Shown here: one piece after another, positions 1-64,000 of the stretch
How positions within the stretch are numbered: the stretch's first letter is position 1
Layout: each line of letters opens with the position of its first letter
From: Gymnodinialimonas phycosphaerae
GTDB taxonomy: Bacteria > Pseudomonadota > Alphaproteobacteria > Rhodobacterales > Rhodobacteraceae
Direction: 5' to 3'
Assembly: GCF_019195455.1 (NCBI RefSeq)
Contig: NZ_JAIMBW010000001.1
Location: 3,438,001 to 3,502,000 of the forward strand
Length of the DNA: 64,000 bases
The notes under the pieces: generated by a model
Seen by the model: the letters and a program-made list of their open reading frames with translations, nothing else
Database searches by the model: none
What the model was told of the DNA's origin: nothing
Position numbers and translations under genes: made by a program

Positions 1-195
1 GCCGCCTTCCGACAGAAATCGAAACAGCTGTTTTCGGCCCGGATGGAACGTTCGGGCGCGATCATGGTGAATCACAACCTGGGTGAATTGCGCGAATATT
101 GCGATGCCGCACTGGTCCTGGAAAAGGGCAACCTGCGCTATTTTGACGATCTGGATGAAGCGATCGAGCTGCATAACGAGAACATGGGCACCTAG
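1..195 (+). CDS. ABC transporter ATP-binding protein, capsule/polysaccharide export type (C-terminal 64 residues only)
   Basis: This is the 3' end of a gene that begins outside the window; the frame opens at base 1 and stops with TAG at 193-195. The visible part has the H-loop segment MVNHNLGELREYCD, then ALVLEKGNLRYFDDLDEAI and a short tail. That layout is typical of KpsT/Wzt-type ATPases, which energise export of capsular polysaccharide across the inner membrane. The Walker motifs are not in view. A polysaccharide-type glycosyltransferase lies 2.5 kb downstream, which fits a surface-polysaccharide locus. The family call rests on a short segment and is an inference. Confidence 0.7.
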   Translation, partial: AAFRQKSKQLFSARMERSGAIMVNHNLGELREYCDAALVLEKGNLRYFDDLDEAIELHNENMGT

Positions 196-314
196 GCCCG
201 CCGCCCCAGCCAATCGTTAACCGGACGTTCGGGTTTCGATCTATTCGCCACGGGTCCGCCATAAACACGCACGAACTTCGCGCCGCAAGAGAGGGCATTG
301 TCCCAACGAGCGAT

Positions 315-2732
315 GTGGAAAGTGGGCGTAAGATGGTTCAGATGGTGATCAATGGGCAGTTCGACACCGGGCAATTGGCCCTTGATGTCGGAATCACCGA
401 TTTGATGGTGACGGTTCAGAACGGGACATCCGTCCTTTATACCAGCACCGGGCAGAACGGGGGCCTGACGGCTTATGAGCTGAACCCCAACGGCTCGGTC
501 AGCATTCTGGACACGGCGCTTTACGACAGCACGTGGGCCGACGGCGTGCTGCGCGAAATGTCCCTTATCGAGGTGAATGGCGCGATGGCGATCGCGGTGG
601 CGGGGTCGGGCGAGGACGACTTGCACGTCTACGACATGAACGCCAACGGGACCCTTGGGCCCGCGATGCAGTTGATTGGCCTGTCGGCGCAGATGTCCCG
701 GGTGCAGGGGTTGAGCCAAGCCGACCCCCAGACCCTGTTCATGTCCGATATCAGCACCGGCATGATCCGCGCCTACGAGATCGACACCAACGGTTCACTT
801 TCGCAGACCATGCAGATGGCGGATACAAACAAGACCTACGCCTCGGGCATCATGGCGATCGACTCGACCAGGGTTCTCAACAACGATTACGTCATCAGCG
901 TCAGCGAGACCGAAAAGGGCGTGTCCGTCTACAGGCTGGACGGCAACACCTTGCTCAACACCGGCAACGCCGGCGTGAACGAGGGCTTGGGCATCATGAC
1001 CCCCACCGACATGAAGCTTGTAGAGATGGGGGGGCGCAGCTTCATCCTGGTGGCCTCGGCCCCCGGCGACGGCCTGGGGCAATCGGGCGCGATCACGGTC
1101 ATGGAACTGGCCCAGGACGGCAGTCTTGTGGACACCGATCACATCATCGACACGGCAGACACGCACTTTGGCAATGTGCAAAGCCTCGAGGTCGTGGAGG
1201 CCGATGGCCGAACCTACGTGATTTCGGGCGGGGGGGATGACGGCGTCACGCTGTTCGTGCTGATGCCGAACGGGCGCTTGCAGCTTCTGGGCATTGTCAG
1301 TGGCGATCCGGGGTTGCAGAACATCGCGTCCATGGCGGCGCATTTCGAGAGCGGCACCCTGCATCTTTTTGTTGCCTCCGAGGCCGAGGGCGGCGTGACC
1401 GAGATCACTGTCGATGTTTCAAACCACGGGGATATCATCCAGGTCTCGCACGCGGGCGGAACGATCACGGGCGGAACGAAGAATGACATCCTGATCGGTG
1501 GCGCAGGCAATGACAGCATCGTTGGCGGCGCGGGCGATGACCTGTTGGAAGACGGTTTGGGTGTCGATACGTTGCATGGGGGTGACGGGGCGGACCTGTT
1601 CGTTTTGCGCTCCGATTTCACCCATGACGAGATCCACGATTTTCAGGCCGGGCTGGACCGTCTGGATCTGTCGGCTTGGCCAATGCTCTACAACGCGGCA
1701 CAGATCGGCTACACGGCTACGGCCCAAGGCGCGATCCTGAGCTGGCGCGGTGAGACGCTGGAGCTTTTCTCACGCGATGGGCAGACGCTGAGTTTCGGAC
1801 AGATCCAGGCCGCGATCCTGAAAACCGCGAACCGCGTGCCGGATTTCGCGTCCTACGGGGGCAATGGTGGAGACGACCTGATCGCTGGCACTGCGATTGA
1901 CGACGCGTACAACACCGGCGAGGGCAACGACACGGTCGAGACCTTCGCGGGCAACGATTACATCGATGCCGGAAGTGGCGACGACGCGGTGACGGGCGGG
2001 CTTGGTCAGGACACCATCATTCTGGGGCTTGGCTGGGACTATGCCCACGGTGGCGATCACGAAGACCTGATATTTGGCGGCGATGGCCGCGATGAGATCT
2101 GGGGCGGCAATCAGCCGGACACGATCTATGGCGGAGCCGGGGTCGATACCATTCGCGGCGGACAGGGCCAGGACCTGATCTACGGCGGCGATGAGCGCGA
2201 TATCATTCTGGGCGACAACAGCGATGACACGCTCTACGGCGAGGGTGGCAACGACGTCGTGCGTGGTGGAAACGCCAATGATTTCATTAGCGGTGGCGAT
2301 GGCAATGACCGGCTTTTCGGCGCAAACCACGACGACACGATCTATGGCGGCAACGGTAACGACCTGATCCGCGCAGGCTATCAAGCCGACTATGCCGACG
2401 GCGGTGCCGGCGACGATTACATCATCGGCGGGGGCGGGTTCGACACCCTCATCGGCGGCACCGGTGACGACACGATGGAGGGAAACTTCAACGCGGATCG
2501 CTTCTTGTTCGAAGATGGGCACGGCAACGACGTGATCGTCGATTTCGAGGCCACGAATAACGCCGAGAAACTGGTCTTCACTGACCTGTCGACGATGAAC
2601 TCTTACACCGATGTGATGCAAGGCGCGGTCCAGCAGGGGAACCACGTGGTTATCGATACGGGCAACGGAAACTCGATCCTTCTACAGAATGTTCTGCTGA
2701 CCGACCTCGACCCGAACGATTTCATCTTCTAG
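315..2732 (+). CDS. RTX calcium-binding protein with propeller-like N-terminal region
   Basis: A protein of about 800 residues. Residues about 1-360 contain five or six spaced repeats of the kind NGSVSILD, NANGTLGPAMQLIG, DTNGSLSQTMQ and MPNGRLQLLG, resembling blades of a YVTN/lactonase-like propeller. RTX nonapeptides (GGxGxDxUx) fill two blocks, about residues 382-428 and 534-725. Between the blocks is the FVLRSDFTHDEIHDFQAG-type parallel beta-roll cap. Such proteins bind calcium outside the cell and usually leave by type I secretion through an uncleaved C-terminal signal; no T1SS genes are in view. No N-terminal signal peptide is seen. The start at 315 is GTG; ATG at 333 is an alternative. 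The stop codon overlaps the convergent gene's stop in one CTAG. Confidence 0.85.
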   Translation: MESGRKMVQMVINGQFDTGQLALDVGITDLMVTVQNGTSVLYTSTGQNGGLTAYELNPNGSVSILDTALYDSTWADGVLREMSLIEVNGAMAIAVAGSGEDDLHVYDMNANGTLGPAMQLIGLSAQMSRVQGLSQADPQTLFMSDISTGMIRAYEIDTNGSLSQTMQMADTNKTYASGIMAIDSTRVLNNDYVISVSETEKGVSVYRLDGNTLLNTGNAGVNEGLGIMTPTDMKLVEMGGRSFILVASAPGDGLGQSGAITVMELAQDGSLVDTDHIIDTADTHFGNVQSLEVVEADGRTYVISGGGDDGVTLFVLMPNGRLQLLGIVSGDPGLQNIASMAAHFESGTLHLFVASEAEGGVTEITVDVSNHGDIIQVSHAGGTITGGTKNDILIGGAGNDSIVGGAGDDLLEDGLGVDTLHGGDGADLFVLRSDFTHDEIHDFQAGLDRLDLSAWPMLYNAAQIGYTATAQGAILSWRGETLELFSRDGQTLSFGQIQAAILKTANRVPDFASYGGNGGDDLIAGTAIDDAYNTGEGNDTVETFAGNDYIDAGSGDDAVTGGLGQDTIILGLGWDYAHGGDHEDLIFGGDGRDEIWGGNQPDTIYGGAGVDTIRGGQGQDLIYGGDERDIILGDNSDDTLYGEGGNDVVRGGNANDFISGGDGNDRLFGANHDDTIYGGNGNDLIRAGYQADYADGGAGDDYIIGGGGFDTLIGGTGDDTMEGNFNADRFLFEDGHGNDVIVDFEATNNAEKLVFTDLSTMNSYTDVMQGAVQQGNHVVIDTGNGNSILLQNVLLTDLDPNDFIF

Positions 2733-5700
2733 GCACGGCCCAGAATGTCCTTGTAAAGGGCGGCCAGCGCATCACCCTGGGCGGCCGCCGTGTGCAGCGT
2801 TGCGCGGTGGGACGGGGCTTGGGTATAGCGTGCCGGGTCCGCATCGATCAGGGACAGAACCTGCGTCAGGGCGCGATGGTCATCGACTGGAACGATATGG
2901 CCGTTTTCCCCCTCCACGATATCCGCACCAATGGCACCGCGATCGGAAGCCACAACCCACAACCCCAAGGCCAAGGCCTCGCGCGTGACAAGTCCGAAGC
3001 TTTCGGGCCAGACCGAAGGCGCCATAAGCACATCGAAGCGCCCGTAAAGCGCGCCGATCTGGGCTTGGGGTTGCCGGGGAATGCGCAGGACGGGGGTCGT
3101 GTTCCAGACCTCATGGACCTTTGCCCCCGGGGGCAGGGCGTGATCTGATACGATCAGATCGATGTTCTCGAACGCCCGCGCCGTCAGGGCCGCACGCAGG
3201 ATGTCATAACCCTTGTGCCGGGACGCGCCGCCGATCAGGCCCAGGCGCACGCGACCGTCTGGCGCGGGCTGGTCAAGGCGCTTGGGCAGGTCTGAAACGC
3301 CATTCGACAGCGCCTGTACGTTGGGCAACCCCGCATCGCGGTGCAGTTGGGCAAAAGGCTCGGACACGGCAAGGGCGGCGGCGGCGTCGGTGATGCAGCG
3401 GCGCGCGATGTGCACGCGTTCCGTCAGAGGTGCGGCGTTGAAATCATGGACACAGGGCGCGCCGTAGGGGTCGATGATGAATTGACGCGAAGAGACCCAC
3501 CAGCCGTCATGGAGTGTCAGCACATAGGGAATGCTGCGCTTCCGGCAGGCGTCGACGATCCCCGCGCCAAGGCGTTGGATGCAATGAACATGGACGATAT
3601 CGGGCGCGATGCGATCCAACAACGTCTCGAACCGCGTATCCATGACAGGGTCGCGCATGGTGTGATCGGGCACCGCCGCGTCATTGGTAATCGCCCAGAT
3701 CCGCGTGCCTGAATGGCTGACGGCTTGGACCTCATGGGCGGTCTTGCCACCGTCAAGTGTGGTGAGGATATCAACCTCGAACTCATCGCCATAGTGTTCC
3801 CGCAGATGAGAGACATTGTCGGCAACGACCCGTGTCGCCCCGCCGAGGGCTTGCGGTGGATAGAAGACGTTGACGACCAGCAGCTTGGGCTTGGGCGCGG
3901 GGCGACTGGCCTGCATGTTTTGAACCAGCGCTGCGCCCATGGCGGGCAGGGCATAGTCCCGCAAGACCTGCGCCTTGGCGGCATGGCCGATGGACAGGCG
4001 CAGGGGCTCATCATCGATGAGGTTCAGGAGCGCGGAGGCGAAGGACTCGATATCGGTGGCCGTGATGCCCGTCGCGCCGTTGTCGATCACGCCGTCCATC
4101 ACCGGCGAGGCGCTGACGACGGCGGGGATCGCAAACATCGCGGGTTCCATCCACTTGATCTCGGACTTGGCGTCGGTCGCGGGGGACCGCGCAAGGACCG
4201 AAAGCGCGATATCGGCTTGCGACAGCTCGGCCATGTAGCATTCGAAATCCCAGACCGGCGGCATCAGGGTCACATCATCGGGCGACAGGTGTGAAAGATC
4301 GGGAAATTCGCCCATCAGGCGGATTTCGACCTGCCCGGGGCGCTCCTTGAGAACGCGCGCGAGCGCCGGTTCCAGGATGTCAGAAAACTCGGCCTTATGG
4401 GCTTTCGTGCCTGAGCCGTAGAACAGCACCAGTTTGTCTGTCTTTGGACGCTTCGCGGCTTTCATGGCGACGTGGTGGGCAAGGCCAAGGGCATTGCGAT
4501 GGGTGAAGGCCGTGCCCGTGATGGTCAGCGGCGCCAAGGCTTCGCGGATCGGCTCGGTAGAGGCGATGCCCGCGCCGCAAAGCCGCGCGGCGGCCGCGAA
4601 AAAGGGGACGCCACAGGCGAGGGATGCGTGGGTCTGGGCGGTGATCTGACCTGCGTAGGTCTCCAACTGGGGCGGAAAGAGGGCCGCGTCGAAAATCAGG
4701 TCATCAATGTCGAAGAATGTCGCCAGGCCCTGTTTGGCGGCGTCGATCATGACATCGGCAATATCGGGCAGGGCAGGGGTGCGCTGGAAAATCACGGCGT
4801 CAAACTGTGGCAGTTGCGCCCTGAGCGCGGCGACGTCCTTGCTTTGCAGAAAGGTGGTAACGTCCAGCCCTTGGGCGCGAAGTTGATCTGCCTTCTGATC
4901 GGCCCGGTAAAGCTTGCATTGATAGAGGTCGTCGTTGGCAAGGATTGCCACACGCCGGATCGGCCCGGCGCGTTCAAGCAGGTCCGGGGTCGGTGCATAA
5001 AGGGCGAGGGCACGGGTCAGCAGGTCCTGCACTTCGGCCACAGGGCGGGTGGTGAGCTGCTTATTGAGCTTCCTGAAGAGGCTTTCGATGATCGTCCGTG
5101 CGAGGGCGCGAACCTTGGTGGTGATCGCCACATCGCCAAGGGCCGCCACAGGCAGCGTGCTGGCGCAGGTCAGCGCGGCGTCGTAATCGCCTTGATCCAG
5201 ATGGAGTTTCGCCAGCATCACGCGGTTTTCGCCGTTGTCGAAATCCGGCGGCGCGACTGCGCGCAGGGCGATCTCACGGGTGACTTGCCGGGTGCCGTGG
5301 ATCAGCTCGGCCATGTCAACGGCGGCGCGGGGATCATCAGGGACGATTTGCAGGATATGGGCCAGAACCGCCTCGGCGGTGCCGATATCGCCGCGCTGAC
5401 GCCGCGCGCGCGCCAGATCGATGGCAAAACTGCGCAAGACAGAATTGGTAAGGTCGAGGCTTTCCACCAACGCCATCGGATGCAGAAGCATCCGGGCAAG
5501 ATGCGCCCCGGAGGTCGCGGTGATGTCCGGTGGCAAAGCCACGTGGAAGATCGCCCGGGCCGCCGCCCGCGCATTGGCATGGGCGTTGGCCCGCAGGCCG
5601 ATGCGCGCCCAGTGGAGGGGCGTGGCGGGACCGTCGAGAGACAGCTCGGCCAGCGTGGCGGCGTAGAATGCCTCATCCAGCTGATGGTCGGGGTGGGCCG

Positions 5701-6343
5701 GGATGCCCGCGTCCAGCCCCACGGCCACAAAGTGGCGGATGCAAGAAATGCGATCGGGCGCGGGAAGGTCCATCCCCGCCGCATCAAGGGCGGCAAAATA
5801 CGTCTCATGGTGGAAGATATCGGCCAGCGCGGGACCATGCAGGCCAAGGAGCAGCCAAAGGTCACGCTCGTCCAGCATCACTTCGGCCGCTGGAACGCCA
5901 CGGGCGATCAGTTCCGCCGCCGCCTGCGGGGCGGTCAAATGGGGGGGCAGGGAGTGGCCCAGGGTATGCGCGACGAAATCCGGGCTCCACCGCGTTGGGG
6001 TGCCGTTGCGCCCCTCGGCGATGCCGAATTCAAGGTAATGGAATGCCGCCTCGGCGGGGGTATCCACGGCACCTGCCACGTCCGTGTTGTGCGCCAGGTA
6101 CGCGCCAATGGAGAACCCATCTTGCAGGGCGTTCGCGCGGGGGTGGCGGGCAAGAATGGCTTGAGGTGTCTCGCCCCCATCGTCGCAGGCATGGGCGAGC
6201 CATGCGCGCCAATTGTTGCGGTCGGCTTGCGACGTCAGCAGGTTGCCGGATGGGCCCTGTGCCACGTCCGTCGCCTCGGCCTGATCGATTGCCCCCATGT
6301 CCCCGGTCATCTGCGCCCTTCTGGCTTGCATCTCGTCCGTCAT
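2729..6343 (-). CDS. large glycosyltransferase with two GT4-like modules
   Basis: A protein of about 1,200 residues. The first 450 or so residues are helical and partly TPR-like (for example GDIGTAEAVLAHILQIVPDD) with no recognised catalytic motif. Residues about 460-800 form one GT-B-like module (FQRTPALPD, FFDIDDLIFD, LVLFYGSGTKAHK, KWMEPAMFAIPAVVS). Residues about 820-1190 form a second, more canonical GT4 module starting LLVVNVFYPPQALGGATRVV and including LNVHCIQRLG-like and PSVWPESFGLVTREALALG segments, the latter being the nucleotide-sugar E-x7-E region. It probably builds a cell-surface glycan. ATG 6343 is used; ATG 6310 has a better ribosome site (AGAAGGG) and is a serious alternative. 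It is divergent from gpmI and convergent with the RTX gene. Confidence 0.8.
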   Translation of the reverse strand: MTDEMQARRAQMTGDMGAIDQAEATDVAQGPSGNLLTSQADRNNWRAWLAHACDDGGETPQAILARHPRANALQDGFSIGAYLAHNTDVAGAVDTPAEAAFHYLEFGIAEGRNGTPTRWSPDFVAHTLGHSLPPHLTAPQAAAELIARGVPAAEVMLDERDLWLLLGLHGPALADIFHHETYFAALDAAGMDLPAPDRISCIRHFVAVGLDAGIPAHPDHQLDEAFYAATLAELSLDGPATPLHWARIGLRANAHANARAAARAIFHVALPPDITATSGAHLARMLLHPMALVESLDLTNSVLRSFAIDLARARRQRGDIGTAEAVLAHILQIVPDDPRAAVDMAELIHGTRQVTREIALRAVAPPDFDNGENRVMLAKLHLDQGDYDAALTCASTLPVAALGDVAITTKVRALARTIIESLFRKLNKQLTTRPVAEVQDLLTRALALYAPTPDLLERAGPIRRVAILANDDLYQCKLYRADQKADQLRAQGLDVTTFLQSKDVAALRAQLPQFDAVIFQRTPALPDIADVMIDAAKQGLATFFDIDDLIFDAALFPPQLETYAGQITAQTHASLACGVPFFAAAARLCGAGIASTEPIREALAPLTITGTAFTHRNALGLAHHVAMKAAKRPKTDKLVLFYGSGTKAHKAEFSDILEPALARVLKERPGQVEIRLMGEFPDLSHLSPDDVTLMPPVWDFECYMAELSQADIALSVLARSPATDAKSEIKWMEPAMFAIPAVVSASPVMDGVIDNGATGITATDIESFASALLNLIDDEPLRLSIGHAAKAQVLRDYALPAMGAALVQNMQASRPAPKPKLLVVNVFYPPQALGGATRVVADNVSHLREHYGDEFEVDILTTLDGGKTAHEVQAVSHSGTRIWAITNDAAVPDHTMRDPVMDTRFETLLDRIAPDIVHVHCIQRLGAGIVDACRKRSIPYVLTLHDGWWVSSRQFIIDPYGAPCVHDFNAAPLTERVHIARRCITDAAAALAVSEPFAQLHRDAGLPNVQALSNGVSDLPKRLDQPAPDGRVRLGLIGGASRHKGYDILRAALTARAFENIDLIVSDHALPPGAKVHEVWNTTPVLRIPRQPQAQIGALYGRFDVLMAPSVWPESFGLVTREALALGLWVVASDRGAIGADIVEGENGHIVPVDDHRALTQVLSLIDADPARYTQAPSHRATLHTAAAQGDALAALYKDILGRA

Positions 6344-6443
6344 ACCGCGCGCGCGTCTGCCTGTCACCGGCAAGCGAACCAGCGGGCGCTTGCAGCGCGG
6401 ATGCGCCCTCCATAGAACGGAAGTGGTAAAGGAGTTCTCACCA

Positions 6444-7958
6444 ATGACTGATCAGCCGCGCCCCGTCGTCTTATGCATTCTGGATGGCTGGGGCATAGGG
6501 CAGACGCAAGCGGATAACGCGCCGTTGCTGGCTGCGACGCCGGTGATGGACGAATTGATGGCCACATGCCCCCATGCGAAGCTGCTGACCCACGGACGCG
6601 ACGTGGGGCTGCCCGAAGGACAGATGGGCAATTCCGAGGTCGGCCACACCAATATTGGCGCGGGCCGCGTGGTGAAGATGGATCTGGTGGAGATCAACGA
6701 TTCCATCGCCGCCGGGGAATTTTCTGAGCGGCCAGCGCTGGTGGCCTTCGCCGAGGCCCTGCGCGCGTCAGGCGGGACGGCGCATCTGATGGGTCTGGTA
6801 AGCGATGGTGGCGTACACTCGCAACTGAGCCATCTGGAGGCGGCAGTGGCGGTTCTGGTGGACCACGGCGTGCCCGTGGCGGTCCACGCGATCACGGATG
6901 GGCGCGACGTGGCGCCGAAATCTGCCGATGGGTTCCTGCGCGGGTTGGCGCTGCCGGAGGGGGCGAAGATCGCAACCGTCTGCGGGCGCTACTTCGCGTT
7001 GGATCGTGACAACCGCTGGGACCGTGTCGCGCGCGCTTACGGCGCGATGGTGCGCGGTGAGGGGGACCGGGCAGAGGATGCTCTGGCCGCCGTGGCTGCG
7101 GCTTACAACGCGGACAAGACCGATGAATTCATCCCCCCGACCGTTGTGGGCGACTACAAGGGGATGCGCGATGGGGACGGCATCTTCATGCTGAACTACC
7201 GGGCGGACCGGGCGCGAGAGATCCTCGCGGCGTTGGGCGATCCCGACTTTGACGGGTTTGACGTGGCTGGCAGGCCGGAGTTTGCGGCAAAGTTGGGGAT
7301 GGTCGATTACTCCACGGCCCATGATGAATACATGACGACGGTGTTCCCGAAGCAGAAGATCGTGAATACGCTGGGGGAATGGGTCGCAAAAGCGGGCCTG
7401 CGGCAGTTCCGCGTGGCCGAGACAGAGAAGTATCCCCATGTGACGTTCTTCCTGAACGGCGGCGTCGAGGTGCCGGAAAAAGGCGAAGATCGGCAGATGC
7501 CGAAATCGCCCGATGTGGCGACATACGACATGCAGCCCGAAATGAGTGCGGGGCAAGTGACGGAGTTATTGTTCGCCGCCATCCGCGAGCAGTATGACCT
7601 GATCGTCGTGAACTACGCGAACCCCGACATGGTGGGGCACACCGGTGATCTTGCGGCGGCGATGGCAGCATGCGAGGCCGTGGATGCGGGGCTTGGGCAG
7701 GCTGTTGCAGCGTTGCAAGAGGTGGGCGGGGCGATGATCGTCTGTGCAGACCACGGGAATTGCGAGACGATGGTGGACCCTGTGACGGGCGGGCCACACA
7801 CGGCCCATACGACGAACCCGGTGCCGGTGATCCTGGTGGGCGGGCCCGAAGGCGCGCACTTGCGCGATGGGCGATTGGCGGATCTGGCGCCAAGCCTGTT
7901 GCAACTGATGGGGTTGGAGCAACCGGCAGAAATGACGGGCAAGAGTTTGATTTCGTGA
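6444..7958 (+). CDS. gpmI: 2,3-bisphosphoglycerate-independent phosphoglycerate mutase
   Basis: A 504-residue cytoplasmic glycolytic enzyme interconverting 3- and 2-phosphoglycerate using two Mn ions. Visible marks are the N-terminal metal-binding CILDGWGIG, the phospho-serine loop MGNSEVGHTNIGAGR, the AITDGRD segment, and the C-terminal metal site VCADHGNCETM followed by HTAHTTNPVP. The length matches the family. ATG 6444 is preceded by AAAGGAG (6428-6434) at a good spacing; longer in-frame starts lack this. It is the first gene of an operon with envC-like, ctpA and rppH, and the next start overlaps its stop (GTGA at 7955-7958). Confidence 0.97.
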   Translation: MTDQPRPVVLCILDGWGIGQTQADNAPLLAATPVMDELMATCPHAKLLTHGRDVGLPEGQMGNSEVGHTNIGAGRVVKMDLVEINDSIAAGEFSERPALVAFAEALRASGGTAHLMGLVSDGGVHSQLSHLEAAVAVLVDHGVPVAVHAITDGRDVAPKSADGFLRGLALPEGAKIATVCGRYFALDRDNRWDRVARAYGAMVRGEGDRAEDALAAVAAAYNADKTDEFIPPTVVGDYKGMRDGDGIFMLNYRADRAREILAALGDPDFDGFDVAGRPEFAAKLGMVDYSTAHDEYMTTVFPKQKIVNTLGEWVAKAGLRQFRVAETEKYPHVTFFLNGGVEVPEKGEDRQMPKSPDVATYDMQPEMSAGQVTELLFAAIREQYDLIVVNYANPDMVGHTGDLAAAMAACEAVDAGLGQAVAALQEVGGAMIVCADHGNCETMVDPVTGGPHTAHTTNPVPVILVGGPEGAHLRDGRLADLAPSLLQLMGLEQPAEMTGKSLIS

Positions 7959-9100
7959 GAAAGCTTTGCGCGCATCTCCTCGGGGCAGCGCTTTCAGCGC
8001 TTCCCCTCCTCGCAGCGGTCCCTGTGGCGGCGCAGGGTGATCCCGCGATGACGGCACGGGAAGCAAGCCGGATGCTGGAGGACGCGGCGGCGGGATTGCG
8101 CGACGCCGATGGCGCGCGCGACCGGGTCGAGGCGTTGACCGAGACGGTGCGCGCCTATGAACATGGGCTGGACGCCTTGCGCGCAGGCATTCGCGACGCA
8201 GCCCTGCGCGAACGCACGATCCTGTTGGTCTTCGATGCGGAGCGGGAACGGTTGGCGCGGCTGTTGGGGGTCTTGCAGCGGATCGAGGAGGCGCCCGCGC
8301 CCGCAACGCTGTTGCATCCTGAGGGGCCGCTTGGGACCGCGCGGCTGGGGATGATCGTGGCCGATGTCACGCCTGCTGTGGCACGCGAAGCGCGCGCCTT
8401 GCGCGAGCAGCTTGAAGAACTGGCCGTGTTGCGCGCCCTGCAAGACGGCGCCATGGGGCAGTTGGAGGCCGCGCTTGTGGGTGTGCAGGACGCACGGTCC
8501 GCGTTGAGCCAGGCCATTGCCGACCGGGTGGATTTGCCCGAGCGCTTCGCGCAAGACCCCGACGCCATGGCGCGGATCCTGGAGAGCGTCGACAGCCTTG
8601 GCAGTTTCGCCGCGATGCTGGCCGAGACGCCCGCGCCCGCCGTCGATACGATCCGGGACTTCGCAAGCGCCCGCGGGAGTTTGCCGCTGCCCGCCCTTGG
8701 CTCGGTGGTGCGGGGCTTCAACGAGTTTGACGCGGCCGGCATCTCACGCCCCGGAGCGCTACTGGCAGTGCCGCAAAATGCCCTGTTGGTGGCCCCATGG
8801 CCCGCCTCGGTCCGCTATGCAGGGCCGCTTCTGGATTACGGAAATGTCATTATCCTTGAGCCGCAGGGCTACTATCTTCTTATTCTGGCAGGGGCGGGCG
8901 ATCTGTTCGTGACCGCCGGAGAATTGGTTCCCTCAGGTGCACCGTTAGGCCTCATGCCGGACGCAGAGGGCGAAATCGACGAGGAATTGATCGTATCCGA
9001 TGCGCTTGGCGGTGGTGTCGCGCTGACGGAAACGCTTTATATGGAACTCAGACAAGGCGGGAGCCCGGTGAACCCGATGGAATGGTTCGCTGCACAATAG
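7955..9100 (+). CDS. murein hydrolase activator EnvC-like protein (degenerate LytM/M23 domain)
   Basis: A 381-residue exported protein: a hydrophobic signal peptide (LLGAALSALPLLAAVPVAAQG), long coiled-coil-prone helices (residues about 30-230) and a C-terminal M23/LytM-like domain. In the LytM domain the catalytic residues of true endopeptidases are absent: the usual YAHL region reads LLILAGAG and the usual HLHFE region reads LYMELRQ. That pattern is known for EnvC, which activates amidases rather than cutting peptidoglycan itself. The start is GTG 7955, overlapping the gpmI stop. Its position between gpmI and ctpA is common in Rhodobacterales. It probably helps daughter-cell separation. Confidence 0.85.
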   Translation: MRKLCAHLLGAALSALPLLAAVPVAAQGDPAMTAREASRMLEDAAAGLRDADGARDRVEALTETVRAYEHGLDALRAGIRDAALRERTILLVFDAERERLARLLGVLQRIEEAPAPATLLHPEGPLGTARLGMIVADVTPAVAREARALREQLEELAVLRALQDGAMGQLEAALVGVQDARSALSQAIADRVDLPERFAQDPDAMARILESVDSLGSFAAMLAETPAPAVDTIRDFASARGSLPLPALGSVVRGFNEFDAAGISRPGALLAVPQNALLVAPWPASVRYAGPLLDYGNVIILEPQGYYLLILAGAGDLFVTAGELVPSGAPLGLMPDAEGEIDEELIVSDALGGGVALTETLYMELRQGGSPVNPMEWFAAQ

Positions 9101-9133
9101 GCTTCCGCGATGGCAAACAGAGGACGACGTTCG

Positions 9134-10459
9134 ATGAAGAAACTGATGATGGCCGCCGTGGGCGGCATTGCGGGTGGGGTGCTGTTGAGCACTCAGGTCG
9201 CGGGCCCGTTGCTGGCACAGGAGGCCGAGCGTAACGCCTCGGTCTATGAGCAGCTGGATCTGTTTGGCGATATCTTCGAGCGCATTCGCCAGAACTACGT
9301 CGAGGAAGTGGACGAGGCGGAACTGATCGAGGCGGCGATCAACGGCATGCTGATCTCGCTCGATCCGCATTCGTCGTACATCTCTGCCAGCGATTTCGAG
9401 GACATGCAGGTGCAGACCCGCGGCGAATTCGGCGGTTTGGGCATCGAGGTGACGCAGGAAGACGGATTCGTGCGCGTCATCACGCCGATGGACGACACGC
9501 CCGCCATGGAAGCAGGTGTCGAGGCCGGGGACTTCATCACCGCCGTCGACGGCGAGGCGCTTCTGGGCCTGACCCTTGAGCAAGCCGTTGACCTGATGCG
9601 CGGGCCGGTGGGCAGCGATATCGTCATCACCATCGTCCGCGAAGGGGAGGAGCAGCCCTTTGATCTGACGATCACGCGTGACCGGATCCAGTTGACCGCC
9701 GTGCGTGCGCGGCTGGAAGGCAACACCGCCGTCCTGCGTGTCTCGACCTTCAGCGACCAGACTTACCCCAACCTGCGCGACGGTCTGCTGGAGCTGATCG
9801 AAGAGGTCGGCGGGCTGGAGAATTTGAATGGCGTCGTGCTGGACCTGCGCAACAACCCCGGTGGCTTGCTGACCCAGGCAATCCGTGTGTCCGATGCCTT
9901 CCTGGAGCAAGGCGAGATCGTCTCTACCCGGGGCCGCGAGCCGCAGGATGGCGAGCGCTACAACGCCACGCCGGGTGATATGATCGACGGCCTGCCGATG
10001 GTGGTGCTGATCAACGGCGGCTCTGCCTCGGCATCCGAGATCGTGGCTGGTGCGCTGCAAGACCACCGCCGCGCGGTGATCGTGGGCACTAACTCGTTCG
10101 GCAAAGGTTCGGTTCAGTCGGTGATGCCGCTGGCCGGGGACGGCGCGATGCGCCTGACCACGTCGCTTTACTACACCCCGTCGGGACGCTCGATCCAGGC
10201 GCTTGGCGTGGCCCCCGATATCATCGTGGAACAGCGTGATCCGATCGAGGTGGAGGAGGACGAAGACGGCCGTCCCGCCCGCACCGAGGCCGGACTGCGC
10301 GGCGCGATCGAGAACTCCAGCCTGACGGAAGACCAGTTGCAGCAGTTGCAGGAAGAGCGGGAGGCCGCAGAGGCCACAGCCGCCCTTCGCAACGAGGATT
10401 ATCAACTGGCCTATGCCATTGATATCCTGACGGGTCTTGGCGCCTTGGGTCCGAACTAA
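9134..10459 (+). CDS. ctpA: carboxy-terminal processing peptidase (S41 family)
   Basis: A 441-residue protein with an N-terminal signal/anchor (KKLMMAAVGGIAGGVLLS). A PDZ domain spans about residues 85-170 (GLGIEVTQEDGFVRVITPMD), followed by the S41 protease domain. Its catalytic serine lies in NGGSASASEIVAGAL and the lysine in GTNSFGKGSVQS, the serine/lysine dyad of CtpA/Prc. It works in the periplasm on envelope proteins, often peptidoglycan hydrolases, and the upstream EnvC-like gene is a plausible functional partner. ATG 9134 is chosen because AGAGGA lies at 9119-9124; an in-frame ATG at 9110 has no such site. The C-terminus is acidic and Gln-rich. Confidence 0.95.
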   Translation: MKKLMMAAVGGIAGGVLLSTQVAGPLLAQEAERNASVYEQLDLFGDIFERIRQNYVEEVDEAELIEAAINGMLISLDPHSSYISASDFEDMQVQTRGEFGGLGIEVTQEDGFVRVITPMDDTPAMEAGVEAGDFITAVDGEALLGLTLEQAVDLMRGPVGSDIVITIVREGEEQPFDLTITRDRIQLTAVRARLEGNTAVLRVSTFSDQTYPNLRDGLLELIEEVGGLENLNGVVLDLRNNPGGLLTQAIRVSDAFLEQGEIVSTRGREPQDGERYNATPGDMIDGLPMVVLINGGSASASEIVAGALQDHRRAVIVGTNSFGKGSVQSVMPLAGDGAMRLTTSLYYTPSGRSIQALGVAPDIIVEQRDPIEVEEDEDGRPARTEAGLRGAIENSSLTEDQLQQLQEEREAAEATAALRNEDYQLAYAIDILTGLGALGPN

Positions 10460-10460
10460 G

Positions 10461-10922
10461 GTGTCAGACCCCTTACCTTATCGCCCGTGCGTGGGGGTCG
10501 TCTTGACCAACGCGGACGGGCGTATCTTTGCCGGGCAACGGGCAAATATGGATACGCCCGCATGGCAGATGCCACAGGGTGGGATCGACGAGGGCGAAGA
10601 TCCTTTGGCCGCCGCTTACCGAGAGTTGGAGGAAGAGACAGGCGTAGGACGCGACCACGTGACCTTCGTGCAGCAGACCGCCGATTGGCTGGCCTATGAT
10701 TTCCCCGATGAATTGCCGATGCGGTGGAAGGAAAAGTACCGCGGCCAAACCCAGATGTGGGTGCATTTCCGGTTGGACGCGCCTGACAGTGTCATCAACC
10801 TGAACCACAAGGATGTGGAGTTCAGCGCGTGGCGATGGATGACAAAGCGGGAAATCCTGACTGTGATCGTCCCGTTCAAACGCGCTATCTACAAGGCAGT
10901 TCTCAAGGAGTTTGCCCTATGA
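10461..10922 (+). CDS. rppH: RNA pyrophosphohydrolase (Nudix family)
   Basis: A 153-residue cytoplasmic enzyme that removes pyrophosphate from 5'-triphosphorylated RNA and so starts mRNA decay. The Nudix box is complete: GGIDEGEDPLAAAYRELEEE followed by TGV. The N-terminal RPCVGVVLTNADG and the C-terminal WRWMT region match RppH/NudH. The start is GTG 10461, two bases after the ctpA stop; a longer TTG-type start inside ctpA is less likely. The stop TGA overlaps the ATG of the next gene at 10919, which implies translational coupling. Confidence 0.93.
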   Translation: MSDPLPYRPCVGVVLTNADGRIFAGQRANMDTPAWQMPQGGIDEGEDPLAAAYRELEEETGVGRDHVTFVQQTADWLAYDFPDELPMRWKEKYRGQTQMWVHFRLDAPDSVINLNHKDVEFSAWRWMTKREILTVIVPFKRAIYKAVLKEFAL

Positions 10923-11410
10923 TGCGCCCCCTCGCTTTCCTGTTTGCGATCATCGCCGCCGGGCCTGCTGCGGCCCTGTCCTGTGCCGTGCCCACCGTGG
11001 CCGGGGCCTATACCGCCGCCGCCCAAAGCCCTGCGGATTACGTGATTGGTGTGGGGTCCTTGCGTCTGACCGGGCCAAGCAATCCGCCCCAGGGCGCCGT
11101 GGCCCAGGGCGGGGACATCAACCAGATGGTGGGCTACACGCAACCGGCGCGGTTCGAGGGAGAGTTCTTCACCGGCAGCGATTTCGACGCTTCTCGCGAC
11201 ATCCCCGTGACGGTCGACGTGACCTGCGTCGCCGCCTGGTGCGGCGCGGCGCGGGATGTGTCTGATGCGTTGTTCTTCTTTCGGGTTGTGAACGGCGGCT
11301 ACGTCCTGACCGAAAACGCCTGCCCCGGGTTCGTGTTCGATCAGGCCCATCCGGGTATGCTGGAAGAAGTGATCAATTGCCACCAAGGCACTTGCCCCGG
11401 CGCGTGGTGA
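10919..11410 (+). CDS. small secreted cysteine-rich protein, unknown function
   Basis: A 163-residue protein. The first 20 or so residues are a clear signal peptide (MMRPLAFLFAIIAAGPAAAL, cut near SC). The mature part has seven cysteines (SCAVP, TCVAAWCGAARD, NACPGF, NCHQGTCPG), so disulfides in the periplasm are likely. I do not recognise the family. ATG 10919 overlaps the rppH stop and has AAGGAG about nine bases upstream. It closes the gpmI operon; a hairpin without a T-run (11430-11447) follows. Confidence 0.75.
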   Translation: MMRPLAFLFAIIAAGPAAALSCAVPTVAGAYTAAAQSPADYVIGVGSLRLTGPSNPPQGAVAQGGDINQMVGYTQPARFEGEFFTGSDFDASRDIPVTVDVTCVAAWCGAARDVSDALFFFRVVNGGYVLTENACPGFVFDQAHPGMLEEVINCHQGTCPGAW

Positions 11411-11429
11411 GTTTGGCGGTGGTGGTGGT

Positions 11430-11447
11430 CCCGGGCTGAAGCCCGGG
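11430..11447. repeat. CCCGGGCT-ga-AGCCCGGG hairpin between convergent genes
   Basis: A perfect 8-bp inverted repeat with a two-base centre lies between the stops of two convergent genes. It lacks a T-run, so it is not a canonical intrinsic terminator. Similar GGGCTNNAGCCC hairpins sit at the gene ends at 32391-32407 (imperfect) and 49192-49203, suggesting a small dispersed element. Confidence 0.5.
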
Positions 11448-11455
11448 GCGCGCCG

Positions 11456-12634
11456 TCACAATACCCGCATCAGCCCTTCGCGCACGAAGCGTTTGACCAG
11501 CACCATCTTGCCTGCGTCGTCGAGGTCGCCGCCCATATCCCCCAGCCGGAAATCGCCCGTGGTGATGCAATATTCCATCGCGTCTTTCGCGTGGGCGGGC
11601 AGGATGATCTCGGCCCCCTGGGCCGCGAGGCAAACTTGATCCTCATCGGGGACATCATGGATTCCGAAGACGATGTGGGGATGGGCGCCGACGCGACTGT
11701 CCATCGTCAGGCCGTCGAGCTTGGCCAGCTGCGCCATCTGCCCTTCGACGCGGGGCACACGGGCGGTCAGGAACTCTTCCCGGAACCCCGACAGCAGCTT
11801 GCCCACATGGGCGTCGCCGACCATAGCCACCACTTCGGCGAAGGTCGCGTCATACGCGTCCAGGTCCGCGCCGTAGTTGGCGTAGCCGGGGGGCAGGGCG
11901 CGGCGCATGGCGGGTTCCCGGTGAGCCTTGGCGATGACGGCTTCGGCCAAGGCATCGGCCCAGGTGCGGAACATCAGGCCGGTCGTGATGTGCAGCGACG
12001 TCTCGTCGGTTGCGACGGCATCGTGCGCCATGCCGCGCGGAATGTAGACGGCGTCACCCGGCTCCAGCACGAAGCGCTGCACCTCTTCGCCCACGTCCAT
12101 GCCGCGTTCGAACGCCTGATCGGGCAGGGGCAGTTCCACGGGCGTGCCGTAGATGCGCCATTCCTTGGTGCCAGCAACCTGCAAAACCAACACGTCGTGG
12201 CCGTCATAATGGGGGTTGAAGCCCTGATTGCCCGGAGGCGTCATGTAGATGTTGGTTTGCACGCGGGCCGACATCGCCGCCTCCATCGCGCGACAGTAGC
12301 GCGCCAAGGCCGGCAGGCGTTCGTGCAGGCCCGAGAGTATCACGGTGGCGCCGTCTGCATGCAGCTGGTTCACGCGGACCGGGTCCACTTGCCCTGTCTC
12401 GTAGGCAAAATCGGTGGGTGTGATGTTGCCATCGGCACGGGTCACGTTGATCTCGGGCACATGCAGACCCATGGTCGAGACGACGCGGTCGATGTCGTCG
12501 TAGCTTAGCAGATCCGAGAAATACCCGGGCTGGCCCCGCTTGATCAGCATCGGCTTCTTCTCGAAATACTCGGCGAAGAAGGTGTCGGGGGTTTCGGGCG
12601 AAATGGCCCAGTCGAAGCTGAAGGTCTCGGTCAT
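11456..12634 (-). CDS. JmjC/cupin-4 domain 2-oxoglutarate oxygenase (RoxA/YcfD-like)
   Basis: A 392-residue protein. It opens like ribosomal oxygenases (FFAEYFEKKPMLIKRG) and has the JmjC iron site: HYD within NPHYDGHDVLVLQVAG, with the distal histidine in YIPRGMAHDAV. YcfD/RoxA enzymes hydroxylate an arginine of ribosomal protein L16; assigning that substrate here is inference from family resemblance. The C-terminal region has a winged-helix-like tail as in that family. ATG 12634 begins MTETFSFDW; longer in-frame starts run into the leader. Divergent from the small Tat protein at 12807. Confidence 0.85.
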   Translation of the reverse strand: MTETFSFDWAISPETPDTFFAEYFEKKPMLIKRGQPGYFSDLLSYDDIDRVVSTMGLHVPEINVTRADGNITPTDFAYETGQVDPVRVNQLHADGATVILSGLHERLPALARYCRAMEAAMSARVQTNIYMTPPGNQGFNPHYDGHDVLVLQVAGTKEWRIYGTPVELPLPDQAFERGMDVGEEVQRFVLEPGDAVYIPRGMAHDAVATDETSLHITTGLMFRTWADALAEAVIAKAHREPAMRRALPPGYANYGADLDAYDATFAEVVAMVGDAHVGKLLSGFREEFLTARVPRVEGQMAQLAKLDGLTMDSRVGAHPHIVFGIHDVPDEDQVCLAAQGAEIILPAHAKDAMEYCITTGDFRLGDMGGDLDDAGKMVLVKRFVREGLMRVL

Positions 12635-12806
12635 ATGGCGTCCAGTTGATGGGGCATGTGCTTGAATTCTTGGTGTCGCAATCTGACCACGGGTGCGCGC
12701 TGTGTTCAATCGCGTTTGCAGGGACGGGATCACCTCCGTTGACTGGTGTGGGTGGATCGGTCAGATGATTCATTTATGTAGCCAGACCCATTTAGGAATT
12801 TGAAAA

Positions 12807-13094
12807 ATGTCCAGTGATGACAAGAAGAAGACCCTGACCGACGCGGAAATCACCACCGACCACCCCACGAGCCGCCGGACGGTTCTGGGTGTCATGGGTG
12901 CCGCAGGCGTTGGCGCGGCCCTGATCCCCACGGGCGCGCAGGCGCAAGGCACGGATAGCGACAACGGCTCGTGGACCGACCAGGCCGGTTGCGGGCGTGG
13001 CAGCGGTGGCTATTCCACCGGCATCACCGATGCGGACAACGGCTCTCTCGGGACCGACGCACCGGGTGCGGGTCGCGGTGCGCCCTACTGCTGA
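12807..13094 (+). CDS. small Tat-exported protein with internal duplication, unknown function
   Basis: A 95-residue protein. A twin-arginine signal (SRRTVLGVMGAAGVGAAL then AQAQG) is preceded by a charged N-terminus. The mature part is only about 45 residues and consists of two similar units, TDSDNGSWTDQAGCGRG and TDADNGSLGTDAPGAGRG, ending in PYC. The DxDNGS loops look like calcium- or metal-binding turns, and each unit ends in G-x-GRG; two cysteines are present. AGGA lies about ten bases before the ATG. A strong terminator follows at 13129-13161, so it is a single-gene transcript. Function unknown; a short peptide-like product after export is possible. Confidence 0.75.
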   Translation: MSSDDKKKTLTDAEITTDHPTSRRTVLGVMGAAGVGAALIPTGAQAQGTDSDNGSWTDQAGCGRGSGGYSTGITDADNGSLGTDAPGAGRGAPYC

Positions 13095-13128
13095 TACTGC
13101 ACGCAGGTCAGGACGTTTGAAATTTGGA

Positions 13129-13161
13129 AGCGGGATGGAGGAAGCGGCCATCCCGCTTTTT
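13129..13161 (+). terminator. intrinsic terminator after the small Tat gene
   Basis: A 10-bp perfect stem (AGCGGGATGG / CCATCCCGCT) with a 9-base loop is followed by a T-run. It sits directly before the stop of the convergent esterase gene. Confidence 0.85.
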
Positions 13162-14088
13162 CTATGACGGGTCGACGGCCCGGGCGAGGGCCCTCGTCGC
13201 GCGGGAAAAGGCTTCGGCAGCAGCGGGGCAGCGGTCGCGCCAGCGGATGAAGCCATGGATCAACCCTTCGGCTTGCTCAAACCAGACGGGGATGGACGCG
13301 CTGCGCAAACTGGTGGCAAGCGCTTCGCCGTCCCCGAGGAGCGGATCGATCGCCGCCGTCAGAATGACCGCTTGGGGCAGGGCGCTCAGGTCTGCCGTGA
13401 CAGGCGCGGCGTAGGCGTCGGGCACGGCGCCGCCCAGGTAGTCGCGCCAGCATCGATGCATCAACGCGCGCGTCAGGTAGGGCGCGTTGGCATGGGTGTC
13501 GTAAGAGGCCGCGCTGCACGTCGGATCTGTTGCCGGGTAGATCAGGAACAGGCCCGCCGCCCTTCCGGTCTTCAGGGCCGTGCCGAGGGCAAGATTGCCG
13601 CCCGCGCTGTCCCCACCAAGCCAAAGGGTTGGGATGTCGTGCAAGGGCGATGCCCCCGACACGAGGTAACGCGCCGCTGCGACGCATTCGGTAAGGGCCG
13701 TCGGATAGGGGAACTCGGGCGCGAGGGCATAGTCGATGCTGACCACCCGCAGGCCCGTATCACGGGCGATGTCCGCGCAGACATGATCGTGGCCGCGCAA
13801 TGACCCAAGGCTCCAACCGCCGCCATGTATATAGAGCATCGCTTCAGGCCGCGAATGCGCTGTCCCATAGCTGCGCAGGGCAACGGCGCGACCGTTCACC
13901 TCCAACGTCCAATCTTCGGTCAAAATGTCAGGCGCTAGCGGCGGCAGGGTCGCCTCCATCGTGGCGACCGCGCTGCGCATCGCCGCTATCGGGCGCAGGT
14001 GTTCGGGTACGGGATCAGGGTCCTTGGCCATGTCGCGCGCAAGCGCCCAAAGGTCCGGATGCAGGTTTGGGTAGGGCGCGTTTGCCAT
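13162..14088 (-). CDS. alpha/beta hydrolase, hormone-sensitive-lipase (HSL) type esterase
   Basis: A 308-residue hydrolase. The oxyanion-hole motif is YIHGGGWSLGS (residues about 88-98) and the nucleophile elbow is GGDSAGGNL. The acid is in AIDPLLGD and the histidine in GLIHGFI, so the triad looks complete. This is the HSL (BD-FAE/Abhydrolase_3) group, which cleaves short-chain esters; the natural substrate is unknown. No signal peptide. It lies just downstream of, and in the same direction as, the membrane winged-helix gene (3-base gap), so the two are probably co-transcribed. Confidence 0.88.
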   Translation of the reverse strand: MANAPYPNLHPDLWALARDMAKDPDPVPEHLRPIAAMRSAVATMEATLPPLAPDILTEDWTLEVNGRAVALRSYGTAHSRPEAMLYIHGGGWSLGSLRGHDHVCADIARDTGLRVVSIDYALAPEFPYPTALTECVAAARYLVSGASPLHDIPTLWLGGDSAGGNLALGTALKTGRAAGLFLIYPATDPTCSAASYDTHANAPYLTRALMHRCWRDYLGGAVPDAYAAPVTADLSALPQAVILTAAIDPLLGDGEALATSLRSASIPVWFEQAEGLIHGFIRWRDRCPAAAEAFSRATRALARAVDPS

Positions 14089-14091
14089 CGC

Positions 14092-14793
14092 CTACATCAT
14101 CTTGATGACGTCTTTGTCGATCGCCAGAATATAGCCGCGCCGGGCGATGTTCTTCACCAACAGCTCGGACACCATCTGGTTGCCGAGCGTGTCGCGCAGG
14201 CGCTTGATGCGCGTGGCTCCTGCCGCCTCATCCACATCGGATTCCAGCTTGCCGGATACCATCGCCTCGATCTGCGCGCCGGTCAGGATGTCATCGTCCA
14301 GCCGCGCTTCCGCCAGCACGGACAGTGTTTCCATCGCCGCATCGGTCAGCTTGAATTCCAGGTTGTTGATCAGCACCACACGCTCTTCGCGCGACAGGAT
14401 CAGGGACGAGACCTGAATGCCCTGACGCTCGATCTCGCCCATGCGGCGGTTGAGCGTGATGATCGTGATCAGGAACACCAGACAGGCGACCAACAGGGCG
14501 GTGGCAAAGATCATCAGCACGAAGATCACCGCGCGGTAGCTGGCCAGCACCTTGGAGAAGGTGGTGCCGGATTGCGCCAGGACCTCCAGCATGCGGATGG
14601 CGTCGGGGTTGCGAACGTCGTTGACCTCGAACACCTGGACGACGGCCTCGTTGAAGGCATCGGCGTCGGGCAGGTTCACGAATAGCAAAACGGCGGACGT
14701 CACAAGAACCGCGACGACCGCCAGAATGCCCAATTGTACGACGCGTGTGGACGCGATCCGTGTGTCAGAAACGGAGGTAGTATTGTCCGGCAT
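14092..14793 (-). CDS. membrane-anchored protein with C-terminal OmpR-type winged helix
   Basis: A 233-residue protein. Residues about 20-42 (VVQLGILAVVAVLVTSAVLLFV) and 87-113 (VIFVLMIFATALLVACLVFL) are two membrane segments flanking a periplasmic loop of about 45 residues. The C-terminal 100 residues read like a trans_reg_C domain: NLEFKLTDAAMETLSVLAE, then ATRIKRLRDTLGN and NIARRGYILAID, the recognition helix and wing hairpin of PhoB/OmpR proteins. There is no receiver domain. ToxR/CadC proteins carry the winged helix at the N-terminus, so this order is inverted. ATG 14793 has AAGGAG just upstream. The upstream gene overlaps by 29 bases and encodes a small secreted protein. Confidence 0.72.
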   Translation of the reverse strand: MPDNTTSVSDTRIASTRVVQLGILAVVAVLVTSAVLLFVNLPDADAFNEAVVQVFEVNDVRNPDAIRMLEVLAQSGTTFSKVLASYRAVIFVLMIFATALLVACLVFLITIITLNRRMGEIERQGIQVSSLILSREERVVLINNLEFKLTDAAMETLSVLAEARLDDDILTGAQIEAMVSGKLESDVDEAAGATRIKRLRDTLGNQMVSELLVKNIARRGYILAIDKDVIKMM

Positions 14794-15058
14794 CCGATCT
14801 CCTTGATGCGAGGCCGGAGTCGTCAAACACCGAGCTCACATTCACCAACGTCCAGCCTTGGGCGGCAAGACGGCCAGCGACATAGGAAGATGCGGCACTG
14901 ACCGAACATGCACTTTGGGGCACTTCAATCACACCGTAGTGCAGACGCAAAGGGTTATCCATCCTTGCGCGATAGTCCGCATAACAAGCGGCATGGGCCT
15001 GCGCGGCCAGAAGGCTCAGCGCCAAAGCGCCGAGGAGGGGTTTCAAGAATCGTTTCAT
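14765..15058 (-). CDS. small secreted protein, unknown function
   Basis: A 97-residue protein with a signal peptide (FLKPLLGALALSLLAAQAHA) followed by a mature domain of about 77 residues with the segments CYADYRARMDNPLRLHYGV, SACSVSAASS and GQYYLRF. I recall similar short proteins in other Rhodobacterales but know no function. Two cysteines may form a disulfide. ATG 15058 is used; TTG 15100 is an alternative. It overlaps the membrane winged-helix gene by 29 bases on the same strand, so the two are almost certainly translated from one mRNA. Confidence 0.75.
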   Translation of the reverse strand: MKRFLKPLLGALALSLLAAQAHAACYADYRARMDNPLRLHYGVIEVPQSACSVSAASSYVAGRLAAQGWTLVNVSSVFDDSGLASRRSDAGQYYLRF

Positions 15059-15301
15059 CGGTTTTGCTCGTTTCGGTTTGCTGAAAGGGGGCAGCTTCAA
15101 GACCGTCTATGGGGCAGAGGCGCGCTGTCATTCAATATCGGGGGCGCGGCACGGGGCCTGTTATCCGATAGCGCGCGGGCGTTTTTGCCTTGCAAGCTTG
15201 GGCCGAGGGAGGGTGACACAACGGCAATTCCGGCCGGTACGACACATTAAACCATCAAGGGCTCTTTTCAGCCCGCATCCCATTTCGAGTGAGCTGATTT
15301 C

Positions 15302-15784
15302 ATGACCAAACCCTTATCCGCCCTCTTGGGTGTCGCCTTGAGCGTCGCCCTCGCCCCAATCGCTGCCGCCGAAACTGCGTTACGGTCCTTTGACGCCGCC
15401 GCCTTTACGGCCGCCGGTCTCAGCAACACGGTTGGGCCGCTATTATTCAGTGATCTGCCCTTCCACGCCGTCGCGCCGCCGACGCGCGCGTCCTACACGC
15501 ATAGCGATGCGGGGACGGCGGATGCCTCATATGATGCCATTATGCGCCGCTTGGGGACGCAGCCAGACCAATGGTCCGGCGATGCGTTGCCCTATCGGGT
15601 GGCAATGCCCGGTCCGTCCTATGTTGGCGTGATCTCTCCGCAGATCCCGGAGGGGTGGGTCGTGACCCTTCGGTGCCTGGATTGGGACACCGATTATTCC
15701 ACCGAAGCCGAGCAGCATGAGGGATGCTACGTGTTCGAGATGCGATCCCTCGCAGAGGCCCCGACGCGCCCACACCATCCCTGA
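15302..15784 (+). CDS. secreted protein, unknown function
   Basis: A 160-residue protein with a signal peptide (LSALLGVALSVALAPIAAAE). The mature part has two cysteines (LRCLDWDTDY, HEGCYVF) and no motif I recognise. The ribosome site is weak. A TTATCCGATAGCG box lies about 140 bases upstream (15161-15173); related boxes precede the next secreted gene. It stands alone between a minus-strand gene and the next plus-strand gene. Confidence 0.65.
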   Translation: MTKPLSALLGVALSVALAPIAAAETALRSFDAAAFTAAGLSNTVGPLLFSDLPFHAVAPPTRASYTHSDAGTADASYDAIMRRLGTQPDQWSGDALPYRVAMPGPSYVGVISPQIPEGWVVTLRCLDWDTDYSTEAEQHEGCYVFEMRSLAEAPTRPHHP

Positions 15785-15948
15785 TTCCGCAAGCGTTATT
15801 CGATAGCGATCCTGACGGTATCCAATAGCGGCGAGGCGTCATTGCATGGCGCGCGACAGAGGGGGGAATGTGATTCCACAAGCGCCGAATGAGTGCGCCC
15901 AATCCAAAACCCCACGACACCTCAAGCCAAGCCATACAAGGGAACACA

Positions 15949-16395
15949 ATGATGCTTCGCCACCTCTCCAAATCCATGACAGCCGGGATGTTGGCCGTCA
16001 CTCTGGCCCTGACGGGTATCACTGCAACGGCGTCTCCGGCGGCTGCCAACGGTCATCGCAACAACCAGGGCGCGGAGGCTGCCGCCATCTTCGGCGGGTT
16101 GCTGCTGCTTTATGGGTTGAGCCAGGTTGGCCGCGACGGGCGTCACCCCCAAGCAGGCGCGCCTGTTCGCCCCCGCCCCCAACCCGTGCACCGCGTGGCA
16201 CCGCAGCGCTGCTTAATTCAGGGCCATGACAACAACGGGCAATATCGTGGCTACCGCTATCGTTGCATGCAGCAACACGCGCAGAACGCACATCTGCTGC
16301 CGCAAAGCTGCCTGCGCCATGTCTGGACCGACCGCGGCCAGCGCACGATCTACGGTGGGCGCTGCCTTGCCAACAACGGCTGGGTGCGCGGCTAA
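15949..16395 (+). CDS. secreted protein with arginine/histidine-rich mature region, unknown function
   Basis: A 148-residue protein with signal peptide (SMTAGMLAVTLALTGITATASPAAA). A short hydrophobic segment (AAIFGGLLLLYGLSQVG) follows, then a basic, Pro/His/Arg-rich linker and a four-cysteine C-terminal part (RCLIQGHDNNGQYRGYRYRC, SCLRHVW, RCLANNGW). AAGGGAAC lies at about 15938-15945, ideal for ATG 15949. Two direct TTATTCGATAGCG / GTATCCAATAGCG boxes lie at 15796-15808 and 15818-15830. A terminator follows at 16428-16460. Family unknown. Confidence 0.7.
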   Translation: MMLRHLSKSMTAGMLAVTLALTGITATASPAAANGHRNNQGAEAAAIFGGLLLLYGLSQVGRDGRHPQAGAPVRPRPQPVHRVAPQRCLIQGHDNNGQYRGYRYRCMQQHAQNAHLLPQSCLRHVWTDRGQRTIYGGRCLANNGWVRG

Positions 16396-16427
16396 GTCAT
16401 CCGAGAATAATCGAGCAGCAAGAGCGA

Positions 16428-16460
16428 GGCGGCGTCACCATCCGGTTGCGCCGCCTTTTT
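16428..16460 (+). terminator. intrinsic terminator before rnhB
   Basis: A GGCGGCG / CGCCGCC stem (16428-16434 and 16449-16455) with a 14-base loop, followed by TTTTT. It ends the secreted-protein transcript 20 bases before rnhB starts. Confidence 0.75.
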
Positions 16461-16480
16461 CTTTGCCGCAAACCGAGCCT

Positions 16481-17080
16481 ATGGGACCGGATTTTGAGAT
16501 GGAGCGCGCCCTTGGCGGCAGCGTCGCTGGCGTAGATGAAGTAGGACGCGGCCCTTGGGCCGGGCCGGTCACGGCCTGTGCGGTGGTGCTGGACCCCGAA
16601 CGTGTGCCGCCGGGCCTGAACGATTCCAAGAAACTGACCGAGGCGCGGCGTGAGGCGTTGGCGGTTCAGATCCTCTGCGTCGCCGATGTCTCGCTTGGGT
16701 GGGCTTCGGTCGAAGAGATCGACGCGCTGAACATTCGCCAAGCCACCTTCCTTGCCATGACCCGTGCGATCAACGGGCTGAATGCGCCTCCGACCCATGC
16801 GCTGATCGACGGAAACGCGATTCCGCCGGGCCTGCCCTGCCCCGCGAGTTGCGTCGTGAAGGGCGACGGGCGGGCGGTTTCCATCGCGGCGGCCTCAATT
16901 GTGGCCAAAGTACGGCGCGATGCCTTGATGAAAGAGCTTGCCGTGATGCATCCCGGTTACGGTTGGGACACGAACATGGGGTACGGCACGGCAAAACACA
17001 CGGCTGGCCTACATCATCTAGGGGTCACCCAACATCATCGCCGCAGTTTTGCGCCCATCCGCAAGATATTGTGTGGATAA
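16481..17080 (+). CDS. rnhB: ribonuclease HII
   Basis: A 199-residue cytoplasmic enzyme that cuts RNA in RNA:DNA hybrids and removes misincorporated ribonucleotides. The acidic metal site is visible: GVDEVGRGPWAGPV (Asp-Glu), LIDGNAIP (Asp), and AAASIVAKVRRD (Asp). The C-terminal HPGYGWDTNMGYGTAKH segment is typical. ATG 16481 begins MGPDFEMERALGG; a longer frame runs through the upstream terminator and is rejected. ccrM follows after 107 bases with its own promoter region. Confidence 0.96.
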   Translation: MGPDFEMERALGGSVAGVDEVGRGPWAGPVTACAVVLDPERVPPGLNDSKKLTEARREALAVQILCVADVSLGWASVEEIDALNIRQATFLAMTRAINGLNAPPTHALIDGNAIPPGLPCPASCVVKGDGRAVSIAAASIVAKVRRDALMKELAVMHPGYGWDTNMGYGTAKHTAGLHHLGVTQHHRRSFAPIRKILCG

Positions 17081-17094
17081 AATCGTATCGGTTG

Positions 17095-17119
17095 GATTCG
17101 AAGTAAATTGACCGGAATC
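17095..17119. promoter_or_regulatory. two GANTC (CcrM) methylation sites in the ccrM promoter region
   Basis: GATTC at 17095-17099 and GAATC at 17115-17119 lie about 70-90 bases before the ccrM start. A TTGACC hexamer (17108-17113) between them could be a -35 element, which places one GANTC site in the promoter spacer. In Caulobacter the ccrM promoter also carries GANTC sites and is sensitive to its own methylation; a similar feedback is inferred here. Confidence 0.5.
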
Positions 17120-17154
17120 CCATGATCGTGGATTTTGTCCTCTAGAAGAAATGA

Positions 17155-18291
<1,137 letters not shown>

Positions 18292-18405
18292 GACCCCCGA
18301 TCAATTCAATAGATTCCTTGCGTAGTGCGCGTCTTGCGCGCTGCGTCTGGACCAGAACCTTGCCGCCCGCGCATGTGACCACTTAAGGCCGCGCGGGCCA
18401 ACTTT

Positions 18406-18435
18406 GCCCGTCGACATCATGTCGGCGGGTTTTTT
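18406..18435 (+). terminator. intrinsic terminator downstream of ccrM
   Basis: A CCCGTCGAC / GTCGGCGGG stem with one T-G pair (18407-18415 and 18421-18429), loop ATCAT, then six T. A second GC hairpin (GGCC-GCGC-GGGCC) lies just upstream near 18388. Confidence 0.8.
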
Positions 18436-18524
18436 CTGCGTCGGCTTTGACAGGGACAGAGTTGAATATCCCCGTTGGATGCCGCGCTCGCGCGCCTATC
18501 TATAAGGGACAGGAGGTGCTGCCT

Positions 18525-19160
18525 ATGAAATTCGCAGTGATCGGCGCAAGCCGCGGCATTGGCCGGAAGGTTGTGGAAGAGGCGTTGGAGCGCGGCCATG
18601 AGGTGCGCGCCCTGTCGCGCCATATCACGGCGCAAGATATCTCCGGCGATGGCCTTACCGCGCTGGACGGCGACGCCACCAATGCCACCGATGTGGCAAA
18701 TGTCATTGAGGGGGTGGATGCGGTGATCCTTACCCTCGGCGTGCCGAAGGATATGCGCGTGCTGAAAGCCACGACGTTGTTTTCCGATGCGACCCGCACC
18801 CTGATCGCGGCGATGGAGGACGCAGGTATCAAACGCCTGATCACCGTGACGGGGTTCGGTGCGGGCGACAGCAAGGACAAACTCTCCACTCCTGAGCGCC
18901 TGACCCAAAAGGCCATTCTGGGCGGCGCCTATGCGGACAAGGATCTGCAAGAGCAACTGATCCGTGACAGCGACCTGGACTGGACCATCGCGCGCCCCGG
19001 CATCCTGTCGGACAACCGCAAATCCAATGCCTACAAGGTGCTGGTGGAGAAAGAGACCTGGCGCAATGGGTTGATCAATCGCGCTGATGTTGCCGATTTT
19101 TTGGTGACGGCAGCCGAGAACAACAGCCACATCGACCAGACCCCCGCCCTCCAGCGCTGA
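18525..19160 (+). CDS. NAD(P)-binding Rossmann protein, NmrA/atypical SDR type
   Basis: A 211-residue protein opening with FAVIGASRGIGRKVVEEALE, a nucleotide-binding GxxGxxG loop. The middle part (ALDGDATNATDVANVIEGVD, LITVTGFGAGDSKD) and the DLDWTIARPGIL segment match NAD(P)H-binding NmrA-like proteins that resemble YwnB and biliverdin-reductase-B proteins. There is no YxxxK catalytic pair. It could be a reductase or a redox sensor; substrate unknown. ATG 18525 has a perfect AGGAGG at 18511-18516. Confidence 0.8.
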   Translation: MKFAVIGASRGIGRKVVEEALERGHEVRALSRHITAQDISGDGLTALDGDATNATDVANVIEGVDAVILTLGVPKDMRVLKATTLFSDATRTLIAAMEDAGIKRLITVTGFGAGDSKDKLSTPERLTQKAILGGAYADKDLQEQLIRDSDLDWTIARPGILSDNRKSNAYKVLVEKETWRNGLINRADVADFLVTAAENNSHIDQTPALQR

Positions 19161-19220
19161 CGCGCTTCGCTGCCAAGCCCCTCCTCGAGGGCCAAGCCCT
19201 CTCCTCGCAGCTGGACCCTC

Positions 19221-19272
19221 CTTCATCTTGCCAAAAAAACTTTCAGGGGGTCCGGGGGATGAAATCCCCCGG
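19221..19272. repeat. dispersed intergenic element, copy 1 (ends in GGGGG/CCCCC hairpin)
   Basis: It has TTCATCTTGCC, an A/C-rich spacer, then a 9-bp stem (CCGGGGGAT / ATCCCCCGG at 19252-19260 and 19264-19272). A related element with the same leader and a GGGGG/CCCCC hairpin occurs at 31155-31200. Both follow gene ends. Confidence 0.55.
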
Positions 19273-19305
19273 CTGGTCGCCCTGCGCAAGCTGGGGGAGA
19301 CCCGG

Positions 19306-20439
19306 TCAGCGCGGCGTCGGATGGGTCAGCTTGTTATAGGCCTTCCACTCGGTGATCTCCGGATAATACATCGCCCGCCACCGCCTCACGCGCGGGTTCA
19401 TCACCCGCTTCCATAGGGGCGGGATCATCGCAGCGGCGGTCATGACCGGATAGCCGTAGGGGAACTGCGGCGCATCGGCCTCGGTATAGTTCTGCAATAG
19501 CGGAAACCGCCGGTCCGGCTTGTAGTGATGGTCCGAGTGCCGTTGCAGGTTGATCAGCAACCAGTTCGAGGCCTTGTGGGCCGCGTTCCAGGAATGCCTT
19601 GGCTGGACGTGTTCATATTTCCCACCGCCCAGATGTTTGCGGGTCAGCCCGTAGTGCTCGATGTAGTTTGTCAGCTCCAGCTGCCAGACGGCGGTAAAGG
19701 CCTGCCCCACGAAAAGCGCCACGCCGACCCAGCCGCCGATCAGAAATGCCAGCGCGACGAAGGCCGCTTGCAGGGCGATGTAGCGCCAGAACGGGTTGGC
19801 ACCGTCCCAAGCGGGCAGGCCCTTGCGCGCGAGCATGGCTTTCTCGGCCTCCCAGGACGATCGGTAGGATTGCCGCAACACGCGGGGGAAGAAGCGGTGA
19901 AAGCCCTCGTTATAGCGCGCCGTCACCGGGTCGCGGCCGGTGCCGACATAGCGGTGATGGACCAACAGATGCTCGGACCGGAAGTGGCTGTAGAGGACAC
20001 TGGCCAACAACAGATCGCCCAACCAACGTTCAAGCCTGGACTTCTGGTGCATCAACTCGTGGGCGTAGTTGATACCAATGGTGCCGCCCGCGACGCCAAG
20101 GCCGAAGGCGATGCCAGCCAACTCTCCGCCGCTCAGGTGATCGGCGCGGGTCGCATAGTAAATCACCCAGAAAAGCGTGGCGAACTGCAACGGTGGCCAC
20201 AAAAGCGTGATGGCACGATACCAGAACAACTGATCTTCGGAGGTCGTCAGGTCCGCATTCTCCAACTCCAACCCCGCAATTTGATCGAGGATCGCAAACA
20301 GCCACCATGTCGACAGCGGGACGATCACCAGCCACCAACCGCCCTGAGTCGCCACGAAGACGATTAGGGGGATCAACAGAAGGCTTGCCCAGAATGGCAG
20401 CGCGCGGTGGAGCTTGGCGACGGTTTCAGCCGGAATCAT
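19306..20439 (-). CDS. alkB: alkane 1-monooxygenase (AlkB family membrane di-iron hydroxylase)
   Basis: A 377-residue integral membrane protein with about six hydrophobic segments. The histidine boxes that hold the di-iron site are present: HELMH, EHLLVHH, LQRHSDHH, plus the alkane-hydroxylase signature NYIEHYGL. It hydroxylates the terminal carbon of n-alkanes at the inner membrane with electrons from rubredoxin; no rubredoxin or rubredoxin reductase gene lies in the window. ATG 20439 is preferred (GTG 20451 is an alternative). It overlaps the end of mutY by 14 bases, so it may be translationally coupled to it, an unusual pairing. Confidence 0.93.
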   Translation of the reverse strand: MIPAETVAKLHRALPFWASLLLIPLIVFVATQGGWWLVIVPLSTWWLFAILDQIAGLELENADLTTSEDQLFWYRAITLLWPPLQFATLFWVIYYATRADHLSGGELAGIAFGLGVAGGTIGINYAHELMHQKSRLERWLGDLLLASVLYSHFRSEHLLVHHRYVGTGRDPVTARYNEGFHRFFPRVLRQSYRSSWEAEKAMLARKGLPAWDGANPFWRYIALQAAFVALAFLIGGWVGVALFVGQAFTAVWQLELTNYIEHYGLTRKHLGGGKYEHVQPRHSWNAAHKASNWLLINLQRHSDHHYKPDRRFPLLQNYTEADAPQFPYGYPVMTAAAMIPPLWKRVMNPRVRRWRAMYYPEITEWKAYNKLTHPTPR

Positions 20440-21475
20440 CTCTCGTCTCACTCAGGTTGTAGGCTTTGCGCATCAGAGTAGGCAGGGAGGACGGCTTGAA
20501 TAGGGCGCGGGGCATGAATTCGCCCCGCTGCGGCGACGTGTCCAAGGTGGCCTCGGCCAGACGCAGGGCAAGGCGTAGATGGAAATGGGTGAAGGTGTGG
20601 CGGACCTCAAGGCCGGGATCGTGCCAGTCTGCCGCAAAGGGCGGCGCTTCTGTCGGGGTCTGGGACCAGTCGCTGGTGGGAAAGGCCAACATGCCCCCCA
20701 GCAGGCCTTTTTCGGCCCGCGTTTCCAGCAAGATCGCGCCATCGGCGCGGCGCGCGACATAGACGTAGCCCTGCCGTGTGGGCTTGGGCTTTTTCGGCGC
20801 TTTCCTGGGCAATTCCGCCGCGATGCCCGCCTTGCGCGCGGCGCAGGCCCGCATTAGCGGGCAAATCCCGCAGGCGGGTGATTTCGGGGTGCAGATCGTG
20901 GCGCCAAGGTCCATCAGCGCCTGGGCGTGATCGCCGGAACGCGCCATTGGCGTCAGCCGCGTGGCGTGCTCTTTGAGGGCTGGTTTGCTGCCGGGCAACG
21001 GGTCGTCCACGGCGAAAAGGCGGGCCATGACACGCTCGATATTGCCGTCCATGACGGCGGCGGGCTGTTGGAACGCAATCGAGGCGACGGCCGCAGCGGT
21101 ATAAGGGCCAACGCCGGGCAGGGTCAGCAACTGCGCCTCTGTCTGCGGAAACTGACCACCATGCTCGGCCACCACGGCGCGGGCGCATTTCAGAAGGTTA
21201 CGGGCCCGTGCGTAGTAGCCAAGGCCGGCCCATTCGCCCATCACCTCTGCATCTTCTTCCGCCGCAAGGGCGTGGACAGTGGGCCAGCGCGCGGTGAACC
21301 GCTCGAAATAGGCCTTCACTGTCACCACGGTGGTCTGCTGCAACATGATTTCGCTAAGCCAGATCCGATAGGGATCGGCGTTTTCGCCCGATTGCGGGGG
21401 AACCCGCCATGGCAAATCCCGCGCGTGCGCGTCATACCAGTCCAACAATGCGCGCCCTATCTGATCTTCACGCAC
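20426..21475 (-). CDS. mutY: A/G-specific adenine DNA glycosylase
   Basis: A 349-residue base-excision repair enzyme that removes adenine opposite 8-oxoguanine. Visible: the catalytic-domain start (LDWYDAHARDLPWR, EIMLQQTTV), helix-hairpin-helix LPGVGPYTAAAV, catalytic aspartate in VMDGNIERVMARL, and the iron-sulfur cluster motif C-x6-C-x2-C-x5-C (CTPKSPACGICPLMRAC). The C-terminal MutT-like 8-oxoG recognition domain follows (GAILLETRAEKGLLGGML). The start is GTG 21475, 79 bases from the divergent DciA-like gene. Confidence 0.96.
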   Translation of the reverse strand: MREDQIGRALLDWYDAHARDLPWRVPPQSGENADPYRIWLSEIMLQQTTVVTVKAYFERFTARWPTVHALAAEEDAEVMGEWAGLGYYARARNLLKCARAVVAEHGGQFPQTEAQLLTLPGVGPYTAAAVASIAFQQPAAVMDGNIERVMARLFAVDDPLPGSKPALKEHATRLTPMARSGDHAQALMDLGATICTPKSPACGICPLMRACAARKAGIAAELPRKAPKKPKPTRQGYVYVARRADGAILLETRAEKGLLGGMLAFPTSDWSQTPTEAPPFAADWHDPGLEVRHTFTHFHLRLALRLAEATLDTSPQRGEFMPRALFKPSSLPTLMRKAYNLSETRDDSG

Positions 21476-21554
21476 CCGTTACCCATCCTGTGTCGCTTGT
21501 TATTGGTTAGCACCGTGTGAAGGCATAGAGTGCGCAAAGAGAAAGGTTCAACCC

Positions 21555-22094
21555 ATGGCCTCACGGCAATCATCACGGCCGACAAAGACGCCCCAGCAAA
21601 ACCCGCGCCGCAGGCGGGGGTTTGAGCGTGCCGTGACGCTGGTGGGGCCTGAGTTGAAAACGCCCGCCGAAAAGCGCGGCTTTGCCGAAACCAAGCTGTT
21701 GACCCACTGGCCCGAAATCGTCGGGCCGGACATCGCGGAAATGGCGGTGCCGGTGAAGGTGAAATTCGGGCGCGGCTTCGGCGGCACGCTGGTGTTGCTG
21801 ACCACAGGGGCGAAGGCCCCGTTGTTGGAGATGAGCCGCGAGGCGATCATCACTCGTGTCAACGCCTGCTACGGCTATTCGGCGATCAAGGACGTGCAGG
21901 TGACGCAGACCGCCCCCATGGGGTTTGCCGAGGGGCAAGTGGCGTTCACTGCCGCCAAGCCGAAAGCCAAAGCCACCCCAGACCCAGCGCGCCTGGAAAA
22001 GGCCACCCAAGGTCTTGATCAGATCGATGATCCCGTGTTGCGCGATGCCTTGCGAAAGCTGGCCGGGAATATAGTAATGCAGTCAAATCGTTAA
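21555..22094 (+). CDS. DUF721 domain protein (DciA-like)
   Basis: A 179-residue protein. After a basic tail rich in Arg/Gln, a DUF721 core is seen (LLTHWPEIVGPDIAEMAVPVKV, GGTLVLLTTGAKAPLLEM, INACYGYSAIKDVQ-like). In other bacteria DciA proteins load the replicative helicase DnaB; that role is established for some members and inferred here. The last 60 residues form an alphaproteobacterial helical extension. AAAGG precedes the ATG. Only 11 bases separate it from the DsbA-like gene, so they form one operon. Confidence 0.85.
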   Translation: MASRQSSRPTKTPQQNPRRRRGFERAVTLVGPELKTPAEKRGFAETKLLTHWPEIVGPDIAEMAVPVKVKFGRGFGGTLVLLTTGAKAPLLEMSREAIITRVNACYGYSAIKDVQVTQTAPMGFAEGQVAFTAAKPKAKATPDPARLEKATQGLDQIDDPVLRDALRKLAGNIVMQSNR

Positions 22095-22105
22095 GGAGAA
22101 TTCTC

Positions 22106-22789
22106 ATGGATCGCAGAGCCATGTTGTTAGGCGGCGCCACGGGCGTCCTGGGCGCGGGCGCCTACCTGGTCTGGAATGGCCGAGGAGGTCTACGCTTCCA
22201 GACGGAAGCGCCGTTGACGCCGTTCACGGCGGCCAATGCGCAAGAGGTGACCGACCTGCCCGACGTGGCCGAGATGTCGAAGGGCAACCCCGACAGCGGT
22301 GTGACCCTGATCGAATACGCCAGCTTCACTTGCCCCCATTGCCGCACGTTCCACACCAATGTTCTGCCAGAGCTGGAGCGGGACTACATCGAGCCGGGCC
22401 TGATCAACTTCATCTACCGTGAGGTATATTTTGACCGCTACGGTCTTTGGGCGGGCATGGTTGCACGCTGCGGCGGGCCGCTGCGCTACTTCGGTATCGT
22501 GGACCTGATCTATGCGCAGCAAAGCGAATGGACCCAAGGATCACCCGCAGAGATCGCCGACAACCTCAAGCGCATCGGGCGGACAGCGGGCCTTTCGAAT
22601 GAAGAGTTGGACGCTTGCATGACCGATGCCGCAATGGCTCAGGCGATGATCGCCAACTACGAGGCGCAGATGGAGATCCACGAGATCCCCGGCACGCCCG
22701 CCCTTGTGCTGAACGATGAGTTGCACGGCAACATGAACTACACGGAACTGAGCGGACTTCTGGACGCCGCCATCGAAGCTGCGGGCTAA
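22106..22789 (+). CDS. DsbA-family thiol:disulfide protein
   Basis: A 227-residue protein with an N-terminal membrane/signal segment (AMLLGGATGVLGAGAYLVW after DRR). The thioredoxin fold starts at GVTLIEYASFTCPHCRTFH with redox motif CPHC, and the cis-proline loop is IPGTPALVL. This resembles the DsbA/BdbD group common in alphaproteobacteria, acting in the periplasm as a disulfide oxidase or isomerase partner. AAGGAG overlaps the stop of the upstream DUF721 gene (22093-22098), giving tight coupling. It converges on lpxK; a 7-bp hairpin without T-run (22850-22866) lies between them. Confidence 0.9.
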   Translation: MDRRAMLLGGATGVLGAGAYLVWNGRGGLRFQTEAPLTPFTAANAQEVTDLPDVAEMSKGNPDSGVTLIEYASFTCPHCRTFHTNVLPELERDYIEPGLINFIYREVYFDRYGLWAGMVARCGGPLRYFGIVDLIYAQQSEWTQGSPAEIADNLKRIGRTAGLSNEELDACMTDAAMAQAMIANYEAQMEIHEIPGTPALVLNDELHGNMNYTELSGLLDAAIEAAG

Positions 22790-22877
22790 CGCCTGCGCCC
22801 CGCGCCTGTTTGTGGTGCGGGGTGCTTCGTGCTGCGGCCTTTGGGGCGTCGCCAAGTGCCTTGGCGGTGTGGCCGTG

Positions 22878-23867
22878 TCAGGCGGTGGCCAAGATCCGAT
22901 CCAGCGCCGCGTCCAGCGGGCTCCAGTCATCCACCTGCAGGCGGACGGGAACGGTCATCACCTGGGCCCGGAACTCGGGCGAAAGGCGCACGGCGTCTTT
23001 CTCGGTCGTCACGACTTGGGCGCCGCGCTGGTACGCTTCGCGCAGGAGGCGGGTCATCAACGTATCGCTAAGCGGCTGGTGATCGGCCAAGGCGTGGGTG
23101 GCATGCAGATCCGCGCCAAGGCTGCGGAGGGTCTGAAAGAACTTTTCCGGGTGGCCGATGCCTGCAAAGGCCAGAACAGGAAGCCCATCCAGGGGCAGCC
23201 CCGTCGGCAGGGGCTCTAACGCGCCGGTCAGATGGGGCAGGGTGACGCGGGCGCCCCATGCTTTCTTGAAACGCTGTTGTGCAACATCCGGCCCGATGCT
23301 CAGGACCATGTCGGCGCGCCCCAGGCCGACGTCAATCGGCTCTCGCAGGGGGCCTGCGGGGATCACGTATCCATTGCCGAAGCCGCGCCAAGCATCGACA
23401 ACGATGACGGACAGGTCGTAGGCCAACGCGGGGTTCTGGAACCCATCGTCAAGGATCAGGCACTCGGCCCCGGCCGCGACGGCGGCTTGCGCCCCGGCCA
23501 ACCTGTCCGCTGACACCCATGTTGGCAGGAAGGCGGCCAGTAGCAACGCTTCGTCCCCGACATCATTTGCGGTATGCGCGCGCTCATCGACGCGGATTGG
23601 CCCCTCAAGCTTTCCGCCGTAGCCGCGCGTGACGGCATGGGCCGCGACGCCGCGATCCGCCAGCCTTTGCGCGACGGCGATCGCCGTAGGGGTCTTGCCT
23701 GTCCCGCCCGCGTTGATATTGCCAATGCAAATGACCGGGACGCCGACGCTTGCGCGCGCGCCCCTCCGCAACCGCCGCGCCGTGCCTGCCGCATAGAGCG
23801 CACCGAAAGGCGACAAAAGCCCCGACAGAACGCCCGAAGGCTCGTGCCAGAAGCCCGGTGCGCGCAT
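22878..23867 (-). CDS. lpxK: tetraacyldisaccharide 4'-kinase
   Basis: A 329-residue inner-membrane enzyme that phosphorylates the 4' position of the lipid A disaccharide. The opening (RAPGFWHEPSGVLSGLLSPFGALYA) is the membrane-associated start. The P-loop is GNINAGGTGKTPTAIAV, and LILDDGFQNPAL and AGIGHPEKFFQTL are family hallmarks. ATG 23867 overlaps the waaA stop (ATGA), so waaA and lpxK are coupled. Confidence 0.96.
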   Translation of the reverse strand: MRAPGFWHEPSGVLSGLLSPFGALYAAGTARRLRRGARASVGVPVICIGNINAGGTGKTPTAIAVAQRLADRGVAAHAVTRGYGGKLEGPIRVDERAHTANDVGDEALLLAAFLPTWVSADRLAGAQAAVAAGAECLILDDGFQNPALAYDLSVIVVDAWRGFGNGYVIPAGPLREPIDVGLGRADMVLSIGPDVAQQRFKKAWGARVTLPHLTGALEPLPTGLPLDGLPVLAFAGIGHPEKFFQTLRSLGADLHATHALADHQPLSDTLMTRLLREAYQRGAQVVTTEKDAVRLSPEFRAQVMTVPVRLQVDDWSPLDAALDRILATA

Positions 23868-25186
23868 CAGCGTGTCTCCGCCCCAAGGCCTTTGGGCGAG
23901 GTTTCGTGCGCTTCCAGCGTGTCGATGATCAGCGCCAAGGCGCGATCTGTCACATCCGCCCCGTCCGAGATCACTTGCCACGCGGCCGCCGCCATGGTGG
24001 CCGCCTCGTCAGGGTTGAGAAGCCGCGACACCTGCCCCGCCAGCTTGTCAGGCGACGACACCATGCGCGCCGCGCCGCCGTCCCGCAGACGGTCGTAGAT
24101 GTCGACGAAGTTGGTGACATAGGGCCCGTGCAGAATGGCTGAGCCGAGGGCTGCGGGTTCAAACGGGTTGTGCCCGCCGATGGCCACAAGGCTGCCGCCC
24201 ACGAAACTGATCGGCGCAAGGCGATACCACAGGCCCATCTCGCCCATGGTGTCGGCAAGGTAGACAGGCGCTTCGTCCATGGGCAGCTCATCGGCAGAGC
24301 GGCGGGTATGGCGCAGGCCGTCGGCCTTCAACAGGGCGGCGATCTCATCGCCGCGCTGCGGGTGGCGGGGCGCGAGGATGAGCAGCAAGCGCGGTGACGA
24401 GCGCATCGCCATCCGATGGGCTTGCAGCACCATCTTTTCTTCGCCGTCATGGGTGGAGGCGGCAAGCCACACTGGCCTTCCGGCCAGCTTGGCGGCCATC
24501 TCGGTACGGTCGTTTTCGTCGCACGGCAGGGCGGCGGCGCCTTCCTTCAGGGTCCCCATGACCTTCATCCGATCCATCGGCATCCCCAGACGCCGCAAGT
24601 AGACCATCGTCAGGTTGTCCTGCACCAGCGCGGTCTGGAACCGCTCCAGCAGGCTGCGGGCCATGCCTTTCGCGAAGCGCCACTTGTCGTGACTGGCCTT
24701 GGACATGCGCGCGTTCAGCAGCAGCATCGGGATGTCGCGGGCGTGGGTTTCAACCACCAGCGTCGGCCACAGCTCACTTTCCGTCCAGATCGCCACATCG
24801 GGCTTCCAGTGGTCCAGAAAGGCGGTGACGAAGGGCTTGGTGTCGAGCGGCACATAATGGTGGATCGCGCGTTCCGGCAGACGCTCGGCCATGACGGCCC
24901 CAGAGGTCACGGTGCCTGTCGTGACCAGCACATGCAGGTCATCGCGCTCGTCCAGCAGGCGGCGGATCAGTTCCAGCACCGCCAGCGATTCCCCGACGGA
25001 GGCTGCATGGAACCAGATCAGCGGCCCCTCGGGGCGCGGCACTCTTGCGATGCCGCGACGCTCGTCCAGCCGGTCGCCGTCTTCTTTACCCTCGGCCAGC
25101 CGCTCTTGCAGCTTACGCTCGGCGAAGCGTCGCGCGCCCCGTGCCGACCACGCCAGATAAAGGCCAAGGAGGAAGGATCGCGCCAT
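23867..25186 (-). CDS. waaA: 3-deoxy-D-manno-octulosonic acid (Kdo) transferase
   Basis: A 439-residue glycosyltransferase (GT30) that adds Kdo to lipid IVA at the cytoplasmic face of the inner membrane. After an N-terminal membrane helix, WFHAASVGES holds the acidic catalytic residue. LVTTGTVTSGAVMAERLP, YVPLDTKPFVTAFLDHWKP and SFVGGSLVAIGGHNPFEPAA are typical WaaA segments. It is downstream of the DUF4170 gene by six bases and overlaps lpxK. Confidence 0.96.
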   Translation of the reverse strand: MARSFLLGLYLAWSARGARRFAERKLQERLAEGKEDGDRLDERRGIARVPRPEGPLIWFHAASVGESLAVLELIRRLLDERDDLHVLVTTGTVTSGAVMAERLPERAIHHYVPLDTKPFVTAFLDHWKPDVAIWTESELWPTLVVETHARDIPMLLLNARMSKASHDKWRFAKGMARSLLERFQTALVQDNLTMVYLRRLGMPMDRMKVMGTLKEGAAALPCDENDRTEMAAKLAGRPVWLAASTHDGEEKMVLQAHRMAMRSSPRLLLILAPRHPQRGDEIAALLKADGLRHTRRSADELPMDEAPVYLADTMGEMGLWYRLAPISFVGGSLVAIGGHNPFEPAALGSAILHGPYVTNFVDIYDRLRDGGAARMVSSPDKLAGQVSRLLNPDEAATMAAAAWQVISDGADVTDRALALIIDTLEAHETSPKGLGAETR

Positions 25187-25192
25187 GGTGGC

Positions 25193-25438
25193 TTAGCTAC
25201 CCAGTTCTTCCGTCGGAGAGGCTTCTGTCGCCTCGTCCCGCAGGCGGTGAATATGGGCGATGAAGTAGCGCATGTGGGCGTTGTCCACCGTGCGCTGCGC
25301 TTCGGATTTCCACGCGTCGTAGGCGGATTGATAATCGGGGAACATGCCGACGACGTGGATGTCCTCGGGGTTCTCGAACTCCGTCTTCGAGGGGTCTTTG
25401 AGCTCTCCGCCGAAGACGAGGTGCAGGCGTTGGGGCAT
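25193..25438 (-). CDS. DUF4170 domain protein
   Basis: An 81-residue soluble protein: LHLVFGGELKDPSKTEFEN, HVVGMFPDYQSAYDAWKSEA, RYFIAHIHRL. This matches DUF4170, a short alphaproteobacterial family often found just upstream of waaA, as here. Its role is unknown; the position suggests a link with lipid A/Kdo assembly. ATG 25438 has CAGGAG seven bases upstream, which rules out longer in-frame starts. Confidence 0.88.
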   Translation of the reverse strand: MPQRLHLVFGGELKDPSKTEFENPEDIHVVGMFPDYQSAYDAWKSEAQRTVDNAHMRYFIAHIHRLRDEATEASPTEELGS

Positions 25439-25692
25439 GGGGATCTCCTGAATCTGGATGTCGAGGGCACCCTTACAGCATGCCGCTTGGAAGTGGGAAC
25501 CGGTTTTGAAGGTCGCAGGCATGTGGGCGCGTAGTGCGCTTGCCCGGTGTGGGCGTCAAGCGGGGTTTCCGTTGTGATGTAAGGAGACCCTTACTCGCGC
25601 GGGTGGCAGGCAAACGGTAGTGTTCAAGGGCAAGCACAACTGACGATCGAAAGATTTCGCCACCCCATTTTCCAAAGACTCCCATAGCTGCC
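25439..25692. other. intergenic region upstream of the DUF4170-waaA-lpxK operon
   Basis: The gap between DUF4170 and cysQ-like is 433 bases; 25693-25875 holds a possible small plus-strand gene and this remainder holds none. It should contain the promoter of the minus-strand DUF4170-waaA-lpxK transcript. I see no convincing -35/-10 pair or terminator. Confidence 0.4.
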
Positions 25693-25875
25693 ATGCCCTT
25701 TTCAAAATCCCCTTCTCTCCTGGCCTCGCTTTTGATTGTCGTTGTGTTTGCAACTGCGCCTACGGGCGCTTCTGCCCACACCAATGCCTCGGCTGAAGAG
25801 GAAGATTTTTCCGCCAGCCGGATCTTGGCCACGGGCCCCCTGAACATCGTGGTTTTTCGGGTGTCAGGCCGCTAG
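25693..25875 (+). CDS. possible small secreted protein (60 aa)
   Basis: A 60-residue frame with a convincing signal peptide (SKSPSLLASLLIVVVFATAPTGASA) followed by about 30 residues starting HTNASAEEEDF. No family is recognised and the ribosome site is poor. Its TAG stop shares a CTAG with the stop of the convergent cysQ-like gene, the same arrangement as the RTX/glycosyltransferase pair. The signal peptide and stop fit support a real gene, but length and weak initiation leave it uncertain. Confidence 0.4.
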   Translation: MPFSKSPSLLASLLIVVVFATAPTGASAHTNASAEEEDFSASRILATGPLNIVVFRVSGR

Positions 25876-26660
25876 TGCGGAGGGGGCACGCGCCGCTCCA
25901 ACAGCTGTGCATGCACGTCCCCAGATGCCGCCAACACCCCGTCCACCTGCGCGCTTGGACCGTTGAATTGCAACGGACGCCCGAAGCCGTCTGTCACCAC
26001 GCCGCCTGCTTCCGCGATGATCAACGCGCCGGCTGCGATGTCCCATTCCCATGTCGGGCGGAAGGTCATCATCGCGTCGAACCGGCCTTCGCCCACCAGG
26101 GACATCCGGTAAGCCAGTGACGGGCGGTAGGCTCTGCCGATGACCGGCACGTCACCGTGCCAATGGCTCGGCTGCATGTTGCCCTTGGTGGTCAGCGCCG
26201 TGGCGTCGGCCAAGGTCGTGGTCTGTGTGACGCGGACCGGAGAGTTGTTCAGCGTGCTCCCACCCCCCAGGTGGGCGGCATACATCTTGTCGTGCATCGG
26301 CAGGAACACGGCAGCTGCGGTGACGGCTCCGTCCCGCACCACGGAGAGGGAATGAGAGAAACTCTTGCCGCCTTCGATGAACGCGCGGGTGCCGTCAATC
26401 GGATCGCAGATGAACACATGCTCATGGGACAGGCGCACGTCGGTGTCTTCTGTCTCTTCCGACAGCCAGCCGTAGTCTGGCCGCGCCGCGCGCAGGGTGT
26501 CGTGCAGCATCGCGTCGATGGCGATGTCGGCGACGGTCACAGGGTCGTCCACGCCCTTGTCGTAGACCTTAAGGTCAGTTCCGAAGTGCTGCTTCGCGAT
26601 CTCGCCGGCGCGCAGGGCGGCGTCGATCAGCAGCTTCAGGTCTTCTTCAGGCCCCGGCAA
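25872..26660 (-). CDS. inositol-monophosphatase-family phosphatase, CysQ-like
   Basis: A 262-residue Mg-dependent phosphatase. The family motifs are clear: WLSEETEDT, CDPIDGTRAFIEG and WEWDIAAGALIIAEAGG. CysQ-type members hydrolyse 3'-phosphoadenosine 5'-phosphate; inositol- or nucleotide-phosphate substrates cannot be told apart by eye. The start is an unusual TTG at 26660, supported by GAGGGG seven bases upstream and by overlap with the end of pmbA (14 bases), indicating coupled translation. Confidence 0.88.
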   Translation of the reverse strand: MPGPEEDLKLLIDAALRAGEIAKQHFGTDLKVYDKGVDDPVTVADIAIDAMLHDTLRAARPDYGWLSEETEDTDVRLSHEHVFICDPIDGTRAFIEGGKSFSHSLSVVRDGAVTAAAVFLPMHDKMYAAHLGGGSTLNNSPVRVTQTTTLADATALTTKGNMQPSHWHGDVPVIGRAYRPSLAYRMSLVGEGRFDAMMTFRPTWEWDIAAGALIIAEAGGVVTDGFGRPLQFNGPSAQVDGVLAASGDVHAQLLERRVPPPH

Positions 26661-27996
26661 TCGTCAGCCCCTCGACCAGCAGCGACGGCACTACGCGGCT
26701 GAGGTGCGCGCGCCCGTCATTGGCGGGGGTCAGGCCCCGCAACATGTCGCGCAGGTTCCCCGCGACCGTGCATTCGTTGACCGGATAGGCGATTTCGCCG
26801 TTCTCGACCCAGAAGCCCGATGCCCCACGAGAGTAATCGCCCGTGGTCGCGTTGATCGATGACCCGATTAGCGAAGTGATCAGCAGGCCCGTCCCCATGT
26901 CTTGCAACAGCGCCTCACGGGTCAAAGTGCCCGGCGTCAGCCGCACGTTTCCGACCGACGGAGACGGAGGTGCCCCCGTGCTGCGGGTGGCCGAAGCGGT
27001 AGAGGTCAGGCCCAGTTTGCGGGCCGTGGCAAGGTCCAGCGTCCAGCCGGTCAAGATGCCGTCCGATACGATCAGGCGCTCCATCGTGGCCAGCCCCTCG
27101 GCGTCGAACGGACGGCTGGCAGAGGTGCGCGGGCGGTGGGGTTCTTCGATCAGCGAAAGGCCCTTGGGCAGCACCTGCTCGCCCAAAAGGTCCCGGGCCC
27201 AGGATGCGCCGCGTGCAATCGCCGTGCCGTTGGAGGCGGCCAGAAGGTGGCCGATCAGCCCGCCTGCCACCCGCTCATCGAACATCACCGGAAACGCGCC
27301 GGTGGGCGGTTTCTTCGCGCCCGCGCGGGCCACGGTGCGTTCGGCCGCAATGCGCCCGACCTCGGCGGGGGACATAAGGTCGCCCGCATGGTTGCGGCCG
27401 TCACCGAAATAGTCCCGCTCCATCGCGGCGCCTTCTCCGGTGATCGCGATGCAATGGACGCTGTGGTCCGTACGCTCATAGCCGCCTGCGAAACCGTTGC
27501 TGGCCGCAAGGAAGATCTGCCGCCGGGAAAAGCCCGCGCCTGCGTCCGACACTTGCGCCACGCCGTCGACGGCAAGGGCTGCGGCCTCGGCCTCCAGCGC
27601 CATCGCCTCCAATGTGGCCGGGGAGGGATCCGCGCCCGCATCGTTCATGTCCAGCGCCGCGCCATCGCGCACGGCGCTTAGCTGGTCCGTCTCGGCAAGG
27701 CCCGCGTAGGGGTCTTCCGGGGCAAGTCGCGCCATGGCGACGGCGCGCTCGGCCATTTCGGTGATTGTCGCGGCGGAGGTATCCGAGGCCGACACGCAAG
27801 CCTGCCTTTTGCCCACCAGAACCCGCAGGCCCATGTCGATGCCCTCGGATCGTTCGGCCTGCTCCAACGCGCCGTTCAGCACGCCAATGCTGACAGAGGT
27901 TCCGTCCACCACAAGCGCATCGGCGGCGTCGGCGCCCGCGCGGGTGGCGGCCTCCAGAAGGGCATGGGCAAGGTTTGGCAGGGGCGTGTCGGTCAT
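26647..27996 (-). CDS. pmbA: TldD/PmbA family metalloprotease subunit (TldE)
   Basis: A 449-residue cytoplasmic protein of the TldD/TldE protease system, which processes modified peptides such as microcins and, in general, unfolded peptides. Typical segments: GIDMGLRVLVGKRQACVSAS, NGTAIARGASWARDLLG, SRPFDAEG, and the C-terminal SINATTGDYSRGASGFWVENGEI. It lacks the HExxxH zinc motif of TldD, as expected for TldE/PmbA. ATG 27996 is used since GAGAGG lies six bases upstream. A partner tldD is not in view. First gene of the pmbA-cysQ pair. Confidence 0.92.
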   Translation of the reverse strand: MTDTPLPNLAHALLEAATRAGADAADALVVDGTSVSIGVLNGALEQAERSEGIDMGLRVLVGKRQACVSASDTSAATITEMAERAVAMARLAPEDPYAGLAETDQLSAVRDGAALDMNDAGADPSPATLEAMALEAEAAALAVDGVAQVSDAGAGFSRRQIFLAASNGFAGGYERTDHSVHCIAITGEGAAMERDYFGDGRNHAGDLMSPAEVGRIAAERTVARAGAKKPPTGAFPVMFDERVAGGLIGHLLAASNGTAIARGASWARDLLGEQVLPKGLSLIEEPHRPRTSASRPFDAEGLATMERLIVSDGILTGWTLDLATARKLGLTSTASATRSTGAPPSPSVGNVRLTPGTLTREALLQDMGTGLLITSLIGSSINATTGDYSRGASGFWVENGEIAYPVNECTVAGNLRDMLRGLTPANDGRAHLSRVVPSLLVEGLTIAGA

Positions 27997-28049
27997 GGGC
28001 ATCCTCTCGGGGTTGCTTGGGAGGTAGAGCCGCAACCGGGGGCTTGCAA

Positions 28050-28083
28050 GCAAAACGGCCCGAAGCACGTGCCCCGGGCCGTT
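28050..28083 (-). terminator. intrinsic terminator of the DUF2125 gene
   Basis: A 9-bp perfect stem (AACGGCCCG / CGGGCCGTT, 28054-28062 and 28075-28083) with a 12-base loop; on the minus strand it is followed by TTTTG. It lies 24 bases after the stop of the DUF2125 gene and before pmbA. Confidence 0.75.
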
Positions 28084-28106
28084 CAAAGTGACGTTTGATA
28101 CAGGGA

Positions 28107-29597
28107 TTACTGCAGTGGCACGCCGTTCGCGGTGATCGTGCCATCGGCGCCGAATTCCACCGTCGTCTCCAGCGTATCGGGCGTGGCGCCGGGGCGGGCG
28201 AAGACGTTCGCCATACCCATCACCATGCCGCTTTGGGCGGGTGGCACGACGCCGCCTGCGACCAAGGCCTCCATCAGCGCGTTGCCGCCTGACAGTTGCA
28301 GATCGGCAGAGCCGACGGGCATCGGGATCAACTGGTTAGGCGCGAAGCTGAAATCGGCGGTGCCCGAAAGCTCTGCCCCGCCTACCGACAGGTTCAACTC
28401 GTTGACCGTAATGGCGCGCAATTCGCCCGGCGGACCGGTCATTGTTTCGGGGTCAAGGCCCATCAGGTCGACGAACAATTGCACCTGTCCCGTGGCGTCG
28501 AACAACAAGCTGGCCGGATCACGGGGCAGGGCCTGTCCCGGGTCGATCATGCCCAGAACGGACTCTCCCACCATAAGGTCTTGAATGCCAAGGCGCATTC
28601 CCATGTCTTGTGGGGTGTCGCTCGCGGCCATGGGCACGGACAGCACCAACTCACTGGACCCGACAGAGATTTCAACGGGCACCGGGATCTCGGTCCCGGT
28701 GATGGTAGCGCGCGCGCCGGACGCGGCGATGTCATAGCTGATCGCCTCGGACGAAATCGATGCACCGATGGCGCCACCCTCGTTGGAATAGATCGCGGCG
28801 AAACCTTCTCCGGGGGCCTCGAACTGCATCTCAAGACCCATGGAGGCGTAGGCCGTGGACCCCGAAAGCTCGAAGCCTTCGGGAAGGGTGCCTTCCAGCT
28901 GGTTCATGTTGGTCAGTGACAGCAAGGTGCCTTCGCTGGTCGCTTGCATCGGCCCGATGACCAGCCCGGCCTTGAATTCCCCCTCTTCGGGCGGCGGCGG
29001 GAGGATCTCCATCACCATGGTAAGCCCCCCCACGGACCCTTCCGAGGTGAAGCGCTGCGTCGCGGGGTCGGTGCCCATCACGTTGTAGGTGGTGGCGATG
29101 TCGGTCATCACCATATCCAGTTCGATCGTGGGCGGTGGTCCATCGCCGCCCCAAAGCTCTCCCTCGGTGACGGTGATGCGGTCAGCAGTATAAGCATAGC
29201 TCCGCGCGCCCGCATCGCCCGAGATCGTCATTTCCAGGTTCTCATGGCGCAAGAGCACCTCGATATTGGCGGGCGGATCGCCGGGGTCGATCTCGAAGGT
29301 GAAGGTCATGGTGTAGAGGTCAGAGTAGGTGACGCTGACCGTGCCATCGGAATTTTCGACCAACACGATTTCGTCAATGGTCCCGCGTGTGCTGACGGCC
29401 TCGTCCTCATAGACCGTGGTGAAATTGGACAACGTCAAACCGTTGTCGGTTTCAGTCACTTCGGCAGTGACGGTCTGGCCTGCGGCCTCGGCCTGCGCCT
29501 GCCACTCGGCCCATAATTCGGTGGCCACAGTTTCGGCCATCGCGGGCGAGGCAGCGGCAAGGGCGAGGGAGGAAAGCGTGTAACAAAGTCGTTTCAT
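28107..29597 (-). CDS. DUF2125 domain exported protein
   Basis: A 496-residue protein with signal peptide (MKRLCYTLSSLALAAASPAMA). The mature part is a long beta-rich chain of repeated strands (for example ITVTEGELWGG, FELSGSTAYASMGLEMQFE, LNLSVGGAELSGTADFSF), the DUF2125 pattern in alphaproteobacteria. Members are thought to be periplasmic or outer-membrane proteins of unknown role. Length is usual. It is acidic. ATG 29597 is followed directly by the signal peptide; the longer frame start is not supported. It has its own terminator. Confidence 0.85.
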   Translation of the reverse strand: MKRLCYTLSSLALAAASPAMAETVATELWAEWQAQAEAAGQTVTAEVTETDNGLTLSNFTTVYEDEAVSTRGTIDEIVLVENSDGTVSVTYSDLYTMTFTFEIDPGDPPANIEVLLRHENLEMTISGDAGARSYAYTADRITVTEGELWGGDGPPPTIELDMVMTDIATTYNVMGTDPATQRFTSEGSVGGLTMVMEILPPPPEEGEFKAGLVIGPMQATSEGTLLSLTNMNQLEGTLPEGFELSGSTAYASMGLEMQFEAPGEGFAAIYSNEGGAIGASISSEAISYDIAASGARATITGTEIPVPVEISVGSSELVLSVPMAASDTPQDMGMRLGIQDLMVGESVLGMIDPGQALPRDPASLLFDATGQVQLFVDLMGLDPETMTGPPGELRAITVNELNLSVGGAELSGTADFSFAPNQLIPMPVGSADLQLSGGNALMEALVAGGVVPPAQSGMVMGMANVFARPGATPDTLETTVEFGADGTITANGVPLQ

Positions 29598-29751
29598 CGG
29601 AGGGGTTGCTCCAGCAAACAAGGGTGTAAAGCCCGAATGATCAATGGCCGCGCGCCGGGCGTCAAGTAAGGATCGCCGGATATGGCTGGTCGCCGCCGAT
29701 TGGGGGCGCTACGTTCCGCGCAACTAAGCGGATGCGAAAGGGGAAAGCGAC

Positions 29752-30501
29752 ATGGCGCATGTGGTAGAGGGAAAAGTAGTCGCGATTACCGGGGCAAGCC
29801 GAGGCATCGGCGCGGCTGCGGCACGCGAATTCGCAAGTCTTGGCGCGAAGGTGGTGCTTCTGGCGCGCTCCCGCGATGCGATTGCGGAATTGACCGGAGA
29901 GATCGGCGAGAATGCCTTGGCCGTGCCCTGCGACGTGGCCCGCTACTGGGAGGTCGAGGCCGCGTTCCGCGCCGCCGTGGAGACCTTCGGCGCGCTTGAC
30001 GTGGTGATCAACAACGCCGGCGTGATCGAGCCCGTGGCCCGGATCGAGGACACCGATCCGGGTGCCTGGGGGCAGGTCATCGACATCAACCTGAAGGGCA
30101 CGTTCAACGGCATCCGCGCGGCTTTGCCACATATGACCCAAGGCGGCACGATCATCGGTATTTCGTCGGGCGCGGCGACGAACCCGTTGGAAGGCTGGTC
30201 ACACTACTGCGCCTCCAAGGCGGCGGCCTTGATGTTGACGCGGTCGCTGCACAAGGAGATGGGCGATCGTGGCATCCGCGCTTTGGGCCTGTCGCCCGGC
30301 ACTGTGGCGACGCAGATGCAGGTGGAGATCAAGGCCACGGGCATGAACCCGGTGGCGCAGTTGGAATGGTCTGATCACATCCCGCCCGAGTGGCCCGCAA
30401 AGACGCTGGCCTGGATGTGTACCGAGGCCGCCGATCCATACCTCGGCGGAGACATCTCGTTGCGAGATGAAGCTATTCGCGCAGCGGTCGGCCTCGCATG
30501 A
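29752..30501 (+). CDS. short-chain dehydrogenase/reductase (SDR)
   Basis: A 249-residue classical SDR. The cofactor loop TGASRGIG, NNAG motif and catalytic YCASK (Tyr-x3-Lys) with Ser in GISSGAA are all present, so it should be active. The substrate is unknown. GGGGAAAGC precedes the ATG. It lies 28 bases before the enoyl-CoA hydratase-like gene, so a shared role in acyl or side-chain metabolism is possible. Confidence 0.92.
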   Translation: MAHVVEGKVVAITGASRGIGAAAAREFASLGAKVVLLARSRDAIAELTGEIGENALAVPCDVARYWEVEAAFRAAVETFGALDVVINNAGVIEPVARIEDTDPGAWGQVIDINLKGTFNGIRAALPHMTQGGTIIGISSGAATNPLEGWSHYCASKAAALMLTRSLHKEMGDRGIRALGLSPGTVATQMQVEIKATGMNPVAQLEWSDHIPPEWPAKTLAWMCTEAADPYLGGDISLRDEAIRAAVGLA

Positions 30502-30529
30502 GCCAATGCGCAACAGGAGGCAGCCCGTC

Positions 30530-31141
30530 ATGATCGACGTCCATGACAAAGACGGCCTGCGGATCGTCACCCTCAACCGTCCCGACAAGGCCAATTCCTT
30601 GACGACGGCCATGTTGACGGACCTGCGCGACGTCTTCTCGGATAGCCAATCCGCGCGCGCCCTGATCCTCACGGGTGCTGGCGCCAAGGTCTTTTCCGCC
30701 GGAGCGGATCTGGAGGAAGCCCACGCAGGCCTCGCCACGTCGCCGCTTTGGGAACAGGTCTCCGGTGCCCTCGCCGCCCTGCCGTGCGTGACCATTGCCG
30801 CGCTTAATGGCACGCTGGCAGGGGGCGCGTTCGGCATGGCGCTGGCCTGCGATCTCCGCCTTTGCGTGCCGAGCGCGAAATTCTTCTACCCCGTCGCCAA
30901 ACTGGGCTTCCTGCCGCAACCCTCCGATCCCGCGCGCCTCTCGACGCTTATCGGCCCGGCCCGTGCGAAACTGATCCTTCTGGCCGCCGAGAAACTCTCC
31001 GCCGAGGAGGCGCTTTCCTTCGGCCTCGTTGACCGTATCTGCGCGCCCGAAAGCCTGCTCACCTCCGCCCGCGCTCTCACAGAAGCGTCCCTTGCGGGCA
31101 CACCCGAAAATCTCCATGGCATAAAGTCCATGATCCCCTAG
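30530..31141 (+). CDS. enoyl-CoA hydratase/isomerase family protein
   Basis: A 203-residue crotonase-fold protein, shorter than typical hydratases (about 260). Visible: IVTLNRPDKANSLT, LTGAGAKVFSAGADLEE (first oxyanion-hole region) and AALNGTLAGGAFGMALACD (second). The usual catalytic glutamate regions read FFYPVAKLGFLP, which suggests altered chemistry. ATG 30530 has AGGAGG at 30515-30520. Probably co-transcribed with the SDR. Substrate unknown. Confidence 0.85.
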   Translation: MIDVHDKDGLRIVTLNRPDKANSLTTAMLTDLRDVFSDSQSARALILTGAGAKVFSAGADLEEAHAGLATSPLWEQVSGALAALPCVTIAALNGTLAGGAFGMALACDLRLCVPSAKFFYPVAKLGFLPQPSDPARLSTLIGPARAKLILLAAEKLSAEEALSFGLVDRICAPESLLTSARALTEASLAGTPENLHGIKSMIP

Positions 31142-31154
31142 GCGCTCCGCCTCC

Positions 31155-31200
31155 TTTTCATCTTGCCTTTACCACTCCGGGGGTTTGGGGGCTGGCCCCC
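31155..31200. repeat. dispersed intergenic element, copy 2
   Basis: It shares the TTCATCTTGCC leader and the GGGGGT-x-GGGGG/CCCCC hairpin with the copy at 19221-19272; here the hairpin is GGGGGCTGGCCCCC. It directly follows the crotonase gene. Confidence 0.5.
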
Positions 31201-31213
31201 AATTGCACACCAC

Positions 31214-32389
31214 ATGCCCAATACATCCATTGACGCCCTCGTCATCGGCTCCGGCCCTGCAGGCCTCATGGCCGCCGAGAGCCTGGCCAACGCGGGCCGC
31301 ACCGTCACGATCATCGAGGGCAAGCCCTCGGCGGGCCGCAAGTTACTGATGGCGGGAAAATCCGGCCTCAACCTCACCAAGGATGAGCCGTTGGAGACGT
31401 TCATTCGCGCCTACGGCAGTGCCGCCGATTGGCTCTATCCGATGATCGCGCAGCTTGATCCGGTGGAGGTTATGGCCTTCGCAGAAGATCTCGGTCAGCC
31501 TGTCTTCACGGGCACAACGGGCCGCGTCTTCCCCAAGGCGATGAAGGCCTCGCCGCTCCTGCGCGCGTGGCTGCAACGGCTCGACGCGACCATGCATCTA
31601 CGCTGGCGCTGGACCGGTTTTGACGGCGACGCGCTGACGTTTGATACGCCCGACGGGCCGCAAACCCTTGCCCCCAACGTTACCGTCCTCGCCCTTGGCG
31701 GCGCCAGCTGGTCGCGGTTGGGTTCCGATGGTGCCTGGGCTGATATCCTTGCCGACAAGGGCGTCGAGCTGGCCCCGTTCAAGCCCTCCAACATGGGGTT
31801 CACGGTGGCATGGTCCGAGCATATGGCCCCGCACTTTGGCACACCCCTCAAGAACATTGCCCTGATCGCAGGCGGTACGCGCCACCGGGGCGAGGCCGTC
31901 ATCTCGCACCGGGGCCTGGAGGGTGGTGGTATCTACGCCGTGTCGGCCGCCGTGCGTGACGGCGGGGATCTGGCCTTCGATCTGTTGCCGGACCGCCCCG
32001 TGGAAGGCCTTGTCAGTCGCCTTCGCAAGCGCCCCAGGAAACAGACCTTGACCAAGGCGCTGACGGGCCTTGGGCTCGACCCGCTCAAACGCGCGCTGTT
32101 GCAGGAGTTCGCCCGCCCCCTGCCAGAAGATCCCGCCGCCCTTGCCGCGTTGATAAAGGCGCTTCCGGTGAAACACCAAGGCCCCCGCCCGATCGACGAG
32201 GCGATCTCCACCGCAGGCGGTGTCCCGCAGTCCTCTGTCACCCAGGGTCTGATGTTGGAAGCCATCCCCGGCATGTTCGTCGCCGGAGAGATGCTGGATT
32301 GGGAGGCGCCCACGGGCGGCTACCTGATCAACGCTTGCCTCGCCACGGGCCGTTGGGCCGGGCGTTACGCGGGGATGTACCACCCGTAG
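31214..32389 (+). CDS. FAD-dependent oxidoreductase, HI0933/TIGR03862-like flavoprotein
   Basis: A 391-residue flavoprotein. The N-terminal ADP-binding fold is ALVIGSGPAGLMAAESLA with the second-strand acid in IIEGKPSAGRKLLMAGKSGLNLT, a hallmark of the HI0933-like group. The C-terminal segment AISTAGGVPQSSVTQGLMLE ... GMFVAGEMLDWEAPTGGYLI is also typical. The reaction is unknown for this group. ATG 31214 is chosen because the longer frame begins within the upstream repeat. Confidence 0.88.
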   Translation: MPNTSIDALVIGSGPAGLMAAESLANAGRTVTIIEGKPSAGRKLLMAGKSGLNLTKDEPLETFIRAYGSAADWLYPMIAQLDPVEVMAFAEDLGQPVFTGTTGRVFPKAMKASPLLRAWLQRLDATMHLRWRWTGFDGDALTFDTPDGPQTLAPNVTVLALGGASWSRLGSDGAWADILADKGVELAPFKPSNMGFTVAWSEHMAPHFGTPLKNIALIAGGTRHRGEAVISHRGLEGGGIYAVSAAVRDGGDLAFDLLPDRPVEGLVSRLRKRPRKQTLTKALTGLGLDPLKRALLQEFARPLPEDPAALAALIKALPVKHQGPRPIDEAISTAGGVPQSSVTQGLMLEAIPGMFVAGEMLDWEAPTGGYLINACLATGRWAGRYAGMYHP

Positions 32390-32390
32390 A

Positions 32391-32407
32391 CCGGGCTTCA
32401 GCCGGGG
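32391..32407. repeat. CCGGGCTTCAGCCGGGG imperfect hairpin at gene end
   Basis: It lies between the flavoprotein stop and the convergent GST gene; the inverse-oriented counterpart of the 11430-11447 hairpin. No T-run follows. Confidence 0.35.
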
Positions 32408-32449
32408 AACGCGCTCAAGGTGCCCGAAGTGCGGGAGCGCAGAAAACAA

Positions 32450-33052
32450 TCAACTCCCGGCCGCCAAAGCCCGCTTGAACGCTGGACGCGCGCGCATCAT
32501 GGCATTGTGCGCCAAGAGCCTTTCATTGGTGACCTCGAACTTTGCGCTGCCCGCCCATCCCATGCAATGGGACAACAGGATATCGGCCAGCGACATCTCG
32601 GATCCCATGACAAAGGGCTCCTCGGGATCCATCCGCTCCGCGATCGCGTGCTGGTTGCGCCCAAACTCCCACCGCAGCGAGTCCTTCACGCCGGCCACGC
32701 GCTGTTCTTCGGGCAGGATGAATGAATGCCGCGCGGCGGCCCAGAGAACAGCGTCGATCTCATCATTCAGAGCATTCACAAAGGCATCCTGCTGCGCGCG
32801 CGCCATGGAGCCCGCCTTCGCGGTGAGGGCCCCGTGCTTGTCGGCCAGATACGTCATGATCGCCACCGAATCGGGGATCACGACGCCATCTTCCACCAGT
32901 GCGGGCACTTTGCCGGTGGGGTTGTAGGCGCGCACCTCGTCGCTGCCGGGCATCGCATTCACAACGGAATAGGGTTGCCCCAGCTCTTCCAGCATCCACA
33001 AAACCCGCATCGCGCGCGACCGCGCGCCGCCGATCACCACATAGTCGCTCAT
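32450..33052 (-). CDS. glutathione S-transferase family protein
   Basis: A 200-residue GST. The thioredoxin-like N-terminal domain has VIGGARSRAMRVLWMLEELG, NPTGKVPALVEDG (cis-Pro) and DSVAIMTYLADKHG; the rest is the helical C-terminal domain. Substrate unknown. Its ATG overlaps the holA stop by one base (TAATG), so it is translationally linked to the leuS-lptE-holA operon. Confidence 0.88.
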   Translation of the reverse strand: MSDYVVIGGARSRAMRVLWMLEELGQPYSVVNAMPGSDEVRAYNPTGKVPALVEDGVVIPDSVAIMTYLADKHGALTAKAGSMARAQQDAFVNALNDEIDAVLWAAARHSFILPEEQRVAGVKDSLRWEFGRNQHAIAERMDPEEPFVMGSEMSLADILLSHCMGWAGSAKFEVTNERLLAHNAMMRARPAFKRALAAGS

Positions 33053-34083
33053 TATCGTTTCCCTCGTCCAGGCAGCATTGCCAACCTGATCAATGTTCGT
33101 TCCATCACCGCCATCTGCGGGGCCGTACTGGCCGAGCGCAGGGTCAGATCCGTTTCCACCAGCAGTGACAGCGCTGTCTCCAGCGCGCCCTGTCCCCAGC
33201 GACCCGCTTGTCGTGCCATGCGGTCGCGACGGGGGCCGAACACGGGCGGGCGCATCGCTTGCAGCCCGGCGGCGGGGCCGTTGGGGTGTATCGCGGCGGC
33301 ATGCAACGCACGGAAGTGGCGCAGCGCGGCGATGCAGAGCGAGACGGGTGTTGTCCCCTGTTGCTTCAGGCGCATGAGGATCGGGCCGATGGCGCCGGTC
33401 TCGGCTTCTGCGGTGGCGTGGAGAATGTCATCCAGCTCGGCCTCGCGCGTCAGGGGGGCTACGGCTTCGATATCGGCGGGCATGACCGGGGTGGCATCGC
33501 CGCGCTTGTAGAGCCCCAGCTTGTCGATCATCTGCCGAAAATCGCCGGGGCCAATGGAGCGCGCCAGCGCCTCCAGATCCACCATCGCTTCGCGGTCGGC
33601 GTCGGTGATCTGGGCCGCTTTCAGCATCTCCTCGATCTCGGCGCGGCCCGGCGGGTCGTCGTAGATCGCGGCGGCATAGGCCAGCTTGTTGCCCTCGAAC
33701 ACTTTGCGGAGGGCGGATTTTGCCGTCAGCCGCCCGGCGGTGGCGATGATCTGGGCATCGCCTTGCTGCCATTCGTCGAATGCGGTGGTGAACACCTTGG
33801 AAAGGCCATCGGTCGCGCCTTCCACCAGAACCGCGCGGGGGCCGGGAAAGAAGCCCACGGCCTTCACGGCGTCCAGTAGCCCCGCGCTGTCGGACCGCAG
33901 GTCTGCGCCGGTCATGCGGGTCAGGCGCATCTCTTCCTCGGCGTTTGCCCCCAGAAGTGCGGCCATAAGGTCCTGCCGCTTCAACGCCACGCGCATGGCG
34001 TCATCGCCGAAGATCAGGCACCCGGCGGCCGATGTGTCGGGGCGCTTGAAATAGGCGTTCGCATCGCGGGTCGAGAGTTTCAT
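33052..34083 (-). CDS. holA: DNA polymerase III subunit delta
   Basis: A 343-residue clamp-loader subunit that opens the beta sliding clamp. It starts MKLSTRDANAYFKRPDTSAAGCLIFGDDAMRVALKRQDL, with LVEGATDGLSK, IIATAGRLTAKSALRKVFE and IGPGDFRQMIDKLGLYK segments matching HolA. It has no P-loop ATPase, as expected. It is 13 bases downstream of lptE, the common leuS-lptE-holA order. Confidence 0.92.
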   Translation of the reverse strand: MKLSTRDANAYFKRPDTSAAGCLIFGDDAMRVALKRQDLMAALLGANAEEEMRLTRMTGADLRSDSAGLLDAVKAVGFFPGPRAVLVEGATDGLSKVFTTAFDEWQQGDAQIIATAGRLTAKSALRKVFEGNKLAYAAAIYDDPPGRAEIEEMLKAAQITDADREAMVDLEALARSIGPGDFRQMIDKLGLYKRGDATPVMPADIEAVAPLTREAELDDILHATAEAETGAIGPILMRLKQQGTTPVSLCIAALRHFRALHAAAIHPNGPAAGLQAMRPPVFGPRRDRMARQAGRWGQGALETALSLLVETDLTLRSASTAPQMAVMERTLIRLAMLPGRGKR

Positions 34084-34096
34084 GGGCGGCGGGCGA

Positions 34097-34597
34097 TCAG
34101 GACCAAGACGCGGCCCCCGCGATCAGCCGCGTGACCACTTGATCGGCCAGCGCTATCGCAAGGCGGTCTTCGGCATCGCGGCGGGCGGATTCCGTGGCCA
34201 CAGGCGATTCTGTCGTGGCATAGGAGGTGAACGTCGACACCTCTCCGGTCTGAACGGTGCGACCTGTTCCAGCCTCGCGCACCGTGAAGGTTAGGGTGCC
34301 GACAAGGTTGATCCGGTTGATCACGGCGTCCTCGTCAATGGCGAGGTTTCGCGTGGTTCGGTCGATCACGTAGTCCAGCATGTAGTTGGACCCGGTGCCG
34401 AGGCGGTCTTCCAGACGGGCGACCAATTCGAATTCCAACCGCGAGGCCGGGTCTGCCACGCGAATCTGGTTCCGGATGATCTCTCCGCTGCCGCCGGGCC
34501 CATAGACGGGCTGGAAGTTGCACGCCGCCAAGGGCAGCGCGCTGAGCGACAGCAGAAAGGCTCGTCGGCTTGATAGTCCAAGTCTAGATAACGACAT
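34097..34597 (-). CDS. lptE: LPS-assembly lipoprotein LptE
   Basis: A 166-residue outer-membrane lipoprotein. The signal ends in a lipobox (LPLAAC at residues about 21-26), followed by [13 protein letters not shown], the alphaproteobacterial LptE opening. The rest ([28 protein letters not shown]) is the small alpha/beta domain that plugs LptD. ATG 34597 overlaps the leuS stop by 14 bases. Confidence 0.92.
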
Positions 34598-37151
34598 TCA
34601 CGATCCGTCCCGGGACAACGATCAGCTTCTTCGGCGCGGCCCCATCAAGCGCCTTGACCACAGCGTCGTCTGCAAGCGCGATCTTTTCAACCTCTTCCTT
34701 GCTGGCGTCTTTGGCGACCGTGATCTCGGACTTGCGTTTGCCGTTGATCTGGATCGGCAGCGTGACAGTGGACTCCACCAGCATCGCCTCATCAGCTTGC
34801 GGCCAGGGGGCGTTGGCGATCAGGCCCTCGCCGCTTTGGTGCGCCCAGATGTCTTCGGACAGGTGCGGGGTCATCGGCGACATCAGCTGCGCCAGCACCA
34901 TGATCGCTTCGCGCTGTGCGGCGTGGGACGCCTTGGATTTGTTGAGCGTGTTGGTGAAGGCGTAAAGCTTGGCGATGGCCGCGTTGAAGCCGAAGCTTTC
35001 GACGCCGAGCGTCACGTCGCGGATGGTTTTGTGCATCTCGCGCAGCAATTCATCATCACCCTCACCGCCGGATTTGTCCATGGCGGCGATCCGGTCGCAC
35101 AGGGACCAGACCCGGCCCAAGTGCTTGTAAGCGGCTTCCGCGCCGCTCGCCGTCCATTCCACGTCCCGCTCAGGCGGCGAATCGGACAGCACGAACCAGC
35201 GGGCGGTGTCCGCGCCGTATTGTTTGATGATCTCCACCGGGTCCACGACGTTGTTCTTGGACTTCGACATCTTGGCTGAGGGGATGATCTCGACCTGCGT
35301 TCCATCTTCGAGGAACCCACCACCGTCGCGCAGCTCCACCGTTTCGGGGTAGTGGTAGACGGGGCGGCCCGCGTCGTCGGTCGTCTTGTAGATCGCGTGG
35401 GTGACCATGCCTTGGGTAAACAGCGCGTCGAAGGGCTCGATCGCTTTTGCAGGCAGGTGCCCGGTGATGTGCATCGCGCGGGCGAAGAAGCGGGAATAGA
35501 GCAGGTGCAGGATCGCGTGCTCGATCCCGCCGATGTATTGGTCGACGTTCATCCAGTATTCGGCCTCGGCCTTGGAGGTCGGCGTCTTGGCATGGGGGGC
35601 CGTGAAGCGGGCGTAGTACCAGCTGGAGTCAACGAAGGTGTCCATCGTGTCGGTTTCGCGCAGGGCGGGCTTGCCACAGGCGGGGCAGGGGGTGTTGCGC
35701 CACGTTGGGTGGCGGTCCAGCGGGTTGCCGGGGACGTCGAAGGTGACATCGTAGGGCAGCTCGATGGGCAGGTTCTCTTTCTTCTCGGGCACGACGCCGC
35801 AAGCGTCGCAATGAACGACCGGGATCGGGCAGCCCCAATACCGTTGCCGTGACAGACCCCAATCGCGCAAGCGGAACTTGGTGACGCCCTGGCCCACGCC
35901 TTCGGCCTCGCAGAAGGCAACGGCGGCGTCGATGGCGTCATTGCCGGATTGCACTTCCTCACCAGCAAAGCCACGTGTGTAACGAACCGGGTCGGGCTTG
36001 GGCGGCACATAGGCATCGCCGCCGTCTTCGGGCAGAATGTGGCCTTCGTCATTCACCGGCACATAGGTAGAGACGACGGGCAACTCGTACTTGCGGGCGA
36101 ATTCCAGATCCCGCTCGTCATGGGCGGGGCAGCCGAAGATCGCACCTGTTCCGTAGTCCATCAGGATGAAGTTGGCGATGTAGACCGGCAGTTGCGCCGC
36201 CGTGTCGAACGGATGTCGCACGCGCAGGCCGGTATCCATGCCCATCTTCTCGGCCGTCTCAACCTCGGCGGCCGTAGTGCCGCCCTTGCGACATTCGGCA
36301 CAGAAGGCGGCGATGTCCTCGCGCTCCGCTTCCAACTGCTTTGCAATCGGGTGATCCGGGGAGATGCCGACAAAGCTTGCCCCCAACAGCGTGTCAGGAC
36401 GTGTGGTATAGACCTCGATCCGGTCATGGCCGCCCAACGGCTCTATCAGGCCAAAGGCAAACTGAAGCCCGCGCGATTTGCCGATCCAGTTGGCCTGCAT
36501 CAGCTTGACCTTGGCGGGCCAGTTATCCAAGCCGTCCAGCGCCTCCAGCAATTCATTGGAGTAGTCAGAGATCTTGAAGAACCACTGAGTCAGCTCCTTA
36601 CGCTCGACCTCTGCGCCGGATCGCCAGCCCTTGCCGTCCTCCACCTGCTCATTGGCCAGAACAGTCATGTCGACCGGGTCCCAGTTCACGACGGCATTCT
36701 TGCGGTCGATCAACCCGGCTTTCATCATGTCGAGGAACAGCGCCTGCTGCTGGCCGTAGTATTCCGGATCGCAGGTCGCCAGATCACGCGACCAATCGAT
36801 GCTGAACCCCAGCGGGCGCATCTGGTCGCGCATGTCGTCCATGTTCTTGTAGGTCCAGTCCTTGGGGTGAATGCCGCGGTCCATCGCAGCGTTCTCGGCA
36901 GCCAGACCAAAGGCGTCGAAGCCCATCGGATGCAGAACGTTGTGCCCCATCGCCTTCTTGTAGCGCGCGATGACGTCGCCCATCGTGTAGTTGCGTACGT
37001 GGCCGATGTGGATGCGCCCACTGGGGTAGGGGAACATCTCCAACACGTAATACTTGGGGCGGTCGCCCTCCATCGTGGCCGTGAAGGTCCCGGCGTCTGC
37101 CCAGGCCTTTTGCCACTTCTTCTCGATCTCGGAGGGGTCGTAACGGGACAT
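34584..37151 (-). CDS. leuS: leucyl-tRNA synthetase
   Basis: An 855-residue class I synthetase. HIGH-type motif in [17 protein letters not shown]1 editing domain in the middle ([20 protein letters not shown]), zinc-like cysteines in CDACGVVPE and CPACGKPA, and the KMSKS loop in [13 protein letters not shown]. Length is normal. AAGGAAT lies eight bases before the ATG. Only about 30 bases separate its start from the terminator-like hairpin at 37181-37207, so its own promoter would have to overlap that element. Confidence 0.98.
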
Positions 37152-37180
37152 CTGGGTATTCCTTGGACGGGTAGAACATG

Positions 37181-37207
37181 AAAACGCCGGGCTGAATGGC
37201 CCGGCGT
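37181..37207 (-). terminator. terminator-like hairpin between the DUF3576 gene and leuS
   Basis: A 9-bp stem (ACGCCGGGC / GCCCGGCGT) with a 6-base loop; reading the minus strand it is followed by TTTTC. It ends the DUF3576 transcript, or attenuates read-through into leuS. Confidence 0.7.
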
Positions 37208-37234
37208 GTTGTTAAGCGGTCACGTGGGGTAGGT

Positions 37235-37717
37235 CTAGAGATTGCCGTCGGCAACCCGTAGCTGCCGCGCGCGGGTCAGGATGGCGTCTTCCACCTGGCG
37301 CGCGGTCTCGCGGCTGACGGCACTGCCGCCGCGCCCGTGCAGGGCGACGCGCAGGCTGCGGGCCTCCAGCGCGGGGTCGCTGACGTAGACGGTCGCGCGG
37401 TAGGCGCGATTGCCCCCCGGAGGCGTCGCATAGCCGAACACCAGAATGCCGGTGAACGGGTCCGCCACTTCCAGCGGCATGAAGTCGAGGATCTCCAGCG
37501 AGGCGCGCCAGAGATAGCGATTGACCTCGACCGTGACCGAAGGGTCATCCGTGTTGCCGAACAGATCCCAGATCGTTTCGCGGTCGGAAGCCAGAAGCAA
37601 ACCTTGCTCCTCAAGCGCCGCGTTGGCAGCCTCGCGGTTGTTGGCAAAACCGTTACAGGCGGCCAGCGCCCCGATCATCAAGGCAAGGCCCAGAAAGTTT
37701 GCACATCGTTTCAACAT
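37235..37717 (-). CDS. DUF3576 lipoprotein
   Basis: A 160-residue protein with a lipoprotein signal (LGLALMIGALAAC, Cys at about 21) and a single domain: TIWDLFGNTDDPSVTVEVNRYLWRASLEIL-like start and LVFGYATPPGGNRAYRATVYV. This matches DUF3576, an alphaproteobacterial envelope family of unknown function. ATG 37717 gives the lipobox at the right place; the frame is open much farther upstream but lacks support. Divergent from the porin. Confidence 0.87.
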   Translation of the reverse strand: MLKRCANFLGLALMIGALAACNGFANNREAANAALEEQGLLLASDRETIWDLFGNTDDPSVTVEVNRYLWRASLEILDFMPLEVADPFTGILVFGYATPPGGNRAYRATVYVSDPALEARSLRVALHGRGGSAVSRETARQVEDAILTRARQLRVADGNL

Positions 37718-38208
37718 CTTCACCGGTCCCGCCCAATTCGTTGCGGAAGTTTTATAGAAGCGCCCTGCATGCGGCAAGGGGCGCTTTGACCGCGCCGCGC
37801 AGCCCGCGTCAGCGGTCCCTGTGGGCACGTCGCACGGGACACTTCTTATATACAGCGTGAACCGACCAGCAGGGCGGTCCGTACTTTGGGCGCTTCGATT
37901 CGCCTTGCATCCATGCCGAGTCGCGCAGGGGCCAGGCGTCTTTACCGGACCCGGTCTTACCCCGCGCTCAAGGCGGGTTGAGAGGCTGTAAACCTGCATA
38001 AACCCCAATAACCTTTGATTTATTGCCCGGGGTCGCCGCTTGTCCAATTGCAGGACTGTGACAAGTCTGCACCACGCGGGTGCGAACCTTTCCGGCGCGT
38101 CTGAGCCATTGTTGCAATCAGAGGGGTGAAAGGCGAAACACCATGCATACCCAATGCGGGCGTTCCGCTTTGGGGTTAGTCTTTTCAAGTGAACACAAGG
38201 GAAAAACC
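37718..38208. other. 491-base intergenic region upstream of the porin
   Basis: The two divergent genes must have promoters here. I see a GCACC-ACGCG-GGTGC hairpin near 38071-38086, a GC hairpin (GCGCCC / GGGCGC) near 37760-37785 and AAGGG just before the porin ATG. The plus frame that starts at 38080 and runs into the porin lacks a ribosome site. No RNA gene can be named; a long porin 5' leader is plausible. Confidence 0.4.
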
Positions 38209-39240
38209 ATGAAAAAGGTTCTCTTCGCATCCACGGCGCTCGTAGCGACCGCTGGTATTGCAGCGGCAGACGTCGCGATCAGCGGCTATGCAGAAATGGG
38301 TGTCCGTGGCGGCTCCGGCACGACCATCACACAATTCATGCAGGACATCGACGTTCGCTTCACCCTCTCCGGTGAAACCGACGGCGGCATCACCTTCGGC
38401 GCAGGCGTTGACCTGGACGAAAACGCTGGTGGCTCCAACACTGACGACGCAGGCGTTGCAGTCTTCGTCTCCGGCGACTTCGGTACGCTGACGCTGGGTG
38501 ACACCGACGGCGGCTTCGACGCTGGCATGCAGGAAGTCAACATCGGTTCCGGTGGTTCCATCGCGGACAACGAGACCGGGCACGCTGGTTACTCCGGCAA
38601 CTCCGGCCTCGACGGCGTGTATGATGGGCAGATCCTGTCCTACCGTTACTCCGTCTCCGGCTTCACGATCACCGGCTCCATCGAGATGGATGACGATGCA
38701 AACAGCGGCGCAGCTGGTCCTTTCGGTCAGGCAGCTCTGACCACTGCTGACGGCCTCACCGGCGACGCCATCTACGGCATCGGTGCATCCTACGCCGGTA
38801 CTTTCGGCGGCGGTTCCTACACCATCGGTGCTGGTTACCAGACCACTGCTGACTACGACGCCGCAACTGCTGGCGCCCAGGACCTCACCATCATGGGTGT
38901 GTCTGCAACGGTTGCTCTGGACTCCGGTCTCTCCGCAGGCATCAACTACTCCCAGATCTCGACGTTTGTTGTGAACGGCGACGGCACGCACACCGCTTTC
39001 GGTGCTTCCTACGCATTCGACGCCATCACCCTGCACGCCAACTACGGTCAGTTTGACTGGGATGCGGGCGCAGCAGTTGCCGACACCAACGGTTTCGGTC
39101 TGGCAGCAGCCTACGACCTGGGTGGCGGTCTGAACGCACACCTGGGCTACGGCTCCAGCGAAGTCACCGCTGTGAACGCTTCGACAGCAACTCTCGGGAC
39201 CTCGTCGACCTGGTCCTTGGGTCTGTCCATGTCCTTCTAA
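38209..39240 (+). CDS. outer-membrane porin (Rhodobacter type)
   Basis: A 343-residue protein: signal peptide MKKVLFASTALVATAGIAAA then DVAISGYAEMGV, the classic start of Rhodobacter porins. The mature chain is a succession of amphipathic strands ending in aromatic LGLSMSF, the C-terminal Phe needed for BAM recognition. It forms a trimeric channel in the outer membrane. Codon use differs from the neighbours (many GCT, GCA, GGT, TCC, GTT), as expected for a very highly expressed gene. It has a long upstream region and a near-perfect terminator. Confidence 0.95.
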   Translation: MKKVLFASTALVATAGIAAADVAISGYAEMGVRGGSGTTITQFMQDIDVRFTLSGETDGGITFGAGVDLDENAGGSNTDDAGVAVFVSGDFGTLTLGDTDGGFDAGMQEVNIGSGGSIADNETGHAGYSGNSGLDGVYDGQILSYRYSVSGFTITGSIEMDDDANSGAAGPFGQAALTTADGLTGDAIYGIGASYAGTFGGGSYTIGAGYQTTADYDAATAGAQDLTIMGVSATVALDSGLSAGINYSQISTFVVNGDGTHTAFGASYAFDAITLHANYGQFDWDAGAAVADTNGFGLAAAYDLGGGLNAHLGYGSSEVTAVNASTATLGTSSTWSLGLSMSF

Positions 39241-39265
39241 TCCAACCGGATTAGTCTGATTTGGG

Positions 39266-39297
39266 AAGAGCGGGCCTTGTGCCCGCTCTTTTCTTTT
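39266..39297 (+). terminator. intrinsic terminator of the porin gene
   Basis: A perfect 10-bp stem (AAGAGCGGGC / GCCCGCTCTT, 39266-39275 and 39281-39290), loop CTTGT, then TTCTTTT. Confidence 0.95.
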
Positions 39298-39311
39298 GGT
39301 GAACCTGCACC

Positions 39312-39965
39312 ATGGCTTTGTCTGACATCACCTCCCGTATCTCCGCTGCTGCGCAGGCCCATGGCCGCGATGCCAGCGACATCACCCTGATTGCTGTTTC
39401 CAAAGTGCAGCTGCCCGAACGCGTGGAGGCCGTCCTGTCCGAGGGCCACCGCATCTTCGGCGAGAATCGCGTGCAGGAGGCCCAGGGCCGCTGGCCTGCC
39501 TTTCAGGAACAATTCGACGGCATCGACCTGCATCTGATCGGCCCCTTGCAAACCAACAAGGCCCGCCAAGCGGTGGAGATGTTCTCAACGATCCACACCG
39601 TGGATCGCCCCAAGCTTGCCAAACGCCTTGCCGATCTGGCGCAGGAGCGGGGCAGTTGCCCCGACCTGTTCATTCAGGTGAACACCGGCGAAGAGCCGCA
39701 GAAGGCAGGCTGCCTCCCGTCCGAGGCCGACGCCTTCATCGCGCAGGCGCGTGCGATGGATCTGCCGCTGCTGGGGCTCATGTGCATTCCGCCAGTGGAA
39801 GACGAGCCGTCGCTGCATTTCGCGCTGCTGGCCAAGATCGCCGCGCGCAATGGGCTGAAGGGTCTGTCGATGGGCATGTCCTCCGATTTCGAGACGGCCA
39901 TCGCCCAGGGCGCCACCCACATCCGCGTCGGCTCGGCCATCTTCGGGGAACGGGTCGCTCCGTAG
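39312..39965 (+). CDS. YggS-family pyridoxal-phosphate homeostasis protein
   Basis: A 217-residue single-domain PLP-barrel protein. The PLP lysine is in LIAVSKVQLPE; FGENRVQEAQGRW, HLIGPLQTNKARQAVE and the C-terminal GMSSDFETAIAQGATHIRVGSAIFG are family signatures. YggS/PLPBP proteins buffer PLP and affect amino-acid balance rather than catalysing a known reaction. It follows the porin terminator and so has its own promoter. Confidence 0.94.
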   Translation: MALSDITSRISAAAQAHGRDASDITLIAVSKVQLPERVEAVLSEGHRIFGENRVQEAQGRWPAFQEQFDGIDLHLIGPLQTNKARQAVEMFSTIHTVDRPKLAKRLADLAQERGSCPDLFIQVNTGEEPQKAGCLPSEADAFIAQARAMDLPLLGLMCIPPVEDEPSLHFALLAKIAARNGLKGLSMGMSSDFETAIAQGATHIRVGSAIFGERVAP

Positions 39966-39983
39966 ATCGGGCCTTGGCCCAGT

Positions 39984-40490
39984 CTACGCCAGGGTGCTTG
40001 GCACGATCAGGCGGGTTCCGGTGCCGATGCGGGGGACAATCCAGCGCAAGTGCCTTGGGCTGACGCCGACGCAGCCCTCGGTCGACCGGCCCGGTCCGCG
40101 CCATTGATGGATAAAGATGGCAGAGCCCTTTCCGGGCTGCGCATCGGGCCAGTTCCAGTCGGTGATCAGTACGATGTCATACAGCGGGTCACCCCTCGCC
40201 AACCGCTCGGCAGAGCCATCGTAGGGGCGGCGCACCATCAGGTTGTAGTCGTCCAAACGCGCGTCATCAGACCAGAGGTCATGGGGGCCGATTGGCACCG
40301 CCCAGTCGCAGGGCTTCGGGCCGCGGTCGGCGCGGTAGAGGCACCCGACGATACGATGCACGCCCACGGGGGTCGCGCCGTCGCCTTCACGCTTGTCGTG
40401 GACCACGCCGCCGCGCCCCACGGTGAAGGGCAGCCGCGCGCCCCAGAAGCGCAGGCCGGAAGGGGTCAGAACGATATCTTCAGGGGACAT
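39984..40490 (-). CDS. L,D-transpeptidase catalytic-domain (YkuD-like) protein
   Basis: A 168-residue protein with the histidine and catalytic cysteine motif of L,D-transpeptidases: SAIFIHQWRGPGRSTEGCVGVS. The rest (GATPVGVHRIVG, YDIVLITDWN) matches the short YkuD-type group. Such enzymes make 3-3 peptidoglycan crosslinks or anchor proteins. No signal peptide is seen, so export is unclear. It is the last gene of a ribA-DUF1330-ldt minus-strand run. Confidence 0.85.
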   Translation of the reverse strand: MSPEDIVLTPSGLRFWGARLPFTVGRGGVVHDKREGDGATPVGVHRIVGCLYRADRGPKPCDWAVPIGPHDLWSDDARLDDYNLMVRRPYDGSAERLARGDPLYDIVLITDWNWPDAQPGKGSAIFIHQWRGPGRSTEGCVGVSPRHLRWIVPRIGTGTRLIVPSTLA

Positions 40491-40499
40491 GGCGCGCGC

Positions 40500-40787
40500 T
40501 CAGAGACCTTCCACGATCCGTAGATCTGTATCTGCCGCGGCCTGCCGAATCGCCTTGGCATCCGTGTAACCTTGGGAGTCGTAGAACCTTCGCGCGGTCT
40601 CTACGTCGTCGAATTCAACGACAATCGACATCCCCTGACGGTCGCCCTCGCGCACCTCGGGCGAGAGATCGCGCACCAGAACGCGGCCGCCGAATTCGGC
40701 CACAACGGGGGCAGAGGCCTCTGCGAAACGCATCATCCCGTCCATGTCATGGGCGCGTATCGTCGCGATGATATAGCCTTTGGGCAT
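40500..40787 (-). CDS. DUF1330 domain protein
   Basis: A 95-residue protein of ferredoxin-like fold: GYIIATIRAHDMDGMMRF, FGGRVLVRDLSPEVREGD, SIVVEFDDVETARRFYDS. This is the DUF1330 pattern (dimeric alpha-beta barrel), function unknown. GGGAGG precedes the ATG. It is nine bases upstream of the transpeptidase gene. Confidence 0.88.
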   Translation of the reverse strand: MPKGYIIATIRAHDMDGMMRFAEASAPVVAEFGGRVLVRDLSPEVREGDRQGMSIVVEFDDVETARRFYDSQGYTDAKAIRQAAADTDLRIVEGL

Positions 40788-40828
40788 GGGGTCCTCCCGG
40801 TTGGTTGCGCCATGTCGTGGCCGTGAGC

Positions 40829-41902
40829 CTATAGCAGATGCCCCGATTTTTCACGTTTCACGTCAAGGTAGTCGGCATTGTGCCGATTTGCGTCGATAAT
40901 CAGGGGCACGCGGTCGACCACGTCGATCCCCTCGGCGTCCATCATCGCGACCTTGCGGGGATTGTTGGTCATCAGTCGCACCGCGCCGAACCCCATGCGA
41001 CGGAGCAGGTCGGCGCCGATGCGGAAATCGCGCTCATCATCCTCGAACCCAAGGCGGTGGTTGGCCTCCACCGTGTCGAAGCCCTGATCCTGCAGGGCAT
41101 AGGCGCGCATCTTGTTGGCCAGACCGATCCCGCGCCCCTCCTGGTTAAGGTAAAGCAACACGCCTTCGCCCGCCTTGCCCATCTCGGACAGGGCGGTGTG
41201 AAGCTGCGGGCCGCAGTCGCATTTCAGTGACCCCAGCACATCGCCGGTGAAGCACGCCGAATGCAAACGCGCAAGCACGGGCTTGGCGCGGTCGGGACGG
41301 CCTATTTCGACGGCGTAATGCTCGATCTCGGCATTGTCGGGGCGGAAGATGTGCAATCGGCCCGCGCCAGCCAGCGCCATGGGAAGGCGGGCGGCGGCCA
41401 CGGGGGAAAGGGGGGCAGACCCCGCCAGGTCCTGCGCGGCTTGCCTTGCGGGCAGCACCGTAAGCCCTTCGGGCCAGGTCGTCACCTTGACCCCAGCGAT
41501 CGCGGGGAGAAGTTGCGCGGACTTCGCAAGGTCAAGGCCAATGCGATAGAGCGTGGCATCGCCGCCGCGCTCTTCCTTGAACGGGCCGCGCAGCGGGGCG
41601 CCCAGATCGCTGGCCGGGTCGGCCAGTTCAGCCAACCATCGCGCCCCGGCATCCGCAGGCATCGCGATCCGCGCGATGTCGCCATCGTAGACGCGGATCT
41701 TCAGGGTTTCGGCCCGCCATCCGGTGACGGCGGCAACCACGGGACCTAACGCGCGCAAGGCCTCCAGCCTGGCGTCGCCTGCCGTTTCACTGGCCATAAC
41801 CACCAAGCCCATACCGTCTTGAACCAAGACCACAGGCAGGCCGACCCGCAGGTCACTGCGGGCGCGGGCCACGAGGTCGGAGATGGATGGCAAAAGGCTC
41901 AT
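40829..41902 (-). CDS. ribA: GTP cyclohydrolase II
   Basis: A 357-residue enzyme, the first step of riboflavin synthesis. The C-terminal 200 residues carry the zinc site (C-x10-C-x-C in CFTGDVLGSLKCDC), the LNQEGRGIGLANKMRAYALQ signature and the end LMTNNPRKVAMMDAEGIDVV. The N-terminal 150 residues are an alphaproteobacterial extension with no DHBP-synthase motifs, so this is not the fused RibBA. ATG 41902; divergent from the response-regulator gene, 148 bases between. No FMN riboswitch is seen. Confidence 0.92.
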   Translation of the reverse strand: MSLLPSISDLVARARSDLRVGLPVVLVQDGMGLVVMASETAGDARLEALRALGPVVAAVTGWRAETLKIRVYDGDIARIAMPADAGARWLAELADPASDLGAPLRGPFKEERGGDATLYRIGLDLAKSAQLLPAIAGVKVTTWPEGLTVLPARQAAQDLAGSAPLSPVAAARLPMALAGAGRLHIFRPDNAEIEHYAVEIGRPDRAKPVLARLHSACFTGDVLGSLKCDCGPQLHTALSEMGKAGEGVLLYLNQEGRGIGLANKMRAYALQDQGFDTVEANHRLGFEDDERDFRIGADLLRRMGFGAVRLMTNNPRKVAMMDAEGIDVVDRVPLIIDANRHNADYLDVKREKSGHLL

Positions 41903-42050
41903 GCTTCTCACATAGCCCGCCCGCCGCCGGAACTGAAACATTTCCTCACGCCCTCACACAGGCCTGTGAGGCATGGTTACATCCATGGACAAACCCGGCA
42001 CTGGCGCGTCATGTCGTCATAACGGAACGCAAACGACGGGAGCCCGCATC

Positions 42051-42737
42051 ATGGCAAACCTCAAGAAAATCCTTCTGGTCGATGACGAAGACGACCTGCG
42101 CGAAGCGCTGTCCGAGCAGTTGGTCATGACCGAAGACTTCGATGTGTACGAGGCCGCCAATGGTGCCCAGGCGATGGAACGCGCCAAGGAAGGCATCTAC
42201 GATCTGGTGATCCTCGACGTGGGCCTGCCTGACACCGACGGCCGCGAATTGTGCCGCCTGATGCGCAAACAAGGCGTGAAATGCCCTGTTCTGATGCTCA
42301 CGGGGCACGACAGCGACGCCGACACGATCCTTGGCCTCGACGCTGGCGCCAATGATTACGTCACCAAGCCCTTCCGTTTCCCGGTGCTTCTGGCCCGCAT
42401 CCGCGCACAACTGCGCCAGCATGAGCAGAGTGAAGACGCCGTGTTCCAACTGGGGCCGTATACCTTCAAGCCCGCCATGAAGATGCTGATCACCGAGGAC
42501 GAGCGGAAGATCCGCCTGACCGAGAAAGAGACCAACATCCTCAAGTTCCTCTACCGCGCGCAAGATGGCGTGGTGGCCCGCGATGTGCTGCTTCACGAGG
42601 TTTGGGGCTACAATGCAGGTGTCACGACCCACACGCTGGAAACGCACATTTACCGCTTGCGCCAGAAAATCGAACCAGATCCGTCAAATGCCCGCCTCCT
42701 TGTGACCGAATCCGGAGGCTACAGATTGGTGGCCTAG
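42051..42737 (+). CDS. OmpR-family response regulator
   Basis: A 228-residue regulator: receiver domain with acidic pocket (ILLVDDEDD), phospho-acceptor aspartate in LVILDVGLPDTDG and the conserved lysine in YVTKPF. The C-terminal winged helix (IRLTEKETNILKFLYRAQDG ... THTLETHIYRLRQKIE ... SGGYRLVA) binds DNA. No histidine kinase is adjacent, so it is an orphan in this window. AT-poor spacing to ribA holds the divergent promoter. It is followed at once by the candidate small-RNA pair. Confidence 0.94.
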   Translation: MANLKKILLVDDEDDLREALSEQLVMTEDFDVYEAANGAQAMERAKEGIYDLVILDVGLPDTDGRELCRLMRKQGVKCPVLMLTGHDSDADTILGLDAGANDYVTKPFRFPVLLARIRAQLRQHEQSEDAVFQLGPYTFKPAMKMLITEDERKIRLTEKETNILKFLYRAQDGVVARDVLLHEVWGYNAGVTTHTLETHIYRLRQKIEPDPSNARLLVTESGGYRLVA

Positions 42738-42775
42738 GCGATGGAACCGAATCGATCAGTCCGGCGTTGACTGAA

Positions 42776-42781
42776 AATAAT
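42776..42781 (+). promoter_or_regulatory. possible -10 element of candidate sRNA A
   Basis: AATAAT within TGAAAATAATCC, placed about seven bases before the first stem of candidate A. No clear -35 is seen, so read-through from the response-regulator gene is the alternative. Confidence 0.3.
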
Positions 42782-42786
42782 CCCCC

Positions 42787-42868
42787 GTGCCGGGGCGCCC
42801 AACCTCCCTCGGGCAACGGCACATCCTCCCTGTTGACTGGCCCGGACCTCGTGTCCGGGCTTTTTTTT
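42787..42868 (+). ncRNA. candidate small RNA A with anti-Shine-Dalgarno loop
   Basis: The segment folds as a bipartite hairpin: GTGCCG (42787-42792) pairs with CGGCAC (42817-42822) and GCCC (42797-42800) with GGGC (42811-42814), leaving loop AACCTCCCTC. A second single-stranded CCTCCCT follows (42825-42831), then a strong terminator (42840-42868). C-rich loops of this kind occur in alphaproteobacterial sRNAs such as the R. sphaeroides CcsR/cuckoo type, which pair with ribosome-binding sites. The match in architecture is seen; membership of that family is inferred. Confidence 0.55.
42840..42868 (+). terminator. intrinsic terminator of candidate sRNA A
   Basis: An 8-bp stem GCCCGGAC / GTCCGGGC with loop CTCGT, followed by eight T. 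It may also serve the response-regulator gene. Confidence 0.93.
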
Positions 42869-42885
42869 GGCCAATCAGTCACAAC

Positions 42886-42899
42886 TTGACGTGGATCAA
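42886..42899 (+). promoter_or_regulatory. FNR/FixK-type box upstream of candidate sRNA B
   Basis: TTGAC-GTGG-ATCAA differs from the consensus TTGAT-N4-ATCAA at one base. Its centre (42892.5) is 41.5 bases before 42934, the predicted 5' end of candidate B, the usual position for a class II activator site. Confidence 0.6.
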
Positions 42900-42933
42900 G
42901 TTCACCGTCACCGGCGCGATGTAAGCCTATGCC

Positions 42934-42986
42934 TACAACCTCCCTGTTGTGACTTTGCCCGGCCCTCGTGCCGGGCGTTCTTTTTT
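42934..42986 (+). ncRNA. candidate small RNA B with CTCCCT loop, probably FNR-controlled
   Basis: A compact element of about 53 bases: hairpin ACAAC / GTTGT (42935-42939 and 42946-42950) displaying CTCCCT in a hexaloop, a short linker GACTTT, then a terminator. It repeats the design of element A (shared CCTCCCTGTTG and a CTCGT terminator loop), so the two look like diverged tandem copies. The FNR-type box upstream suggests induction at low oxygen. Nothing in the segment encodes a plausible protein. Confidence 0.55.
42957..42986 (+). terminator. intrinsic terminator of candidate sRNA B
   Basis: A 7-bp stem GCCCGGC / GCCGGGC, loop CCTCGT, then GTTCTTTTTT. Confidence 0.92.
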
Positions 42987-43075
42987 CCGAATAGACCGCT
43001 TCATGGTTCGTGGCCGGGATCGGTTGGCACCATGCGGGCGGCATGCCACACGATCAGTGCAGGGACCGCTCGGCC

Positions 43076-44326
43076 CTATTTCGCCGCCGCCTTCGGAAGC
43101 CTCAGCCGTGCCAAACCATAAACAAACAATGCGACAAACAGGCCGGCGCACAGCAGGAAGACCAGCCGTAACGCGTCTTCTCGGCCCAAGGATGGCTCTG
43201 CCGCAGCCATGATCCAGCCGCCTGCCAACGCGCCAAGCGGCATCATGCCCCAGCCAAAGAAGCGATAGATGGCGTTCACCCGGCCAAGAAGCGCATCGGG
43301 GATGGCCCGCTGTCGGAATGAGACGGTGACGACATTCCACAGGACCGCCACGAAAGTCTCGAGGAACAACAGGCTTGCCGCGACCCAGACAGTGCTGGTG
43401 AAATAGAAGCCAAGGAACGGTAGCGGCATACAGGCCAACGCCACCCACAGACTGCGTGAAGACCCAAGGCGGGCGGCGATCCAGGGGCAAAGCAACCCGC
43501 CCGCCACGCCTCCGGCCGCGCCCGCCGTCAGCAACATGCCAAAGCCCACGGCCCCCAGTCCCAGCACTTCCTGCGCATAGAGTACCAGGACCGTGAACCC
43601 TGCCATGTGCGCGGCGTTAAGTCCGCCCAGGATGAGCGCCAGTTGCAAGATCACGCGATGTTTGCGAATCCATGTCCACCCCGCGCGCATCTCGGTCCAG
43701 AACCCCATGCGGTCCGCAAGAACGCCCCGCGCCGGAAAGGCGATGGCCCAGACAGCAAAGGCGGCCAGCGCAAAGCCCATGGCCTCGAACAGGAAAGGCG
43801 CAGGCACTGCGACGGCAATCAGGAACCCGGCCAGTGGCGGCCCGACGAACTGACCCATGACCTGCTCGACCGACCAGATCTGGCCGTTGGCCTCTTCCAG
43901 CCGCTCCTTGGGCACAACGCTGGGAAGGGCGGTTTGCGCGGCGTTGTCGCGGAAGACCTCGGCTGTGCCCATCAGGAAGGCCAGCGCCGCCAGTCCGCCG
44001 ATCATCCACGCCACATGCCCTCCGTCGCGGGGACCGGCCATGATCAACGCCACCACCGCCATGGCCAATGCCATCCTCGCAAGGTCCGCACGGACCATCA
44101 TGCGCTGGCGATCTGCGCGGTCGGTCCAGACACCCACGGGCAGCGACCACAAGAACCAGGGCAGCCGCGTGGCGAAGGCGACAGCTGCCAAAGCGCGCGG
44201 ATCCGTGGTGATCAACGTGGCCATCCAGGGAAAGGCCAAGACGCCAATGCCATCGGACAGGTTCGAAAGGCCCGCGCCGGACATCAGAAGGCGGAAGTTG
44301 CGATTTTCGCGGATTAGTGCGGGCAT
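43076..44326 (-). CDS. MFS transporter, EntS-like exporter
   Basis: A 416-residue, roughly 12-helix membrane protein. It starts ALIRENRNFRLLMSGAGLSNLSDGI and has the GVWTDRADRQRMMVRADLAR loop after helix 2, the MFS motif A region of the EntS/multidrug-efflux (MFS_3) group, and FRDNAAQTALPSVVPKERLEEANG. Substrate unknown. ATG 44326 has AAGGAG seven bases upstream, which rules out the much longer open frame. Divergent from the hydrolase at 44376. Confidence 0.92.
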   Translation of the reverse strand: MPALIRENRNFRLLMSGAGLSNLSDGIGVLAFPWMATLITTDPRALAAVAFATRLPWFLWSLPVGVWTDRADRQRMMVRADLARMALAMAVVALIMAGPRDGGHVAWMIGGLAALAFLMGTAEVFRDNAAQTALPSVVPKERLEEANGQIWSVEQVMGQFVGPPLAGFLIAVAVPAPFLFEAMGFALAAFAVWAIAFPARGVLADRMGFWTEMRAGWTWIRKHRVILQLALILGGLNAAHMAGFTVLVLYAQEVLGLGAVGFGMLLTAGAAGGVAGGLLCPWIAARLGSSRSLWVALACMPLPFLGFYFTSTVWVAASLLFLETFVAVLWNVVTVSFRQRAIPDALLGRVNAIYRFFGWGMMPLGALAGGWIMAAAEPSLGREDALRLVFLLCAGLFVALFVYGLARLRLPKAAAK

Positions 44327-44375
44327 GGGCGGCTCCTTCACGGGCAAGCTTGCATTGGATCGCGACAGCGGCACA

Positions 44376-45347
44376 ATGGCTCCCATGGGCTTTGTCCTCA
44401 GAACACTTCTCGGTCTCTGCCTCCTTGTCGCTCTGTGCTTGGGCGGGTTTCGCCTTGCCGCTGACCTGCGTGAAGTCGAGGCGGCCGCCGACGCCGCCCC
44501 TCCGGACGGTCGGCTGGTGCCCACGGCGCTACAAGGCATCTTCGCGATCGAACGCGGGCCGGTGGACGGCCCTCCGGTCCTGCTGATCCATGGCTCTGTC
44601 GGTTGGTCCGGCAGTTGGCGCCACACATTGGACGTGTTGGCCGAACAGGGCTACCGCGCCGTCGCCATCGACCTGCCGCCGATGGGCTACTCGGACCGTG
44701 ACCCCGTTGGCGACTATGGCCGCGCAGCGTCCGCCGCCCGTATCCTGGCGTTCACGCAGGCCGCGGGGATTACGCCCCACATCGTCGCCCACTCCTTCGG
44801 CGCAGGTGCGGCGGTGGAGGCGGTCATGCAAGACCCCACCGCGTTCGCGTCGCTTACCATCATCAACGGCGCCCTGCCGCTGGCCCCTGCGGCCACACAA
44901 CTTCCCGCGCTCCTGCGCCCGGTCTGGCTGCGCGAGACCCTAATTTCTGCCACCGTCACCAACCCGTTGGCCTCTCGCCGCCTGCTGCAAGCCTTCCTCT
45001 ACCGCAAGGAAGCCGCAACGGATGACGTGCTTGAGGTCCTGGCCCAACCCAGCACCCTCGACGGCGCGACCGAGGCGCTCGCCATCTGGCTACCTACCCT
45101 GCTGGTGCCGCCCACCGACCTGCCTTCCGCAGACAGTACCGCCTACGCCGCGCTCGATCTTCCGACCGCGATCATCTGGGGGGCCGAGGATACGACGACC
45201 CCGCTGTCCCAGGGCGAAAACCTGCACGCCCTTATCCCGAACAGTACGCTTGCCGTGCTGTCGGACGTGGGTCATATCCCGATGATCGAGGACCCCGCCG
45301 CCTTCGATGCCGCCCTGCTTGCAGCCCTGGCCGCTTTCACCCCCTGA
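44376..45347 (+). CDS. membrane-anchored alpha/beta hydrolase
   Basis: A 323-residue hydrolase with an N-terminal membrane segment (FVLRTLLGLCLLVALCLGG). Then LLIHGSVGWSGSW (oxyanion region), HSFGAGAAVEA (nucleophile Ser), WGAEDTTTPL (acid) and GHIPMIED (His), so the triad is complete. Substrate unknown. The start is ATG 44376 or 44385; neither has a clear ribosome site. The short 50-base divergent gap to the MFS gene suggests a shared promoter region. Confidence 0.85.
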   Translation: MAPMGFVLRTLLGLCLLVALCLGGFRLAADLREVEAAADAAPPDGRLVPTALQGIFAIERGPVDGPPVLLIHGSVGWSGSWRHTLDVLAEQGYRAVAIDLPPMGYSDRDPVGDYGRAASAARILAFTQAAGITPHIVAHSFGAGAAVEAVMQDPTAFASLTIINGALPLAPAATQLPALLRPVWLRETLISATVTNPLASRRLLQAFLYRKEAATDDVLEVLAQPSTLDGATEALAIWLPTLLVPPTDLPSADSTAYAALDLPTAIIWGAEDTTTPLSQGENLHALIPNSTLAVLSDVGHIPMIEDPAAFDAALLAALAAFTP

Positions 45348-45505
45348 CGCAGCCGCGCGCGCCAAAGGTCAACGCACCGCCCTACCTATCTTTGTTCCCT
45401 GAAAATGCATCTTTTGGGGACCGCTTCGACGCAAGCGCTGCGGCAGCTCTGGACACCGCCCGCGACACCCCTATCCTGCCCCTCCCTGATAGCCGGAGCC
45501 TTCCC

Positions 45506-46294
45506 ATGCCCTTCACCCTCGCCACCTGGAACATCAACTCTGTCCGCCTGCGGCAGACCCTCGTGGCGCAACTGATGACCGAGGAAGCGCCAGACGTTCT
45601 TTGCCTTCAGGAATGCAAAAGCCCGGTCGACAAGATGCCCTCGGACGTATTCGCCGCATTGGGCTACACCCACGTCGTGGCGCGCGGGCAGAAGGGCTAT
45701 AACGGCGTCGCGATCTATTCGAAGATCCCGATGGTGGACGCAGGCTCGCACGAATTCGCGGGCCTCGATCACGCTCGCCACATCGCCGGGCGGCTGGAGA
45801 ATGGCGTGACCATCCACAACTTCTACGTCCCCGCCGGCGGGGACGAGCCGAACCGCGAAAAGAACATCAAGTTCGGCCAGAAGCTCGACTATCTCACCGA
45901 TATGCGGGACTGGGCCCATGCTGACAAACCCGCGAAATCCATCCTTGTGGGTGATCTGAACATCGCCCCGCGCGAGGATGACGTCTGGGACCACAAGAAA
46001 CTGCTCAAGGTCGTTTCCCACACGCCGATCGAGGTCGACCACATGGCCGAGGTCCAGGACGCGGGCGCTTGGGTCGATGTCACCCGCGCCGACATCCCCG
46101 AAGGAAAATTGTTCAGCTGGTGGTCCTATCGCTCGCCCGATTGGGACAATGCCGACAAGGGCCGCCGCCTCGACCACATCTGGGCCACGCCGGATATTTC
46201 CAACGCGGCGCATTCCTCTCGCATCGCCCGCCACGTCCGCGGATGGGAGAAACCGTCCGATCATGCGCCAGTCTTTGCAACATTCGACCTCTAG
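45506..46294 (+). CDS. xth: exodeoxyribonuclease III
   Basis: A 262-residue AP endonuclease / 3' exonuclease of base-excision repair. Motifs: LATWNINSVRLR, LCLQECKSP (metal-binding Glu), YNGVAIYSK, LVGDLNIAP (Asp-Asn), RRLDHIWATP and the catalytic end SDHAPVF. Length is standard. An in-frame extension upstream to about 45392 lacks support. Freestanding between the hydrolase and the thioredoxin gene. Confidence 0.95.
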   Translation: MPFTLATWNINSVRLRQTLVAQLMTEEAPDVLCLQECKSPVDKMPSDVFAALGYTHVVARGQKGYNGVAIYSKIPMVDAGSHEFAGLDHARHIAGRLENGVTIHNFYVPAGGDEPNREKNIKFGQKLDYLTDMRDWAHADKPAKSILVGDLNIAPREDDVWDHKKLLKVVSHTPIEVDHMAEVQDAGAWVDVTRADIPEGKLFSWWSYRSPDWDNADKGRRLDHIWATPDISNAAHSSRIARHVRGWEKPSDHAPVFATFDL

Positions 46295-46420
46295 GCGCGG
46301 GACGAAAAGTGGGACCCGGTTTTGGGGTCAACCCGCGCGACAATTAACCAATCGCCCCTTGGCGAACGCCCCTTCGCCACGCATATAGAGATCAACATCT
46401 GTAATTGACGGAGCCGCACG

Positions 46421-47329
46421 ATGCTCGAACTTGGCCAATCCCCTGAAGCGACCCCCACCGATCTGATCAAGGACGTCACCGACGCCACCTTCATGGCCGA
46501 CGTGGTGGAGGCCAGCCAACAGGTCCCCGTGATCGTCGATTTCTGGGCCCCCTGGTGCGGCCCCTGCAAGGTCCTTGGGCCGCAGTTGGAAGAGGCCGTG
46601 ATCGCCGCCAAGGGCAAGGTGCGGATGGTGAAGATCAACGTCGACGAAAACCAACAGATTGCCGCGCAGCTTCGCGTGCAGTCGATCCCTACGGTCTATG
46701 CCTTTCATGAAGGCCAGCCCGTTGATGGCTTCCAGGGCGCGGTCCCGGAAAGCCAGATCAAGGAATTCGTGTCCAAGCTTGCCGCGATGTCGAAGGAAGA
46801 CGGCGGCCTTGGTGAAGCGCTTGAGGCGGCCGAGGAGATGCTGACCGAGGGCGCGCATGATGACGCCGCCCAGACCTTCGCGGCGATCCTTGGCGAAGAG
46901 CCCGAGAATGTGGTTGCTACCGCAGGCCTTGCGCGCGCGCATCTTGCCATGGGGCAGGTCGATGAGGCCGAGCAATTGCTGTCCACCGCGCCGGACAAGA
47001 TCTTCAACGCGCCCGAACTGGAAGCCGTCCGCGCACAGATCGCGCTGGCCCGCCAGGCCGAGACGGCAGGCCCTTTGGCCGAGCTGCAAGCCGCCGTCGA
47101 CGCCAACCCGGACGACCAAGCCGCGCGGTTTGATCTGGCCCAGGCGCTCCATGCCGCCGGTGAGGTCGAGCAAGCCGTGGACCATTTGCTGGAACTGTTC
47201 CGTCGTGATCGCAACTGGAATGATGAGGCCGCCAAGACCCAGCTTTTCACCATTTTCGACGCGCTGCCGCCGCAGGATCCCATTGCCCTGAACGGTCGGC
47301 GTAGACTCAGCTCGATGATATTTGCCTGA
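46421..47329 (+). CDS. YbbN/CnoX-type thioredoxin with tetratricopeptide tail
   Basis: A 302-residue cytoplasmic protein. Residues about 20-125 are a thioredoxin domain with WAPWCGPCKVLGPQ (active site WCGPC) and cis-Pro in VQSIPTVYAF. Residues about 130-300 are helical repeats (EALEAAEEMLTEGAHDDAAQTFAAIL and following), the YbbN/CnoX TPR part that acts as a chaperone handing clients to GroEL and DnaK. E. coli CnoX lacks the active CxxC, while here it is intact. GGAG lies eight bases before the ATG. Confidence 0.92.
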   Translation: MLELGQSPEATPTDLIKDVTDATFMADVVEASQQVPVIVDFWAPWCGPCKVLGPQLEEAVIAAKGKVRMVKINVDENQQIAAQLRVQSIPTVYAFHEGQPVDGFQGAVPESQIKEFVSKLAAMSKEDGGLGEALEAAEEMLTEGAHDDAAQTFAAILGEEPENVVATAGLARAHLAMGQVDEAEQLLSTAPDKIFNAPELEAVRAQIALARQAETAGPLAELQAAVDANPDDQAARFDLAQALHAAGEVEQAVDHLLELFRRDRNWNDEAAKTQLFTIFDALPPQDPIALNGRRRLSSMIFA

Positions 47330-47349
47330 GGCAAGGATCAGCCTACTTC

Positions 47350-48000
47350 ATGCCCATGATGAAACACTCTGACCTTCCGGGAACGATCCCGATCTTCCCG
47401 CTGCCCGGGGCGCTGCTGCTGCCCCGCGCACGCTTGCCGCTGCATATCTTCGAACCGCGCTATCTCCAGATGATCGAGGATACGATGAAGACGTCCCATC
47501 GTCTCATCGGGATGGTGCAACCCTTTGAAGCGCCCGGCTCGGGCGAGCAGAAGTTGCACCACATCGGTTGTGCCGGGCGTCTGACCCAGTTCTCGGAAAC
47601 CGAGGATGGGCGCTACATGGTCACGCTGGCGGGCATGTCCCGGTTCCGGATCAGCGGAGAGGTTTCGGGCTTCGCGCCCTACCGCCGCTGTGATGTGTCG
47701 TGGGAGGGGTTCAACGCGGACCTCGGCCCGACCGAGACGGACAAGGCCTTTGACCGCGACAGGTTCCTCGACCTTCTGAACCGCTATTTCGAGGCGCAGG
47801 ACCTGTCCACCGATTGGGACAGCCTGAAAGATGCCGAGGATGAGTTGCTGATCAACTCCCTGTCAATGCTTTGCCCTTTCGATCCCGAGGAAAAGCAGGC
47901 CCTTTTGGAGGCTCCGTCGCTTTCCACCCGGCGCGAGACGCTGGTGACTTTGCTTGAATTCGCGCTGGCCGCAGGCTCGGACGAAGAGCGGATGCAATGA
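47350..48000 (+). CDS. Lon N-terminal-domain (LON substrate-binding) protein
   Basis: A 216-residue protein consisting of a LON substrate-binding domain alone: [26 protein letters not shown] is the classic opening, with [20 protein letters not shown] later. No ATPase or protease domain. Function unknown in bacteria, though widespread. It sits 20 bases after the YbbN-like gene and overlaps the Trm112 gene by four bases, so all three form an operon concerned with protein quality or translation. Confidence 0.92.
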
Positions 48001-48224
48001 GCACGATACCGCCCGAGCAAGACCCAGGATCGGGGGAGGAGCAGGGCGCAAAGACCCCCATCGACCGCCGCATGCTTGAAGCGCTGGTCTGCCCCATGAC
48101 GCAGGCCCCCCTGACCTACGACAAGGCCAAGCAAGAGCTGATTTCCAAAGCCGCCCACCTCGCCTATCCGATCCGGGGCGGCATTCCGATCATGTTGGAA
48201 GAAGAAGCCCGCAAGCTGGACTAA
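47997..48224 (+). CDS. Trm112 family protein
   Basis: A 75-residue protein: [29 protein letters not shown] core with [19 protein letters not shown], the bacterial Trm112/YcaR pattern. In eukaryotes and archaea Trm112 activates methyltransferases that act on tRNA, rRNA and eRF1; bacterial roles are less clear. Only one of the usual zinc cysteines is seen. ATG overlaps the upstream stop (ATGA), and its own stop overlaps the stop of the convergent gene. Confidence 0.9.
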
Positions 48225-48631
48225 CGTGGCGCGCGGTGCATCACTCCGCCCACGATGATCAGGATCAAGCCGATGACGGCGCCTGCGCCTGACATGGTCC
48301 ATCCAAGCGCCATGACCTCGTCGAATTCCTCAAGCCAGATCGGAGTTGGGTTCTCGTTTGCGAATGCCGAAAACAGGAAGTCATTCGTGGCGGCCTGAAT
48401 TGTGGCCAGGGGGGCGGCAACGGCCGTCGCTCCCAATGCGATCACCCCGCGCGCTATCGCGAAGCGGTTGCTGGCGGCGAACCAGATGAACACCCCCGCC
48501 GTTGCCGCAAGGGCAACGCCGCTGGCGATGGCGCGGGTCGGTGTGGTGAGGGTGGTTATCACGATCCAGCACAGGGCCAGGATGAGCCCGCAAAAAACGA
48601 TCAGGATCAGCGGCCCATTGGGCGCTTTCAT
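48221..48631 (-). CDS. small membrane protein, paralogue of the next gene
   Basis: A 136-residue protein with about four hydrophobic segments ([50 protein letters not shown] among them). It shares FIWFA-S-R-A-ARG and the C-terminal GAG-x-IGLxLxxxGGxMHR with the neighbouring gene at 48628-49068. No known family. Its ATG overlaps the stop of that neighbour (ATGA), so they are co-translated. Confidence 0.78.
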
Positions 48632-49068
48632 GGTGCGAGATCAGGCGTCGGCACCGTGCGGCGGTGCATCAATCCGCCGATCAGCACCAGCACCAGCCCC
48701 ACGATGATGCCGAAGATCAACCCGGCACCGGCCATGATTGAAGACAGGAACAGCGCGCTTGCCTCTTCGTCGGTCAGCCCTTCGCCACTTTGCAACGCGG
48801 CGACGGAGGTTTCGGCCACTTGCTCTCCGAACCCGACCATGCCTGCGACGGGGACGATGATGAACACGGCGCCAAGGCTCAGAAACCCCCGCGCAAAGGC
48901 ATGGCGGCCGCAGCTGGCGAACCAGATGAACGTGCAGCTTAGCCCCGCCACGATAACGCCAGCCAAAAGGCCCCCGGACGCGCCGCTCAGGCCGACGGTG
49001 AACAGGAACCCGAACATCCAAGCAAGCGTTCCGAACAGGATCATCGAGATCAGTTTTGGTCCAGTCAT
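48628..49068 (-). CDS. small membrane protein, paralogue of the previous gene
   Basis: A 146-residue protein with about four membrane segments (ISMILFGTLAWMFGFLFTV, LLAGVIVAGLSCTFIWFAS, IIVGLVLVLIGGLMHR). Clear similarity to its downstream neighbour indicates a tandem duplication. GGAG lies seven bases before ATG 49068, which supports this start over the longer frame. Function unknown. Confidence 0.78.
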   Translation of the reverse strand: MTGPKLISMILFGTLAWMFGFLFTVGLSGASGGLLAGVIVAGLSCTFIWFASCGRHAFARGFLSLGAVFIIVPVAGMVGFGEQVAETSVAALQSGEGLTDEEASALFLSSIMAGAGLIFGIIVGLVLVLIGGLMHRRTVPTPDLAP

Positions 49069-49191
49069 CTTGCCGCTCCGGTTTTTGGGGTCGCACCAAT
49101 CTACCCGGGTCGCAAAGAAAACCAAGGTGAGGAATTCCTTAAGGTGCCAGATGGAACGTGTTCCGCACCGGGCGCACTCGTGCCCAAGACT

Positions 49192-49203
49192 GGGCTACAG
49201 CCC
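49192..49203. repeat. GGGCTACAGCCC hairpin over the stop codon of the UbiH-type gene
   Basis: A 5-bp inverted repeat with a two-base centre contains the minus-strand stop (49195-49197). It resembles the hairpins at 11430-11447 and 32391-32407. Confidence 0.35.
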
Positions 49204-50421
49204 GCGGCCCCGCATCAGACGCGGCAGATCACCGGTCAGGCCAGCGGCCTCGCGGATGAACTTCCGGCGCAGGCCGGGCACGGCGCCGATTGCCCCCATA
49301 CCGATATCGCGGACCGCACGAATTGCTGGATTGTCGTTCGAGAACAGCCTGTTGACGCTGTCGGTCGCAACGGCCAGCCCGGCCGTGTCGAACCGCCGCC
49401 ACTGCTGATAGCGGCCCAGCACATCGCGCCGGGCAAAGTCCTCTCCGCGCCGTTTGGCATCGGCGAGGGTTTCGGCCAGCGCGCTGACATCGCGCAGCCC
49501 AAGGTTCAGACCCTGGCCCGCAATCGGGTGAACGCCGTGGGCCGCATCGCCCACAAGGGCCAGCTTCTCGGCCACGAATGACTGCGCAAGCGAAAGGGTC
49601 AGGGGGTAGCTATATCGCTGACCCGAAAGGGAAATGTCGCCCAGAAAGTCTCCGAACGCGGGGCGCAGCGCCTCTAGGAACTCGGTGTCACTGGCAGCTG
49701 CCAAGGCACTGGCCCGAGGCTCCTTTTCCGACCAGACGATGGACGATCTGTTGCCCGGTAACGGCAAGATCGCCAGCGGTCCCCCCGGCATGAAAAACTG
49801 ATGTGCGATGCCGTTGTGGGGCAATTCGTGCGTGACGGCGCAAACCAGGGCTGTCTGCCCATAGTCCCACCCCATTCGCTTGATGCCCGCGCGCTCCGCC
49901 ACGCCGGATTTCTTGCCGTCAGCGCCGACCAGCAGGCGGCCGCGCAGGACCTCTCCGCCCTCCAGCGTCACAGAGGCCACTCCATTGATCTCCTGAGAAA
50001 TCACCCGCGCACCCGCACGATGGGTGACGCGCGGATTGGCCGCCATCGCGGCCATCAGGGCACGGCGCAGAAAGCGGTCTTCCAACATGTGCCCCATCGG
50101 GCCTTCCTCGATCTCTGCATGATCGAAATGCAAGAAAAACGGCGCCGCGCCTTCGCCCGCGCGCCCGTCCGAGGCCTTGATCTCCAGCATGGGTTGCGCA
50201 TGCTCGGCGACCTCGTCCCAGATCCCCAAGGCCTCCAGCATCCGAACCGAGGCCAAGGCCAGCGCATAGGCGCGGCCGTCAAAGTCCACATCTTCGCGGG
50301 TCGCCTCGGGCAAGGCGTCCAGAACCACGCTGGACAGGCCCGCCTGCGCACAGGCCAACGCAAGACAGGGACCGTTTAACCCCCCGCCAACAATAAGAAT
50401 ATCTGCATCACACTTTTTCAT
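49195..50421 (-). CDS. FAD-dependent monooxygenase, UbiH/UbiF/Coq6 family
   Basis: A 408-residue flavin hydroxylase likely acting on the ubiquinone ring. The nucleotide loop ILIVGGGLNGPCLALACAQAG and the second FAD motif GDAAHGVHPIAGQGLNLGLRD (UbiH signature) are present, with GADGKKSG (DG motif) in between. Which ring position it hydroxylates cannot be told. ATG 50421 begins the Rossmann fold at the usual distance; ATG 50457 is an alternative; neither has a good ribosome site. Divergent from the amidase. Confidence 0.9.
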   Translation of the reverse strand: MKKCDADILIVGGGLNGPCLALACAQAGLSSVVLDALPEATREDVDFDGRAYALALASVRMLEALGIWDEVAEHAQPMLEIKASDGRAGEGAAPFFLHFDHAEIEEGPMGHMLEDRFLRRALMAAMAANPRVTHRAGARVISQEINGVASVTLEGGEVLRGRLLVGADGKKSGVAERAGIKRMGWDYGQTALVCAVTHELPHNGIAHQFFMPGGPLAILPLPGNRSSIVWSEKEPRASALAAASDTEFLEALRPAFGDFLGDISLSGQRYSYPLTLSLAQSFVAEKLALVGDAAHGVHPIAGQGLNLGLRDVSALAETLADAKRRGEDFARRDVLGRYQQWRRFDTAGLAVATDSVNRLFSNDNPAIRAVRDIGMGAIGAVPGLRRKFIREAAGLTGDLPRLMRGRGL

Positions 50422-50519
50422 GGGCTGAACTATGGCGCGCGCTTGGGGATTGTCCATGTGGCGCGTCGTCGTTAGCGTTTTTTCAGATAGACTGGGTCGG
50501 GCAAACAGGGGACGACAAG

Positions 50520-51842
50520 ATGGATTGGCGAGGCAAAAGTGCAAGTGAGCTTGGACGCGCGATTGGCGCAGGCGACGTGGACCCGGTCGCCCTGACCGAG
50601 GGCTATCTGGACGCTGTCGCGGCCAGCGACTACGGCCCTCGTATCTATGCCCGCATGACCCGGGATCGCGCACTGGCTGAGGCCATCGCCGCCCACGACC
50701 GCGCCAAGCAAGGCGTTCGGCGCGGGTTGCTGGACGGCGTGCCGATCAGTTGGAAGGACCTCTATGATACCGCCGGGGTGAAGACCGAGGCAGGATCGAT
50801 GCTGCTGGAGGGCCGCGTGCCGACGCAAGACGCGGTGGTTCTGGCCAATGCCACCCGCGCGGGCCTTGTCTGTCTGGGCAAGACACACATGACGGAACTG
50901 GCGTTCTCTGGACTGGGCGTGAACCCGTCTACAGCCACGCCGCCCAACGCAAATGACCCTGAACTTGCCCCCGGCGGATCGTCCTCTGGCGCGGCGACGT
51001 CCGTGGCTTACGGGATGGCTGCGGCGGGCATCGGGTCAGATACCGGGGGGTCCATCCGCTTGCCCTCGGCGTGGAACGACCTTGTGGGCTTCAAGCCCAC
51101 ACACGGTGCCTTGTCGTTGCAAGGCGTCGTGCCGCTGGCCGAGAGCTTCGACACCGTCGGCCCGCTGTGCCGCACGGTAGAAGACTGCGCCGAACTCTTT
51201 GCCGTCATGGGCAACACCAAGGCCCCCGACCTGCGCGAAACCAGCCTTCAGGGCAGCCGCTTCGCCATCCTCGACCCCTACGCCAGTGACGTACGTGACG
51301 GCCCCGGTTCCGCGTTCCAATCGGCGGTGGAACGGCTTGCCAATGCCGGTGCGCGGGTCGAGACGATCAACCTGCCCGCCGTTGATGAGGCGATGCGAAC
51401 AACGCTGTCGCTCTATACGGCCGAGGCTTACGGAACGTGGGGCAAGGTGATCGAGGCCGCGCCGGACAAGATGTTCCACCGCATCCGCGACCGGTTCCGC
51501 CAAGGCGCGGATGTGCTTGCCGCCGATTTCGTGGCCCTCTGGCAGCGCCTGCGAGTGCTGCGGCAGGACTACTACAAGGCGACCGCAGGCTATGATGCGA
51601 TCCTGATTCCGTCCGCGGCGAACCTGCCACCGAACGTGGCGCGGCTGGACTCTGATGATGATTATTTCGTGACCGAAAATCTGCTGACCCTGCGCAATAC
51701 CCGTGTCGGCAACCTGATGGGTGTCTGCGCCGTCACCCTGCCCACCGGCGTGCCGTCGACGGGGATCATGTTGATGTGCCCGCCCGGCGATGACGCAAGG
51801 TTGCTGCGTCTGGCCAAGGCGGCAGAGGCGAGTTTGGCCTAA
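50520..51842 (+). CDS. amidase signature-family hydrolase
   Basis: A 440-residue enzyme of the amidase-signature superfamily. The triad is visible: Lys in VPISWKDLYDTAG (about residue 81), the cis-Ser and GGSSSGAATSVAYG region, and the nucleophile Ser in GSDTGGSIRLPSAW. It could be a GatA-like or a small-amide hydrolase, but nothing here shows a tRNA role. GGGGACGA precedes the ATG. Followed by the aminotransferase after 117 bases. Confidence 0.9.
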   Translation: MDWRGKSASELGRAIGAGDVDPVALTEGYLDAVAASDYGPRIYARMTRDRALAEAIAAHDRAKQGVRRGLLDGVPISWKDLYDTAGVKTEAGSMLLEGRVPTQDAVVLANATRAGLVCLGKTHMTELAFSGLGVNPSTATPPNANDPELAPGGSSSGAATSVAYGMAAAGIGSDTGGSIRLPSAWNDLVGFKPTHGALSLQGVVPLAESFDTVGPLCRTVEDCAELFAVMGNTKAPDLRETSLQGSRFAILDPYASDVRDGPGSAFQSAVERLANAGARVETINLPAVDEAMRTTLSLYTAEAYGTWGKVIEAAPDKMFHRIRDRFRQGADVLAADFVALWQRLRVLRQDYYKATAGYDAILIPSAANLPPNVARLDSDDDYFVTENLLTLRNTRVGNLMGVCAVTLPTGVPSTGIMLMCPPGDDARLLRLAKAAEASLA

Positions 51843-51959
51843 CAGACACACCCGTTGGCACACCCCTCTGGAATTGCGGCTCTTTTTCTGGACCAGCGCC
51901 CTGTCGTTCGCTATCATCATTGCTAACGGGGCGCAAATGACCCTGAAAATGAGGCAGTA

Positions 51960-53141
51960 ATGGTTTTTCCGGAGCGGTTTTCGAACCTCCCAGAATATGC
52001 GTTTCCGCGTTTGCGGACGTTGTTGGACGGGCTGTCGCCCGGCGGCGACCCTATCGCCATGACCATCGGAGAGCCCCGCCACGCCTTCCCCCCGTGGATT
52101 GCAGAGGTTTTGGCCCAGAACCTTCACGGCTTCGGCAAATATCCCGAAAACGACGGCAGTCTCGCCCTGCGCAGTGCGCAGGCCGCGTGGCTTGGGCGGC
52201 GTTACAACGCCGATGTTGATCCGGCGACGCAGATCCTTGCGCTGAATGGCACCCGTGAAGGCCTCTACAACGCCTGCATGGCGCTCTGCCCCGAGCGTAA
52301 GAACGGCCAACAGCCCGTCGTTCTGACGCCCAATCCCTTCTATCAGGTCTACGCCGTGGCCGCGCTTTCAGTCGGCGCCGAGCCCATTTACCTGCCCGCG
52401 ACCGAGGCCACGGGCGACTTGCCTGATTTCCATGGCCTGGACCCGGATATCCTGGAGCGTACGGCGATTGCCTACATCTGTTCGCCCGCGAACCCGCAGG
52501 GCGCTGTGGCGTCCGAGGCCTATTGGGAAGCGCTGATCACCCTTGCCGAACAGTATGATTTCAAGATTTTCGCCGATGAGTGCTATTCCGAGATCTACCG
52601 CGACACGCCCCCGCCCGGTGCCTTGCAAGTGGCCCAAAAGATGGGCGTCGACCCAGAGCGGGTGATGGTGTTCCACTCGCTCTCCAAACGGTCCAACCTT
52701 CCCGGTCTGCGCAGTGGCTTCTGCGCCTCTGGTCCGCAGAATATCGCGCGGATGAAACAGCTTCGCGCCTATGCCGGCGCGCCCCTGCCCATGCCCCTGC
52801 AAGCCGTGGCCGAGGCCGTGTGGACCGACGAAGATCACGTGATCGACAACCGCAACCTCTACCGCGTGAAATACAAGATCGCCGATGACATCCTTGGTGA
52901 TGTGCAGGGCTACAAAGGCCCCGAAGCCGGGTTCTTCCTGTGGTTGCCGGTGCAAGATGCAGAACAGGCCACGGTCAAGCTGTGGCAAGAGACGGGCGTG
53001 AAAGTGCTGCCCGGATCATACCTTGCGCGCGAAGTGGACGGGGTGACCCCCGGCCACGACAAGATCCGCGTCGCGATGGTTGCTGAAAAAGAAGAAATGC
53101 GTCGGGGGCTGAAACTGCTCCGCAAGACGCTGTATGATTGA
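51960..53141 (+). CDS. class I/II aminotransferase, DapC-like (succinyldiaminopimelate transaminase)
   Basis: A 393-residue PLP enzyme. NGTREGLYNACMAL and TPNPFYQVYAVAALSVGAEP build the cofactor site, IADECYSEIYRD-like FADECYSEIY holds the Asp/Tyr pair, and the PLP lysine is in FHSLSKRSNLPGLRSGF. The KRSNLPGLRSGF wording favours the DapC group of the lysine/diaminopimelate pathway; the exact substrate is inferred. It lies 12 bases before ftsK, whose ribosome site overlaps its stop codon. Confidence 0.88.
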   Translation: MVFPERFSNLPEYAFPRLRTLLDGLSPGGDPIAMTIGEPRHAFPPWIAEVLAQNLHGFGKYPENDGSLALRSAQAAWLGRRYNADVDPATQILALNGTREGLYNACMALCPERKNGQQPVVLTPNPFYQVYAVAALSVGAEPIYLPATEATGDLPDFHGLDPDILERTAIAYICSPANPQGAVASEAYWEALITLAEQYDFKIFADECYSEIYRDTPPPGALQVAQKMGVDPERVMVFHSLSKRSNLPGLRSGFCASGPQNIARMKQLRAYAGAPLPMPLQAVAEAVWTDEDHVIDNRNLYRVKYKIADDILGDVQGYKGPEAGFFLWLPVQDAEQATVKLWQETGVKVLPGSYLAREVDGVTPGHDKIRVAMVAEKEEMRRGLKLLRKTLYD

Positions 53142-53153
53142 GGAGGCGAAATA

Positions 53154-56027
53154 ATGGCCTATCAGACCCGCCAGCGAGAGCCGCTGTTGGACGGACATAT
53201 GCATGCAATCCTGGCCAAGCGTGGCCGAGAGATGTGCGGTATGGCTCTTGTGGGTCTGGGCGTGGCATTGGCCGCGATGCTCTGGAGTTACGTGCCCGAG
53301 GATCCCAACTGGATGGCTGCGACCGATGCCGCGCCGGAAAACCTGTTGGGCCGTGGCGGCGCCTCGATTGCTGCCGTGATGATGATGATCATGGGGTTTG
53401 CCGCGTGGGTCTTGCCCCTCGCCAGTATTGCGTGGGGCGTGCGGTTTATCCTGCATAGTGGGCAAGAACGCGCCTTGGGCCGGGTGTTGTTCCTGCCCAT
53501 CGCGATCGCCTTGGCGTCGATCTATGCCGCCAGCCATGTGCCGCCTGCGGGATGGTCGCATTCCTTCGGGGCCGGTGGCCTGTTCGGTGACACGATCCTT
53601 GGGGCCGTGTTGAGCGCGCTGCCGATGGCGCCGCAGGTCGGCATCAAGATTGCGGCGTTCCTGGCCTTTGTGTTGACCGCCGTGATGGTGCTGTTCGTGC
53701 TAGGCGTGACCCAGCGGGAATTGGGCCTGACGCTTCGGTTCCTTCTGGTTGGCATGATCGCCACGGGCTCTGCCGTGATGACCACGATGCAAAGCCTGGC
53801 GCGCGGGGCCGGGGCCACGGCTGCGGCGTTGCAGGACCGCAGGCTTGCGCGTCGGCAGGCGCTTGCGGCGCAAGCCGCGACCCTAGCTGTCGATCCCTCC
53901 TTTTCCACCACCGCAGAGCCCCGCGTGCGACGCGCCGCGGCCCCCGAAGACGCCCCGATGGACCCCTTTGCCCCCGCGCCCGCCGCCGTCGCCCCCGCGC
54001 AGCAGGGCCTGTTTTCCCGGATGCCCGGCCTGCGCCGGGACGCCGAGCCGCCCTTGGAAGCACCTCTGCCCGAGGCGGACCCGATGTTGGTGGAAGACCT
54101 GCACGAACAGCCGGTGGGCCAGGACCGTGTGCGGTCCCGGATCTCGGACGCGATCCGTGCGCGCCGTCACCCGGCAGAGGTCACGCCGACAGGAAACACC
54201 ATTGCCGACATCGCCGCGCGCGCCCGCGTGACGCCCGGAACGCCGTCGCGCGTGCCAGGCCTGAACCGGATCGAACCGCCCCTGACCGCGCCGCCCGTGC
54301 AAGCCCCCCCAGAGGCACCGATGGCAGAAGTCGAACCCGTTGAATTGCATCGCCCCGAGCCGGAGCCCACTTCGGCCCCAGTTGCAGCCCCAGCCCTCCA
54401 GCCGAGGGTTGAACGCACCGTCGTGCAGCAGCCAAACCGCAAGCCCCACGCGCAATCGCGGCAGGCAAAGGCCGACAGCCAGCCCTCGCTGCCCCTGTCC
54501 GAGCCGGAACCCTATGAATTCCCGCCCCTGACCCTGCTGACCAACCCCACGACGATCGAGCGTCACCACCTGTCCGATGAGGCGTTGGAAGCCAATGCCC
54601 GGATGCTGGAAAACGTGCTGGATGACTACGGCGTGAAGGGTGAAATCGTCTCGGTCCGTCCCGGCCCCGTTGTCACGATGTACGAGCTGGAGCCTGCGCC
54701 CGGCCTGAAAGCCTCCCGCGTGATCGGTCTGGCCGACGATATCGCGCGGTCCATGTCCGCTCTGTCCGCCCGTGTGTCCACCGTGCCTGGGCGCACGGTC
54801 ATCGGGATCGAACTGCCCAACCAGAACCGCGAGATGGTGGTCCTGCGCGAGATGTTGAGCCACCGCGATTTCGGCGACGGGTCGCACAAGCTGCCCTTGG
54901 CCCTTGGCAAGGACATCGGCGGTGATCCCATCATCGCGAACCTCGCCAAGATGCCTCACCTGCTGATCGCGGGGACGACCGGTTCGGGTAAGTCCGTGGC
55001 GATCAACACGATGATCCTGTCTCTTCTCTACAAGTTAAAGCCGGAAGACTGCCGGATGATCATGATCGATCCGAAGATGCTGGAACTTTCCGTCTATGAC
55101 GGCATCCCGCACCTTTTGTCGCCCGTCGTGACGGACCCGAAGAAGGCGGTTGTGGCGCTGAAATGGACCGTCGGCGAGATGGAAGAGCGGTATCGCAAGA
55201 TGTCCAAGATGGGCGTGCGCAATATCGACGGCTACAATTCCCGCGTGAAAGATGCGCTGGACAAGGGCGAGATGTTCTCGCGCACGTTCCAGACCGGCTT
55301 CGATGACGAGACCGGTGATCCCGTGTTCGAGACCGAAGAGTACATGCCCGAGAAGATGCCCTACATCGTCGTCATCGTCGACGAGATGGCCGACCTGATG
55401 ATGGTCGCGGGCAAGGAGATCGAGGCTTGCATCCAGCGGCTGGCGCAGATGGCACGGGCTTCGGGTATCCACATCATCATGGCCACGCAGCGGCCGTCGG
55501 TGGACGTGATCACCGGCACGATCAAGGCGAACTTCCCGACGCGGATCTCTTTCCACGTGACGTCCAAGGTCGACTCGCGGACCATTCTTGGAGAGATGGG
55601 GGCCGAACAACTGCTGGGCATGGGCGACATGCTTTACATGGCGGGTGGGGCGAAGATCACCCGCGTGCATGGGCCGTTCTGTTCCGATGAAGAGGTCGAG
55701 GAAATCGTCCGCCACCTGAAAAGCTTCGGGCCGCCGGATTACGCTTCCAGCGTGCTGGAAGGGCCAGATGATGACCGGGAAAGCGATATCGACGCGGTGC
55801 TGGGCCTGAATACGGGCGGCAATACGGGCGGTGAGGATGCGCTTTATGATCAGGCTGTGGCGATCGTGGTGAAGGACCGGAAATGCTCCACCTCCTACAT
55901 CCAGCGGAAGCTGGGGATCGGGTATAACAAGGCCGCGCGTTTGGTGGAGCAGATGGAGGAAAACAGCCTCGTATCCTCGGCCAACCACGTCGGCAAGCGC
56001 GAGATTTTGGTGCCCGAGCAGGACTAG
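53154..56027 (+). CDS. ftsK: DNA translocase FtsK
   Basis: A 957-residue septal translocase. Residues about 20-190 contain four membrane segments; residues about 240-450 are a Pro/Ala/Glu-rich linker; residues about 460-880 form the motor: [20 protein letters not shown], Walker [17 protein letters not shown], Walker [15 protein letters not shown]. The C-terminal 65 residues are the gamma winged helix ([25 protein letters not shown]) that reads KOPS sites. It segregates chromosome termini and activates Xer recombination. AGGAGG at 53141-53146 overlaps the upstream stop. Confidence 0.98.
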
Positions 56028-56256
56028 CTGTGCAGGGCTGCTCAAGCTTGAGCAAACCACTAACCATCTGAAATAAAACGAATTTTGAAATAAATTTACC
56101 TTTTGTCAACCCGCTCAAGGCGGGCAGTGCTGCCTTGCGGGCCTGCCCATAGCGATCCTGCCTTGGGCGATCCTGCATCCCGGTACCGCATCCATATGGG
56201 TAGTTTCCCCCAGTGTTTCGCGGCACGCCACGCGGTCCCTTGGCCCTTACCGCATC
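56028..56256. other. gene-free stretch after ftsK: palindrome and AT-rich tract
   Basis: A perfect 16-bp palindrome TGCTCAAGCTTGAGCA sits at 56039-56054, 11 bases after the ftsK stop. It is followed by a strongly AT-rich tract (56069-56105) that stands out from the GC-rich surroundings and could be a promoter or UP element. No T-run follows the palindrome. A frame is open from 56089 but lacks ATG/GTG/TTG until 56257. Confidence 0.5.
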
Positions 56257-56457
56257 GTGCTGCCCCGCCTGGGCTGTGGCGCGCATTTCAGCGGGCGGGA
56301 CGGGGATGGCACGTTCAGCCTGATCCGCACCGGCGGCGGCAACATCGGCATCCGCAACGGCAACACCTGCCCGCAGGCGGGTGGCGGCAACACCGGTGGC
56401 GGCGGTGGCGAGATCTGTTACGAGGCTGACAAAGGGCGGATCTGCTACCGACCGTAA
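56257..56457 (+). CDS. possible small Gly/Cys-rich protein (66 aa), perhaps a truncated gene
   Basis: A GTG-initiated frame with glycine-rich repeats (RTGGGNIGIRNGN, GGGNTGGGGGE) and four cysteines, ending EICYEADKGRICYRP. The frame is open 168 bases further upstream and that extension reads like protein, but it has no start codon, so a longer gene may have lost its 5' end. A terminator follows 26 bases after the stop, which supports transcription. No family recognised. Confidence 0.35.
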   Translation: MLPRLGCGAHFSGRDGDGTFSLIRTGGGNIGIRNGNTCPQAGGGNTGGGGGEICYEADKGRICYRP

Positions 56458-56483
56458 GCAGGCCCTACGGATCACATTGAGCG

Positions 56484-56514
56484 AAAAAGCAGGCGCGCAG
56501 GTGCCTGCCTTTTT
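56484..56514. terminator. bidirectional intrinsic terminator
   Basis: AAAAA-GCAGGC (stem 56489-56494) and GCCTGC-C-TTTTT (56503-56508) with an 8-base loop. A- and T-runs on the two sides allow termination in either direction. Confidence 0.8.
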
Positions 56515-56649
56515 CCGGTTTCACCGGCCCCCCCCGCACTGACGATGCGAGGCTGCTCACCGGTATGCTGTACACGATTCGGCGGGAATCTGACCCGCCC
56601 TGTCAGGCGCGATACTTGCCCGCTTTAGCGGTGTTCCACGAGAGCCTGA

Positions 56650-57441
56650 ATGAGTGCAGTCCTACGCCACAACGTGACAACCAAGGGGGCGGGCGCACGG
56701 CCGATGCTGTTTGCCCATGGGTTTGGCTGTGACCAATCCATGTGGCGCCACGTCGCCCCGCATTTCGAGGACACCCACAAGGTTATCGCCTTTGACCATG
56801 TGGGCGCGGGCGGATCGGACGCCAGCACCTATGACCCCGACAAATACGCGACGCTGAACGGGTATGCTGCCGATATCGTGGAGATCGGGGAAGAACTGGG
56901 CGTGCGCGACGGCATTCTTGTGGGGCACTCGGTGAGTGCCATGATCGGCGCCCTGGCCCATGTGGCGCGACCCGAGATGTCCACCACCCTTGTGATGGTC
57001 GGCCCCTCGCCACGCTATATCGACGACACGGATTACCAGGGGGGCTTCAGCGCCGAGGATATCGAGGATCTTCTGGCCTCGCTGGAGGAGAACCCGCTGG
57101 CATGGTCGGCCTCCATGGCGCCGGCGATTGTGGGCAACCCCGACAGGCCGCAGCATGGGCAGGAGCTGGCCGAAAGCATTTGCAGGCTGGACCCGAATAT
57201 TGCGCAGGGCTTTGCGCGGACAACGTTTATGTCGGATAACCGCGACGATCTGCCGAAGATCACGGCGAAGACGCTGATCCTGCAATGGCGCGATGACATC
57301 ATCGCCGCAGAGCAAGTAGGAGATTACGTGCACTAGAAGATCGGCAACAGCACCTTGGTGAAGCTGGAGGCGACCGGCCATTGCCCCAACCTGACCGCGC
57401 CGGGTGAAGTGATCGTCGCCATCCGGGACTTCATCAAGTGA
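56650..57441 (+). pseudogene. RsbQ-like alpha/beta hydrolase interrupted by an in-frame TAG
   Basis: The frame encodes an RsbQ/KAI2-type hydrolase: FAHGFGCDQSMWRHVAPHFE (oxyanion), VGHSVSAMIGALA (nucleophile Ser), FDHVGAGGSD. At 57334-57336 a TAG stops it after 228 codons. The same frame continues with KIGNSTLVKLEATGHCPNLT and ends at TGA 57439-57441, giving the normal length of about 263. The catalytic histidine (TGHCPN) lies beyond the stop. A single CAG-to-TAG change would explain it. The downstream PAS-kinase gene overlaps the far stop, so the original operon layout is intact. Confidence 0.8.
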
Positions 57442-57755
57442 CGACCGCCGATGCGACGGCACAGGCGGCACGCGCCCCCTGTGGTTTGCTGACGGTTGAC
57501 CACAAGGGCACCATCGTGCCCGTGAACGACAGGTTCGCGCAATGGCTGGGCATCAGCGCGCCAGAGGTGGTGGGAACGCCGCTGGCGCAGCATTTCACCA
57601 AGGCCAGCCGGATCGTGTTCGAGACCAGTATCGTGCCGCTTCTGACGCTGAAGGGGCAGGTGGAGGGGGCGAGCCTTGATCTTGTCACGCGCGATGGTGT
57701 CAAGGTCCCGGTCTTGCTGAGCGCCGAGAGGGGGGGGCGGAGGCCGCGCAGGTGA
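57438..57755 (+). CDS. N-terminal (PAS) fragment of a sensor histidine kinase
   Basis: A 105-residue piece starting with GTG that overlaps the stop of the RsbQ-like gene (GTGA). Residues about 10-95 read as a PAS domain (CGLLTVDHKGTIVPVNDRFAQWLG, VVGTPLAQHFTKASR). It loses the frame at a run of eight G (57730-57737) and ends in arginine-rich out-of-frame residues. One extra G would join it to the next frame as SAERGGAEAAQVTRFAF. RsbQ partners in Bacillus have a PAS domain in RsbP, so a hydrolase/PAS pair makes sense. Confidence 0.7.
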   Translation: MTTADATAQAARAPCGLLTVDHKGTIVPVNDRFAQWLGISAPEVVGTPLAQHFTKASRIVFETSIVPLLTLKGQVEGASLDLVTRDGVKVPVLLSAERGGRRPRR

Positions 57756-58555
57756 CGCGGTTCGCGTTCCTTTATGCCGATGCCCGGCGCGCCTTCGAGC
57801 GAGAGCTTGCCAAGGCGCGGGCCGAGGCGGAAACGCGGTTGTCGATCTCGGAACGGGAGGGCGTTTTGCGGGAGCAGTTCATTGCCGTCCTGGGCCATGA
57901 TCTGCGCAATCCGCTGACCTCGATCTCGGTGGCGATGCGGATGTTGTCGAAGGAGCCGCTGAGCGAGAAGGGGCAAGAGGTCCTGACGCTGACGCAGGGC
58001 AGCGTGCAGCGTATGTCGCTGCTGATCACGAATGTGCTGGATTTCGCCCGGCATCGGTTGGGCGGCGGGATTGGCCTGAAGATGACGGAAGGGCAGGTGC
58101 TGGAGGCCGAGATCCGGCAGGTGGTGGCCGAATTGCACACGGCCCATCCCGAGCGGGAGATCAAGCTGGAGGTGACAGGCGTCGATGCGGTGACATGCGA
58201 CGTGCCACGGGTGGGGCAGTTGTTGTCCAACCTGCTGGGCAATGCGCTGACCTATGGCGACCCGACGCTGCCCATTGCGGTGGATGTCGGCCTGTCGCAG
58301 GTGGGTGTCTTTACGCTGAGCGTTGAAAACCACGGCCCGCCGATCCCGGAGCAGGCGCTGGAGCGGTTGTTCGAGCCGTTTGTCAGAAGCACCGACGACG
58401 GCAATCCGATGGGGTTGGGGCTGGGTCTGTATATCGCGGCACAAATCGCCAAGGCCCATGGTGGCACGTTGGACGTGGTGTCTGACGAGGATGGAACGCG
58501 GTTCACCTGTCAGATCCCGCAAGAGGCGGGGCAGGCCGCAGGGCCGACCGCTTGA
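57752..58555 (+). CDS. C-terminal (HisKA/HATPase) part of the same sensor histidine kinase
   Basis: A 267-residue frame: coiled coil (FERELAKARAEAETRLSISERE), phospho-acceptor in LGHDLRNPLTSISVAMRML, N-box LLSNLLGNALTYGD, and G-boxes ENHGPPIPE and GLGLGLYIAAQIAK. The kinase core looks intact. A GTG at 57752 overlaps the upstream stop (GTGA), so separate translation of the kinase half is possible. Otherwise both parts come from one gene with a one-base loss in the G8 run. No response regulator is adjacent. Confidence 0.75.
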   Translation: MTRFAFLYADARRAFERELAKARAEAETRLSISEREGVLREQFIAVLGHDLRNPLTSISVAMRMLSKEPLSEKGQEVLTLTQGSVQRMSLLITNVLDFARHRLGGGIGLKMTEGQVLEAEIRQVVAELHTAHPEREIKLEVTGVDAVTCDVPRVGQLLSNLLGNALTYGDPTLPIAVDVGLSQVGVFTLSVENHGPPIPEQALERLFEPFVRSTDDGNPMGLGLGLYIAAQIAKAHGGTLDVVSDEDGTRFTCQIPQEAGQAAGPTA

Positions 58556-58664
58556 TCCGGCCCGCTCACCGCGTGTTGATCGGCGGTGACGCGCCGGGGT
58601 TATCGCATAGCGGGGGCTTCCTACCTATATTGAGGGCAAGTCTTTCGAATCGGAGCATTATTTC

Positions 58665-59273
58665 ATGTCGATCACCCGCCGGACCCTGTTGGGCAGCGCC
58701 ACGGCTGCTGCCTTGACCCCATCCGCGGCCTTCGCCAACGCGATCCCGCTGGGGGATTTGTCGGCCTACCTCAACGCCATGCTAACGGCGGAAAGCCCGT
58801 TCACGCAGATCAACTCGGACGGGACGGTGTCCACGGGCACGGTTTACATTCACCGCCCCGGACGGGTGCGGTTCGATTATGACGGCGATGATCTGCTGGT
58901 GATGGCGGGGGGCAGCCAGGTGGCGATTTTCGATGGCCGCGCGTCCGGCCCGCCCGAGCAATATCCGCTGGATGAGACGCCCCTGCGCATCATCTTGCAG
59001 CGCAACGTGAACCTGGGTCAGTCAGGAATGGTCAGCGAGCATTCATTTGACGGCACCTCCACCCGGGTGGTGGCGCGCGATCCGCAGCGGCCCAACATCG
59101 GGTCGATCACGCTGGTCTTCACGCCCAACCCGATCGAGCTGCGCCAGTGGATCATCACCGATGAGGGGGGCGCGCAAACGACCGTCATTCTGGGTGCTTT
59201 GGAGCAGGGCGGCCGGATCCCGGCGCGGTATTTCTCCATCCCGCAAGAGATCACCGCCCGCAACGGGAACTGA
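58665..59273 (+). CDS. LolA-like outer-membrane lipoprotein carrier protein
   Basis: A 202-residue exported protein. The signal contains a twin-arginine-like start (SITRRTLLGSATAAALTPSAAFA). The mature part has the LolA fold signature: FTQINSDGTVSTGTVYIHRPGRVRFDYD, then repeated strands and LELRQW-like IELRQWIITDEGG. It would carry lipoproteins across the periplasm from LolCDE to the outer membrane. GGAG lies about nine bases before the ATG. A TTATCGCATAGCG sequence lies upstream (58598-58610). Confidence 0.88.
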   Translation: MSITRRTLLGSATAAALTPSAAFANAIPLGDLSAYLNAMLTAESPFTQINSDGTVSTGTVYIHRPGRVRFDYDGDDLLVMAGGSQVAIFDGRASGPPEQYPLDETPLRIILQRNVNLGQSGMVSEHSFDGTSTRVVARDPQRPNIGSITLVFTPNPIELRQWIITDEGGAQTTVILGALEQGGRIPARYFSIPQEITARNGN

Positions 59274-59288
59274 GCGCGACGTATTCGG

Positions 59289-59864
59289 TCAGCAGCGTTC
59301 CAGTTGCTGGCGATAGCGCTCGGCCCGGGCTTCCACCCGCTGCGCGACCTCGATCAGCCACGGCTTCGCGTTGTAGCTGCCGCGGGCATAGCCCGAGTGG
59401 CCTTCGTGATAGGCAAGGTATTGGCGCCGCGCATCGGTAAGGGGGATATTGTTCCGCTCGACCGTCAGGTTCATGTACCAGCCCATGAAATCGGTCGCGT
59501 CGCGGATATCGGTGCGGTCGGCGCCCCGGTTGCCGGTGTCTGCAACGTATTCGTCCCATGTGCCGTCCAGCGCCTGCGAATAGCCGATGGCCGAGCTTTG
59601 CCGCCCCATGGGGATCACGCCGAGGGCATAGCGGAAGGGCGGGCGGATATCGCCGTCGAAGCGGCTTTCCTGGTGGATCACGGCCATTTGCACATGGACG
59701 GGGACGTTCCAGTTCCGCTCGGCCCGGCGCATGGCGCGCAGGTAGTTGGGCCGCTCGCGCCCGAGCGCGCAGGCGTTATCGAGGTTGCGCGGTGATTCGA
59801 ATTCCCGCGATCCACACGCCGCGAGAGAGGCCACAAGGCCTATCAATAGGGTTCGTCTGTACAT
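59289..59864 (-). CDS. lytic transglycosylase-like lipoprotein (SLT domain)
   Basis: A 191-residue lipoprotein: signal MYRRTLLIGLVASLAAC with lipobox LAAC. An SLT-type fold follows with the catalytic glutamate in MAVIHQESRFDGD, then GYSQALDGTWDEY and LAYHEGHSGYARGSY. It cleaves peptidoglycan glycan strands to 1,6-anhydro-muropeptides in the periplasm. Convergent with the LolA-like gene, 15 bases between stops. Confidence 0.88.
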   Translation of the reverse strand: MYRRTLLIGLVASLAACGSREFESPRNLDNACALGRERPNYLRAMRRAERNWNVPVHVQMAVIHQESRFDGDIRPPFRYALGVIPMGRQSSAIGYSQALDGTWDEYVADTGNRGADRTDIRDATDFMGWYMNLTVERNNIPLTDARRQYLAYHEGHSGYARGSYNAKPWLIEVAQRVEARAERYRQQLERC

Positions 59865-59955
59865 TGGCTTGCTCTGCCTCTGGGTTGCGCCTGTTTGCGA
59901 CGCGTTGGAATGAAGTATAGAGCAAAAGCGGCGTCAGGAAAACGGGTGGTTTGCC

Positions 59956-60858
59956 TCACCCCGGCAGAAGAAACGAAAGCGTGATCGGAAGGGCAACAAT
60001 CGCCAGAAGGGTGGAGGTCACGACAAGGCTGGCGCTGGCGTCCGGGTCCGTCTGGTAGCGTTCGGCCATGAGATAGGACGTGACGCCGACGGGCGTAGCC
60101 ATTTGCAGGATCAGCACCGCGAAAGGCACGCCGGTCAGGCCAGTGGCCAGGCCCACACCGACGCCTGCCGCAAGTCCAATGGTCAGCTTGATCGCCGACA
60201 GGCCGAAGGCGGGCAGCACACGGGCGGGCTTCAGGCGGGCAACGGCGGCGCCGAGCGTCAGCAGCATCAGGGGGATGCCCATCTGCCCGATCAGCCCAAG
60301 CGAATTCATCACGACGGTCGGCGGATGCCACCCCATGACCAGCGCCGCGACACCACCGAGGGAGGCCCAGAGGATCGGCTCTCGTACCACGCGGGCGGGA
60401 TTCTGGATGCCTGCGACCATCCAAAGGCCCACCGTGAACATGATGATCGCCATGATGGCGAAGACGACGACGGCCAGGCCCAGGCCATTTTCGCCAAAGG
60501 CAAACAGCGCCAGCGGCAGGCCGAGGTTGCCGGTGTTCCCGAACGTCAGCGGCGCCAGGTAGGCGCGGGCGTCCAGGCGAAACAGGCGCACGATGACCCA
60601 TGCGCCCAAGGTGATCAGCACGTAACACAGGACGGCCGCGAGGCTGAGCGAGGCCAGGGCCTGCGCCTCGATCTGGGTGCCGACCAGCGCGGTGAAGATC
60701 AGGCAGGGCACCGCGAGGGTCATGGCAAGGCGGGTCACGAACTGGGTCGGATACTCGTATCCCGCGCGCACCCAGACGAACCCCGCCGCCCCCAAAACGA
60801 AGACGGGCGCGGTGATTTCCAACACTATCAGGGCAAGGTTCACAGACTGTTTCCCCAT
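59956..60858 (-). CDS. AEC (auxin efflux carrier) family permease
   Basis: A 300-residue membrane protein with about ten helices: ALIVLEITAPVFVLGAAGFVWVRAG at the start, FGNTGNLGLPLALFAFGENGL in the middle (AEC asparagine/proline motif) and LILQMATPVGVTSYLMAERYQTD near the end, the conserved second-half motif. AEC members export or import organic acids; substrate unknown. ATG 60858 is chosen; the longer frame runs into the hspQ leader. Divergent from hspQ (73 bases). Confidence 0.9.
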   Translation of the reverse strand: MGKQSVNLALIVLEITAPVFVLGAAGFVWVRAGYEYPTQFVTRLAMTLAVPCLIFTALVGTQIEAQALASLSLAAVLCYVLITLGAWVIVRLFRLDARAYLAPLTFGNTGNLGLPLALFAFGENGLGLAVVVFAIMAIIMFTVGLWMVAGIQNPARVVREPILWASLGGVAALVMGWHPPTVVMNSLGLIGQMGIPLMLLTLGAAVARLKPARVLPAFGLSAIKLTIGLAAGVGVGLATGLTGVPFAVLILQMATPVGVTSYLMAERYQTDPDASASLVVTSTLLAIVALPITLSFLLPG

Positions 60859-60931
60859 AGAATCGCGCCACGGGATGGACAAACCCCGCAACGGTTCGGT
60901 AACAAGCTTTCTTAAGTTCCGGGGGCAAGCC

Positions 60932-61258
60932 ATGCTTGAGACGCAAGCCAAATACAACATCGGTCAGATCGTTAAGCACCGGAAACATCCGTTTCGCGGT
61001 GTCGTGTTTGATATCGATGCGAAGTTCTCGAATTCCGAGGCATGGTACGAGGCGATCCCAGAAGAGGCGCGTCCGGTGAAGGACCAGCCGTTCTACCACC
61101 TGTTGGCGGAGAACGATCAGACCTACTACGTGGCCTATGTGTCCGAGCAGAACCTTGTGCCCGACGACACCGGAGAGCCCGTCAGCCACCCGGATCTGCC
61201 CGACCTGTTCGGGGAATACCGCGATGGGCATTATCCGTTGGAATATCAGCTGAATTGA
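60932..61258 (+). CDS. hspQ: heat shock protein HspQ (hemimethylated-DNA-binding YccV type)
   Basis: A 108-residue protein: YNIGQIVKHRKHPFRGVVFDIDAKF, PFYHLLAENDQTYYVAYVSEQNL, GEPVSHPDLPDLFGEYRDGHY. This is the HspQ/YccV fold, known as a Lon specificity enhancer and a binder of hemimethylated DNA in E. coli. GGGGGCAAGCC precedes the ATG. Confidence 0.93.
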   Translation: MLETQAKYNIGQIVKHRKHPFRGVVFDIDAKFSNSEAWYEAIPEEARPVKDQPFYHLLAENDQTYYVAYVSEQNLVPDDTGEPVSHPDLPDLFGEYRDGHYPLEYQLN

Positions 61259-61368
61259 CGCGGCGGGCCTGCGGTGACGCTTGTGCTGGCGGGGAGGCAG
61301 TGTGCGCACGCAGCGAAGGGTGGGCTTGAGTCTAGTTTTCCGGATGCTGCGCCCTGCATGAATGTGCG

Positions 61369-61800
61369 CTAATTGGTTGTCATTGTACCAAGGGCGCGTT
61401 CCAACAGATCGCGCAGCACCTGCTCTTCGGACTTCGAAATTGGCGAAAGGATTTCGTTGATCGTTTCCGAGACAACTCGTTGAAGTGCATCGACGACCCG
61501 CTCGCCCGCTTGTGTTAAGTAGACGAGTGTTACCCGCGCATCGTCAGGTGATGGTTTGCGACTAACCAAGCCTTTGGTCTCGAGCGACCTTATGGTCCGC
61601 GTCATCTGAGACTTGTCGCGTGCCACTTGCTTGGTCAGTTCATGCAAGCTGGGGCAGCCCATATCCGATAGAGTCAAAAGGACTATGCCGCCGCCGGGCC
61701 CGACTTTTTCCGTGTCGAATGACGGCCCTTTAGACTGAAGACCAAAGTGAATCCGTCGCATGAAACGATCAATGAGGAGGGCCAGTTCTGCATCTTGCAT
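61369..61800 (-). CDS. MarR-family transcriptional regulator
   Basis: A 143-residue winged-helix repressor. LLTLSDMGCPSLHELTKQVARDKSQMTRTIRSLETKGLVSRKPSPDDARVT-like core: helix-turn-helix plus DDAR wing motif. The dimer helices flank it. It is divergent from a small membrane protein, and a palindrome at 61813-61827 lies just outside its start, so it probably represses itself and its neighbour. Ligand unknown. Confidence 0.92.
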   Translation of the reverse strand: MQDAELALLIDRFMRRIHFGLQSKGPSFDTEKVGPGGGIVLLTLSDMGCPSLHELTKQVARDKSQMTRTIRSLETKGLVSRKPSPDDARVTLVYLTQAGERVVDALQRVVSETINEILSPISKSEEQVLRDLLERALGTMTTN

Positions 61801-61812
61801 GGGAACACTTTA

Positions 61813-61827
61813 GTTGACTTAGTCCAC
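61813..61827. promoter_or_regulatory. probable MarR operator
   Basis: GTTGACTTAGTCCAC: a 15-bp palindrome with one mismatched pair, between the divergent MarR and membrane-protein genes and 12 bases from the MarR start. Confidence 0.6.
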
Positions 61828-61894
61828 AAAATATCGAAAGTGGGTAGCATCAACCGAATAGCACTCAAACCCATGCAATCAAAGGGGCGTACAG

Positions 61895-62356
61895 ATGACC
61901 GCTACAAACAGGCTTCTTCTCAAAATCTCGTCAGTGCTTTGGGTCATCTGGGGCCTGGTGCACATGTTTGCTGGTATGATGACGATCTCGCAAGGCACTG
62001 CGGGGGCCGTTGCAGGGATCGCGGACGCGGTAGACCCCTCGTTGCTTGTTGGTGACTACCATGCCGCCGTTGGGGCAGTTTTGAACCAACACGGCTTTAA
62101 CCTGCTTTGGATCGGAGCGTTCACTGTTGTCGGCGGGGTGATGATTTGGCGGCAGTCGATCATGTTCATTTTCATGACAGCAATCGTTGGATGGGTAACG
62201 GATGTTGGCTACTTCATATTCATGGACCTTGGCGGTTTCGTGAATTTCATACCCGGTACCGTGATGACAATAATCTCATCGGCAGCAGTCGTTCTGAGTC
62301 TGTGGGCTTATTTTTTGGGAACGCGCCGCAATGATCCCGAGCCGACGATCCGGTAA
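61895..62356 (+). CDS. small membrane protein under probable MarR control
   Basis: A 153-residue protein with four membrane segments (ISSVLWVIWGLVHMFAGMM, LLWIGAFTVVGGVMIW, IMFIFMTAIVGWVTDVGYFIF, VMTIISSAAVVLSLWAYFL). Histidines in the first and second segments (GLVHMF, NQHGFN) could bind a metal or heme, but no family is recognised. Likely controlled by the adjacent MarR protein. Confidence 0.78.
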   Translation: MTATNRLLLKISSVLWVIWGLVHMFAGMMTISQGTAGAVAGIADAVDPSLLVGDYHAAVGAVLNQHGFNLLWIGAFTVVGGVMIWRQSIMFIFMTAIVGWVTDVGYFIFMDLGGFVNFIPGTVMTIISSAAVVLSLWAYFLGTRRNDPEPTIR

Positions 62357-62424
62357 GCAGACATTGACGTTGGCCGAATGAACGGCCGCTACGTCCCGCA
62401 GAGCCGGCCTTCGCGCCCGCGCCT

Positions 62425-62452
62425 GTGGAATGGGTGATGTCACCCGTTCCAC
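62425..62452. repeat. long hairpin downstream of the membrane-protein gene
   Basis: GTGGAATGGGTGA (62425-62437) pairs with TCACCCGTTCCAC (62440-62452): 13 bp with one T-G pair and a two-base centre. There is no T-run, and the tight centre would limit hairpin folding to a 4-base loop. Confidence 0.55.
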
Positions 62453-62464
62453 TTGGAAGGGACA

Positions 62465-62530
62465 GTGGGTTTCACCCACCCTACGCTTATCCCCTCACCC
62501 TACGCTTATCCCCCACCCTACGCTTACCCC
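62465..62530. repeat. three tandem CACCCTACGCTTA repeats preceded by a short hairpin
   Basis: GTGGGT-TTC-ACCCAC (62465-62479) precedes three copies of CACCCTACGCTTAtCCC starting at 62477, 62496 and 62514 (periods 19 and 18). The third copy contains the mlaC stop codon (62524-62526 on the minus strand). Confidence 0.7.
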
Positions 62531-63150
62531 AACGTGCGCAAATGTTGCGTGAGCGCGTCGATGTTGCCGCCGCGCGCTTCCAGCATGGCGCCGATTTCCG
62601 TGCGCTCGGAGATCATCAGGTTCACGCCTTCGATGATCAGGTTGAAGAACAACGGGCGGCCCGAGCCATCAGAGACCAGCCAGCGCAGCTCGAACGGGGC
62701 TGCGTTGCGCAGGTTCACCACAGAGATGACCTCGAAGAACGAGCGCACGGGACGGACGCCTTGCACGGTGATCGTGCCGCCGATGAATTCGCGGAAACGG
62801 CGACCGTATTTGGCCGCGAAGTAATCCTGAAACGCATCCGTGAAGGCGCGCAACTGGGCGGCGCTGGCCGTGCGGGCCGGAGGCCCAAGGACCGAGCGGG
62901 CGATGGTGGGCACGTCGGCATAGGTGCTGAGGATCCGCTCCATCTCGCGCAGGACGGCGGCGTCCGAGCCGCCCGAAGAGATGACGCGGTTCACGTCGGC
63001 CACGGCGGCATCGACAAGCGCCTGCGCCTGGCCTGCGGTCATCGCCTGCGCGGGACGCGGCAGAAACGGCAGCGCGGCCGCCGCGACAGCAGTGGACAGG
63101 AAGGCGCGGCGGGTAAGCGCGGGGCGGAATGTAAGGAAATTACTGGGCAT
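62524..63150 (-). CDS. mlaC: MlaC/Ttg2D-type phospholipid-binding protein
   Basis: A 208-residue exported protein. After a Tat-like signal (ALTRRAFLSTAVAAAALPFLPRPAQA), the MlaC fold appears: RSVLGPPARTASAAQLRAFTDAFQDYFAAKYGRRF-type helix pair, with ITVQGVRPVRSFFEVISVV and FFNLIIEGVNLMISERTEI. MlaC carries phospholipids between the MlaA complex and the MlaFEDB ABC transporter. ATG 63150 overlaps the mlaA stop by 11 bases. Three tandem repeats run into its 3' end. Confidence 0.9.
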   Translation of the reverse strand: MPSNFLTFRPALTRRAFLSTAVAAAALPFLPRPAQAMTAGQAQALVDAAVADVNRVISSGGSDAAVLREMERILSTYADVPTIARSVLGPPARTASAAQLRAFTDAFQDYFAAKYGRRFREFIGGTITVQGVRPVRSFFEVISVVNLRNAAPFELRWLVSDGSGRPLFFNLIIEGVNLMISERTEIGAMLEARGGNIDALTQHLRTLG

Positions 63151-63967
63151 AGGGGTCAAAGTACGGATCCGAATAAGGGTCATAGTTGGGGTCTGCGGCG
63201 ACGGCCTCTGCGGCGGCGGCCGGGTCGTCGTTGACGTAGGGGTCTTCATAGGCCGCGTCGGCGCCACCCAGCTCGAACCGGCGCTGTTGCAGGTAAAGCG
63301 ACCGCATCTGGGCGTAGCTGTCGGCGCTTTCGTAAAGGATCGAGTCGACCGTATCGCCAAACTCGTAGCGGGAATTCAGGCCCGACGCGATGCTGGCCCC
63401 TGTCGAGTAATAGCTTTCCGGCGTGTCGACGTAGTGGCGCAGGGGGTTCATGGCAAAGTCGACCACCATGCCCACGGTGTCCCGCGTGGTGGAGGGGCCG
63501 AAGACCGGATGGACGACGTAGTCGCCCTCTCCCACGCCATAGATGTGCAGCGTCTCGCCGAAGTCTGTCTCTTCCTCGGGCAGGCCAAGGGCGGAGGCGA
63601 CATCAAACAGACCGGCGACGCCAAGGGTGGAATTCAGCGCAAACCGCAGCGTGTTCTGCGCGGCATCGCCAAGGCGCAGTTGCAGCAGGTTGTTGACCAC
63701 ATAGCCGGGCTGGTTGAGGTTCGAGGCGAAGTTGGACACGCCCACGCGCAAAGGCTCGGGCACGGCCGTGCCGTAGGCCGTTGCAGCCGGGTCCAGCACG
63801 GCGCGATCCAGGGCGATGTTCGTGGCATGGGCGGCGCGGTTGCGCGCTTCGTCGGCGTCCGCGATCTGGTCGCCCGGAGGCAGTGTCGCGGGGCCGCAGG
63901 CGGTCAGCAGAATAACCAGCGCTGCTGCGCCCAATCGGCCGGTGTTGTGCAAAGACAAGAAGTGCAC
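63140..63967 (-). CDS. mlaA: MlaA/VacJ-family lipoprotein
   Basis: A 275-residue outer-membrane lipoprotein: lipobox LLTAC (Cys about 24), then the VacJ domain: NNLLQLRLGDAAQNTLRFALNSTLGVAGLFDVAS, LHIYGVGEGDYVVHPVFGPSTTRDTVG, with NPLRHYV. It removes mislocalised phospholipids from the outer leaflet and passes them to MlaC. The C-terminus is an acidic Pro/Asp/Tyr-rich tail (DPNYDPYSDPYFDPYAQ). The start is GTG 63967 with GGGGGAAC upstream. The upstream promoter is only partly in the window. Confidence 0.92.
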   Translation of the reverse strand: MHFLSLHNTGRLGAAALVILLTACGPATLPPGDQIADADEARNRAAHATNIALDRAVLDPAATAYGTAVPEPLRVGVSNFASNLNQPGYVVNNLLQLRLGDAAQNTLRFALNSTLGVAGLFDVASALGLPEEETDFGETLHIYGVGEGDYVVHPVFGPSTTRDTVGMVVDFAMNPLRHYVDTPESYYSTGASIASGLNSRYEFGDTVDSILYESADSYAQMRSLYLQQRRFELGGADAAYEDPYVNDDPAAAAEAVAADPNYDPYSDPYFDPYAQ

Positions 63968-64000
63968 GTTGTTCCCCCGTGGATAGGCTTGATGGACGAC

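Follow-up and report, generated by a model that had tools for sequence, protein, structure and literature searches.

A candidate FNR-driven, shortened copy of the sRNA SorX downstream of the ompR-1/cenR gene of Gymnodinialimonas phycosphaerae

Introduction

SorX (RSs2461; Rfam RF02784) of R. sphaeroides is reported to be RpoHI/II-dependent and to be co-transcribed with RSP_0847 (PMC5036791, PMC3320616, PMC8307010), its host gene, which is named ompR-1 in the SorX papers (PMC8625941) and CenR later (PMC9275681). The 75-nt RNA is reported to be cut from the 3′ UTR; RNase E makes its mature end, and processing is given as the origin of the mapped pre-SorX 5′ end (PMC6238624). RNase E maturation is reported together with Hfq binding and potA repression (PMC8625941, PMC9438474, PMC6238624, PMC5036791), SorX lowering the translation of potA in R. 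sphaeroides (PMC9438474). FnrL ChIP-seq in the same organism placed a site in the presumed RSs2461 promoter region, without establishing how RSs2461 is regulated (PMC4263372); RSs2461 received the name SorX later (PMC5036791).

Within the accessible literature, which mostly comes without subscription papers and partly as excerpts, we came across no account of an additional SorX copy under FNR control, nor of any follow-up of the FnrL ChIP site at RSs2461. The available text of papers naming both SorX and FnrL yielded no link between the two, and FNR, SorX and ompR are all absent from the main text of a paper on the sRNAs of Paracoccus denitrificans.

Other described sRNAs share single features with element B, the subject of this work. 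The CcsR1-4 or cuckoo RNAs carry a C-rich anti-Shine-Dalgarno-like motif, CCUCCUCCC, in hairpin loops. They are alphaproteobacterial and resemble B in having such a C-rich motif, but their host gene is reported to be ccaF1, not ompR-1 (PMC8625941). FnrS of E. coli, described as an FNR-activated sRNA that represses mRNAs without oxygen (PMC4263372), differs from B in host and locus. PcrZ of R. sphaeroides is an sRNA reported to be under FnrL among other regulators (PMC8307010); its description, with a length of 136 nt and photosynthesis genes as targets (PMC6238624, PMC8307010), sets it apart from B.

Results and Discussion

Two SorX-like elements between convergent genes

The window is a stretch of 64,000 nucleotides of the G. 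phycosphaerae genome (contig NZ_JAIMBW010000001.1, positions 3,438,001 to 3,502,000 of the forward strand), and window coordinates below count from its first base. Between an OmpR-family response regulator gene (+) and a convergent MFS-like transporter gene (−) lie two terminator-ended elements, A and B, with the following features:

42051..42737, + strand: OmpR-family response regulator gene, ortholog of R. sphaeroides RSP_0847 (ompR-1/CenR); open reading frame, the start at 42051 being a chosen one
42767..42780, + strand: degenerate FNR-like site TTGACTGAAAATAA before copy A (8/10 positions, 58 before the core of A)
42801..42866, + strand: element A, SorX-like RNA (RF02784, 44.9 bits, E 9e-10, gathering score 46.6)
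42825..42835, + strand: core CCTCCCTGTTG of A, the same 11 nt as in B and at the R. sphaeroides SorX locus
42839..42861, + strand: terminator stem of A, from the terminator scan
42886..42899, + strand: FNR box TTGACGTGGATCAA (TTGAC-GTGG-ATCAA), centre 42892.5, by direct reading a perfect match to TTGAYN4RTCAA
42922..42927, + strand: presumed −10 TAAGCC at box+36
42934..42986, + strand: element B, predicted FNR-driven SorX-like sRNA of ~53 nt, its 5′ end set by the −41.5 rule
42935..42939, 42940..42945 and 42946..42950, + strand: hairpin of B by direct reading (ACAAC, loop CTCCCT, GTTGT)
42939..42949, + strand: core CCTCCCTGTTG of B, presumed mRNA-pairing, anti-Shine-Dalgarno-like stretch
42956..42986, + strand: intrinsic terminator of B, stem 42956-42977 with 8 pairs (7 GC), then TTCTTTTTT

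A sequence-only reading of this DNA had placed TTGAC-N4-ATCAA 41.5 bases before the predicted 5′ end of an RNA of roughly 53 nt, built of an ACAAC/GTTGT hairpin displaying CTCCCT and a terminator. Both statements hold: adding 41.5 to the box centre gives 42934, and hairpin and terminator are recovered by direct reading and by the terminator scan. Its remark that A and B share design and sequence is likewise borne out, both being SorX-like with an identical 11-nt core. Its suggestion of an undescribed sRNA design has to be given up, as judged by alignment A and B are relatives of the known sRNA SorX.

The upstream gene was followed across relatives with its protein, since a DNA pattern for the response regulator C-terminus matched just 3 of 149 genomes; the protein search returned a single match per genome at E ≤ 1e-60 in 137 of 149 genomes of the family. 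In genome G087 the response regulator is 90% identical to the product of 42051..42737, and the best SorX match starts at 2,598,225. We take G087 to be R. sphaeroides because this coordinate adjoins the published mature SorX 5′ end at 2,598,224 (PMC6238624).

Element A may contain a second small hairpin exposing CCUCCCU (42797-42814, GCCC-AACCTCCCTC-GGGC), of which a close variant, CCCGACCTCCCTCGGG, is present in the A copies of six further genomes of the genus (G002, G005, G007, G008, G009 and G010).

Kinship with SorX

No Rfam match reached the gathering threshold in the window, and SorX surfaced only when the covariance search was run in E-value mode. B then matches at 42913-42983 with 33.7 bits (E 2e-6); like the score of A, this is under the gathering score of 46.6. 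B lies 3′ of the ompR-1/cenR ortholog, as SorX does, and has the same CCUCCCUGUUGGAC core followed by a terminator. The Rfam alignment of B reads CCUCCCUGUUG, one U inserted after GUUG, then GAC; the inserted U is the base that extends the ACAAC/GTTGT hairpin. Unlike SorX, B has a perfect box of its own and no 5′ hairpin, since its predicted transcript begins 5 bases before the core, an outcome that a longer B transcript would alter. Both elements also match other terminator-ended Rfam families weakly, and the SorX model gives sub-cut-off matches in 3 of 14 unrelated control genomes, from which it follows that part of the A and B scores comes from the terminator. The FnrS model, which we take to be part of Rfam, is absent from the 19 Rfam matches at E ≤ 5. 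B as a cuckoo/CcsR RNA was also considered and rejected, as the motif of these RNAs is absent and the loop of B is CUCCCU. The most likely identity of B is a paralogue of SorX that has been shortened and is activated by FNR.

An FNR-type box at class II distance

In a class II FNR promoter the box is centred at −41.5 and the −10 element lies at box+36. Element B presents this architecture, with a perfect box and TA at box+36, the rest of the −10 hexamer being poor. Genus relatives have TATACC, TATGCC or TATAGA at the equivalent position. Scanning 42700-43100 with the sigma-70 consensus gave no promoter. For the 51 nt from 42934 to 42984 the computed folding energy is −20.1 kcal/mol (z −4.8), a value equalled in 0 of 200 shuffles, much of this energy being that of the terminator.

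TTGAYN4RTCAA occurs 31 times in the G. phycosphaerae genome and its reversed control 3 times. From that density, the chance that a 10-bp window ahead of at least one of 5 SorX-type RNAs contains a box is ~4e-4 by simple arithmetic; SorX matches in the genome number 6 rather than 5, which alters the estimate little. The box of B is above chance expectation.

Conservation of box and SorX-type RNA

Box and SorX-type RNA, a pair that the sequence-only reading had proposed to look for in relatives, do recur together. A box followed after 30-48 nt by CCTCCCTGTTG is found in 11 of 394 genomes of the family, G. phycosphaerae included, versus none for the reversed pattern; within the genus, only 4 of 13 genomes have a boxed copy. 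The named genome collection has 54 loci with box, 30-45 nt and core, 47 of them alphaproteobacterial and 7 from outside, as judged by record title. At 44 of these 47 the ompR-1 C-terminus lies at most 1.6 kb upstream, mostly within 0.4 kb; the exceptions are L040 and L082, which have no ompR-1 C-terminus in that range, and L048, which starts at a contig end.

SorX matches at E ≤ 0.01 are present in 380 of the 394 genomes and exceed the cut-off in 311. A first set of loci was chosen blind to the box, as the best 30 plus 80 of the next places among the matches listed (G015, G022, G033, G064 and G232 were passed over), and 108 of these 110 were usable, L096 and L125 being excluded. Among the 108, 36 have a perfect box at most 200 bases upstream, leaving 72 without one, and 45 have a site of at least 9/10 there. 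The controls gave, for perfect boxes (in brackets, at least 9/10), a mean of 0.06 (1.34) after shuffling, 0 (0) for the reversed pattern, 0 (3) downstream and 0 (1) at −500 to −300.

The second set was anchored on the protein and overlaps the first. It covers 130 orthologs out of 137, the remaining seven being close to contig ends or far down the list. Of these loci 125 could be parsed and 5 could not; one SorX-like element was found in 91, two in 8 and none in 26. Between −15 and +205 of the stop codon, 36 of the 125 have a perfect box and 43 a site of at least 9/10, versus 0 (2) at +350 to +570 and 0 (1) for the reversed pattern, in the same notation. The two sets share genomes, and boxes in related genera are non-independent events.

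Most boxes fall into two groups, ~77-94 or ~48-53 bases before the core, with a few between. The longer spacing would give a roughly full-length SorX, the shorter one a short B-like RNA. Though the distance from box to core ranges from 49 to 94, TA stands at box+36/37 in 34 of 42 boxes of at least 9/10; for the short-spacing set the count is 31 of 46 (the window and those 45 of the 54 named loci that were kept). Some boxes overlap the stop codon of the response regulator, for example at L028 and L032. Many short-spacing loci (for example L042, L046, L047, L050, L073 and L078) have CAACC-N3-GGTTG or a near variant between box and −10, an inverted repeat that could serve as a further operator or, in a longer transcript, form its 5′ hairpin.

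Joint conservation of box and hairpin, also raised by the sequence-only reading, stands in part. All 4 members of the genus with a B copy have the hairpin with its CTCCCT loop. Among the 45 named box-bearing loci, CAAC, which pairs with GTTG, precedes CTCCCTGTTG in only 7, so the ACAAC/GTTGT hairpin is a local trait.

Tandem copies

The same reading saw in A and B a duplication in which one copy came under anaerobic control. The tandem pair is real, and in 16 of 16 named tandem loci the upstream copy has no site of at least 9/10; the choice of these loci required the second copy to be boxed and a further core, with or without a terminator, to lie 40-400 bases upstream. Loci L053 and L087, from Rhodobacter kunshanensis and R. 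amnigenus, also contain the A and B pair. Unselected tandems look different. In the protein-anchored set, a site of at least 9/10 precedes 1 of 8 first copies and 3 of 8 second copies, compared with 38 of 91 single copies. A second, overlapping count anchored on SorX found a second core within 240 bases at 8 of 109 loci; none of the 8 has such a site at its best-scoring copy, and one has it at the other copy. First copies are thus rarely boxed, and most unselected second copies are also without a box. Because single-copy SorX genes often have a box upstream, anaerobic control may be something that copy B retained rather than acquired. The degenerate site TTGACTGAAAATAA before A may be a decayed box.

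Readers of the box and rival explanations

G. phycosphaerae encodes FnrL (L345; NF045989, 430 bits, cut-off 300); for FnrL of R. capsulatus the published consensus is (T/C/A)TGA-N6-TCAA (PMC4634722). Given that published consensus, 9/10 sites such as CTGATCCAGATCAA are also plausible. FnrL and box are not significantly linked: 40 of 92 loci in FnrL-positive genomes have a site, versus 2 of 7 loci in FnrL-negative ones (p 0.70, the negatives being few). At the R. sphaeroides SorX locus (L117) the best upstream site is a degenerate one, TTGCGTGAGATCAA, at 8/10 and 109 before the core. TTGCGTGAGATCAA overlaps the ompR-1 stop codon and is a possible source of the FnrL ChIP signal published for RSs2461.

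The box alone cannot discriminate among Crp/Fnr proteins. Were it read mainly by another of them, of the Dnr, FixK or CrpK type, B would answer to nitric oxide or some other signal. Such a reader is a sub-case of the explanation preferred here and compatible with its promoter part. The genome has 16 HTH_Crp_2 matches, 10 of them above the cut-off, and the CrpK and FnrL regulons are reported to overlap in R. sphaeroides (PMC4263372). We nevertheless consider it unlikely, as L345 is the only one of 7 translated Crp/Fnr proteins with a four-cysteine N-terminal cluster and matches FnrL at equivalog level, and the ChIP site published for RSs2461 belongs to FnrL (PMC4263372).

The palindrome could also act as RNA, as a hairpin in the ompR-1 3′ UTR that guides SorX processing, its likeness to an FNR box being incidental. 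This would suit an RNA cut from a 3′ UTR with an end made by RNase E, as reported for R. sphaeroides (PMC6238624), and a 5-bp stem closed by a tetraloop is conceivable for some boxes, such as UUGAU-UCGG-AUCAA in L027. However, the fifth pair would be a non-pairing C/A in 21 of 42 boxes, and it is the distance to the −10-like TA that is nearly constant, unlike that to the RNA core. The box of B moreover lies 3′ of the terminator of A, which sits between it and the ompR-1 transcript. The mismatches and the near-constant −10 distance make an RNA hairpin very improbable. Least credible is that B is a mere backup or bidirectional terminator with its box there by chance: its place between the convergent ompR-1 (+) and transporter (−) genes would allow it, but the pairing is conserved with controls at or near zero, and a terminator needs no CCTCCCTGT core, which nonetheless adjoins a terminator in three further loci of the genome (L332, L334 and L335; see below).

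A probable oxygen-regulated SorX copy

Box, spacing, core, terminator, SorX kinship, conserved pairing and the FnrL gene, all of them read from DNA, point to the same explanation: with good confidence, we hold B to be a second, shortened copy of the SorX gene with an oxygen-regulated promoter of its own. The FnrL ChIP site published for RSs2461 also speaks for it. Points against it are the score of B below the SorX cut-off, the poor −10 with the empty promoter scan, the two thirds of the 108 SorX loci that lack a perfect box, the boxed copy in just 4 of 13 genus genomes, the frequent lack of a box at second copies of unselected tandems, the non-significant link of FnrL and box, the degenerate best site and the processing-derived pre-SorX 5′ end of R. 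sphaeroides, and the target search described below. The short sRNA under FNR-type control proposed by the sequence-only reading thereby gains support from the box, its spacing and the conserved pairing. When oxygen falls, FnrL, or another Crp/Fnr protein reading the same box, would bind 42886-42899 and from its class II position activate RNA polymerase to start at about 42934. The resulting ~53-nt RNA would retain just the SorX core CCUCCCUGUUG and the terminator. Its core would pair with ribosome-binding sites containing ACAGGGAGG and reduce translation, as reported for SorX and potA. Copy A, whose box is not intact, would come from the transcript of ompR-1/cenR, like SorX in R. sphaeroides.

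A wider reading, to which we give about an even chance, is that SorX, known as a singlet-oxygen stress RNA, doubles as an oxygen-switch RNA in much of the Rhodobacteraceae. There it would have an FNR-type promoter of its own, overlapping the response regulator stop codon in a number of genera, and where SorX is duplicated, as in G. phycosphaerae, the inputs would be split, A keeping the stress/host-gene route and B, reduced to core and terminator, the anaerobic one. The locus studied here and the named tandem loci agree with such a split, which is no general rule of duplicated SorX. If true, an oxidative-stress RNA would be tied to the anaerobic switch, and a well-cited sRNA derived from a 3′ UTR would prove to have an independent and conserved promoter of FNR type across much of the family. 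This would also explain the FnrL ChIP site reported in 2014 without a measured effect. The tandem sRNA pair may be a case of two regulatory inputs split between copies.

Possible targets and further SorX-type loci

ACAGGGAGG is not enriched in the G. phycosphaerae genome, with 12 sites versus 18 for the reversed control, and 5 of the 12 are, by eye, antisense to SorX-type RNA genes, namely A, B, L332, L334 and L335. Duplex energies of B with candidate sites, computed with accessibility ignored, are not above background.

L332, L334 and L335 (G000:C1:579066, 931508 and 955004) each combine a CCTCCCTGT core with a terminator, their RNAs lying on the strand opposite to the pattern match. L335 scores 50.3 bits with SorY and 42.5 with SorX, L332 scores 28.9 with SorX and L334 has no match at E ≤ 0.1. 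None of the three is near any of the 31 FNR boxes of the genome.

The 12 sites include L333 (G000:C1:690708, − strand), where CCAACAGGGAGG, complementary to the SorX core, is placed like a ribosome-binding site. Its end is 9 bases from the ATG of a gene for an ABC transporter, and LivG is the best NCBIfam match of that gene (201.7 bits, under the cut-off of 362). In R. sphaeroides, a PotA-family gene at L360 (G087:C4:1027768) has ACAGGGAG just before an in-frame GTG, a possible SorX pairing site.
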